A stretch of DNA of 64,000 bases from Antedon bifida. Taxonomy: Eukaryota; Echinodermata; Crinoidea; Comatulida; Antedonidae. Positions 1 to 64,000 of the stretch are shown here, one piece after another. The stretch lies in the NCBI GenBank assembly GCA_963402885.1, contig OY727095.1, positions 18,729,001 through 18,793,000 of the forward strand, given 5' to 3'. The translations under genes and the position numbers were made by a program. Each line of letters begins with the position of its first letter. Positions within the stretch are counted from its first letter, which is position 1. A model generated the notes under the pieces. It saw nothing but the letters and a program-made list of their open reading frames with translations, made no database searches and had not been told where the DNA came from.

Positions 1-337
1 GGATTATTCAAATATACCCTCTTTTGCACGTAAAGAATAGGAAATTACAAGATATCCCCCTAAAACGCAAAAAGGCGTGATTTTCAAGAAAATCGTAGTC
101 GAAAAAAAATTTAAAAAAATGTAAAGCATGAGGGATGATATTTTTAAATAATAGTTGAAATGTATGAAAATATAAATGTTATGGGTAGAGCTCCACTTTA
201 AACCATACTTATTGAACAGTATATAAAATTGGCAGTCAAAACAAAGTAAAGAGTTTCGCACGTCCTGGATGTTACAGGCGACCAGAATGATCGGACACCA
301 CATCGAGACGACTATTTATTTAAATAACAATACTTAC

Positions 338-3300
338 CTGTGTTCACCTCGCAGTTAACACCAGCCCAAACACCAATACACTGGCACGTGTACGATCCGG
401 ATCCTCCTTCTCCGATACAATTCGCCCCATTTTCACACGGATTATCATTATCTGGACATGACTGTGGGTCTAAAGAGAGGAGCATTACAAAAATAAACAT
501 GGTCATAAAATAATAAATGTTTACAGCGCCGTTTATTTACTTGTTGACTTGAATTGCAAAGCCCAAAACATTGCTGTATATCTAGAGCACTGGTAATTGC
601 TGCGAGTGACAATTATTCATTGAGAATATTATTTTGCAATGTGATGACCTTTGGTCAATTTGAACTTTACAAAGAACGAATCGAATACAGCTTGATCATT
701 GAAGTCGTAGCCGGCCAATGAATTGTAATTTACATTAAAAGTAGGCCATCCAGTTCTGTCCTAATATATTTTATACATTTTTGCTCTAATTAATGATGAT
801 GTAATTTGACTTTTTATTGTAAGATGATGTAATCCATCTCCTTCTTTTGTTAATTGTCCCATGAGTGATGAATAAAGATATATACTGATACTGATAATTT
901 GGTTTTTAAGAGAGATGACTGTATAATCTGTTTTGAAAAAAAAGTGGTAGTTTGGTTGTTTGGCCTATTTTTAGCATAGGGCCTATAATGTAAGACATTT
1001 CGACGTTTCGGAACCATCATGGTTATTTTACTAATTTCTTCTTGAGAATGGTTCAATTATGGTTCCGAAACAATGATCTTTTTTGTCATTAAATTTTATT
1101 TTAAAGATGGACGAAATACTTTGAATACAAATTGTGGTACATTACTCCGCAAATGGTCTTAACATGATGTATTGTCCATTCAAATGACAAATGAATGAAG
1201 AAGCCATTTCGTAGTTTTAATAATGTCAATAACTTTCATGAAAAAAAAATAGATTTTTTATAAACTACGGTGCAGTTAACACGATAAAAAATGTTGCTTT
1301 TTATTTGTTTTCTAAATGAAATATTAATAAAGAAAGTACAGTATAGATATAGCCTATTATAAAAATATAAATAATTGATTTATATAATATCATAGCATAG
1401 TAGTACGTTAAAATTTGCCTCGCACTATTTTGAAATTGTAAACTATATGCATCGCACTTTTGGAAATGATAAAATTATTCCTCGCACAAATAGTCGGCGT
1501 ACCCCGCATACCTTGCTTGCCTGACCCATTACCGTGGATTTTTCTTTATAACTAGGAAGCAGCGAATGTAGTTCAATGAACTTATCGTTCCATATTTTTG
1601 ACCGTATGTATATATATATAATGTCAGGTTGTCACCTAAAATTTGGTGTGTTGTGTCATTTACCGGTGCAACATTTTCATTCATTATTTTCAATAAACAC
1701 ATATGCATTAACACTGAGGAGAGGCAAGATTTCAAATGGATCGACAAAACTAGCAAAGACAAAGAAAAACACCGGGAATTACTACTTAAAATCACAAAAC
1801 CTTTTGAACTTAACATTAGAAACATACTTCAAAATTTAATTTTCAATATCAACCAACATTGGAGTAGTTTTTTAGTTCCATTCTAATTGTTTATATCTAC
1901 CAAGCTATCGTCTTTGAATTCTATTCTTACTCTCTCCACCCACTATTCACCAGCCTGGCCCCCTTTGTTTTTAAAAAAAATATTTCTTCATTTTAATCCA
2001 TTCAGGCAGCGCCTTTCTGCTTTATACTATTTTTGTGCAAGTACTCTCACTTGCACTGATGAAAGTTCTGCTAATTTTTCTCGCTGTTTTGTTTTTATCT
2101 CCATTGAGACCAAGCCACTGATACCCACAGCATTGTCATTATTTTCAGTACTTTTCCTTTGTATGCCTATATATAAACATCACAAGTACAGAATAAATTT
2201 TAAACCTCCCGGTGATATTTTTCTCATTGTTTTATTTATGTTACAATGTTTTCTTTATATTTAAAAATAAATAAAATTGTGAATAAAAGAAAGAAAGAAC
2301 TTAACTTTCAGTATAAAATGTTATAATTTATTTTGTGATGTTTATATATACAGGTATCTCTTCGTCGATTCCGCTTTGTGACAACAATTATTATCTTAAT
2401 CACGTTTTTGGATGTACACAATGCTATTGGCATGAGGAAATACAAAATAAATGTAAAAAGTAAGTATAACCAGAAAATGTATGAAGATTATGATCAAAGG
2501 ATTGTATAATAACAATGCTAAGTATTTTAAAAGGTAACTAGGATTTGAATTAAAATAATAGGTCTTTAAAAACAGCTTTATTCTCTTTCATAATTCCCTT
2601 TTGTGGACATATGCAACTGATCACAATAAAGAAAAAACAAAGATAACACTATAATGTGTATCCATTGCTGAGCATTTATTCAGACCTATTTATAATGACA
2701 ACGTAATTATAACCACCTCCACGAAATTAATTTTCTATTATATGTAGGCGAATTTATTTATTATAATTTACTGCTACAGTATGATCTACAATTTGACAAT
2801 TATGTTCATACAATTTTACTGTATTATCACTTTTTTAAGCACAATTTAACGCCTCTCCGAGCAATAACCACGGTATTTTAAAATTTTTAATAACAAATAT
2901 ATTTTCACAATAGCAAGCATTACAATAAAAGTTCTATGGTAACCGACCTCCGAAATTGGGCCGAAACGTCCACAGACTAGACTAGAGGTGAGCGAACGGA
3001 GCGAAGTGAAAGTCAAATTAATTTGTTTAACGCTAAGTTACTGGAAAGTGAGTTAAGTTACCGGCAGGATGATTCATGTAAATATTGTATTGTTTATACT
3101 ATAATACACACACTATTATAGGCCTACTGTATTAAAAAAGTTTTGTAATGTTTGTATTATTTTCAATATTGGCATTGACATTATTATATACGGAACTTTC
3201 GCCAATGAGCTATGCTCGACGCGATTATGAGATCATGTTCCGAATATGAGCACTGTTTCTATAATTTACAGTATGATTTATATATATATAAACTGATGAA

Positions 3301-4437
3301 GGGCTAGTGTTGTCCGAAAGCTCTGCTAACTTTTCTGGCTGTTTTACTTTATCGTTTTGATTAGCTTTTCGCTTTTTTGTTGTATCTCCATTGAGATCCA
3401 GCCATTGATACCCACAGCATTGTCATTTTTAGTCGCGTCCAACGCGACTCTACAGCTCACTATGTCGGTCGGTTGGTCAGTCGGTAAACACTAACTTGTA
3501 TATGACCTTATCTTGATATCAGTTTAATCTAGCTAAGTCAATTTTTCACAGTATATTCCTTATGACCATGAATCGATGTGGTTATGTTTTCACGGTGCGC
3601 AATAAAAAATTACGCGGTCTACGCACGATTTAACGAAATCACGTTTGTAATGGTACTCATAAATTTCAGGGCATAAATCATCATATGGCAATACAATTAC
3701 GTGCGTAGCGCATGTAACGATGAAATAAGAGTACGTTTCAGGCAATTTTAAGCGTTTAAAAAATTGCCATGAGTGCGCAGATTTCTGCACGCGCACTGCG
3801 CGTTAAATGTTAATACGCACTCTTTTTGCCCGATTTCTGTTTTCTTTACTTACTTTTCAACTCGAAATTACGTTATACGAGCACATCAAAAGTGACAGGC
3901 TACGCACGTGTAAATTAAAAAAATATAAATGTTTTAAAATATTTTCAACATTTTTAAACATGTTCAGCAATTTCGGTCGGTTGGTCGATCGGTTGGTAGG
4001 TTGGTCGGTCGGTCGGTAAACACTAACTTGAGCACGCGACTGCAGCCATCTATATGGCCTTGTTTTCAGTAATTTACCTTTGGATTTATATATACATATA
4101 TATATAGAATTAATGTTCTGTGCCTGATTTGTTTATATATATATATATATATATATATAAATCCTAAGGCAAAATACTGAAAAAATGACAATGCTGTGTG
4201 TATCAGTGACTGATGCAAAAAAAGCGAAAAGCTAAATCAAAACGATAAGCAAGCAAGACGACAAGAAACATAAGTTTCAATTTATATTCAAAGGCAAAAT
4301 GACTTACTGAAATTTTAAATGTACTGGAAACAGTACTAGTTAAGTCTCATGAAATCTACAGAAGAAAAATACTCACTTTGTGAATTGACAAGATTAACAA
4401 TTAGTCCAAATACCGCAAACAAAAACTTCAGCAACAT
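338..4437 (-). CDS. Secreted EGF-domain protein, 5' part (two exons seen)
   Basis: Two minus-strand exons that fit together. Exon 4437-4377 begins with ATG and encodes a typical signal peptide of about 20 residues (hydrophobic core after MLLKF, ending NSQ). It stops in phase 1 at a GTGAGT donor. Exon 469-338 lies between a TTTAG acceptor and a GTAAGT donor, is phase 1 on both sides, and encodes 44 residues with six cysteines in EGF order (C-x6-C-x4-C..C-x-C-x8-C). Joining them keeps the frame. Phase 1-1 EGF exons are typical of secreted or cell-surface mosaic proteins. The intron of about 3.9 kb is full of repeats, and I cannot exclude further exons in it. The gene must continue beyond the left edge. 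The EGF exon is certain as a domain; its link to this signal exon is inferred from phase and strand. Confidence 0.6.
470..1159. other. Noncoding stretch, nothing recognised
   Basis: Lies in the large intron of the EGF-type gene. Reading frames are short and have no recognisable domain or splice pattern. Confidence 0.5.
1160..1300 (+). repeat. Fragment of the GATGTATTGTCC MITE family
   Basis: Shares ATGTATTGTCC, then a 'TAGTTTTAATAA.GT.AAT' stretch and an A-rich run, in the same order as the intact copy at 58144-58465. The opposite end is not visible here, so it is a truncated or decayed copy. Confidence 0.45.
1887..2200 (+). repeat. Dispersed repeat X (CTGATGAAAGTTCTGCTAA family)
   Basis: Runs from 'TTGTTTATATCTACCAAGCT' through 'CACTTGCACTGATGAA', 'TCTGCTAA' and 'TGATACCCACAGCATTGTCA' to a 'CCTTTG' tail. 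The same blocks recur in the same order at 3290-3428, 4790-4930 and 32105-32500, and inverted near 4120-4262. No coding capacity is seen. It behaves like a nonautonomous interspersed element. Confidence 0.6.
2069..2645 (+). repeat. Segmental duplication, copy 1 (partner 4790-5407)
   Basis: About 580 bp that is nearly identical to 4790-5407, with small indels. It includes the 3' part of repeat X, an exon-like block at 2354-2459, and a block ending AAGAAAAAACAAAGATA. The differences are few and scattered, so the duplication looks recent. Confidence 0.7.
2354..2459 (+). other. Exon-like block, duplicated at 5114-5219
   Basis: A 106-bp block bounded by TATATACAG and GTAAGT, so it looks like an internal plus-strand exon. 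Two readings compete. One starts after the first two bases and gives a cysteine-bearing peptide (LCDNNYYLNHVFGCTQCYW) that resembles half of a TNFR-type cysteine-rich repeat. The other is in phase 0 and gives a basic, then hydrophobic segment (FVTTIIILITFLDV). That second frame runs on past GTAAGT to a stop, and the two copies differ there by exactly 3 bp. I cannot decide between them, and no partner exons were found. Confidence 0.3.
2646..3289. other. Noncoding stretch between repeats
   Basis: AT-rich. The segment at 2940-3010 ('AGGTGAGCGAACGGAGCGAAG') has the look of a repeat end, but I found no second copy in the window. No gene seen. Confidence 0.45.
3290..4110 (+). repeat. Repeat X copy split by a GTCGCGT-type element
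   Basis: Repeat X ('GATGAAGGGCTAGTGTTG...CAGCATTGTCATTTT') is interrupted at 3429 by an element starting TTAGTCGCGTCCAACGCGACTC and ending GCACGCGACTGCAGCC...GGCCTTG near 4062. After that, repeat X resumes with TTCAGTAATTTACCTTTGG. The uninterrupted junction is visible at 32449-32480, so the nesting order is clear. Confidence 0.6.
3429..4062. mobile_element. GTCGCGT-type short inverted-repeat element
   Basis: The ends carry inverted GTCGCGT/ACGCGAC. The interior holds (GGTCGGT/TGGT)n simple sequence at 3465-3485 and 3974-4017, each followed by AAACACTAACTTG. Related copies lie at 12511-12652 and 27353-27449. No coding sequence; it is a MITE-like element. Confidence 0.5.
4120..4262 (-). repeat. 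Inverted partial copy of repeat X
   Basis: Reads TAAATCC..AAGGCAAA.TACTGAAAAAATGACAATGCTGTG...GCGAAAAGCTAAATCAAAACGATAA, the reverse complement of the 3' half of repeat X. It follows an (AT)n tract at 4132-4159. Confidence 0.55.
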
Positions 4438-4606
4438 TTAGTTTATCCTTTACCACAACAAAGCCGAATTAAAAGATGTAGTCTAGCTGATTCGTACAAT
4501 ACCAATAGACATCGTTTAAATCTGAGTTTCTTAAAATGATGTAGAGATAGCCTACAGTAGGCCAGGATAGGTTTAGGTGAATGTATACACAAATGCTGTT
4601 TCAAAA

Positions 4607-4789
4607 TCCCACCCTAATTGGCTTGTTCAAGTCATGCATGTCCTTCAATACAATAATGTTTATAATTTCACCCTTTTGGCAACGATGGCTTCTATGAAAC
4701 AATCTTCAAACAGCCTTATCATAGTTCATTGTTTCTCATTTGAAGAAATTATCTGCCACGCAAATGCTCAAAATAAATATATTTAAGCT
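4607..4789 (+). repeat. Segmental duplication Y, copy 1 (partner 5464-5646)
   Basis: About 183 bp starting CCCACCCTAATTGGC and ending AAATATATTTAAGC. It is repeated at 5464-5646 with a handful of point differences. The Y-X order shows that the local rearrangement involved two neighbouring blocks. No convincing coding sequence. Confidence 0.65.
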
Positions 4790-5407
4790 AATTTTTCTGG
4801 CTATTTTATTGATCGTTATGATATAGTTTTTGCTCATTTGTTTTTATCTCCATTGAGACCAAGCCACTGATACCCACAGCATTGTCATTATTTTCAGTAC
4901 TTTGCCTTTGTATGCCTATATATAAACATCACAAGTACAGAATAAATTTTAAACCACCCGTGATATTTTTCTTATTGTTTTATTTATGTTACAGTGTTTA
5001 CTTTATATTTAAAAATAAATAAAATAGTAAATCAAATAAATAAAGAAATAAAGAAAGAAATTAACTTTCGGTATAAAATGTTATAATTTATTCTGTGATG
5101 TTTATATATACAGGTATCTCTTCGTCGATTCCGCTTTGTGACAACAATTATCATCTTAATCACGTTTTTGGATGTAAAAAATGCTATTGGCATGAGGAAA
5201 TACAAAATAAATGTAAAAAGTAAGTACCAGAAAATGTATGAAGATTATGATCAAAGGATTGTATAATAACAATGCTAAGTATTTCAAAAGGTAACTAGGA
5301 TTTGAATTATATTACTTTAAATTTCCTTTAAAAACAGCTTTATTCTCTTTCATAATTCCCTTTTGTGGACATATGCAACTGATCACAATAAAGAAAAAAC
5401 AAAGATA
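4790..5407 (+). repeat. Segmental duplication, copy 2 (partner 2069-2645)
   Basis: Second copy of the block at 2069-2645. It contains the 106-bp exon-like unit at 5114-5219 and its flanking acceptor (TATATACAG) and donor (GTAAGT). Confidence 0.7.
5114..5219 (+). other. Exon-like block, second copy
   Basis: Same length and splice-like borders as 2354-2459, with three substitutions. In the cysteine frame these change Y to H and TQ to KK. In the phase-0 frame they are one silent change and one H-to-K codon change. That pattern slightly favours the phase-0 hydrophobic frame if either is coding. Confidence 0.3.
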
Positions 5408-5463
5408 AGATACAAAAATTCTGTTTCAACAGGAAATATCATGTAAGACGATTTTGAACTTTT

Positions 5464-5646
5464 ATCCCACCCTAATTGGCTTGTTCAAGTCATGCATGTC
5501 CTTCAATACAATAATGGTTATAATTTCACCCTTTTGGCAACGATGGCTTCTATGAAACAATCTTCAAACAGCCATATCATAGTTCATTGTTTCTCATTTG
5601 AAGAAATTATCTGCCACGCAATTGCTCAAAATAAATATATTTAAGC
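5464..5646 (+). repeat. Segmental duplication Y, copy 2
   Basis: Second copy of the block at 4607-4789, directly repeated about 675 bp after the end of the first. Confidence 0.65.
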
Positions 5647-5649
5647 CAA

Positions 5650-6460
5650 ACGCGGATCCAGAAAGTGTGTCAGCAATAATAACAAATGCAACAAAGGCCT
5701 ATATTTGGAAAGTCGCATTATATCATAAACAAAACATTCTGATATATATTTTTATGTACAATATCTGCCTACCTCAAAATCTCTCCACAGAATGTGCACC
5801 GGCTTACCTTAACATTGGCTTAATTGTTTTTAAAATGGGTTGAATGTGAATGGTTAGTAAGAGATTCTCACTGAGACAACATGTAATAAAAGAAAAATGG
5901 CATAATTAGCTCAAGTTAACTTTGTGAATTTTCTATATTAAAAATCTGATTACCACACAATTAAAAATCTTTAATTTTTTGTTACTGCATTTAAATTGCC
6001 TCCAAAATAATCATCAAGATAACTTGTAACTTGTACACAATACTTTTTCAAACAGGACACAAACATAAAAGTATGTATTATGTGTTCTGCAAACTATTAT
6101 ACTAATTTTTTTTCTTCATTGAGTACCAAGCATTCTAATGAATATTATGTATAAGGGGAATTTTTCGTAATATAAATTTGTACAAAGAAGTCAAGCAATT
6201 CCATATAGACAATGCTTACAGCATGGACCTATAAATTAGAAACACGTTCGCCTTTTTTGTCGATAATAAAATTATACCACGCATGCCCAAAATGCTTCTC
6301 AAAACAATCTAAGCTCATGACGTCATAATGTTCGTTGCTCCACACTTACCAATATGAATCGAAAGAGGGTGTCCTTTACCGCGGAAAACCAGAGCCATAT
6401 TATTACGACATTGGATTATAGTCACGTGATATGCAGATCAATTTGTGTCAAACTTGTCTC
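5650..6460. other. Noncoding stretch
   Basis: AT-rich, with only short chance reading frames. No domain, splice pattern or repeat family recognised. Confidence 0.45.
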
Positions 6461-6462
6461 CG

Positions 6463-7878
6463 TTATTGCATGTAAAGTATAGGAGCAAGAAAATACTTTA
6501 AACTTTTTCTTATATTTAAAAAAATGTAATTGCACATTTTACGGTGAAATATCGATGTGCACTTAATATAAGCAATGACTCTATTGCCTTTATTGATGAT
6601 TTGGTCGATGTGAAAATGATCTGAAATATTTCTTGAAATGTAAGTACCAATATATTTGTAGGTTTCAACCTCAGAAATATATTGATCGCCCAATTTCCAC
6701 ATCTTATTGTCTATGCGCTGTCCAACAATAAGGACCTTCGACTTTTCATGATTAAAATTTAATTTCCATGACTTTGCAAATTTAGAAGCTAGATTGAGCA
6801 TCTCACTCAGATCATTTTCATTGTTTGCCATAAGTACAACGTCGTCTGCCCAAAAAAGGCTACCCATGCATACATTATAAATACGAACACCTAGATCATG
6901 TTTTTTGAGTAATTTGGTAAACTCGTGCATAAGAATACAAAACAAAGTCGGTGATAAAACACACCCCTGTTTAACTCCTCCATCAGTGTCTATTTTACCA
7001 AATCTTACTTTACCTTGCACATCGTGATATAAACTATCGATTAATTTCCATAGCCTACCTCTAATCCCAATATTCCATGCTGCCATTAGCATTCCTTCCC
7101 TCCAAACCGTATCGAATGCTTTTTTAAAATCTAAGAAAGCCATGAAGGTTTTTTTCCCTTCAAGCAGACGACAGGAAGCTATGCTTTTGAGGGTAAATAT
7201 GTGATCCTCACATCGTCGCGAAGGTCTAAACCCTCCCTGTACTTCTGACAACACATTTTTATCTTCCAGAAAGTGAGAAATATTGTTTGAAATGATTCGG
7301 TTAAATATTTTCGAGATACATGGAGTAAGGGAAATCTCCCTGTAGTTATTAAGATCCCTGCGGTCCCCCTTTTTATGAACGGGTACAATAATACTTTTAT
7401 TCCAGTCATTTGGAACTTTTTCTAAAGCAATTATTCTATTAAATAAAGAAAGGATTGACATATTCAAACATTTACCACCATTTTTTAAAATGTCATTAGT
7501 GATCGTGTCAATTCCAGGTGATTTATTGTTCTTTGACCTTAAAATTGCAGTTTCAACAATATCTAAATTCAATTCAACATCTGAGAGAAATTCATCATTG
7601 TCGTCGTGGGCATTTTTTGTGGTTCTAATGTTATTAATAAAGGTATTAATTTGTTTAGTTCGTTCATCAATTTCGGCCAAATTAGTTTTACCTAATGTTT
7701 GCCAGTAATCAAGGGCTATTTGGTTCTTTTCTTTTTCGTCGGAGACTATTTCACTAGAATCTGTTCTTTTGATACAACTAACACGCTGGTTACGATTACT
7801 GCCTTTTAACCGTTTCAAAAAATTGCTACCGTTACGTCCACCTTTGTTTGCCAATTCAATAGACTTATTCACACGCAT
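6463..7878 (-). mobile_element. Non-LTR retrotransposon fragment: reverse transcriptase ORF
   Basis: An open frame of 471 codons that covers most of a LINE-type reverse transcriptase. In order it shows a linker, the NKSPGIDTITNDIL fingers motif, a motif related to YRxISL, GGFRPSRRCEDHIF, the LDFKKAFDTVW catalytic motif, GGVKQGCVLSPTLF, and the active-site motif with two aspartates (WADDVVLMA). It then has the thumb-side NHEKSKVLIVG and YKYIGTYIS. All key aspartates are present and there are no internal stops. The endonuclease half and the 3' end are missing or unrecognisable, so this is a 5'-truncated copy. The clade is not certain; the layout is that of CR1/RTE-like LINEs. Confidence 0.9.
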
Positions 7879-7879
7879 T

Positions 7880-8660
7880 CATGCACTCTAAAAAGCGTTG
7901 TGAGTCATTCTAATTTATAGGTGCATGCTTACAGGATGTTTAACTTTTCCAAAGGGCATCTTAAGTTATTATGAACAATAAGCAGTTAATTCTGTCAAAA
8001 GGCATTTCAAGGACGTCAGAAATGTTGTAGTCATGGGCACAGTTTGGTAGTAAAATTGGTTTATAAATGTCTTGCGAATCTCTATTGTCGGCTCCATATT
8101 TCAGATTGACTAAAAATAACACAACGCAAATGTGTTAATAGGAAATCAAATTATACCTAAGTAGTATAGTATTATAAGAACACACAGCTATACGGGAGGG
8201 ATGATAATTTCATACCAAATAAATGAAATGAACTATGATGCAGAAATAACAATAAAAGTAAACTTTTCAAACACAACGGCTGCAATGCGCATACATTACT
8301 TTGACTAGACTAGTAAGTGTAGACGATGGTTCTCGGAATGTTAAATAATGGTTGTAGAAGAACGTTCTGGCCTTATGGCAAGCCGTTTTATCATTTACCT
8401 CTAAAAATAGTTTACAATATATTCAACTAATAAGAGCAATTCATTTAACTTAAGTGCAATACATTCAACTTAAGTTAATTTGTTTAATGAATTTTATACA
8501 TGAGCGATGTATACAAATTACGAGTTTGCCATTCGCTCATGTTGAGTTTACCCACCACTCGTGTTGAGTTTACGCACCGCTCGTGTTGAGTTTACACATC
8601 GCGCATGACGAGGTTTTACAGGTCTTTATTTTTTTTACCTGCAGACTGCTCTTGAATTTG
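7880..8660. other. Noncoding stretch between retrotransposon fragments
   Basis: No gene seen. At 8537-8607 a 'CTCATGTTGAGTTTACCCACC' type unit repeats three times (GCTCATG/GCTCGTG + TTGAGTTTAC), a small imperfect tandem array. Confidence 0.45.
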
Positions 8661-8664
8661 AAAA

Positions 8665-9278
8665 TCATTTATCATACAGTCGTTTAAATTCAGTTTCAAA
8701 TGAAAGTAAAGCAATATTAGGATCATCCGTACCGTAAACACCAGTCCAATTCATGTTTGAAAAATCGTTTTTTATGTTTGAAATATTTGTTTCGTTAAAT
8801 TTTCTGTAGGTATGATTAGGACTTACATAGGTTTTGGGACGGTTTGGTATAGGGTGTAATGTTAAAAATGGGCAAATGATCACTAATGTCACTATAGAAA
8901 AGTCCAGATAGACTTGGTGATTCAATTTGATTAGTTAATATTTTGTCAATTAATGTTGCTGACTGGTAATCGAGTTGGTTTATTGATTAAGAGTAAAAGG
9001 AAATTACTAAAGACAAAATTAACAAAATTGTTGGATTGAATATCTGACTGATGATTAAGTAGGTCAATGTTAAAATCACCTAATAAGTACATTTTTTTGT
9101 TGGTTTTTGCTAAATTATTTAACAGGAGTTCAAAAGCGTCAATAAAAGCATTCGTATCAAGAGATGGTGCCCTATAGATTACACCAACAATAATGTTTTG
9201 ATTGGATTCACTTTCAAGTTCTATAAACAGGGAGTCACACGGGAGGATCTGTACTATCGAATTTGAGCTACTGACCAT
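8665..9278 (-). mobile_element. Decayed LINE endonuclease domain
   Basis: Minus-strand frames encode part of an APE-type endonuclease (exonuclease-endonuclease-phosphatase fold). GVIYRAPSLD and the LLGDFNIDLL motif lie at 9278-8946. After a frame change come a SDISDHLPIF motif near 8900-8870 and a linker ending in a DPN..L..FE.EFKRLYDK-like segment. The SDH motif and its neighbours lie in different frames, so the copy is frameshifted. There is no matching reverse transcriptase directly downstream; the ORF at 6463-7878 may be another element. CR1/L2-like by motif style. Confidence 0.75.
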
Positions 9279-9279
9279 T

Positions 9280-10610
9280 AAATGTAGACCGTTTTACCTG
9301 CCGAAAGAACTGTCATCGATAATTGTTTATATTGTTTACATACCACCGGAAGTGAACGCGGACGATTGTCACAAGTGACATATAGTTGGGTATATATTTT
9401 GCTATTCTTACTTTCCCTTTGTTTTCACTATTTGAACCTTTCTTTTGTTTTAGGAAGCTATTGTGTGAAGCCAGTGGAGCAGAGTATTTGTGTTGCAGAG
9501 AAGGATTGTGTGGAGTTTGCTGATTGGAGGAGAAGTATAAGAGTTAAGTTAGTGTGTGAGTTGCTGATTGGTGGAGAAGGATAAGGTGGTGGTATGTGTA
9601 TAATTGAGGTAATTTTGAGGGAGATGGGAAATTGAGAGGAGACAGAGAAGGAGGGCTATGTTATGTTAAGCCAGAAAGGGATAGGTGAATATTGATATGA
9701 GAAATTAAGACGTACAGGAGAAGAAGTAATTGAATTATGGTGATATAGAGCTGAAGCAGAAAGGAAATAAAGTGATATACATGAAGTTAACAAATTGTGA
9801 GTTGGAAATAATTATGGTGATATAGAGCTGAAGCAGAAAGGAAATAAAGTGATATACTTAAATGTAGAACTGTTAATTGTTGAGATTACTGAGGATTAAT
9901 TGAAATTGTGTATGTAAATTGAAGGAAGAAATAACTGTTGGAAATAGCAGAATTAGTTGCATTTAAAGAATTGAAGAGTAATTTTACTGATACTGATATG
10001 ATTTTACGTGGAAAAGGAGAAAGAAATAATTGATCGGGAGCGGATTGCAGTGCAGAACGACATCAAGAAACATTTTAACTTTATATTTAATTTATTTATA
10101 TATCAGAAATAGTTGCAGTTTGGGAAGAATTATAATTGATAATACAAGCAGAACGGGAGCAGAGGCGTGGGAGTTGTTTAGTTGCGGAATCGTTTTAACT
10201 TTTATATTTCTAATTCGTTTTGGTGTCAGCATAGAAAAGAAGACAAGAAGTAACGATATTGTGGACCGTTATTATTTGTTTAATTGGGATAGTATTGTAT
10301 TTGAAAGGGGGGTTTCTGGGATTTATTTGACACTAAGAAGATTGTTGATATTTTGTCTGGAAGGATTGGGAATTTGGGGAATTGTATAAATTGTGTGGGG
10401 AATAGGGATACTGTATCATTGTTTGAGAATTGGTTGGGTTTTTTTGTTGTGGTTTTTTTTTTGGGGTTTGGATTATAAAAGAAAGAATTGTTTGTCAAAG
10501 ATTATTATTAATTTTACTTTTTCCATTTATATGTGTACAGTTGTGGCTATTTACGTTGTTTACCGGTGGTTACCAGCAATTACATGTCCGAAAGAGCCGT
10601 AGTTGCGGCT
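9280..10610. other. Low-complexity region, possibly the LINE 5' region
   Basis: Purine-rich on the plus strand, with short chance frames. A 48-bp unit (TTATGGTGATATAGAGCTGAAGC...) is present twice, at about 9735-9782 and 9812-9859. The ends carry CCACCGGAAG (9343) and its rough complement ACCGGTGGTTACC (10561). No gene supported. Confidence 0.4.
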
Positions 10611-11781
10611 GTGTGACACTAGGCTAGGCCTAGTAAGTTAGAATGGTAGGCCTATGTAACATTATTTAGGCTAGGCCTAGCTTGGGACAGTGTTGATAGC
10701 ATTACTATTATAGCCTAGCCTAATACCAGGGAGTTGTTATTACAACTCCCTGCTAATAGGCCTACTAATAATAGTAATAGTAGGGGCTTACTATGTTTCG
10801 TGTTTATAATAATATTTTATGTTCAACAAATTGCGCAAATCATTTAAATTGCGAATAACATAAACAAATTGTCATACCTATTATTCCTCCAGTTGAACAC
10901 CAGTTGGAAAGGCCAATTTCCAAACCAATTGGTCTGTTTCGCAGATTTTGTAAATTTTTTTCCCAGTTGTAAATTTTTTTCCCAGTTTTGTAAATTATTT
11001 TCCCATTTTTCCCACTATTAAATGGTATGATGGGTCTGACGGTATTTTACGGCACCTCAAAATCTGGTGACGCCAAGTAGACCGGGGTTTTCCCTTTTAC
11101 TACAGACGCAGTATCGTGTGTAAACATGCAAAAATAAGAATACAACCTTTTGACTGGAAATTGCACTCATAAGCAACACTACAGACAATACATATAAACA
11201 TTCTGGGGTTTTCTGTAAAAAATTGAGGAACACCATCCCAATGCCACCCTCCACTTCTTGAAAATAGGTGGACTGTATAGATCGAATCAAAATGTTATAT
11301 TTATTTTAAATCGTAATATATTTTAATCTATACATACTTGTTTTACCAGTTTTATTTTTATTATTATTTAAATTATATTGTCTGTATCATGTTTCTCTGC
11401 TATTTTATTATTTTATTGGATTGTACTTTTGTACGGTTTTTTTAGATTAATAAATGCTGAAATAAAATGTAGATGATGCTCATATGACCTCTATTCTAAG
11501 CTACAATTATACAAGTGATATTTTATATCAAAAAAGGTCGAATTGATTTTATAAATTAATATACAATTTGAATTTTTTGTATCATACTTTAATGACACTT
11601 ATCTTGTCTCTTTTTTTTTCCAATTTCAAATTATTACCTGTAGATAAATTTCATTCTTATTTTCCATTCATAAAAAACACAAAATAATAATGTTTTTAAT
11701 AAAATGTAATTATACTCTAATAATGCAAACATGACAATAACTTTATTTTATGTATAAGTTTATATCAAGTAGAAATATATA
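10611..11781. other. Noncoding stretch with CTAGGCCTAG palindromes
   Basis: 10615-10760 is dense in (C)TAGGCCTA and CTAGGCTAG. It also contains a perfect 11-bp hairpin, CAGGGAGTTGT-TATT-ACAACTCCCTG. The rest, to 11781, is AT-rich without genes. Confidence 0.5.
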
Positions 11782-11909
11782 AATAAGTAATTCTTATCCA
11801 AAAAAAATAAATAATAATTAGCGAAACTAACCTAATTGATAGTTTTGTTGTCCTAGCAGCTTGTTCGGAAGAATTATTATTTATTTTTTTTGGATAAGAA
11901 TTACTTATT
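11782..11909. mobile_element. Perfect hairpin (foldback) element, 38-bp arms
   Basis: Bases 11782-11819 and 11872-11909 are exact reverse complements over 38 bp (arm: AATAAGTAATTCTTATCC, then A8, then TAAATAATAATT). They are separated by a 52-bp loop. The arms have no mismatches, which suggests a recent insertion or active maintenance. Confidence 0.75.
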
Positions 11910-12053
11910 CATGAATATCCAAAACCAGATGAACATTTTTAATCAAATATAGTTTGAAATATTTTGTGTTTTTTTGTTTAAAAATTATATGTGAAAATTA
12001 AAATGTATACGTAATGTAAAAAAGTAAAAACTATCCATTATGTTTATAATTTA

Positions 12054-12680
12054 TTAAAGATGTATTGTCCCTTTGACTAATTCCAAAAAAATAAAAAATT
12101 AAAGATTTTGAAAAAAAGTGGGTAATTTTAAAGTATCATAATAATTATTAACTATCACCAAAAATTTGTCGGAAAAAAAATCATTTAACTGAAATACAGA
12201 CGTTTTTTTGTTTAAAAAATAACTTTGACTTCCAGTCAAAGTTTTCGATCAAAACATATCCCATAATGAAACGCGCTTGTTTTGCTACTCTGTATGCATA
12301 TTTCATAAAATTTCCTCACAATCTGTGTGAAAATACCTTCTCAACTGTGACGAGTTGCGACGATTTTCCAGACGAAATGTAATCAAACTAATTTACTGTT
12401 AATTACGTAAACTTGTTGTTTTTGGCTCAAAATTTCGACTTAAAGTGAATAACTTTAATATTACTTTGATATGGCCAATTTAAATTTAGAATATTTTGAC
12501 CTTAATTTTTTTAGTCGCGTGGACGCGACTCTATAGTTCACTATGTCGGTCGGTTGGTCGGTCTGTCTTTCTGTCTGTCGGTCTGTCTTTCTGTCTGTCG
12601 GTCCGGTATCACTATGCATTGTAGCACGCGACTTAATGGCTGTTGGCCTTGTTGTGTTTCAAGGGACAATACATCTTTAA
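12054..12680. mobile_element. MITE with TTAAAGATGTATTGTCCC termini
   Basis: Begins TTAAAGATGTATTGTCCCTT and ends AAGGGACAATACATCTTTAA, a perfect terminal inverted repeat of 20 bp, over 627 bp. No transposase. A second intact family member is at 58144-58465. A GTCGCGT-type element sits inside this copy at 12511-12652. Confidence 0.75.
12511..12652. mobile_element. GTCGCGT-type element nested in the MITE
   Basis: Starts TTAGTCGCGTGGACGCGACTC and ends GCACGCGACTTAATGGCTG...GGCCTTG, with GGTCGGTTGGTCGG/TCTGTC simple sequence inside. Same family as 3429-4062 and 27353-27449. Confidence 0.55.
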
Positions 12681-12718
12681 GCTTTTTTTTATTCTTTTTT
12701 TTTATCTTAGATTAGGAG

Positions 12719-13775
12719 ATGTCTGACTCACAAAAACATCATTCATCGAGAGGGACAAAACATAGGCCTACAAAAAATGAGCCAAGAGACAACCAAGAAA
12801 AGCAAGAGGACACTAGGAGGAAGGAAAAATGGAAACCACCAGACAAGAAAAGCTATAGCAGTCTTGTTATAGCAAGTAGAAAATGGACAAGGAGTAGCAG
12901 GATAAGCCAACAGCCTACTGGTGCCGCTAAACAAAAAGTAAAAAAGCCTAGCCAAAAGCCTACAACAGATGAAAGTAAAAAAAGCAAGTTAAGAGAACAT
13001 TCTAAGACAACAATAGAAAAATAAAAGAAACCCATCAAACAAGCCAAAACGCTGTAGTGATGTTAAAGAAGTCACAAGAAAAGAACATTATAAAAGACTG
13101 GCATTCTACATCCATCCTCATCATTGAAATCATTAGATGTTTTTCCTGAGTGGATAGTGTACACTGAATTAATAGAACAACTCAGGATTTTTTTCAGCAT
13201 CTAACACCTGTTGAATATCATCTACAATTAGCGAGCTCTATTGATATTACATCATTGAAAAATAATCGAGTGCATGAATTGAGGGTTGCTAGAGTTGGGC
13301 CAACACTTATGGGACGTATTATACAAAAAGGTGGACAGGGATTGAGAGACATTGAAGAAAATGTGCGTTGAATTAAAAAAGATGGTGCCATTACAATGTT
13401 TTGTGCAATTGAATGTTGCAATAAAACTGGCACTATAGGGTTATTTGTTTCAAGAAGTGTAGCGGTTGAGGCAGAGGCAATAGTTCAACAAATTGTTAAT
13501 AGAGAACGTGATTCTTTGGAGAAGCAACAGCTTGAGGTAGCTATTGGTCACTCATAATCTGGTGTTCGTCAAGTTATTGGAAAAGGGGCTGAACCAAAAT
13601 TTATCTTGATGCCAGAAGATTTTCGAAGACTAGAAATAAGTGGCGTCCATGGAAATAAATTTGCAATTTTTGAAAACTGGCTAGAAAAAAACCATCTAGA
13701 AGAATACATACATGACAAATTGAAATTTTCTTCCCATAGCAAACAAGCCAGTCTGGGAATCTGGTGTAAGCCTAC
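12719..13775 (+). pseudogene. Decayed KH-domain-like retropseudogene
   Basis: A plus-strand, intronless coding remnant. It opens with ATG and about 100 lysine/serine-rich residues (12719-13024), then breaks frame. From about 13210 it reads as a KH-like fold: VGPTLMGRIIQKGGQGLRDI has the GxxG-type loop, followed by IECCNKTGTIGLF and an alanine-rich helix. An in-frame TGA at 13369 replaces what is probably a CGA codon. A TAA follows at 13555, after which RQVIGKGAEPK suggests a second KH-like loop. The last open part (13606 onward) runs directly into the minisatellite. Stops, a frameshift and the lack of introns indicate a dead processed copy. The parent gene is not identified. Confidence 0.5.
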
Positions 13776-15289
13776 ACTAGAGTGCAGCCAGTGTTATAAT
13801 ACCATAACTAGTAGGCCTACACTTGAGTGCAGCCCGTGTTATAATACCATAACTAGTAAGCCTACACTAGAGTGCAGTCAGTGTTATAATACCATAACTA
13901 GTAGGCCTACACTAGAGTGCAGTCAGTGTTATAATACCATAATTAGTAGGCCTACACTAGAGTGCTGCCAGTGTTATAATACCATAACTAGTAGGCCTAC
14001 ACTAGAGTGCAGCCAGTGTTAAACTGTAATACCATAACTAGTAGGCCTACACTAGAGTGCAGCCAGTGTTATAATACCATAACTAGTAGGCCTACACTAG
14101 AGTGCAGCCAGTGTTATAATACCATCTAGTAGGCCTACACTAGAGTGCAGCCAGTGTTATAATACCATAACTAGTAGGCCTACACTAGAGTGCAACCAGT
14201 GTTATAATACCATAACTAGTAGGCCTACACTAGAGTGCAGCCAGTGTTATAATACCATAACTAGTAGGCCTACACTAGAGTGCAGCCAGTGTTATAATAC
14301 CATAACTAGTAGGCCTATACTAGAGTGCAGCCAGTGTTATAATACCATAACTAGTAGGCCTACACTTGAGTGCAGCCAGTGTTATAATACCATAACTAAT
14401 AGGCCTACACTAGAGTGCAGCCAGTGTTGTAATACCATAACTATTAGGCCTACACTAGAGTGCAGTCAGTGTTGTAATACCATAACTAGTAGGCCTACAC
14501 TAGAGTGCAGCCAGTGTTTTAATACCATAACTAGTAGGCCTACACTAGAGTGCAGCCAGTGTTATAATACCATAACTAGTAGGCCTACACTAGAGTGCAG
14601 CCAGTGTTATAATACCATAACTAGTAGGCCTACACTAGAGTGCAGCCAGTGTTATAATACCATAACTAGTAGGCCTACACTAGAGTGCAGCCAGTGTTAT
14701 AATACCATAACTAGTAGGCCTACACTAGAGTGCAGCCAGTGTTATAATACCATAACTAGTAGGCCTACACTTGAGTGCAGCCAGTGTTATAATACCATAA
14801 CTAGTAGGCCTACACTAGAGTGCAGCCAGTGTTATAATACCATAACTAGTAGGCCTACACTAGAGTGCAGCCAGTGTTATAATACCATAACTAGTAGGCC
14901 TACACTAGAGTGCAGCCAGTGTTATAATACCATAACTAGTAGGCCTATACTAGAGTGCAGCCAGTGTTATAATACCATAACTAGTAGGCCTACACAAGAG
15001 TGCAGCCAGTGTTATAATACCATAACTAGTAGGCCTACACTAGAGTGCAGCCAGTGTTATAATACCATAACTAGTAGGCCTACACTAGAGTGCAGCCAGT
15101 GTTATAATACCATAACTACTAGGCCTACACTAGAGTGCAGCCAGTGTTATAATACCATAACTAGTAGGCCTACACTAGAGTGCAGCCGGTGTTATAATAC
15201 CATAACTAGTAGGCCTACACTAGAGTGCAGCCGGTGTTATAATACCATAACTAGTAGGCCTACACTAGAGTGCAGCCAGTGTTATAATA
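13767..15289 (+). repeat. 45-bp minisatellite, about 34 units
   Basis: The unit is TAGGCCTACACTAGAGTGCAGC + CAGTGTTATAATACCATAACTAG (45 bp), in a head-to-tail array with very few substitutions. As 45 is a multiple of 3, the first five to six units stay open in the frame of the upstream pseudogene and would encode a 15-residue repeat (RPTLECSQCYNTITS). A short insertion (TAAACTG) near 14020 and a 4-bp deletion near 14125 break the frame. The unit carries the TAGGCCTA palindrome common in this genome. Confidence 0.95.
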
Positions 15290-16656
15290 AGGACGTTTAT
15301 ATTATACTGTGTTTGTAATATTTAGTATAGGAAAACAATTCAATAAAATCAATTTCATAATGTCTATTGCGTGTTGATTACTCCGGATATTTAGCTTCAT
15401 ACCGGATGAAATAACGGTTTATGCACTATATAAACAAATGTTATGTATACAGTATACTTCGAATTGTCCAATAATAACCATTGATCCGTTACCGTACCAT
15501 TTCCAAGACCTCCTATCATTAGGAAACCATAACAATACTGTACGTGTTGACTACTTAACGAACGTTGAAGTATAAAGATATTGTCCCCTTGAAAAAAAAC
15601 AATTGTTTTTTTTAATATGCTATTCCAATGTCACGAGCAACCCTTGTGAAACAAAGTTAAATAAATAGTTATTCACTTGTATTCCAAAACTGTAATTTAA
15701 AGGTGTTTTACGGAAGTTAAATCTACAAAATAGTCTGAAGTCTCATTTTATTAATCTTCGTGTTTCAAGTTTATTTATTGCCGATTTAATTTCACATTTT
15801 CAGCAAGTGTTGATTCGCACAAGCGCAACGAAAGCGAGTTGACCAATCACAAGCGACAGTTGGGCTCATCTATCGCGTCACGATTGGTCAAATTAATTGA
15901 GGTGCCCTTACGACCAACCATAGGGTTGCGTAAAATTTTCGATGAATAATAAATTCAACAAGAAGAACCCACAATGCACCATGTTATCTAAATAACAAAA
16001 TTCCATTTAATTTGTTGCCTCGAAATTGATCAATAGTTTTAAAAAAATGTTATAACAAATACGTTTTGCAGAATTTCTCATTTTGACATAGAAAAAGTTG
16101 CATAATATGTGTTACTGTGACCGGTTATCGAACTCAAACCATCTTAACTTTGGCTTAATTCAGATTTAAAATAACGTATAACTTATTTAAGATACAAATT
16201 ATAACCGGTTTGCTATTCGCCATGGCATTGGATAACGTTTCTGATGTAAGCAGCAAGATTGATAAATAAGCCATCGTGTAATGATGTACGCATCATCTAA
16301 ATTCCTCCGCATTACCACCACGCGTGTATTGCCCTTAAATTCCTCTGAATGCTTTTTCCACTCACGTACCTTCCAAAATGAAGGAATAATACAAAAATAA
16401 AAACCGTTTCTATAATAAACTAACGTGTTACCATTTTAAACATATACAAATCTACAAAACTATTTAATTTGAATATATACTGAATGAAAGACTGATTTTC
16501 CAATTCAATGTAGGCCTAACTGATTTTCCAATTCAATGTAGACCTAACTGAGGCCTAATCTTGCCACCTCGCACTGGACCTGTATTACTTTGATGTTAAA
16601 TACTGTTTTTTGTTTATCTTCAAGTAGAAAATGTAGTCGGTACGCGCTAGGAATAT
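15290..16656. other. Noncoding stretch
   Basis: No gene. It holds a dispersed-repeat segment at 15810-15900 (CGCAACG...TTGACCAATCACAAGCGACAG, also seen near 20470-20590 and 37275-37411). A 31-bp unit, GATTTTCCAATTCAATGTA(G/A)(G/A)CCTAACT, is repeated twice at 16494-16553. Confidence 0.5.
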
Positions 16657-16662
16657 TTTATT
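16657..16662 (-). terminator. Polyadenylation signal AATAAA of the sulfotransferase gene
   Basis: AATAAA on the minus strand, 35 bp past the TGA at 16698 of the CHST15-like gene. Confidence 0.6.
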
Positions 16663-16697
16663 GTTTAGCAGAATGGAATAAATATATGAAATTGCTT

Positions 16698-19600
16698 TCA
16701 GTCGTTCCATAAGAACCGGTTGTCGTCAAGCACAAATGCGAGTCGTTGTAGGCTGGCACGATAAAACTCGTCTAGTAAGAGCTTAGTCCGAGGTAGCATG
16801 GTCTCTTTGGTTAACTTATTCACGTTTTCTGCTTCATTCCTGCACACTATAGCTATATCTTCTTTTGAAATTGGGCCTGAAAATTGAAAATAAAATTTAT
16901 TTTAAAAAATCACAGAACATTAAATAGAAAAAAAGATAAGAACATTATCATAATAGTAGTAGTTTATGAGCATTTAGTTCTTGGAGTACCACGTGAGAAT
17001 GGATAAATGTCACGGATTACTGACATTCAACATTCAAAATAGAAATTATAAAATATCTATACTTTTAAAGTCAGTTTACATATGTTTTCTAACTGTGCCC
17101 TATATATTGTATATATATTTATGATAAACCAGTTCTATTTTTATCGATTTTAATGTTTACATTCGAGAAAATAACGTTTAACTGGTTACCTCCAAACTAA
17201 ATATAAACGCACCATCAACTTACCTACTGATAAAAACTCAAATACTTCGGGTAATATATTCACACAATCTTTCTTCCAATCTTCTAAGCGTAAAAATAAA
17301 AATTGATTTCTAGGGAATGAACGCAACCAGTCTGTCACGAAAACATCATAAAATCCAAGGAATATTCGTGGGATCTGTTGACAAAAACAAGAGTAGCCTA
17401 ATCAAAATGATGAATTTAAAGGGTACGTAAATATGGCCGGCCATTAAGACCATAATAGTAAAAATTGAAAACAAAGAACAATGTCAAAAAACAACGAGCA
17501 AACTAGAAAGCTACAACAAAAAAAAATAAAATAGAAAACAAATCAACGGACAAGTTTTCCTTTGATTGTTGAGCTTGGCCTTTGATTTTCCAAAGGGTCC
17601 GTTGTTGTTTGCTTATTCTGTGTTGTTTAACTTTTGACTATTATATGAGAATATGATTTAGTTCTTTGCTTTCTATATTTGTTCGTTGATTTTTATTTTC
17701 CTTTGTAGTTTTTTTAGTTTGTTCTTTGTTTTTAAGTGTTACTATTATAGTCCTAATGGCTGCCCATACGTAAAGGATACTGTATTTGTAATCTCATTAT
17801 TACAGTTTTCGATTTTAGACTTATATTATATATATACGGAAGTAAACGGTCAACGTTAAAAAGCTGTAGGTCAATATAGTGAGGACCTAACTTAAATAAA
17901 AGTCGGTACTGACCCAGAGTGGACTTTCGTCGTTTCTCCTTAAGTAGGCACTTTCACGTAGCGTAAAATTCTTCATGTGAACATGTGCTTTATCAATGGA
18001 ATGTACTATGCAATCATGAAAGTTATCTGCACTCTTTATAGATCGATCTTTTTGATAATTATATTGCGAATATAACCTGAAAAAATATGAATAAAAACAT
18101 GCAATATCACTTTGTACATTTGTCTTCTGTATCATATTAAAAAGCGACTAATTTGGAAAATGGTATTTCTGATGAGAAGAGAGTCTACCGATGTTACAAT
18201 TATGAAGATGAAAATAATGATGATGATGTCTATCTATCCACACCGCCCGTCCTCTCTGCGCTTTGTGTAAATGGTCATAACATAAGATTCTACATTGTTA
18301 TTACCGCTCGTCTATGTAAATTGGCCTTAAAGATTATGATAACAATGGTGACGATCTTGATTTATGATGGATGATGACAATTACGACGATTTCAATACTG
18401 TTTTTGTGTTAAACTATAGGCCTATATTGTTATTGTTATTGATGACGTAAAAATGATGGAAGAAAGATGACACTCGTAACGTTTTGTTGTGATAACATTC
18501 ACATGTCATTCTTTAAATTAAATAATAAGAAGATGAAACAACATGAATTAGTTTCCTACCGTTCAGATGGATTGCGAAAGATAACGATAAATTTAGCTTG
18601 AGGTTGAATGAATCGAATTAATTGAGCAGTGGTATATTCTAAAGGATCGTTGCGATAAGATACGTTGTTACGGTATGTTAATTGCCAAAACGTTGATGCT
18701 GACCCATCGCCTACAGAGAAAAACAAAGTTAATCTTTTAGAAAACTTACAGCTACTGCTGAGTACGAGTACAAAGTATATGTACCCTAGCTGGGCCGACT
18801 GTGGTGCGCCACCGTGTGTTTGGGGAGAACCTACGTGTTAAATTGAAACTGACATACATGTTGTGTTTCAATTATAAACGTGAAGTTAGATTTAATTTTA
18901 AAGATTCGAGTAAAATCATGTTTGTCAATTGTCAACGAAATCAACTTGGGAGCTGTTATTGGGCAATTCCAATAACTGTAATTTACTAACTTGAGTAGTG
19001 AGTTAAATTGAAATTAATTGAATTGAACAACACCTCCATGGCCCATTAACCATAATATCCATTCAGAATATGTGTTCTTTCCACTACATACAAACATGAA
19101 ACTATAATGCGCAATCCCTCAAACCCAGAGGTAGTTATATGCGCCATCCCTCAAACCTACCGTATAGAGGTAGTTATATGGGCCATCCCTAACCCTTTAC
19201 CGTATGTAGTTCAAATTATAGACTTACTACACTATATCAATGCTTACTAGGCTTATAATATTATTGTATCAGTACTCCGTGCTACATTGTATTAGACATT
19301 ACGATGACCCAGCACGTTTTGTGATTCACATTCCAAAGTCATCGGGGATGATTCATACGTACCTACAATCTGCTTTGATGCTGGTAATGTTTTATCTTCA
19401 AGCTGCTGAGCAAATTTTTTCCAATGCTTCAAATAACTTTGTATTGTTTCACCATATTCTGTGATGAAAATACCAAAATTAAATGGTTTAATTAATAATA
19501 CAAACAAAACGTTTATTGGAGATTATGTTAATTTCTATATCTCGTATTGAAGGATCAAATGTGGTTTAGATAGAGTCTCAACATCCTATGCCAATTTCAC

Positions 19601-21335
19601 AAAATGGTTTTTTATTCATACTCATAAGGTCCTCAAACTACTAATTCATGACCCCTCAGTAGTCAGAATGTCCCTTGCCCGAAGCCAAGTTGAAATTATT
19701 GCACAATTTGTGTCCAAAATAAAAATCGCACGGTGGCTTGTTATAAAAAACACTGTGTACAAAAAAACAACCAAATAGGCTAACTGTGTACAAAAAAACA
19801 CCGTGTACAAACAAAAAACAACAACTACACAAAACGCATACAAAACATAAGAAATATACTCAGTATTTAGTTGGCTGGCAAAACGAAAACAAAAGAAGTC
19901 AACTCATAATTTAATTATAAGCTAGACTGTTCAGGAATGGGATACTACTGCGTTAGGCCTATATTATCTAGCTTCAGCAATAGACAAACATTTATTATTA
20001 TTGAAATATTTCGGAAATGTGCCTAATGAGTGATGGTTCCATTTGAAGATGGCCTAACTAAAAATAACCTTTATTTCCAAACAATAATAATTATTATTAT
20101 TCAAATAAATTATGTAATGTAATTTAACTTACTGAATCTGTGCTTCCCCCAAAAATGCGGTTCTTTTCTACATAAAGTTGTTGACCGCATGACTGGATTC
20201 CAGCCGCAGGTCGTTATGTGTGGATGTTGTGTAATTTTTGACCATAAGTCCGTAGTACCGCACTTGGGCATTCCCGCTAAATAAAAGTAAGGCAGACAGG
20301 TAAGACTGCCGTTGTTGTACCAACATGGATTTTTGTATGTTGAATTATACTGATGTGTAATCAAACTTCTGATCTGAAAAAAACCAAAAACAAACAAGTA
20401 TTAAATTTATATTGATCAGATCCAATGACCCTTTTAAATTGTGCGACAGGAGTTGTGACGTAACCTTAAGCTTGGTTCCCACTAGGACGCAACGCGACGC
20501 AGCGACGTATTGACGCAACGTGTCGTATTGCGTACGCAACGACGTAGACGCAACGCAAACGCGTTGACCAATGACAAGAAGCAGTTCGACACTTCCAACA
20601 AAAAAACGGCGACTGTTTTCTCGGTTTCCACTTATGAAAAAAAACGTAAATTGCATTGGTTCATTTCTTTGTCACGTGTCAAATGCTCATATTTTCATTT
20701 TCGTTCTAAATATAGACACACTGTGCCATTTCAATATCATATTGACGTCGACGGTAATATAATTCTGTTTTAATACTAATTGAAGTTGATAGCGAAGAGA
20801 CATGGTTAATATCGTTTTACGTCACTTATCTTATTAATTAATCTGTATTTCATTAATTCTTTCAGGTTGGCCTATATATTTAAAATACGTTAAGCCAGGC
20901 ATGTAAACAAATTATATAATTAGCCTAATTTAGCCAATTTTATAGCACTCAGGATAAGTTTGAACCTTGTAACCTGGATTTGTTGTATTTGCCCCATTCG
21001 GAAATGGAGGCTCATACACAATAACCACAGGTCTGTTCCCGCTTAGTTATTTAACTGCAAAGATGGCTTCATGGATCAATATTACCGCTAACGTTGGTTG
21101 GTGGTAACCTACTTACTCAAGTAACTAAGTCTGAATAGGCCCTAAATTACAGGAGTAAAAACACTTTGTAAATACTAACTTCTTGTTCGGATTTCTTCAA
21201 CCATCGTACATACTCGCGGGATCTGTGAGTTGCACTTCTAGATAATGGTGACATAAAATTATCCGTGTACATTTGATGAAATAAAAGAAGCATACAAAAC
21301 ACGACGATCGATAGAAGAGCTCCATACGACTGCAT
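16698..21335 (-). CDS. CHST15-like carbohydrate sulfotransferase
   Basis: Seven minus-strand exons join without a phase error into 378 codons: 21335-21180, 20373-20133, 19458-19363, 18710-18560, 18076-17914, 17374-17224, 16876-16698 (TGA). All introns are GT-AG. The protein is a type II Golgi-style enzyme: a transmembrane anchor at residues 5-21, a cysteine-containing stem (KNPCWYNNGS), then the 5'-phosphosulfate loop LAGMPKCGTTD (84-94). Next are KEPHFW, GDGSASTFW (165-173) and the 3'-phosphate motif FIVIFRNPSER (205-215). The C-terminus, MLPRTKLLLDEFY..., matches the CHST15 family. Such enzymes transfer sulfate from PAPS to GalNAc residues of chondroitin-type chains. It is shorter than human CHST15 (about 560 aa) because the stem is short. 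The exact acceptor cannot be read from sequence. Confidence 0.88.
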
Positions 21336-23032
21336 AGAACAAACAAATGTATCATAAGTTAATCATATAAACATAAATTTCCACATTAATAAACAATTTC
21401 AGACTTTTTAAAGTCCAACTCACCAAACATTTGATCTCAAAATATTAAATTGTTTATATTGTTTATTCAATGCAACTTATTCTTAATTGGTGTATCCCAT
21501 AACTTTGTTTTAATTTTTGTTTTTAATTAATTTGTACTACTTAGTTTTTGTCTTGTATAGGCCTAATAATGAGAAGTTTTCTGTTTGGGCTATACTTGGT
21601 TCTGGCAAGATGAAATGTAAAACGTACTTTTAAGAACTTTTGGCGAATAAATATTATTATATTATTATATTATATTAATAGCCGGATAGCCTATAACCAC
21701 CAGGCTACCAATAACCCATTATACATTCAAAGCAAATCACTGTTTGAACCCCATAAAAATCATTTTCAAGATTCAAGAAATGTTATTGGTCAACTTTAAA
21801 ATGGAAATTCGTTTTGCTTGGCATATTAATTGGGGCTGAAAGGTAGACGTGTTATATTTCCCGGTCAATATAACACGTTAAAGGCAATATAAATATCGAT
21901 CCGCGGATCGGTAGTCATGTGATGCAATTTCGACCAATAACGTTCAGGTAATATACTGCACTGCACTATCCGAAAATAAACATAGACATAATATAGACGA
22001 CGAACAAATCTTTCGAGCAAAATTGAGTCATATCCAAAATATGGAGGATGACCTGCTTCTTTAGATTTAATGTGAATCAATGGCCAAAATATGAAACTAA
22101 AAGTTGTTACTGTTATTCGTATGATTGTATTAACTTAATTATATCAGCATAAACAAATATTTGTTGCCACATGCATGTGTTGACTGCCAAGTTAAACACA
22201 GTGACGCGCTGGATGATGCGTGGTGACGCAAATGTCGCTCACACAACGTGACTAGGCTATTAATAACTAAAAATAAGATATTAAATAAATTGATTGAAAA
22301 GTTCATCAGAGTTTGCAATTAAAAACGGTATTGGGCTGAAGGTTTTCTGTTGTATTTCAACCAAGTATATGAGGCTCCAAAAACACCCATGGATGCCTGC
22401 CCAATTGACTATTGTAAACGTGTAATTTAACCTAAAATTAAATTCTAGAATTGTAAGGATGCCACAGGAACCGTGTTTGTACGCGCTCGCCGTAAAATGA
22501 CAAGAAAACAACAAAACATACAGACTTGGCTAGTTGACCCTTAAGTATTACCACAGCAGGGTGTGTATAGGGGATTACTGAAGCTTGTATTTCCGTACAT
22601 TGGATTATATCATATGATAATATTGCCGCAGGAAAACAAACCTCTGAATAATGGGCATGTCAGCGTCTCACAAAAACGTACACAATGAATTATTTTGGAG
22701 TGCAGTTTGAATGCCATGTTACCCTTGTATTCAGATTTGTTTTAATTTATTTAAATGCTATTTTATGTAGATTCAGATTCAGATTCGATTTAAGTCATTC
22801 ATACATAGTATTATGATAATTGTTTTCTTTGCAGAAAAACACAAGCAAAACAATACATACATAATGTTTACATTCGTGATCAACTTGGAACTAACAACAA
22901 CGACTGATCAAGTAATATAAAATACAACAGACCTAATGACCTATCTTTGAATATGTATATGTTCATTTGAGTTACATTATTATTATGTATGTTTGTTTGT
23001 TGTATTTATAGGGTTTTTTTCCAAGAGACGGC
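21336..23032. other. Noncoding stretch upstream of the sulfotransferase gene
   Basis: No coding sequence seen on either strand. It presumably includes the promoter of the CHST15-like gene, but no distinct core element can be assigned. 22770-22930 looks like the 3' end of a short retroelement (AGATTCAGATTCAGATTCGATTTAAGTCATTCATAC), not proven. Confidence 0.4.
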
Positions 23033-23264
23033 CGATTGTGGCTGATTGTAGTTTATATGTGATAAATGCCAGTGAATATGAATGTGAATTCGATTGTGGC
23101 TGATTGTAGTTTATATGTGATAAAAGACAGTGAATATGAATGTGAATTCGATTGTGGCTGATTGTAGTTTATATGTGATAAATGCCAGTGAATATGAATG
23201 TGAATTCGATTGTGGCTGATTGTAGTTTATATTGTGATAAATGCCAGTGAATATGAATGTGAAT
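23033..23264 (+). repeat. 58-bp tandem repeat, four units
   Basis: The unit starts CGATTGTGGCTGATTGTAG and ends ATGAATGTGAATT. Units begin at 23033, 23091, 23149 and 23207. Unit 2 differs by TAAAAGACAG for TAAATGCCAG; unit 4 has a 1-bp insertion. Confidence 0.9.
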
Positions 23265-26200
23265 ATTAATAAATGAAATACTGATGGAAATCAATGCTGC
23301 CTTCATATGATTGTGTCCGACTGATCTCGAACTACCACAGATGTATTTTACATACTGCCCAACACGTTTAATTTATTATTTGTTTGTTTGTAATATTTAT
23401 TGCTATCCATAATATACAGAATACAATACATTATAATTTGAATTAACAAAATCATACAGAAACTAAATAATTATACATTATGGTATAGCAGAGGATAACC
23501 CTTTATGAATGTCTGAGTTGTATTGTGCTGGTCGAATAAGGAAACGATGTTACAAATTCATGTAATAATAATATCGAAAGCTTCAGCATAACAAAACGTA
23601 TGTGTTGATAATGTACTTCCTTTAAAAACACTCTATAATTAGGCCTACAGTTATAAATTAAATTATTATTAACAAATCAAACATCGAATCATCCGCTTAA
23701 AAACATAACACACAATATTTCCAATTATTTCCAGATTTGGAGCGGTCCCAAAACTGAAAAAAAGAAACAAAACAAAAGCGGTCATGCGAAATATCTCGCT
23801 TTGTTCTTCTTGAAGTCAATAAAGCAAACGAGAATTGAAATTCAATAATTCAATGAATACATTATATTCCATAAATTACATACAGTACTTAAAACATAAA
23901 TCATTAAAAATAATACTAATTTAAGGGGAGGTTGAGAGATTTCGAATATTTAATATCCCCAGATAATTATAAAAGTCCATATGAAATATTTACTAGGGTG
24001 ATTTGTAGTAAAATAATTAAATACAACCTTTCATAAAGCGTGTATACATTTGGGAGAATATTTCGTCTGACGGTAAACGATAAACATGACATTAATAATA
24101 GGCCAACACTATTTGCAGACTATAACAGATTCACAAAGAATACAAATACTAGTGTGTGACCTTGTTCTAAAACAACTCAAACAAATTAGTTAACTGTTTT
24201 GCTTTCGTAATACTGTACAGTATATTTTAAATACAGTTTAGAGGTTATTGCAGTATGACGTCTTGGATGTGGTTTTTTCAATCGTTTAATAAATCATCCT
24301 AGGCTCCTAGTTTGTTCAGAGGCGTGTGAGTTGGGTGGGTGGGGCGGGGGACACTGGCTCTCTGTTTGCTGGAGAATTGGTATACTGTACTAATTTAATT
24401 ATGTTCATATACGTAGTCATTTAAAACGTCCAAGATTGAAGGAAATAAGCTAGACTTCTGTAACTCTTTCTAAGCATGCAGGTAAACCTCCATGTTAAAC
24501 ATGCAATTACCGTACAGTACGGATACGGTACAGTATAACATCTAGCCTATTCACTCCGCGGCTTATAGGCTAATAAAAAAAAACTAAACGAGGATTTAGA
24601 AAAATTACTTCTGAATCTACTTGGTTTAAATTTATATATTGTAGGTCAATCAAATTAAGTGAAATTCGTGGGGATTTTGCGGTTCACACGCTGTCGTTTT
24701 CATAGTGACGTCACCTGCAGTAACACTCATTCTTTGTACTCAACGAAAATACCATGTTATTAGTATATAATGTTTAAAGATGAGCTTATTTGCTTACATG
24801 TTTCACAAGCCCGTAGCCATGATGGGTAGTGTTCGAATTTGTCCAAAAACAAACAAACAGCCCCCACCCCAGCCCCCCCCCCCCCCAATGTCCAGCCCCC
24901 CTCCCCCTTCCATGATGATGTATTTTTAACAAGCCTTATATTATTACCTTTATGACGATTTCCCCCTTTATGTTAGTGGGAAAAGGACCTCTCTGTAAAC
25001 ATCATGATGTAGATATACGGGTTTATGTAAACATTCAAATCTACAGGCAGCTATAATGGGCGTTTATGTGCAGCGTATCAATGTATCATGTTGTTCCAGA
25101 AGCAAGTGATAATATAAACAGATGCATGCAAAGAGATTGATGTACTAGACATCGATGTCATTTATATATTGCCACACACCTGTCATCTTTAGTTAATATT
25201 CATGAAATGTTCATATCATGTTATGTTCATGTTTATTGTAAGTTATGCATATATCCATTTGCAGTGGTATACATTACATTTACAGACATATCTTACATCA
25301 TTCATGGGCCTATAGATTAGAATGTAATTTATAGGTCCATGCTTGCATTAATGTTAATGTATTGTTAGTTATATATATATATATATATATATAGTTAAAT
25401 ATACATAATAATACACCACACATATTCATATGCATCATAATATGTTAATGTAGGCCTATACATTTTCTAATATGTTATGCATATGTTAAGTTAATTTGTT
25501 TTATCATATCATATTATCATCAGTGTGTTAATAGGTTTACCTATCAGTAACCGTATCTACAGGCCAAACATGGGAATGGGAATACGAAACGTGTTTCATT
25601 TTTAATCGTCACATTATTTGACAGGTTGGTCATCGTGGTAGAATTTAAAACAATTCAATCAATAAATGCCAGAAGGTGCCAAGCATGTGGTCTCCCTCTC
25701 AGCTACAAAACGATTATGTATAAATGGGGACGTAGACGACAATGACATTGACGTTTTATGTAAAGCAATTACGTACTTGTCCCAGTTGGGGGGAAAAGCC
25801 GGGGGAAAAAAATTAAAATAGAGACATGTGTATTACTTAAGCACGTTTTCCATTCATTTCTTTTACAATTGAAGAATGTGAATCCATTAATTGTGAACCT
25901 CTTGAACTATATAGTAAGGTCAAACTTTGAAACGTTATTTATAATTTATGTGCCCAAGAATCGTCTATAATACACGTTGCAACAACGACGTTTATATTGC
26001 ATTCATTATTTCAAACAGATATAAACCATGAACACGACGACGGAAGTTTGAGATGGCTTTCATAAACACAATAGAGAAATGGTTGTATATTAAAATCCAA
26101 CAAAGAAAGCTATAAAAGATACGACACATCCATTTCTTAAGATCCCTATATTTTAGAACCACGGTGCGGTGTAAGCCCTGGTGTAAGTCACAACAATACT

Positions 26201-27204
26201 ACTACTGTACATAAAAGCTGTTAATGCAATCACGGAAGCAGTGATTTAAATCTCTATAATAAGTCCACTGACGAAAACGTTTTTAAAACTGAAATACCAA
26301 GATATGTTTAACTTACCCTTTTAATCATTTTCACGCCCATTGTAATAAAACGTATCCTTCCAAATGAAGTCGTCCATAAAGACGAAAGCAATGTTTAAGT
26401 TCGGTAATATATAGGCCTACGGTTTACATCAAACGTGTTTACATTGAGAAGGGCAACTGGAGTATGAATAAAAGCTAGCTCTGGCCTATGACTTCCGTTG
26501 CCTGCAAATTGAAGGTCATGTCGTGATGCGAGCAAGCAAAGCAGATTTGTATTCAAATATTTCCGGTTTATTTCTATACTATAGTTTGTATCACAATAAT
26601 TATTATAACTTTCAAAAATACATTGTTTGGTGAATATTTAAGAATATATCTACCGTTCAACATTTTTGTCTAGCAATCATTTAGGGGCCTAATTATTATT
26701 AATTCATTTATGATGACTAAATATTATTGAATATTCCTTTTAGTTTTGCCATTGGCTCATGCGTGTGACACGCGTGTGGTAGCATGCGGCACGTGGAGGT
26801 TAATGTATAATACAGTATGTTTATGAAACAACAGGTCAATAGTGCATTCGAAAATGTTATAATTATTTTTTTTCAGATCAATATGCCAAAATATTCTGTT
26901 AAAAAATGTTTTAAGCTAGCCCACCATTTTTAGTTTGGATTTTTGTTTTAGCTGGAGGACATACTGTTTTTTTTTAAAGTATATAATTTAAGCGCATCTT
27001 GATGCTAAGGATCTACAATACCGTAAATGATACACTTCCCTATCATAGGGGTAATTTTCCTGAACAGGGGATATTTTGTGAACCAGTTCACCGGAGTAAC
27101 CCCTTTCATCTTTAAAGTGCACACGGACAAACTGTGTAGGCCTACAATGGACCTACGGTTTATATTTCTTATCCGAGAAGACTTGTTCTACCATCGAACC
27201 ATTA
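23265..27204. other. Long gene-free region
   Basis: No credible exon found over about 4 kb. It contains a C-tract at 24870-24890 within C-rich sequence, an (AT)n microsatellite at 25371-25394, several TAGGCCTA sites and AT-rich unique DNA. Confidence 0.5.
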
Positions 27205-27285
27205 TAGCCCCATGATCGAACCCATGCCGATTGTGGCTCTTTTATAAGGTAAACGACGCCCGTGCCTTAACCGCTCGGCTTTTGA
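27205..27285 (-). repeat. tRNA-like promoter sequence (SINE head or tRNA pseudogene)
   Basis: On the minus strand, AGCCGAGCGGTTAAGGC (A-box region, Leu/Ser-like D arm) is followed about 40 bp later by GGGTTCGATC (B box). The anticodon and acceptor stems do not pair well, so it is not a functional tRNA. Confidence 0.5.
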
Positions 27286-27352
27286 CTCGTTCTCTCCCTA
27301 AAGGTCTTGAGCCTTAATTATCTTTATTTCAGGTTTTTAATTGTATTATTTT

Positions 27353-27449
27353 AGTCGCGTGCAACGCGACTCCACAGCCCCTTTTTTTCGGTCGGTTGGT
27401 CGGTCGGTCGCTAACTCAAATTTAAACACGCGACTGCAGCCATCTACTC
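27353..27449. mobile_element. Short GTCGCGT-type element
   Basis: TTAGTCGCGTGCAACGCGACTC ... GGTCGGTTGGTCGGTCGG ... ACACGCGACTGCAGCCATCTAC. The smallest family member in the window and the clearest view of both ends. Confidence 0.6.
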
Positions 27450-28924
27450 TATTTTGAAATAAATCGTATAAACTAATAGCAGAACACAACTGTCTAATTT
27501 TCCGCTCTATCAAAATGGTGTTTTCAAAATACTTCTTTGGCGAGACTGTGCTTTTTTATTCCTCCTTCATTCATATTCCCTTCAGAATTAGTTCGGATGC
27601 CTTATTGTTTTAGCGGAAATTGACCAATTAACGGAAGGTACTTAAAGTTGTATCAAGAAATGCCTTCTTGACTTAAGCCCAAGCATAGGTATCGGCATTT
27701 TATATCTCTGGCCCAAGTATGATTGGTCTTTGTTATTACCTATTTTGGTTGATAACATTCTCAGACAAACTTTAACTATATATATAGATATAGATAGATA
27801 TAATAACCTCCCATCCGATATATTCGTGATATACGAGGCGTCGCATTGTACTAGGCTATAACATATACGGTGACATACGTGAATAATAATCACTTTTAAA
27901 GTGTACAGTTCAATGGGGTCAAAATGACTCATCTATAAATAAAAGCATTTAAGTACAATTAATATTACGCTATATATTTTCTACCAAATAGTCCTAAAAC
28001 GCACTCGTTTTGCTTTAGTTATCTGAAAGTTAATTACTGTATACCACTATTGACGTAAGCAAAGGAACATAATTATATAATCTAGTTGGTATAAGTTCGA
28101 TTTGCATTGCGGAGCTGGCAACATATGTCGTATTGATAAACGAATGATAAGATTTTATCTATTATCAACCAAATAGTTGACAGGTTGCCGTTCACATCCT
28201 CTAAATAAGATAAGTTTCATTCAAATTAATAATTGTAATAATGTTATCACACAAGATACATATTTGGTAGATAATATTTGTATAAGAAATTAAAGTAACA
28301 CACATATAAACCATGACTTGATAATTATATAAATAATCAGAGCAAAGCAGGTATATTATCAGTCTGCTGTATTCTTTGACGAAGGTAGGTTTAAATTCAA
28401 TTATTAATTGTAATTTAGTAGCCTAAATCTTAGTTACGATTGAAAAAGTTTCAATGTTTGTAAATGTTAGGCGTATAGGCCTACAATAGTTTTGGTAACC
28501 AGAATAACATCTCTAATTTGAGGAGGGTTAGTATAGGGTTAGGTGAAAAGTGAATTATGGCGTTTGGTTAGAAACCGAATAATTCGGTCCACAAACGGTT
28601 CAGAATTATAATGTTCATTTTCTTACCTTAATTAATCAAAAATGTTATTAAAAATGTGATTATTAGTTCTAACAACTTTACACCACTTCAGCGCCTCGTG
28701 TGCACGCATCTGATGGAAATAACATTATGGCATGTCATAATTGAACTTTATTTATATAATTAATAATATACTTGAATATAATTATTTTAATGTATTCCTT
28801 GTTTCTCTTTTATAACATGATGTTTGTATTTTGTATTACATCCTCTAAATATAAAGTTCAAACATATTTACCTGTATTCCTGCGAATGATTTCTATTAAA
28901 AGCTTTTAGATATTAACCGGCAGT
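27450..28924. other. Noncoding region upstream of the subtilase gene
   Basis: No exon recognised. This is the likely promoter side of the plus-strand protease gene; no specific element can be defended. Confidence 0.4.
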
Positions 28925-34354
<5,430 letters not shown>

Positions 34355-34440
34355 GTCTTTCATTTTTCGAAAAGATGTTCCTCATATTGGAAATGACACT
34401 AAAATGACAGCTAGTTAACATTTTATGATATCAGAAAGAA

Positions 34441-34446
34441 AATAAA
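34441..34446 (+). terminator. Polyadenylation signal of the subtilase gene
   Basis: AATAAA, 86 bp past the TAG; a second AATAAA is at 34516-34521. Confidence 0.55.
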
Positions 34447-34521
34447 ATTATATTGTTAGGCATATAATCAATATTCTAGTTCCCTTTTGGGATATGTTTA
34501 AAAACATGCAAACACAATAAA

Positions 34522-35164
34522 ATGTTAGTTGTCATTTTATCCACTCTCTATTCTACAACAGTGATTTAGTGTAAATCGTTGGTATTTTAATGCTCGCGAA
34601 TCTATATAGGCTAACTAATTATGTTGCGTTTGTACGCGCGCGTCATTATTATGTTATCGTTCCAAGATTACATAATACGGTGAATTTTATAATTATATAT
34701 AATAGCAAAATGATGCTAATATTAAACGAGTTCAAGATCGATCAATAAAAATAACAATTAAGTAATCCGTTAAAATGAACAGATTATCAATGTAAAAAAA
34801 CAACATAATTTAATATGAACGAGGAGTAGATCAATTTAAAAAAAAAACAGTTTTTGGAGGTGATGAGGATGATGTGATAGCTGTAACGATTTTGATGTGA
34901 AGGTGATGAAGGTCATGAAACAGCGATGGTGATGAAGGTCATGAAACAGCGATCAGAAGAAAATGACGCCAAAATGTTCAGATTTGAAGAAGGTTTTATA
35001 TGGTAATGATATCAATGGTATTGGAGTGTATGCTGGTTTTGATCAGTAGAAAAAAGAGTAGGTAAAAGAGAAGACTTTAATGTCGACAACTCTTTAGGCC
35101 TACATTGACATTGGCTAAAGTGCCGAATTACTCTATTATAAATAATGAATTTGAAGAACAGACA
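34522..35164. other. Noncoding stretch
   Basis: No gene. A 24-bp unit GATGAAGGTCATGAAACAGC(GATG) occurs twice at about 34905-34953. Confidence 0.45.
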
Positions 35165-35480
35165 TTCAAGTGAGGGCGTGTGGCGCAGTGTGTTGTACGT
35201 TGAACTACTGATTGTGAGATCGTGGTTCGAATCCAACTCTTGCTGCATTGCTTGTATCCTTAGGCAAGATACTTTACTTAAGTTTGCCTCTCTCCACCCA
35301 GGTGTACAAATAGGTACCCGGTTAGATCAAGACACAACTTTGCGCTGATTACTAGCTGCATTATGGGTGTATGTTTCCATACGTGTTTGATTCCAAAAAA
35401 ATGACTGGGGTAGGCCTAATAATGTTCAGCGCTTAGAGGTTTCACAATTATATTAGGCGCTATATAAATCCAGGATATTA
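35165..35480 (+). mobile_element. tRNA-derived SINE
   Basis: The head has an A-box-like GTGTGGCGCAGTGTG and a B box, GGTTCGAATCC (35224-35234). The body follows, with CCTTAGGCAAGATACTTTAC, CTCTCCACCCAGGTGTAC, GTACCCGG and a tail ending in GGCGCTATATAAATCC. A second copy lies inverted at 60690-60885. Confidence 0.85.
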
Positions 35481-38038
35481 TATTAAGTGAAATACTATGG
35501 TATTCTATTAAGCTGGTCAATCATTAAGGCATTCATTCGATTATTCAGAGAGAAATACACCAACTGACCAACTGGGAGTTAATATGAGCCGAGATTTATA
35601 TTTCATGAAGCACTGTAGATTATTATTAATGACTGCTTATGAAATAAGACTGTTATTTGAGTATAATTCAAATGGTATAATGAAGACTTTTATTGCAGAT
35701 ACTTTAGCACCGCAACACATTATCGAAAGTGAATTTATACGGTATGTCACTTGGGAATTACATTATTTAAAATATTGATTTCAATTAAATTTACGCCTAG
35801 TTGGCTCCCGGGCAAACGCAATAATGTCGCTCAAATAATAGTGATTCCAATGTTTTGCCGTTGCCAAGTTGGTTGAGATTGAATTCTACAGTATGACAGA
35901 ACGACAAATATGAAAAAAAAATCGAACAGAACGTCAATATATCCTATATCTCACAAGGAACTGCCGTACGTTAGGCTATATATACTTTATGTTGATACCA
36001 ATTCGTTCCTATTCCAATCATGGAGGTTTAAGTTCGACCGGTTTCGGATCTCAATTAATGACCTCCGTCCTTCTACAGTAGACCGAAATTAGTGAAAATT
36101 ATTATTTTGGCACATTATGGCGTTTCATACGTATAATACATGAGCTCACATTGTAGTTTTCAGACAAAAATCGGATCGCCGAGTGTTGGACTAACATAAA
36201 CAAAAAGACTTAAAGCAAGTCTAGCTAATACCGTACATAATACAGCAATTACTGAACGCCTGGTTTTTACTATATTGTTCACAGACTAATAAACGGATAA
36301 GAAAGTAATATGAACATATATTTTGAAAGTGGTGACCCGCACTTTTTTAAAGGACTTCTTACGTACTCCATGCGTACATCCTGCAATGTTGAAGGTTGCA
36401 TTACTTACGGTAGGCCCTGCCTTTTATACGTATACGTATTATTTCCGTAAGTGGGTCTATTTTTTGTTTTTTTACAATAGCTAAGGTCAAGTGTTACTTA
36501 AAAAACCCATTTATTTATTAAAATGATATCATATGTATTTAATTGTTCATTATTCGTGATATTCGTTATGACGCAAGAGAAGACGGAGATTAAGTACAGT
36601 ACGGTTAATCCCGTTATTCATTTAGTGTTCATTTATCAAAGTCGATATTGAATCCCAATATAATATTGTGCAACGTGGAATAAGGTACGTAATACTACTG
36701 TGATCTATGGAGGATTGAAGGGCATTGGAGACGTTTCACAAACCTGAAATCTGTCAAAAAAACTTAGTTTTCAACATGAAGTAATATATATATTATTCCA
36801 TGGTATGATTGAATAAGTAATTATCATAAATAACATTTTTTTAAATAAGTATTTTTCACTTAATAATAAAATATGAATACAATTGTTTGTTTTTCCATGT
36901 CAAGCAAAACAACAACATTGATTACAACCCGCATTTTAAAGAATGACGTAATCTAGAATTCGAGAAATACACATTTTTTTACTGTTTTACACAACAATAA
37001 ATTATTATCATGTATATTAAATATGATTGACATTTGTATCCGTATACTCCAAATATAGTTTCAATTTGCATATTGTTTTACGTTTCAATCCAGCAACCAA
37101 TCTCCCTATTCTGACTCATAAGCTATACAGTACTAGGAAATTGCTCATGGCCAAAGTAGTATTAACTACATGTAAAACTACAATAAAAAAAATTCTTATT
37201 TCAAGACCTTTGGTTCTAGTCTAACCAGGATTTATTTACCAATGGCGCAAGAGATAGTCATTCCCATAAGCTTCGCCTTAGAATGCAACGCAAGGACAAA
37301 AGCGCAACGCTGCAAGTAAGGACCAATCACAAGCGACAGTTCGAATCCATCGCGTTGTGATTGGTCGTTTAATCGTCTTTACGTTCCGTCCCAGTGGGAA
37401 GCTTTAAGGCGCAGTCTGATCTCGATAATGGCTCCTCACTGATACAAACCTACAGGCCAAAATCTTCATCTAAATATGAAGTTTAATTATTAGGTTTTGC
37501 TTTTGATAAATGCATACAATTAACAGCATGGCATTATAAATTCACAATAGCAATATTATTCATATTTTATGCAATTAATTAGTTTTCTGTGTTAAGTTAA
37601 TGTTGAATAACAGAACACCTGAGAAGCTTAATAAGTACGATATCGATATATACATAATACTAATAAATAACAGTTACAAAAGACCCATTTTTCATTGTAG
37701 GCATCTCATGCATTTTGAATGTATTCGGTTTCCTTATCCTTAGGCCTACAACGTTTGTGATAATTTAACGATCCATAAACAACCCATTCAGGTAATTTCA
37801 TCATTTATCAATTTTCTGGCATTGCATGCACGTTCTTTTGCATACATATTGAAAAGAAACATCATATGCGATGAATAGAATATTCAGTTCAGATGTCAGG
37901 CCTACAGCTTTGTTCCCACTAGGACACGCCGCAAGTATGTTGATCTTCTAAATTATTGCTTGCGATTGGTCGACTAACCTGCGTGCACATGCTATTGAGT
38001 AACGTTTATGTGGGGAACTTAGCTTACAGCACAGTTAC
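35481..38038. other. Gene-free region between subtilase and receptor genes
   Basis: No credible exon. At 37275-37411 and 37910-37985 there are copies of a dispersed repeat with TTCCCACTAGGAC(G/A)C...TTGACCAATCACAAGCG and an inverted CCCAGTGGGAAGCTTTAAG end. The same family occurs near 20470-20590. Confidence 0.45.
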
Positions 38039-38044
38039 TTTATT
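38039..38044 (-). terminator. Polyadenylation signal of the class C GPCR gene
   Basis: AATAAA on the minus strand, 93 bp past the stop at 38138. Confidence 0.5.
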
Positions 38045-38137
38045 TAATTCCAGGCTATCGCCACTTCTTACTCCTTGGTTTCTCGAATCAATATTATCTG
38101 ATTCATCAGTATATCTTTCCAATTGAACATTTGAAGT

Positions 38138-41100
38138 TTATAGATGTGTACTAAATTCGTTATGCGATGAATTACAATCCTGAACTCCAGATTCACGAGA
38201 GAGTGTTTCATTTGATGTAGCAAAGTTGCGATGGCCGCTTTTTACCACTACCGCTTTTGGTGAAGGGGGTTCGCTATTTTGCCTACTTTGAGCTACGATT
38301 AACAGATAACATTTTGGTAAGAACATCATCATTAAAATAAGAGTGTATAAAATGAGTATGAACATTATAGCAATTATAGGTTGCAATTTCCCAACAGTAA
38401 ACAAGTGAGTGGTGATGGATACCAAAAAGATTATTATCCAAAACGTCATGACGACGGATATAAAGCGGGCTTCGTGGTAATTATGCGGCATTTTACGCGC
38501 GCGAAATGCGAACACGAAACAGACTACAATCAGAATTAAGTTGAACAAGTCATTCCACATAAATGTTATTAGGGTTGTGTCACACTGGACTATTGTTGTC
38601 TTCGTTGATGACGTAACATCTTTCACCACTTTTACAGGTGATGCAAAAAAGGCCAGAACAACTATCAAAATCTGAAAGCCGGTGATCATAGAAACTATAA
38701 GCAGACGATACCTTTTCAGTCTAATTTTCAAGTTTGTCATAGTTTTGCCTTTCTTCCCGCGATTAAATATTTGTATGACCATATAAATCTTTATTAGAAA
38801 CACGGACAATAAAAGACTGTCAAGAACACTGGAAATAGAAATACGTAGCTGACATAAGGTATCCGTTGGCGACATAATAAACAAAATTGGAGAAAGAAAA
38901 CCGAAAACGATTCCGACGTGTAGAATCATACTCAGATCTCGTGATGAAGATTTCACAATTTCCGATTCTCGTTTCACGTAAAATATAGCTATAGTGATGA
39001 ATGTAAGAATACAGCCGACACCAGACCAGACGAGGAAACCAATGGCACCAGGATCGCTCCAGTCTAAAACATCCAATTCCTTCAACAAACATTCAGTGTT
39101 TTCATCATTTGAATAATATCCCTCCGCACATTTGTCACATTCGGATTGATCTGAGAAGACAAAACGTTTATTTTAAATTTTGGAAATAATTGTTTCACTT
39201 TATCATTATACATCTTTTCTCACATAATGTATCATTTTTTTAGTGAATAAGTATGTTCCACAACTTCAAGTTCACTTATTATCATCATATAGGCCTATAT
39301 ATTACATAATCTATAGCTTTTCCACTTGCAAAATCAAATGAATACAAATACTTTGATCTGATTCGCTGACTCCACAAAGGTCAGTGAAATTTGCAAAGAA
39401 AGTGCATGACCTAACTTCTACAAACTAGTTTTGTGCAGTTTGCCGAAGTTTGATACTTTACCAAACAAATGTGTGTATTGCCAAACTAGGAGTATGTTCA
39501 AGCTTTCAAATTAAGGGTAAGACAGAGTTTTAATATCATTGTTTTTGCTGCAGGCCTACCTATCCATTTTGGTTAATTATTCATTTATGTTCAGTTTGTA
39601 TCAATTGATTGATTTGTTGATTGAAGTTTTCAAGCACAAAATAACTCTCAATTCCTTTATACAATGTGTGTTCAGTTCTAGTACAGCACATTACAGAATA
39701 CATTACAGGCTAAAAACATTAGTGGTTATACCAGGGAATACTCTTCCCCTGGTTATACTTGTGTTAAACAAGAAAAAATATATCTTACAAAAAAACGCCG
39801 CTTGACTTTTTAACAGTTTTAATTATTGTTCTTTCTTCATTCAAATGTGCTTTTTTAACATTGATTTTCTATTTAATAATTTGAAAAATAACGATTTATT
39901 ATCACTTATTTTTGTTTAACAATCAGTAGACCTAGTAAACATTTTGTGTAACGTAAAAGATAGTCTGAAATGCTCTATTTAAATATAAAGCAAGGTATGA
40001 ATACATAATTGTTTGATGTTGCGCATTTCCTTCTGTAGTTGATTTAGCTTATCAATCAATTAATTAAATCCGCAATCAAACAATCAACTTTTATTTCATA
40101 ACAATGTCCATGACCCACTGATGTATATAACAAAACTATAATCCTAAACTAAACTAATAGTACTGTGAATATTCCGGGATAGGGACCAACATAGCCCATT
40201 ATTCCTGTAAACAAAATGTCTAAGGAAGGAGGAACCTTCGTCGTTCAGGCGCCGACAAACGTAGGCCTACTTACTAATCAAACAAGTTTTCATCTATACA
40301 CACCAGGGATTCACTATTCCCCACGCACCATTCGCCAAAACTATTTACCATAGAGGAAGGATTTGACCATTATTTGATGATAAATTCCTACGTTGGCAGC
40401 CAAAGTGAAAACATTGTTTATTGAACTACTACTACTGTCTGCATATTTCATAGACTTTCATCTCCATGTGCTTTGGGGTTTGAACATGCCCAGTCCGAGT
40501 TTCCAAATACCCATTTCTCCAGCCGTAGTACTAGGCCTATAAGCTTCCGCGTGATACAGTTTCCAAATGCTTCCGTCCTCTTGAATATAACTGCCTAAAG
40601 GTGCGGTGCGAAAAATACTGATGGAGTTTGAAACCCTATAGATGTTACCTTACCTTCATTAGTTGATATTGTATTTGAGGAACAAGGAACGCAGTCGAAG
40701 CAGCATATTGGCTGTTTTGTGTCATGAAGCTTCCTGGTTCCAGGCTTGCATGGTAGGCTACAGACGGAGGTTGGAACCTGTAACATGTATACAATAAAAT
40801 TACCATTTCATTTAGAAAGTTTAATTAGGCAACGTTTAATCATTATACAAGCACAATGTTGAGTTATCTCATCAAACCATATGCATATATAGAACATGCG
40901 CAACTTAAAACCATAATTAAATTGTTGCTAATTGCAACTAAGATTTACAAATTGATTGTTTGATCTTTGTATAATTATTGATTACTGGATCTTTGTTAAA
41001 TTAGTTTTTTGATTATAATTTGTATGCAAATATTTAATTAATTTAATTCATACAAACAAAACTCATTAGTAGTTGGTAATACAAAGTTATAGTGATTGAA

Positions 41101-43654
41101 AAATATAATAATTTCAAATACTATTTCTTCAAGGCTTTCTTTTATCATCTTTCCTGGTATTTGCCTTCATTCATACCAATCAATCAATCAATCAATCAAT
41201 CCAATCATTGTTTGTCGTTGTACAAGGATCAGAGTATGGTATAATGAAATTAAATCTAAATGTTACCTTCTTAGATGTACCGCCATCCCATAATATGGCT
41301 GAGTTATTCATTCGTAAGTAGTTACCATCCTCAGCAGATTTATCATATTCTCCGATAATTTCAATTTTAACTGTATTTTCTGGAGTACGCTTCCAGTCAT
41401 AAACCGTGTAGCGAGCCAACACTTCATAATTTTCATCAAACATAAATTGACGATCTTTGATATGATGAGTAAAGTTAACGTTTCTGAGATACTGCATGAG
41501 TTGCCATTGCTCAAGTTGAGAAACATCTGGACAAAGTCCATCTTTCAGCAAACCATTTGGAGGACTGCATTCAATGATATCATAAATGGCATAACCAATA
41601 GCATACACGGCATTATACGTTGTAAAATCAATATAAGTTCTGAATTCATCAGCTTTTTCTTCTAGTGAATGCGACCAACATTCTTGATTCATTACTGTAC
41701 GGTTTTCTGAATACAAACTACAATCGAACGTTTTTTCCCAGAATTCATTGAACCAAAAGTTGATATTTGTATTATTCGGTGTACGGGAAAGAAAGTAGTT
41801 CCAAAAATCTTCATTCCTGACTTCCTCAACAGAAGTACCAAACGCTGCATCGATGACGTTGTAATATGTGTTATCAGCAAATATCCTTGATATTATCCAC
41901 ACATCTGTACCTACCCAAATCTTCTCTAAAAAATAGAAAAATAAAAGAAAATCACATTGTGTGGACGCTCGGACCAGCAAAGAGTGAAAACTCTCCCTGC
42001 TCGGACAACCGGTCCCCACTGAAATTTTGTTTTCATGTGTTTGGGACAATACATTTTTAAAAATTATATTAAAAGTTGATAATAATATACTTCGTTGATA
42101 TGATCAAGTAGAAATATGTTTTAAAATACATGTAGTTCCGTATATTTCAGATTATCTCTAGACTAATTGGAACTTTAATTAAATGTCCTTCGATGGCCCA
42201 ATGGAAAAATTAAATGCATACAAAACCGGTAGATGATTATATTGGTTATAATGCCTAAAAAAAAGACACATCATGTTCATTGTCATCTGTTGATGTGATA
42301 ATAAGACAACTTATTACGACCAAATCGATATTTCACTAGTCTAATTATGGTCTAACAAAAAAATAACTGACAGAATCCAATACAATAAAGCTGAATATTA
42401 TGAACAATTCAATGCAGAATTTTATGAGGTGATATTTATACAGAATTTATATTATTTCTAACACGAACTTAATCATAAAAACTACTAATTGCACAATGTC
42501 TGGTGAATACAAACATCTCTACATTATATTTCTGTGAGTATTAATTGCAATTTCATTCTTCAAATATATAATAGGCTTAAATCCAATATCGTAGGCCTAC
42601 TGTCAATTTAACATAAGTAAAACTGACTACAACATAAATATGTATCAAAATGAGACTCAGACATACAGCAGAGCAGAATGAAATATCGATGGAAAAATAG
42701 GGTTTCTATTCTCGAGCAATACCTGCTAACTAAACAGTGAAGTTATCTTTTTATGTAAAATATTGAATAATGGTTTAGCCTATACTTACTACTGACGTTG
42801 CGTCTGTCGCATTCTTTGAAAATCTTAGCGACTTCGTATCCACTGTTGATGAATGTAATGATAACTTTTACATTTGGATTGTTCATCAATAGATCAACAG
42901 CCTCTGTCACGCTTTTAGTATCTATAACTGTCGGAAGATACATTTCATAAGCAATGCATATCCCCCTTTTCTCAGCCTCCTCCCTGAAATGTGCAATGCC
43001 CAATCGTCCATAGTTTTCGTCCGTTGCTAATGCTCCTACCCACGTCCAATTAAAGCTTTGGACAATGTCTATCAAAGCATCAGCTTGGTGATTATCATTC
43101 GGTACAGTTCGAAAAAAAGTTGGGTAAAGGTTTGTATCAGTAAATTCAACACTGGTAGCCCAGACAGCTATTACTGGTGTATTCGTAAGTTGGAAATAAT
43201 TAGCTACTGGGCCTATAGATCCAGAGAAGGTATCTGCTACAATAGCGATAGGAGTTTCGTTAATGCCACATTCACCTGTTGAGATATCGGATGCTCCACG
43301 AAGGGCAACACTCCGTGACCGACAACCATCAGACAACATGTAACCAATTGATACATTTTTCAAATCCAAAAATGTGCCAGCATTTATTTCATCAATAGCG
43401 TACAAAATTGATAAAGAAGTAAACATTCCATGATCGTAAGGATCTAAGCATTTCTCTTTGATTGGTCCTTCCGTCAAACTGTTGTCCGTCACGACGGTGA
43501 CACGATGGATGTTAACGAGACCTCCAATGTAGATATCACCTTCTAATACTGGACAGAAAGCATCTGGCTCATGAGTACAATTAGGCCTATCTTCGCATGT
43601 CACTAATAAGAATACTCCTCCAAGTAGAATGTACACGTAAACAAAACGATTCAT
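38138..43654 (-). CDS. Class C G-protein-coupled receptor (CaSR/V2R/T1R-like)
   Basis: Four minus-strand exons close into 886 codons: 43654-42790, 41925-41267, 40777-40654, 39150-38138 (TAA), all GT-AG. Order: signal peptide (1-20); a large extracellular Venus-flytrap ligand domain (about 30-505) with conserved GDIYIGGL, AIDEIN, TNTPVIAVWAT, FFRTVPND and FNWTWVGALATDENYG. A cysteine-rich NCD3G linker follows (VCSLPCKPGTRK...CCFDCVPC...CDKC.EGYYSNDENTEC). The seven-helix domain runs from about residue 583, with NYHEARFISVVMTFW and a final helix ending FLPKCYLL. The cytosolic tail is short (about 60 residues). The VFT-NCD3G-7TM plan is that of calcium-sensing, GPRC6A, taste-1 and vomeronasal-2 type receptors rather than GABA-B. 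The ligand cannot be read from sequence. Confidence 0.9.
42042..42058. repeat. Solo terminus of the GATGTATTGTCCC MITE family
   Basis: TGGGACAATACATTTTTAA in the first intron of the receptor gene matches the right terminus of the MITEs at 12054 and 58144. The other end was not found. Confidence 0.4.
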
Positions 43655-45585
43655 GTTGATATATTTCGAAGCAAGTTGATGTTACAAATCTAACATAATG
43701 TACCTGTTTGTAAAGACAACAAAAACACACAGATGAGCTTGCAATAATCCGATAAGGAATCGTTAACCATAATATGCATTATTCATTTCTCGTTGATACA
43801 ACTTACCAACCACAATCCTTGTTTTATTTCAATGGATAGTACGTCATTGTCCAATAACACACAGCCCCATAAAGGTAATTAAACAGAGTATTCTTCAGCA
43901 ATGTCTTAAATGAGGGTGAATGCGAGAACGATATCTATTTATTTTATTGGTTTTTTTGTACAAAATCAACGAACTTTCAACGAGTCCAATTGTAATTACA
44001 ATTATAAGTAAAAAACGAAGATAAATTCATTTTCATATCGACAAAATGTATTAGTTGATCTGCTAGGCCGTACGTATTAGTGAAAAAGCTATTATGTTAT
44101 TATATATGGGTGTATATTGCCGATTTGAGATTTATATATTTACAGCAAATTGTTCTCCTTTTTTATAAAATAGCTTATCTGGATGAACCATGTTAATACA
44201 TTACTATATTAAAAAACAACTATTCTTAACATAAAGTATAATATTCATACTAGATGAAATGAATACTTTAATACACACCTCATGAAAAGATAATCCACTT
44301 ATCCGGAATTTTTGGTAAGAGCGTTCCGTGATCTTATCAATAGTAATGACAGAACAATTAAAAAGATAAAATAGGAAACAAAATGTCCATAATTATAATC
44401 CAAGAAGATAGTGTTGAGGTATCTAACAAACGTATAGGCCTACACGTATATTCTATGATAAAGCGTCAATGAAGGTGTTTCTGTACACGGTAGGCTCAGG
44501 CCTAGCACGTTCATCTGACCATTGAGTACACATAATCATTCTCACAATGAACGTAAATACGTTTGTGAATAACGGAAATAAAAGACGAACAGAATAAAAC
44601 GCGTCAGAATGGTACACACTGAGTTCAACTTCCGTTACAGATTTATTTCATTCATTTTAAGATTTTAATGTATAGGCCTATACAGATAGTAACCCACTAA
44701 ATAGATTTATGAACGGATACAAAATATGCTAATTGTGACAGGACGAAGGTAGGCCTAAGAATAAACGCGTTATAGAAACGCGTCAGCAATGTGTTCACAC
44801 ACCAACAATAACGTAGTAAATATGTTTGTGAACGGAAACAAATATGCAAATTATGTGACAGGAGGTAAATTGGCTCCAAAACGAAAGTCATGATTCATGA
44901 TATTAAGTGAGTATATGGTGTAAAAATGGAGGTATACAATGTTGTATCCGTGTTTAGTAATAGAAAGTGAACCGTGAACTGAAGCTAGAATAGAACTTGT
45001 GTTACTTACATGGAACCTAAGCCTGAATCGGCCTTGTCAAAGGCAGACTTGTACCCATAACTCCGGAATTTTGGAATGCGCTAAAGCAATAACCACTACA
45101 ATGAATGACGAAAAACACACACGCACACACTCGATGGTTGCCATATCGGCGTACAAAATTGCCACTAGGCCTATATTACATACCATCATAATACAATGTC
45201 CTTCAACGAATTTATAACGTATTTTTACCTATTAATACAAACAAAACAAAAAGTATTCCTACTTACTGGTAGGAACGAATGCACTTGTTGTGCTGCAGCT
45301 GTTACTGCTCAGTAAACGGGCCAGTAACGCGTTGTAATAACATACGCCTGTATTCATGTGTTGTACAGTATTTGGTTTTCTCCAATTTAAATATAAAATA
45401 CGTTGTAACAATAGATAGAAAGATCCATAAAACTCCATATACATATATATTAATAATATGAAATACGATCCAAAATCAATAAACCATACAACCAAATTAT
45501 GATACAAATGACATAGGCCTAATAATTAATATGATTTATGATACATCGTACCGTAGATCTAAATAAGTTAACATGCTGCCTACTT
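43655..45585. other. Noncoding region upstream of the receptor gene
   Basis: No exon recognised. It holds several TAGGCCTA sites. A short motif, ACGCGTCAG..TGTG/TACACAC, is repeated near 44600, 44780 and 44830 (AACGGAAACAAATATG-like). Confidence 0.4.
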
Positions 45586-45960
45586 AAGCTCCATTCACAC
45601 TTATTCCATTTCACAGACGGTGCCATGTTATTAGGCCTACATCATGGTAAAAGCTACATTCACACTTGTTCCATTTCACAAGACGGTGCCGTGTTATTAA
45701 ATAATAGTAACACTACATTCACACTTGTTCCATTTCACATAACGGAAGACGGTGCCGTGTTATTAAATAATGGTAAAGCTCCATTCACACTTGTACCATT
45801 TCACATAACGGAAGACGGTGCCGTGTTATTAAATAATGGTAAAGCTACATTCACACTTGTTCCATTTCAAGGAACGGAAGACGGTGCCGTGTTATAAAAT
45901 AATGGTAACACTACATTCACACTTGTTCCATTTCACGGACCGGAAGACAGCACCATGTAG
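45586..45960 (+). repeat. About 66-bp tandem repeat, six units
   Basis: The unit reads AAGCTACATTCACACTTGTT, then CCATTTCACATAACGGAAGA, then CGGTGCCGTGTTATTAAATAATGGT. Units begin near 45586, 45649, 45708, 45774, 45840 and 45906. Most units keep a shared open frame of about 119 codons, which follows from the unit length and is not evidence of a gene. At 45985-46005 an inverted GCCGTGCCGTGAAACGGAAC segment echoes the unit. Confidence 0.9.
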
Positions 45961-46744
45961 TTAATGGGAAATCATAATTGGTCGGCCGTGCCGTGAAACG
46001 GAACACGCAATGTTAGCTATAGGCCTACTGCATTTCAAACGCTCGGGCAAAACATTTTTTCTCGGTTTTGTGCTCCATACAATTTAATACATCTTCGGTT
46101 TTTCCTAACGTTATCATCTCTTTTTCTTATATAATCTAAAGCAGTACTGTGTGGTTCGCACAACTTGCGCTCAAATGCCAAACAAATTCCTCACAACGCG
46201 TTATGAACGGTACTGTAAGATGTAAAAGCGTTAAAAACTATACATTGCAAAGTACGGAAGAATATTCCATCATACTTAATTTGAAGATCTATGCTATTGA
46301 TGACATACTTATGACATGGTCTTTACTTATTTATCTCTATGCGTATGACAAGTAATAACAATAATTTGGAAGCCTTTCACTAAAAGACAATATCGATTCA
46401 TTCATTGAAATCCACCTCGTCGTCTTTTTTTACTCAATTAACATTTGATTGATTCTATATTAACGCAATATTTCAGCGCCTTTGGGTTCTTCAGCCGATC
46501 ATAACGATTGCCAAATGTATCTCATATGGAGTGTTTTTTCAAATTACAATTATGGTTGGTTCGTCTCGAGTGCTTTAGGCCATGTGTATAAACCGTATAT
46601 CGGTTTGATTAAATTGGATAAATTAAACTCAAACTAGATAAATCCGAATTTATTATACATCAATCCTGAAAAGGCAAATGAATAAACACGAACAAATAAA
46701 CAAGTTATTTTTAATTTAATGAATAAATTTTATTAGAAATAGAG
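45961..46744. other. Noncoding stretch
   Basis: Short chance reading frames only; no domain or repeat recognised beyond the inverted echo of the tandem unit at its start. Confidence 0.4.
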
Positions 46745-47115
46745 AGAAAAATCCAAGCCTTTGAGATGAGAAATGGGTTTCGTATATACAAAGACCGAAT
46801 AACAATGAAGAAGTCCGAAGCAGAGTAAGAGCAGCCATCGAAACACATGATGACCTCCTCTCCATTGCCAAAATTAGAAAGATGAGATAGTACGACCACA
46901 TTAGTAGATCACCTGGACTTGCAAAAACAATCATGCTAGGGACTTACCAGGTGGGAGAAAAAGAGGAAGACCACAGAAACACCACATCAAAGAATGGACC
47001 AACTGACTAATAGGCCTAATAAGACACCGAGGATGGCGGAGGACAGGGCAATGCGGAGGAGGAGAGTTGTTATATCATCTACGGTGCCCCAACAGCCCAC
47101 AAAAGGCTAGGGGCA
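46745..47115 (+). mobile_element. Decayed 3' end of a non-LTR retrotransposon
   Basis: Broken plus-strand frames give LSIAKIRKMR, YDHISRSPGLAKTIMLGT, GGRKRGRPQK, HIKEWTN and a final RCPNSPQKARGK. This order (KLR..RWYGH..RS.GLAKTI, GGRRRGR, EWTG, VVPQRP) is the conserved C-terminal tail of a common LINE group in marine invertebrates. Stops and frame changes show it is dead, and it is 5'-truncated. Confidence 0.6.
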
Positions 47116-47828
47116 AAGTAAAAAAGGTTTTATTAATCGTTTACTGTATAATAGTTAAAAGTTAATATACCGCCGTCAAAGACAAAAATAATTTGTATTT
47201 ATATTAACGATGATTTTTAACACATCATCCAATAACAAATCAAGGCAATCCAACAACATTTAGATTCATACTTAATTGAACATTAGATCGTGGTCTCTGA
47301 CTCTATTTGTGGTTTACTACCATGTGAACGAATTGTATCCCCAAATCTTATGTTGTCAACCCCTCTCCTGCTTGTTAACATGTTGGACAGGGTCTACCTA
47401 CTGAACGCTACCATCTTTACAGAATGCAATTAGCGAGTGGTGATTTTGGTCTAAATTGATATTATTTTATAAACCTGAATGGGCTAATTCCACACCATTG
47501 TGATAAACCTCATACTAGAGGTTATAGAATAAAATACAATATATTTTTTCTATCAATTATGATTTTTGTTATAACCTGTATACAATCTGAGCCTAATACC
47601 GAATAAGGTGAGGTTGTTCTTCCACGTGTCAACGACTCTTAAATAAATCCTCTTGTTGTAGTCAAAAACAATAAAAGTATTTTTATATATTATAATTAAA
47701 GCTATAGTATGATAACCGTTGAAGGCATACTTACATACCAAAATCTTTTTCTAAGCGTAGCGTTGTCCTTGACTTTTCGTTATCACCCCTTGTTAAAATT
47801 GTCCGAGCATCAATACCTCGTCCCATTG
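47116..47828. other. Noncoding flank left of the P-type transposon
   Basis: No gene recognised; AT-rich unique sequence up to the target-site copy ATTATAT at 47829-47835. Confidence 0.45.
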
Positions 47829-47835
47829 ATTATAT

Positions 47836-47869
47836 CATGGAGAAATAAGTTAGGAAGGAGTAACATCGA
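47836..47869 (+). repeat. Left terminal inverted repeat of the P-type element
   Basis: 34 bp, identical in reverse complement to 54255-54288. It opens CATGGAGAAATAAG. Confidence 0.95.
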
Positions 47870-48449
47870 TGTAATGCATGGATTTTAATCCAATTAAGCA
47901 CATTACATGGTCAAATGACTCCTATTAAATTGCACTGCGACCGCCCGCCGCGTTATCTCGGTTCGATCTCCTTACACACAAGGCTCCTCGCCGCTAAGTA
48001 GCAACCCCTATACCCTGTCTAACTAACAGTGGAGTACATAAATACGAACAAAAAACACATTGCATATGCGCAGTTAATTGTCAACAAGGATTCACATGCG
48101 TGTTTTATGTATTCGGATTCCGAATTTTTTTGCGAACGTACCAGTCATTAAATCATTAAAATCAACCAAAAATAACTACTTGTTTCTTCAATTGTAAGTA
48201 TTCCATTATTTTGAATATAACAACGAAACAAACACGTATTTTAATAGTTTCCCTTTGTACTGGAGTTTTAAGTTTTAGTTATATGAATAAAGGAAAGCTG
48301 TAGCTTTCATTTGATGCCTTGCATGACAGTTTCCGATGGTGTCCGGCTGACATACAACGAATTGAAAAGCATCGAATCTGTCCGACCGCCGAACCGAATA
48401 GCCGGAGTTAGTTCCACCGGTCGTAGTTATTTTGGTCCACCGGTCGTTG

Positions 48450-48870
48450 TATTACTTAGGCCTAGCTAGGTCTAGGGCAGTTATTGTTTCGATGTTTAAT
48501 TTAGGCTAGGTCTTAGATTTAAATTTTAAACCAATAAATAATAACTAACATTAGCCATAAAATAATTACTTTCGTAGGCCTACTACTACTACTAGCTAGG
48601 CTAGGACTAAAGTACTCGACTCCTAGCTAGGGTCTAGTCCTACTAGCTAGGCTAGACCTAGGCCTACCTATTGTTCTATGTACTATTTATCATAGAGGTA
48701 ATGTTAATCTACCACCTAGGGTTATGCCAAAAATACCAATACTACTATCTAGGGCCGGCCTAATTAGACTATGTTCAATAACATTAACAATAAAAAAAAG
48801 CAGGTATTTATTTTTAGTTAGCTAGCCTAGATAGTACTACTACTAGGACAACAACTCTAGGTCATCATTC
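48450..48870. other. CTAG/TAGGCCTA-rich patch before the transposase start
   Basis: Dense CTAGCTAGG, TAGGCCTA and ACTACTACTA motifs in the presumed promoter and 5' leader of the transposase. A similar patch lies at 53620-53880, upstream of the coding exons B and C of the second gene. Whether these are binding sites or just genome-typical sequence is unknown. A CTTGTTTTCAG acceptor just before the ATG suggests a noncoding first exon. Confidence 0.45.
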
Positions 48871-48907
48871 GCCATTTAAATTAAATTGCTCTTGTTTTCA
48901 GAGAACG

Positions 48908-51900
48908 ATGACAGGACACAGTGTTTGTTTGAAACCTACTTGTCGACTTTGTGGAATTTCCAGGGCGATTCCTTCAGATCGTTCACCTTATACAAAGGAC
49001 GCGTTCAAGTCTGTAATCAAGTCATGTTTTTGCTTAGATATTGATAATGATGATCCAGAAATCCACCCACCATTTATTTGTTATTCCTGTGTGCAAAAAC
49101 TGAAAAGGTGGAAGAAAGGCCACAGCAAGGACCGCAGTAAAGTGTGCAATATTGTAATTGCAAAATTCAATGATTCTCAATGTGCGTCTTGTATGACTGA
49201 TGGGGAGATTCCTACCAATCTTCACGATTACAGAAAGGAAGCAGAAAAATGTAGCCTTGTCTCTTTGTTTCCACATGAAGATGAATTACTAATAATTAGA
49301 CTTTCACCAACTGGTGATGCTGTCATCAAGTTAACAGTCAACAGTGATTCGACATGGGGAGTTGTCATTGCTGGTGTTGTATTGCAAGCACAGCCTATTC
49401 TAGGAGAAGTCTTTAACAAAAAATTACCATTACATCAGTTCACCAAGCTGTGTGATATATTGAGGAGTGCTAAAATCTGTGCAGGCAATGAAGATTATTT
49501 AGATTTGATAGAGAGACGAAAAGGACCAGAAGGGCAGATTCCTATAAGGATAACACCAAAAGATGTCTATTTATGCAACACCATTAGACATAATGACTGT
49601 GAATTGCTAATTGCTGAGGATCTGAAGCGGTGCGCAGTTTGCCGAATTTATCGTGGGGATTTATCATCAATGCGAAGTGCTTCCTGCAAGGAAAAGTCTT
49701 CACTGACGGTAGCCAACAAGTATTTATCAAATTCTCAACTGCAGAACAAAGCAGCAACATTACAATGTAATTACAGACGGTTGAAAAGAAAGAGTGGTTC
49801 CCTTGAGAATAAAGTTTCCAAGATGTACATGCTAGAAAGCAAATTAATTTCTGAAAATGCAGCTCACTTAATGGAAGACACAATGGAAATGGGAAAACCT
49901 GAAATTGAGAGTTTATTATGTAAATATCCGTCAGCAAAGCTTTTGTGGGAGCAGCAACTGGCATCTATGGGCAAGGGAAAGCAGATGCGTTGGCACCCGG
50001 CAATTTTACGTTGGTGCATTGCTATCCAAAGCAAGTCTCCGTCAGCTTATAATTTAATTCGCGAAAGTGGATTCATGACGCTGCCTCATCCAAACACACT
50101 CCAACCCTACAGCCACTTTGCTGGTGTGACAACTGGTTTTTGCCATGAGATGTTAAGTAGAGTTGTAACAGACCTCAAATTATATGAAGAAGGTAATGAA
50201 TTGCAAAAACATGTTGTGCTATTATTTGATGAAATGAAGATAAAATCAGGATTGGTTTTTTCACAAAGCTCTGGCAAAGTTGTTGGATCAACAGATGTAG
50301 GCAGCTTAGCCAATGAGATGCATTCATTTGAGCGGCGATGTCGAGGTGAAGAAGAAATCCCAGTTGCCTCACATGTTCTGGTGTTGATGATCCGGGGTTT
50401 GTTTTCTAACCTGCATGTTCCAATTGCCTACTATCCAACAACTGGAGCTTCTAGTTGTGATCTGTTCATGGCAATGTGGGAAGCTGTTGAGATGATCGAA
50501 GTAGCTGGGTTTGTAGTTCATGCGATGGTTTCTGATGGTGCCACTCCGAACAGGAAGTTTTACAGACTGCATTCACCATCATCTACCACTTCATCCATTG
50601 TCTTCAAGACATCGCATCAGGGAGACCCAGATCGCAGTGTTTTTTTCTACAGTGATGTGCCGCATCTAATAAAGACGCTTCGAAACAATGTAGAGAACTC
50701 TGGCTACAATAACAAGACACGGAATCTTCATGTAAGTACTGTATGATCATACACCACATTGAAAATACCAATTTCATTATAGCATGTTGAAAATGATATT
50801 TACTTATTTCTAAATCTAAAAATGTTCTTCATTTAAAGTATAACAAACAAGACATCAAGTGGAGTCATTTTCTTGACACCTATGAATGGGATGTGAAATT
50901 GCAGAACACATGTCCAGGGCTGAGGATGCTCCACAAGTTGACGCATGAACACCTCCACCTTACTCCATCATTGAGAATGCGGGTATACTTGGCTGCACAG
51001 GTAATTACTTGCAAGTTTTGTGTTCAGCCCTTGTTCTTTTGCAAACAATTCTGTAATTTAATTTTTCATGAATGTTTTTTATTTTCTTCATATTTTCAGG
51101 TGTTAAGCAATTCGACAGCAAATGCAATGGAGATTATGGATCGACATGACATGACATCCACTATCAAATTTGTTAGAATGGTAGACCAATTTTTTGATTG
51201 CCTTAATGTCTCTAGTTTTTTCCAAGGCAAACGATCCAGAAAACCAGCTATGGAGCCATACAGGACAAAAGATGACTGGCGTTTTAAGGTACATTTTTTT
51301 TAAATAGAAAATTTAAAAAAAATTGAACATGGGACATGATTGGGCTTATTATTGTTTTTGTTCAATTTCAATTAGCATTTGGATATACATTGAGAAATAT
51401 CTATAATTTTTGTATTAATCGAAGGAATAATTGCCACTATTTTTTGTTCTGATGTTTTTAAGTGGTTGCAAGATGACTTCCTGGGTTTCTTTAAAGAATG
51501 GCAAGACGAGGTGAATGCGCTTGAAGATGTAGAGAAGAGTGTAAAAAAGAGGATGTTATTAAGCACCGCAACACTTGATGGACTTGAGATAACAAGCAAG
51601 TACATTTCGTTTTTTTTTTACAGCTGACTTTGTTTAATAATTAATCAAAAGTTCTGACATCACAAGAGTGACAAAGTATATTAAAAATGAATTAATAATA
51701 AGTATATTAATTTTTATTCTTTGCCATCAACAGTTAATTCGTTTGTAGAGTTGACTAAAAAACTACTGGACCTGCCAGGGGTAGAGTGTGTTCTAAGTGC
51801 GAAGTATAATCAAGATCCGTTGGAACAGTACTTCAGTAAACAGAGAGGATGTGGTGGAAGTAACACAAACCCAACATCAATGCAGTTTGGCCACAATATG

Positions 51901-52023
51901 CATGCACTGTATGTAGCTGCGAACTGTTCCAAGGCATCCAGGAGAGGCAACTGCCGCAGCCAAATTGTTGACCAAACTATTGATGACTCACCTCTTCAAA
52001 GGAAGAAGACACCAAATGCATAA
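48908..52023 (+). CDS. P-type transposase with RAG1-like N-terminal zinc module
   Basis: Five exons close into 865 codons: 48908-50731, 50839-51000, 51100-51288, 51463-51595, 51734-52023 (TAA). Intron 4 must use a GC donor (GCAAGT) to keep frame. Residues 12-95 have CxxC (12/15), then IHPPFICYSC (52-61), then CASC (92/95); this is the spacing and IHP signature of the RAG1 N-terminal zinc-binding region. C242/C245 and a basic stretch near 290 follow. The catalytic region is P/THAP9-like: LLFDEMKIKSGLVF (D441), MVSDGATPNRK (D543), then the inserted DVPHLIKTLRN. Next come YEWD..CPGLRML..LTHEHLHLTPSLRM and QVLSNSTANAM, and the terminal NQDPLEQYF (candidate E800) with GCGGSNTNP. There is no THAP domain. 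It likely cuts and joins the element's ends in the nucleus. Confidence 0.9.
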
Positions 52024-52117
52024 ATGATATTTATGATCAGCAAACTTTTTCAAACCAAACGGTTCTTTTCAGAACCAACCAAAATACAATTGAGATTTAA
52101 TTTAGCTATTGTCGTTA

Positions 52118-52123
52118 TTTATT
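52118..52123 (-). terminator. Polyadenylation signal of the second transposon gene
   Basis: AATAAA on the minus strand, 26 bp past the stop at 52150, within the 126-bp gap between the two convergent genes. Confidence 0.5.
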
Positions 52124-52149
52124 TCATCACACACACAAAATAGTATATA

Positions 52150-54009
52150 TTACAACAATTCTTTTCTGAGAGATTTTTCACCCTTTTTTGAAACTTTGCC
52201 GCTTTCCTTCTTTAAATTCAAGTATACCTTGAGGAATGCATTAGCTCTGATTTTCAACCAGTATCTAACTACAATTTGTAATAATTGAGCAGAAGCATTG
52301 TCACCTAGTGTATCTCTGGTTATTCTGCACCAGAAAGTTTGAACATTCTCCTTATTGATAATACGGTCATACAAATCAGCCAGATAGTTACTATTTAACA
52401 TCGTATTAAGTTTATTTGTAGCTAAATGCTGCCTTGTTTCTATTTCAACGCTTCTAAAAAACAGATATACATCATCATCAACAACAAACAAACCTGATCT
52501 ATTTTGTTTGTCGATCCATTCTTTGGAATAGTCGTAGAAGGAATGGGTTACGTTGGTACTACACACTTGCCACTTAGTGAGCACATCACAGTAGGCTCTG
52601 GCAGTACTACTTTTACCCTTTCGAAATCTTTTCACAAGCGCATAAGGCACATAACCGGCAACGTACCGAATTATCTTTTCTGTGTGAACATCCAACTGTG
52701 GGATGTCAGTTACCGTTTCCTCATGTGGCAAATCTATTTTATGCTTATCATTTAGAATTAACCTTAACATTGTACGTTGCAAAAATAGGTTCAGTGTTTT
52801 TACATGCTGCCCATCAGAGTTGACATTTAGCTCCTTTAACAGGGTGACCCACCTTCCCAAACTTGTACACATGTGTTGGTGAAATGCCCGGCACATCATC
52901 TCATCAGCTTCTGGTTTCATTTTCTTTGTGTTTCCTGATGTTATTACCTTCCAAAGTAATTTTGTACTGTCTTCCCAAAATGTTTTTATAATGACTGTAT
53001 TTGAGTGCTTCTGCAGATCATTTGCCAATTTTTTCACTTGACGAGCTATTGGATACAAGTCATTGCTGTATACTGGATCGTTCGCTAACATGGTAAAAGC
53101 AGCATCAACGTATTCATTAACCCTGCTGACAGCTTCATCTTCACTAAACTTATTGGAGGGTCGGTTGATGCCTGAAAATACAGAAAAGAAAGATTATTGA
53201 GCATACAACAGTTTTAATAAATGATGAGAATGCATTTAATATAGTAAAGATGAAATGTTCAAAATAAAATGTTATCATTCGTTCAAAATCCTTACTCTTT
53301 TTCCTTGATTGGTTTTTGGCTGGGTTTGTTGACACTTCCTTCTTCTGATGGGTTGCGGTAATAGTAGTTGGATGTAGGCCTACACTAACATCCATACCTA
53401 AATAGCATAATAAAATTGAAAATTAACTCATGTTGTCCTATAAGAATGAAAAATAATAATTTATCTAAAAAATACAGACTAATACTAATACTAATGGTTT
53501 GAGGTCTTGACAAGGTCATAGATGAGTTGGTTGCATCAGATGATAATCGTGCCTTCATAATTAATATAATAATATGAATGATGCATTATTGATGATTGTG
53601 CAATAAAATTAATGATATATTAGGCCTAGGCCTCCTATAGGGGGAAATCCATGGATGGATAGATTATAGGGCCTAGCCTAGCTAGACCTATCAATAAATC
53701 GGGCGGCTAATTTTTGGCGTACAGAAAGAAAAACTACAAAAATACTACCTAGCCTAGAGAGGACGAACGAATTCAGAATTATCGTTGTTACAATCAACCC
53801 GGTCGTGTAGACAGCCTAGAGTGGGCCGGGGCAGACGAGGCCTCTTTAAAAGAGAAGAGGTTCAGGTAACTAGGCCTAGCTACTAAACTTAAATGCAATG
53901 CCTAGTTTTAACCTAGCATACCATTTTCCAGGTCTTCATGTTCGCTGGCAAACTTCAATTCCTCGAGAATTCCGGGTTCCAATTCGTCCTCCAATTCATA
54001 AAAATCCAT
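52150..54009 (-). CDS. Unknown 403-aa accessory protein of the transposon
   Basis: Three minus-strand exons close into 403 codons: 54009-53922, 53397-53296, 53171-52150 (TAA), with GT-AG introns and matching phases (1, 1). I do not recognise the family. Visible features: a strongly acidic N-terminus (MDFYELEDELEPGILEEL), a lysine-rich segment after exon 2 (NQSRKKSK), and a long helical core. About two thirds along is a distinctive block, KIIRYVAGYVPYALVKRF. The C-terminus is basic (KKESGKVSKKGEKSLRKELL). No kelch repeats, PHD finger, THAP or DDE motif is seen, so it is not RAG2-like. Its place inside the inverted repeats, tail to tail with the transposase, suggests an accessory or regulatory role. 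That is inference. Confidence 0.85.
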
Positions 54010-54254
54010 AATGATAAATAAAACGCGTAAACAAAATGTATCGAGTGTGGTATAATTATTCTTCTGCTGTGTGTATGGTCGCCGCGTGTGTAGATCAGCA
54101 TCAACAACGAGTCTCGCTTGATGACGCGTCACATGAAAGCAATGGATATGCGCATGCTCAAATCTAACAAGCGACAGATCAACGGCAATTAAATGTTACG
54201 TAACAGTCAGATAATCCAATTAGCGGCGGGGTGGCCTATTCGTTTGATGTATTC

Positions 54255-54288
54255 TCGATGTTACTCCTTCCTAACTTATTTCTCCATG
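54255..54288 (-). repeat. Right terminal inverted repeat of the P-type element
   Basis: Exact reverse complement of 47836-47869; followed by the second ATTATAT at 54289-54295. Confidence 0.95.
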
Positions 54289-54295
54289 ATTATAT

Positions 54296-55070
54296 GTTAC
54301 ACAGTACATAAATACTTACATAAACATATGTTTTCTGTAGTTTCTGTAATCATCATCAATGTTGTTCATCGACGCCACATTCCAATAAAACGTCTACTTT
54401 GCTCCTTCAAAAAATTTACTTATTAAGCCACAACAGTCGTTTTTTTCTACATAACTATATTGTTATATATTGTACATGTTCTCTACAATATAACTAGTAG
54501 TTATCTCGTGTATGGGCATTATAACTTTACACTTGGCTACACTATATCACGCATGATTAAGCAGAGTGTTGTCATTGGATCGTATTATATATTGATTCGA
54601 GGAATTTTCCGGTTAGATGAGTAATTATGATTTATGTAAACATTATCAAAATAATCAATTTGAATTAATGAAAATTAATGAAATCTTTTTGAGAATTAAA
54701 GACAGAAATGTATGTATTATTCATGATGGAACAATATGATGCGTAACAAACAATATATTACAAATTAACTACCTAACTGGCTCCTACATTACAGTTTTTG
54801 GTCATTGTATCCACACAAAGCCTATAAAGAATGAAGAAACAATACCAGACCGTTTCAATCGATAAAGTTGTCTTTTTGTGTTTATTTCAGAGTTGTTATG
54901 TTTAGGCCTATTCGTGCAATTTGGGTATTGATTCCAATTTTTGTTCATAGTAAATGTAGGCCTACTAAAGCAGAAAATATAGTACATACAGTAGTAGCCG
55001 GCGAATCACTGCATAAGTAGGCCTAGCAATAAATCCTTTGCTTAGGAGAGTTACTACATACAGTACTTAC
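54296..55070. other. Noncoding flank right of the P-type transposon
   Basis: No gene recognised. Confidence 0.45.
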
Positions 55071-55395
55071 CTTCAAACTTAATATAAATGTTTCTCATGG
55101 CTTTATTTTTTTTCTTGCTTGACAATTTTGAGTAAATACACCAGCTTTTATGCGTTCATTTTTTGATGAATTCAACGTCTGTTTTACAAGGGGAGAGTTA
55201 AATTACAATTTAACTCTTCCCTGATTTTAGTATGTGTTCTATTAAACAATTTTTGTAGATTTACTTCATGCCTACTTCGAACTTAATATTATTGTTTCTC
55301 ATGGCTTTGTTTTTTGTTTTTTTTCCTGCGTGACAATTTTGAGTAAATACACCAGCTTAAATGTGTTCATTTTATGGCGAATTCAACGTTTGTAC
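55071..55395 (+). repeat. About 120-bp direct duplication around a hairpin
   Basis: 55071-55185 and 55273-55395 share CTTCAAACTTAATAT..TGTTTCTCATGGCTTT, GACAATTTTGAGTAAATACA and GAATTCAACGT. Between them, GGGGAGAGTTAAATT-ACA-ATTTAACTCTTCCC forms a near-perfect hairpin at 55190-55223. Confidence 0.7.
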
Positions 55396-56641
55396 TGTGT
55401 TCTTATACACAAAACAATTTTTATAAAATTCAGAAAAGTGTAACGAATCTATCGATCATGACGTCATCTGATTGAACTTGTGAAAATAGTATTGTTTGTT
55501 TAAATAGTATTGTTTATATAAATGGTTATTTCTAGGAAATAGGAAAATCTCATCTTGAATGTGTGTCAGCGCGCTTGCATTATAAAGTGTGTTCTTGAAC
55601 AAAACAAGGGTAATGTTTGTTAAGTTTAATAAAAAGATCATCTGAATTGGTGATGATCTTACCATATGAATACAATGTAATAACTTCCTGATTATAAACC
55701 ATGGTGAATACACCGAACAAAATGACTATACAGCACATTTAATTCACGGTCAGAAGTGTAGTGTGTATTAAATAAAATGAATAAAGATTGTGAATCATTT
55801 CATAAGGTAACTCGTCAAACTTTAAGCTTAAAGGCCAATTTACACAGACGAGCGGAACGTACGAAAACCGCGTAGAATCTGTATCTATCCTCAGAAACCG
55901 CCCGTTGTGTAGGAATAATTGTAGCTCATACAATGTATCCGATGGGTTTAAACGAGAGATTTTAGGTTCTAGTTCTTGGTGAAATTTTATTACTCGATCA
56001 TATCATGAGATTGAACCCGTTCAGGCTTAGTTAAGTTACTCGCTAAGTTGGATACGAGTTGCTTACCTTGTTGGGAGATCACCAACTTACCTGGGTATAA
56101 CAAGCCTGAACCGGCACTATGTATCTGTTGTGAGATATCTTGCTCGAAACTACATTCATTCATTTGGTCAAAACAACAACAATATACTCGATAATGTAGG
56201 CCTACGAGAACAAGATTACAAGCAATATATAACTAGAAATTGGAGTTAAAAGGTTATATAAACCTTCCATTAAAAGCAGAAAACATATCAAAGATTTACA
56301 TTTAATAGGGGCCTACACGTTTTTAAAAGAACTGTTGACAATAACGAAAAGATTTTGACCACGATAGCCCCCAAAACCCAAATTCAACAGGTTTATTTCT
56401 GCTGGGGGTCCTGAAACAAAATTACACGGTGTAACTGTATTGATTAGCTTGTTCAGTCCAGGTTGTTATCTCATGTGACATTCATCATAGGTTCTACTAA
56501 TCATATTGATAACGTACGCGCGGGGGGAAGGAGAGAGAGAGAGTTCTCCGGGCGGATTTTACCGGGTTGACAATTCGTACCGGGCTGGGTAGAATTAGAA
56601 GAAAAAAAGAAGAGGAGAGGTAAGAGCGAGAGAAAGGCAAC
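55396..56641. other. Noncoding stretch
   Basis: No gene. It contains a small hairpin (AAGATCATC...TGATGATCTT, 55636-55662) and a GAGA tract at 56527-56545. Confidence 0.4.
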
Positions 56642-56910
56642 CCTGTCTACTCTATTAAACTAGTTTGAAAAAAAAAATGTGCCCAAATATGGTAGTGATA
56701 TGCTTAAATATGGTAGTGAAGTGACATCATCATGTACATTACATCTCATGTTTTTGTCACATAATATAAAGTTTGATTGTAGACACTATCAAACTAGTTT
56801 GACAAAAAAAGTGTGATGTGCACAAATATGGTAGTGACATTCTTAAATATGGTAGTGAAATGGCACATCACATTTTGTTGTAACATAAAGTTTGATAGTG
56901 TAGACAGAGC
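56642..56910. mobile_element. MITE dimer, TCTGTCTACACTATCAAAC family
   Basis: Two head-to-tail units of about 130 bp, joined near 56780. Ends: CCTGTCTACTCTATTAAACTAG on the left and TTTGATAGTGTAGACAGAGC on the right. Each unit contains AAATATGGTAGTGA twice. Related units occur at 63697-64000. Confidence 0.65.
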
Positions 56911-58143
56911 TGTAAGTAGGGAAGGGTAAAAGGAAATAAAACGAGTAAAAATAGGATTATTGAATAGTTTAACATATTATGCATAGCATACACAGAAAGA
57001 ACGTGTCGCATGAACTGTATTCGCTTTCCATATTTACTCGATTCTATTATACCCTGTGGCTTCAAATGTTACATTATGTTCGTGCATACAGATCAAAACG
57101 ACTAAAAATAACTTTTTACCATGAATATTTTATTTGAATTTCATTTAATCTACGGTTTGGTAACATACTTACGTAATTATGATATGCACATTGTGATTAG
57201 TGAACTGCAAATAGGTTGTATGTGTAATAATGAATATGTATTACAATAAATAATACATTAAAATCTATGTTGTATCGGATGCCTTGTGACGACATTTGTA
57301 CTGTATAGGGCATATTGCTGGTAGCTGTATAAATTGTTTACATGTATATCGTATTTATTCGAATAAACGACTCGGAGCGTTTGTTGTTCAGGAGGGTTTT
57401 TAGGAAGGAGTTTATTTGGGGAAGGCATTTATTTATTTGTGTGTAATATGGTAACATGTATAATCAAATAAATACCCCTAGATATGAAAAAATACAACAT
57501 AATTAGCCTAATATCGAGAAGTGATAAAATCAAAACATCTTTGTAAATTGTAGATCATGTAAACCTATGAATTCTACTACAAATGGAAATGTTTTTTTCT
57601 TCAATAGCCCTATAGCTCTTGTAAACAATGTTTTCTTGTCACCAACTTCGGTATGTTGTAGTATTTTGTATTGAAACATGAAACACAATGAACACAGTTT
57701 AGTTACTCATAGAAAACAAAACGAAATAATTCCAACTATAACTATATAGAGACAAAATCCGTGTGTAGACAATTGCTTATTACAATGTTATTCTCTATAT
57801 TATGCCTAATGTTATCGTCTACTAGATTTAGTCTTTATTCGAATAAATGCCCCGGGGCTAATACAGCATCTCATTTATATCACATGTAGTGTCCGTATCA
57901 TGTAAGGTTAGGTTAAGGGGATGGGTTTAAGTGGAATTTATTCGAGGGAGGCGTTAATTTTGGTGTGTATAATCAAAAACAAATAAATTCTCCCTAAATA
58001 TGAAAACACAATTAATATAAAGAAGTGATCAAATTAAATACAGCAAAAAGTCTATCAAAATACTTGGTCAATTATGCGTCATATATATATTATAAGTCAA
58101 TGAATGCCACTACAAATAGAAATATGTGCTCTGCGCCGTATAC
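56911..58143. repeat. Region with ATTCGAATAAACG-type repeats
   Basis: 57350-57490 and 57830-57995 share TTATTCGAATAAA(C/T)G, GGAGGCGTT-like and ATAATCAAA.ACAAATAAAT..CCCTA(A/G)ATATGAAAA blocks. Further copies lie at 63130-63240 and 63360-63430, and a fragment at 32805-32850. The ends look inverted (ATTCGAATAAA). No gene. Confidence 0.5.
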
Positions 58144-58465
58144 TTAAAGATGTATTGTCCCCCAAAAACATGAAAAATGAAGATTAATTAAATCTGACTT
58201 TAAATATGTTATTTTGTAGTTTTAATAAAGTTAATCACTTCCATAGAAAAAAACGATAAAAACAATGTTTTCACTTGTAAAATGACAAAATATATGGTTA
58301 AATTCAACCAAAAATCCATTGGCTGGCAGCCAATTTTTCCAGGTAAATACATTTATTTCGATCCAATTTTTGGTCAAAGTGGATAACTGTTATGTTACAT
58401 TAAAATGGAATATTCAATAACAAATGTTTAAAGAATTATTTTTTCAGGAGTCAATACATCTTTAA
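58144..58465. mobile_element. MITE with TTAAAGATGTATTG termini, compact copy
   Basis: 322 bp between TTAAAGATGTATTGTCCCCC and its inverted partner CAATACATCTTTAA; no coding sequence. Same family as 12054-12680. Confidence 0.75.
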
Positions 58466-59575
58466 TGTCTCTAGAAGTAGTAGTGCCAGTGCAATGTTTA
58501 TTGAACATGGTGTCCCTTCCTTTAGTGAGTACATGCGAAAATCTACCTATGGTTTCATGCAACGTATGTTGAATATTCATAACATCCTTGTTTTTGCAAT
58601 CATATGCTCCATAACTCCAAAATGTATTGTAGATGGAGAAGCATTCTATATACATAAATTTAGAGTTTACGATTTTTCTTTTTCTGTTTATAAGTTTATT
58701 AATATGGATGATATTTCCGAAATAAAAAGAAATTGAATAAAATATTGTTTATTTTAGGGAGGCTTTATTCAAAAAACGATGTTCTATGGGGTGGGGGTAC
58801 GGTTATTCGAATAGATCAGATTTGTTCGGTTGATCAGCTGGAATGTTGTGATCGTGAGGATGAGGTCTACATAAGCGTAGTGTGAACAGTCAAATAAAAG
58901 ATGCCAACAACAGATTCAACTATAATTATTTAATTGCACAGTCATTAGTAAAGATTAACAAATGAATAAAACATTTTACTCTACTGCTTTTCTAGTTACA
59001 TCATTAAAACATGAGTTTAATCTTTAGTATGCTATTTAATCTATGTCATTTAATGTACAAAATAACTTTCATAGATAGATTCAAGATTCAATATTAAAAT
59101 AATTACTTTCGTATCATTCCTTCAGTAATAATTGCACTAAATATTTATATTGCTGCAGTATAAAGTTTAGTTGACATTTTGATGTTAAGTAACTGTTCTG
59201 AATCCACCGACATGTCTGCATATGGCCTAAGAGAATTTAGATTATTTTAATGCCCTATTGTTCAATGAAATCTAAGTAACATTTGACATTTATCAATTAT
59301 TTATATATAGAAAAAGTTCCGACACTCCAGCAATGGATCATACCATTTTCATAATAGGGTATTGTCAAAGCACAGATGCTATCCTGCACCAAGTAAAATA
59401 ACTAAACTCATATGATGAATTTTTCCTATTTATATATATATATATATAATAATAATAAATATTTTATTTTGAGGCAGAAACAAGAAATTTGTCTGTTTTA
59501 TTTTTATACATGATCCTGCCTATGCAGCACCTATTTCTTTCCTGATATATAATAAATACTCCGTAAAACCTCTGT
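58466..59575. other. Noncoding stretch
   Basis: A short open frame on each strand at 58430-58736 has no recognisable domain and overlaps the MITE end. (AT)n at 59432-59448. No gene supported. Confidence 0.4.
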
Positions 59576-60010
59576 TTTTTTGGGGTGGGCTTGTTTTCGA
59601 GATTACCTTTGTAAACTGAAAAAAGAGGCTTTTTTTTTCAGATATGCTACTAAAATAAGAACAGATAAGAAGATACAAGATCCGAAGAACCATATTAGGA
59701 AAACAACAAACTGTAGCAGAAATATATATGGCTAGTTTGTTGAGATAATTAAGGGTTGTAAGGTCATTAAATGATATGAAGCAGACAATACGATACTGTA
59801 CAAGATGCAATCTTTACAATAACTGCAGAATTAACATATGAGGCTTGATGGTTGAGATAATTAAGGGTTGTAAGATCATGGATATATTGATAGTGATACC
59901 GTACGATAACACAATCATACATTTCTTTCCTTTGACATTCGAATACAGTTTATCTGGAAAAGAAGACCATACTATCTAAAAAAGAAGCCCTTTTCGAGGT
60001 TTTACGGTAC
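59576..60010 (+). repeat. Dispersed repeat Z, copy 1
   Basis: Shares with 62020-62430 the order GGGCTTGTTTTCGAGATTAC, ATATGAGGCTTGAT.GTTGAG, ATAATTAAGGGTTGTAAG(A/G)TCAT, GATAACAC..TCATACATTTCT and AAAGAAG.CCATACTATCT. The ATAATTAAGGGTTGTAAG segment is itself doubled here (59747 and 59855). No coding capacity. Confidence 0.65.
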
Positions 60011-60689
60011 TGTATTGATTAGGAATGTTAAAAATACTTACAATATCTACCTATATTTAGTCCTATTCCATAAATACTAAATACTAACAAAATATGAAAT
60101 ATATTGACGGTTCTACAAATTATTAAGTACATGTAATATTACGGTTGATTAAAGTTAGATGGATGTTTCTACCATATTTGTTGCCATATAATCTACTGTA
60201 TTTAACAGATTAAGTGCACTATTTCGGTGGGAATGTTGAGTTTACTTAATATTCATGATTGCAACATTTTGGAGTGAATAATAATGAAAAAATTAAAAAA
60301 TAATTATTATTTTGGTTTGTTTTGTTATCTTTTCAACTTGTAAAAACAGTTTTCAATTATAAGCAATAGTACTTTACTTTATGTTCTCAAATCCAACAAG
60401 CAATAATGTTTGCCATTTCCAAATGTCTGTATTTTGTTCAAAACAACAAAAACAAACAAGCTTCAATGACACAGTTTTAAATATCATCATTCATCTACGT
60501 GTTCAGTGAACCAAAATACAGACGTGCCTTCAATAACAAAGTGTTAAAATTGCAAACAGTTGTGTCACGTTATGTTTCTTTCCAAACACATACATAATAA
60601 TAATAGTATCTGTTCTTATTGCACAATCCTACTGTGTGCATCACATTATTATCCCAGTCATTAAAATCAAACACATATGAAAACATACT
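60011..60689. other. Noncoding stretch
   Basis: AT-rich; nothing recognised. Confidence 0.45.
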
Positions 60690-60885
60690 CCCATAATGCA
60701 GCTAGTAATCAGTGCAAAGGTGGGTCTTGATTTAACCGGGTACCCAGTTATACACTTGGGTGGAGAGAGGCAAACACTCAAGTTTTTTGAGTAATGATAC
60801 AAGTAATGCGGCGAGAGTTGGATTCAAACTCATGATCAGTAATCCAACGTCCAACACACTGCGCCACACGCCCTTACTCACTAAC
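60690..60885 (-). mobile_element. tRNA-derived SINE, second copy (inverted)
   Basis: The reverse complement matches the head and central body of the SINE at 35165-35480: GGGCGTGTGGCGCAGTGTGT, a B box degraded to AGTTTGAATCC, CTCTCCACCCAAGTGTA, GGGTACCCGG and GCTGCATTATGGG. The distal tail is missing. Confidence 0.8.
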
Positions 60886-61559
60886 ACCTGATATGATCAC
60901 TTTGACTGCGTCACTTGTTCACCAGTTAAGAAATAGTAACATTGATTGCACACCAGTTCTTTTGCACTCTGAGCAGCTGGGGCTGAAGTAAAGAATGAAT
61001 GATTTTACAACATTTTAACGAATTATAGGTAATAGTTATAGGTAAATTATTATTTATACTGGGCGATATCTTCAGTTAAAGGCTGGTCTGCCAGAGGGCC
61101 CAGTTATGATCAGTGGCTGTGAGTGACAGTGATTGTGTGTACTAGTAGACCGGGGGAACTCTCTACTTGGCCAATCTGTAATCTGTACACAAAAATTAAT
61201 CGGAAAGTTGATATATGCCATCCTATGACCTGAAGCATTTACGTTTGAATCTTACCCAATATTTAATTTCTTGTAGCATATCAGATTTCATTACTAGCTA
61301 TTTTCATATACAGTCGACTCTCTCAATACCTGACTGTCTGAAACTGGAAACTCTCCCAAAACTAGACTTTTTTTGAAGTCCAAAAGGTCCCAAATTCATT
61401 TTTACCATTAAAAACACATCCCGAATACCATACTTTCCGGAAACCCAGATATATTAGGCCAGCTCAAATGTGTCCAGTATTGGGAGAATTTGACTGTATA
61501 TACTGTATCAACAAACAGATGGATGAACTTAATTGATGACTAATAAATATTAAACTTAC
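60886..61559. other. Noncoding stretch downstream of the protrudin-like exons
   Basis: The last FYVE exon (expected CxxC-containing) should lie on this side, but I could not find it here. Confidence 0.4.
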
Positions 61560-62868
61560 AAGTTGCACCAAACGATGAGCGTGGGATCTTCTTGAAGCAG
61601 CATTTTGGACAGAATTGGTTTCCACAATAGCGACAATAACGCTAAGAAAAAGAACAGCTTTGGTTTTATACGACAAGTAACAATTTGTATGAAAATCTAG
61701 AATGGTCGGAGATGGTAAAAACTTACTCTTCTCTTTAAAACGGATGTAAAGACAGTGTTACACAGGATGCAACTAGGAGGCTTGTTGGTTTTTGTTTTTT
61801 CATCTCCTTTCTCGTCTATGTTTGTTCTTGATAGATGTTCTTCTTTTGTGTCATTGTACATTGATTCAGTGTCTGAGTTACATTCTACATCAGACTGGTA
61901 CCAAAATAAAAAAGTATTGTAAAATAAAAAAACGTGATAAAATATCAGCACTTTATTTCCATATCAATAAATATATTGTAAAATTACAAAGAATCCCATG
62001 GGGTTCTTTCTTTTTTAGGAGTCTTGGGTGGGCTTCTTTTCAAGATGGGCTTCCTTTCGAGATTACTTTTACAAACTGAAGAGGTGACTTCTTTTCAAAA
62101 TGAAATGTAAATTTTGTGAATTGTTTCTACAATAATATGGTTTTTAGACATTCCCTGCCAATTACAATAATTGTAGAATTAATATATGAGGCTTGATTGT
62201 TGAGATAATTAAGGGTTGTAAGATCATGGATATATTGATACCATACGATAACACGCTCATACATTTCTATTCCTTTGACTTTCAAATATAGTCTATCTCG
62301 AAAAGAAGCCCATACTATCTTGAAAATAAGCGGGCTTGATTTTGAGATGGGCTTCTTTTCGAGATTACTTTTGCAAACCACAGAGAGGGCTTCTTTTCAA
62401 AATGGACTTCTTTTTTAGGGTTTACAATAACTGTACTGTCGTGTGTAAAGCATTGGTCATTTACATTTTTTTTTTTCATAAATAAATAATAACTTACATC
62501 CACTGGAGTAGACAATTCTTGTATTGACTCTGTTGAAGGCTGAAGACAAAACATTGAGAATGTTAAATTATATATGTAGGAATTTTGCCTAGTTGGGGTG
62601 GGATTATACTTGTCATAAACAGCAACAATAAACAGGTATGTATATATATGCAAGACAAAACTGAAATTCTGTCTAATTAACAGTGAAATATACAAATATT
62701 ACCTTTTCCCTTTTTTCAACAAACTTATAAATGCTGGAATACGCAGACAATAAAAAGCAGTAAAATCCTCTATTAATTGCAAATAAACTGCAAACTAAAA
62801 CAGCTCCAGTCAATTGGTTAGGAAGAAGAAAAAATGCTAATATCGCCAACAAACATGCACCATAAAAC
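61560..62868 (-). CDS. Protrudin (ZFYVE27)-like protein, internal exons
   Basis: Four minus-strand exons with matching phases: 62868-62703, 62539-62498, 61894-61727, 61641-61560, all GT-AG. The first encodes a hydrophobic hairpin (CLLAILAFFLLPNQLTG..VLVCSLFAI), then a charged end (KFVEKREK). The third is acidic and ends in the first zinc pair, CILCNTVF..LKRR. The fourth gives YCRYCGNQFCPKCCFKKIPR and SSFGAT. Together these form a FYVE-type zinc finger whose C..C..F..LK(K)RR..C..CGN.FC..CC..K.P.SS.GAT pattern matches protrudin. In that family, the membrane hairpin holds the protein in the ER and the FYVE domain binds phosphoinositides, promoting endosome contacts and neurite growth. The start and the final zinc-pair exon were not found, so the gene is partial. 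Confidence 0.65.
62020..62430 (+). repeat. Dispersed repeat Z, copy 2
   Basis: Lies in an intron of the protrudin-like gene. Shares its blocks with 59576-60010 and has additional GGGCTTCTTTTCGAGATTAC copies near both ends (62030 and 62345). Confidence 0.65.
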
Positions 62869-63696
62869 CTAAAAACATATAATTTAGTACACATCAGTGA
62901 ATTAATGGTTTGTTTAATGGTCTGTAAAAGGATAATGTCTGAATCCGAAATGTCAAAGTCAGTGGATGAAATAACATTAATGATAATTGGGTTAAAAATT
63001 GACTTCATGACAGTTCTATTTATGAATATATCTATGTTTTGAGCTTCACAGATACAAGGCTATTGCCACAAAATAAAGGATAAGTCTATTTTACATGATT
63101 AGCATGGAAACACACGATGAATGTTAGAAACCGTATATATTTGAATAAACGCCGCTGGGCATTTATTATTCGAGGGAGGCGTTTTTTTTTTTAATGTAAT
63201 ATTGTAACATGTATAATAAAAAAAATGCTCCCTAAATATATGTGATAAAATACAGTAAAAAATCTATCAAAATGCTTGGTAAATTTATAGATAATGAAAG
63301 TCAATGAATTTTTGCGTGTAATGCATGTGGCGGAGTGTTTATGTTAAGAAAAAAATAATGGCCCCGGGCATTATTTGAGTTCATTCCAAATGATGTTTTA
63401 TGGGGGCATTTATTTCGAATAAATTTTGAATAAATGTGTTAAAATGACTAAAGTATGGAGACACTTGGGAAGCTCCTTCACAACAACTGCTCATGGCACA
63501 GACGGTAAGTTGTGGTTTAGAATTGTAATAACCACAGTGCTTCAGATTAGATATTTAGTTGTCGGTCTAATTCTAAACTATCCTTTGGACATATTGAAAG
63601 TAGATAAATAAATAGATGACTTAAGTTAAAATGTCAACTTGTATTGCACACTACTGAAGTAAGAGACAGTAGTCTCCTGTGAGGTGTACAATACAA
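62869..63696. other. Upstream side of the protrudin-like exons, with ATTCGAATAAA repeats
   Basis: Further 5' exons must exist but are not recognised here. 63130-63240 and 63360-63430 carry the TTTGAATAAACGCC / GGAGGCGTT repeat family. Confidence 0.4.
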
Positions 63697-64000
63697 TGTA
63701 TCAATTATCAACCACTTTTCTTCATCAACTACACCAAGTCTACACTATCACTATCAAGACAAAAAAATGTGATGTGCCCATATATGGACATGTTGATGTC
63801 ATATCACTACCATATTTGGCATATCACTACCATGTTTTGGCACATCACAATTTTTTGTCAAACTACTGTAGTTTGATAGTGTAGACAGAGATTTAAGCTC
63901 TGTCTACACTATCAAAATGTATGCGACAAAAAAAAATGTGATGTGCTCATATATGGACATGATGATGTCATATCACTACCATATTTGGCCATATCACTAC
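63697..64000. mobile_element. MITE pair, TCTGTCTACACTATCAAA family, cut by window edge
   Basis: Unit 1 (63697-63890) starts GTCTACACTATCACTATCAA and ends TTTGATAGTGTAGACAGAG. Unit 2 starts at 63897 with GCTCTGTCTACACTATCAAA and continues past the window. Both carry GTGATGTGC(C/T)CATATATGGACAT and CATATCACTACCATATTTGG. Confidence 0.7.

Follow-up and report, generated by a model that had tools for sequence, protein, structure and literature searches.

The P transposase of Drosophila melanogaster (DmTNP; 6p5a) is a single chain in which a disordered linker leads into a helical C-terminal domain (CTD). According to the portion available of the source that describes it, 5'-strand cleavage by the enzyme takes place 17 bp into the 31-bp repeats, and the fly P element has a target repeat of 8 bp (PMC7776569). 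The available portions of other sources describe THAP domains and 8-bp repeats in Anopheles P elements (PMC1562414) and, in zebrafish Pdre2/THAP9, a P-type transposase with HTH, split RNase H and GBD, a THAP domain, a CTD in cis, 13-bp TIRs and 8-bp repeats (PMC10983969). Galileo, from Drosophila, combines a P-superfamily transposase with a THAP domain and long TIRs (PMC4168063, PMC3688188) and has 7-bp target repeats in most copies, with the consensus GTANTAC or GTATTAC (PMC4168063); the parts of these two papers available to us make no mention of a second gene. RAG-like transposons (RAG1L-RAG2L) have two convergent, tail-to-tail genes between TIRs, as described in the accessible part of PMC7204232. 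In the titles and abstract openings covered by our literature search, which lay outside most subscription papers, no two-gene or split P transposase and no crinoid P element was recognised.

Anatomy and classification of the element

The element studied here spans 6,453 bp at positions 47836-54288 of the window, the 64,000-nucleotide stretch of Antedon bifida DNA that was analysed (C8:18776836-18783288 in the assembly). Its features are given by window position.

47829..47835, no strand: left target-site duplication ATTATAT, 7 bp, from the sequence
47836..47869, +: left 34-bp TIR, exact reverse complement of the right TIR
47836-47852: left TIR outer 17 bases, predicted excision remnant (cut position from scars)
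48908..50731, +: gene A exon 1
48938-49114, +: gene A zf-AD-like zinc region, exon 1
50132-50566, +: gene A RNase H N-terminal part, exon 1
50228-50230 and 50534-50536, +: gene A catalytic Asp codons, exon 1
50839..51000, +: gene A exon 2 (GTP-binding insertion domain, continued)
51100..51288, +: gene A exon 3
51463..51595, +: gene A exon 4, followed by the GC-AG intron 51596-51733
51734..52023, +: gene A exon 5, with a short tail
51823-51825, +: gene A catalytic Glu codon, exon 5
52150..53171, -: gene B exon 3
52201-52701, -: gene B part whose predicted model matches the Drosophila P transposase CTD, exon 3
53296..53397, -: gene B exon 2
53922..54009, -: gene B exon 1, with start codon
54255..54288, -: right 34-bp TIR, exact reverse complement of the left TIR
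54272-54288: right TIR outer 17 bases
54289..54295, no strand: right target-site duplication ATTATAT, 7 bp, from the sequence

An earlier note on this DNA had described perfect 34-bp TIRs, an ATTATAT target repeat at both ends and two open genes with closing splice phases, and our analysis agrees with it on these points. At the window copy the flanking repeat is 7 bp, with the eighth base mismatched. The start of the TIR is presumably close to the Drosophila P terminus. A comparison of the subterminal regions for inverted repeats gave no 10- or 11-mers in common and three 9-mers, and the element therefore has no clear counterpart of the fly 11-bp repeats.

Genes A (plus strand) and B (minus strand) lie tail to tail, with stop codons 126 bp apart. 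With splice sites predicted from sequence alone, gene A would comprise five exons encoding 865 amino acids (aa) and gene B three exons encoding 403 aa. Intron 4 of gene A (51596-51733) appears to be of the GC-AG type, with donor GCAAGT at 51596, which closes the frame; a GT donor four bases downstream was rejected because it breaks the frame. The product of gene A matches the Pfam models TNP-like RNaseH_N, GBD and RNaseH_C above cut-off and those for P-type HTH and zf-AD just below cut-off, and aligns to DmTNP at 6.5e-21 with the catalytic motifs (Asp/Asp/Glu) in register. Gene A itself gave no Pfam match to THAP up to E 5 and none to RAG1_imp_bd. Its chain ends 65 aa past the catalytic Glu.

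The element resembles Drosophila melanogaster P in its RNase H core, which contains a GTP-binding insertion and whose catalytic motifs align, in the length of its TIRs, in the 17-base offset of the 5'-strand cut (here deduced from scars) and in a helical CTD (here in the predicted model of B). It differs in that no THAP was found, in its repeat of 7 rather than 8 bp, and in the putative location of the CTD on a separate, convergent gene rather than in cis on a single chain. It shares a P-superfamily transposase and 7-bp repeats with Galileo, and a P-type transposase with HTH, split RNase H, GBD and putative CTD with Pdre2/THAP9, but no THAP domain, present in both, was found in it, and it has neither the long TIRs of the former nor the CTD in cis, 13-bp TIRs and 8-bp repeats of the latter. 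The convergent arrangement is that of RAG-like transposons, whose RAG1-type core, 5-bp repeat and kelch-type RAG2L partner it does not have. By its domains, TIRs, repeat length and the cut deduced from scars, the element belongs to the P superfamily, as the earlier note had proposed, but it is not a canonical P element.

Copies and excision scars

We searched the 315.6-Mb, 27-contig assembly for copies, tips and relatives of the element. Used as a DNA query, it recovered 11 full-length copies at 99-100% identity. All 11, read whole, are flanked by their own matching repeats, of 7 bp only, which differ between copies; both reading frames are open in each, and each carries the convergent minus-strand gene first noticed in the window copy. 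Six copies, including that in the window, are identical across 6,453 bp; one has a 6-bp deletion, and four have 5-8 substitutions and a few small indels. The first 23 bases of the TIR occur 17 + 18 times genome-wide (reversed control, 0), and these 35 ends comprise 13 TIR pairs spaced by the length of the element, three pairs spaced by about 3.6, 7.1, and 10.0 kb, and three ends without a partner. The 13 pairs, the repeats at 11 of 11 copies and the open frames in 11 of 11 show that the element is more than a chance arrangement. On C9 (27814044-27826956, L105-L107), two copies lie head to tail as GTCTGAT-copy-GTCTGAT-copy-GTCTGAT, with the middle repeat in common; this pair, which is within the 13, was read at its ends, and the A exons were matched in both.

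Identity over 6,453 bp among six copies, and the tandem on C9, are what an assembly artefact or segmental duplication might produce. This explanation is extremely improbable given that the 11 whole-read copies lie on several contigs, in different flanks and with different 7-bp repeats. The identical copies instead indicate very recent movement, not present movement. The near-identical copies with differing repeats for which the earlier note had called were thus found, and neither an absence of other copies nor TIR-bounded copies without the minus-strand gene, either of which it held would refute its reading, was seen. Its proposal of a candidate still-active element is borne out in respect of intactness and recent mobility (six identical copies); present activity stays a candidate property.

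The tip defined by the first 14 TIR bases is far more frequent, with 281 + 279 occurrences (reversed control, 0), and comparison with the 35 occurrences of 23 bases indicates that 525 of 560 tips stop short of base 23. We read tip sites at 68 loci, representing 67 sites, all drawn from 100 places on two contigs, with the other 460 lying outside this sample. Across 78 ends, among which one site is counted twice (doubling lengths 18 and 20), the retained TIR length was 14 (5 ends), 15 (7), 16 (10), 17 (37), 18 (10), 19 (1), 20 (6) or 21 (2), such that the mode was 17 (37/78) and no end exceeded 21. A second tip (CCATG) lay within 60 bp at 39 of 67 sites, compared with 5 of 76 upstream controls, and the 7-mers flanking these two-tip sites agreed to within one base in 28 of 39 cases (22 exactly), compared with 31 of 1,482 swapped pairings. 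Genome-wide, two 12-base tips no more than 30 bases apart were identified at 151 places (control, 0), 50 of which had their junctions typed. Among these 50, a 27-bp form (17 + 13 bases, 3 in common) accounted for 15, a 32-bp form (17 + 17 bases, 2 in common) for seven, and a 38-bp form (20 + 18 bases, none in common) for four; 24 distinct junctions were present, and the longer end was 17 bases in 29. The scars measure 25-48 bp, with retained lengths of 12-21 bases and filler or microhomology at the junctions.

The presence of both tips between 7-bp repeats, and the recurrence of forms such as the 27-bp (15/50) and 38-bp (4/50) ones, would also be expected if these short palindromes were tiny non-autonomous copies that had inserted as such. 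We regard this as very improbable in light of the variety of junctions (24 in 50), their filler or microhomology and the range of retained lengths, and because a sequence of 25-48 bp would be without most of what a fly P end needs, at least 138 and 216 bp according to the available part of PMC1562414. Read as excision scars, they suggest a cut with the unusual 17-base stagger of the fly enzyme, the 5'-strand position expected of the P superfamily. The two commonest forms (27 and 32 bp) match the products expected when 17-nt 3' overhangs that face each other are joined on TTA or TA. To retain 18-21 bases, an end would require either a second, minor cut or fill-in from a template. Where no second tip is present, a larger deletion or decay would account for the site, and some such sites may be other sequences that share the tip. 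Since the 151 two-tip scars outnumber the 13 element-length pairs more than 10-fold, donor sites have often been closed without restoration of the element.

The same 38-bp scar was observed at C1:1849028, C1:23041404, C7:8736548, and C7:34560307, and the three of these that were read have different 7-bp repeats; its recurrence suggests templated repair or a second end structure that is likewise preferred. Identical scars also occur closely spaced at C9:1823289, 1829846, and 1948832 and at L066/L067 (C1:22063643, 22071975). These were probably duplicated with their surroundings; the flanks of L066 and L067 are identical.

Gene B and the putative two-chain transposase

A QDxLE-type motif was present in 59 of the 67 chains examined. 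Of these 59 measured chains, 48 stop 53-86 aa past the catalytic Glu, and in many of them the tail is basic and PLPKRK-like. The stretch is longer, 166-274 aa, in seven fly/THAP9-like chains, of which two match Pfam THAP; in the sponge-type chains P0073 and P0048 it reaches 409 and 849 aa, respectively, and in the two remaining chains it is 28 and 127 aa. The short tails leave no room for a CTD in cis on A and most of its measured relatives. N-terminal Pfam matches at E<=0.01 among 38 A-type chains were to zf-AD (8), RAG1_imp_bd (5), and THAP (4). One chain, P0053, has a THAP match yet ends 61 aa past the catalytic Glu, indicating that the absence of a CTD in cis extends beyond the zf-AD forms.

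The second gene looks like the missing CTD of the transposase, judging by its predicted model. When Foldseek's candidates were realigned with this model, the P transposase itself was the top row among 982 chains and among 714 chains, and the model appears to have the fold of the DmTNP CTD. Foldseek with the same model returned nothing at E<=0.001, and 6p5a_B was absent among the best 50 matches listed. A search of the gene B sequence against PDB gave chance matches only, and its profile gave none up to E 10; against fly/THAP9-like C-termini the profile gave a short match (P 2.9e-4). In Pfam, gene B matched only DUF7229 (E 0.0074, below its cut-off) and one weaker model, with no match to kelch.

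Since helical folds match easily and the PDB sequence searches gave no similarity to the fly CTD, the likeness might be due to chance, with B an unrelated accessory gene such as a captured host gene or DNA-binding helper; P0077, in which a B-like part follows a C2H2-like motif (by eye), could be read in this way. We consider such an origin improbable, because the P transposase heads both sets of structures and because, in sponge-type chains, the B-like part occupies exactly the position of the CTD in cis. Shortened, repressor forms of the transposase are made by fly P elements, and B, which is a gene of its own under its own promoter region, could be expressed independently of A. B might then be a CTD-derived regulator, a free domain holding transposition in check by competition for DNA or partners, with A self-sufficient. 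This appears unlikely, as the 53-86 aa past Glu in 48 of 59 chains, and the similarly short tail of A, point to a domain that is missing and not merely duplicated, and B is kept beside A in five families.

Collectively, these observations suggest that the element is probably a cut-and-paste transposon of the P superfamily that is intact and was recently mobile, and that its lineage makes the transposase as two chains. Gene A would supply the zinc, HTH, RNase H and GTP-binding domains and catalyse, and gene B, on the opposite strand, would supply the helical CTD. We infer that the element remains mobile and that B is required and acts bound to A: the two proteins would assemble on and pair the TIRs, B giving the DNA- and target-binding surface of the CTD. 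The outer 3' ends would be nicked and the 5' strands cut 17 bases inside, leaving the donor site with 17-nt 3' overhangs, and insertion would occur with a 7-bp stagger. Host end joining would close the donor, often on 2-3 bases of microhomology, and so generate the scars.

Age of the pairing and its implications

Six further A loci (L099-L104), selected from the A matches of the genome with about a dozen other A-like places outside the sample, are 28-71% identical to A piece by piece. Each of the six is followed downstream by a B homolog in opposite orientation, the outermost matches of the two genes being about 107-434 bp apart. Because L099 and L100 belong to a single family (two copies with 96-97% DNA identity), the loci represent five families. 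L099 keeps only the end of B, only the last A exon was matched in L103, and L104 (C7:18771171-18774330) is a broken element with remains of convergent B. An A homolog from Antedon mediterranea, P0015, is 89-95% identical to L104 in five pieces and 72% in a sixth. In Anneissia, LOC117106473 (A-like, 67%) and LOC117106474 (B-like) are recorded on contigs of equal length (57,310), presumably one and the same.

The B of L100 is 68% identical to Anneissia P0001 (LOC117114751), aa 1-35 of which resemble, by eye, the second half of a PHD finger. P0001 has no Pfam match at E<=0.1, and a pattern search for the motif in L099, L100, the element and the window found none. The PHD-like start could be an artefact of the gene model.

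In a tree of 40 hand-chosen chains, rooted at the midpoint and with some long branches and unresolved forks, the six rows labeled as having convergent B fall inside one 15-row clade (99/97) together with chains from starfish, urchin, sea cucumber, and mussel; this clade excludes the sponge cis form and the fly/THAP9-like group. Among the labels, P0067 was assigned to the CTD group by its THAP match and P0004 to the convergent group by presumed linkage to a B homolog, whose contig has an equal length. The simplest reading is that the CTD was in cis first and was split off later, before these element lineages parted. If so, convergent B is predicted in starfish, urchin, sea cucumber, and mussel.

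The source of the N-terminal zinc region of RAG1 is debated. The available part of one study traces the RAG1 N-terminal region to the Aplysia element N-RAG-TP (PMC8355894). In five A homologs (P0009, P0011, P0013, P0018, and P0020; two sea-cucumber/urchin and three amphioxus records), the N-terminal zinc region (about aa 25-126) matches RAG1_imp_bd, Pfam's RAG1 N-terminal model, above cut-off, over positions 135-232 of the 284-position profile. From these profile matches, it is possible that the P-type and RAG1 N-terminal regions are kin. A wider conjecture, which we offer tentatively and regard as rather doubtful, is that an ancient animal P clade, including elements of starfish, sea urchins, sea cucumbers, and mussels, has a two-chain transposase with convergent genes, that the RAG1 N-terminal zinc region came from such an element, and that the layout foreshadows the RAG1/RAG2 pair.

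The scars constitute a single-genome record of many natural excisions, from which cut position and host repair habits can be read without an enzyme assay. Were the transposase indeed divided at the linker that separates its catalytic body from the CTD, the element would offer a naturally two-component version of a eukaryotic transposase that is among the best studied, in which the role of the CTD could be tested by omitting one gene. Provided that the split has the age that the tree suggests, many uncharacterized or THAP9-like proteins in databases would each be half of a two-part enzyme.
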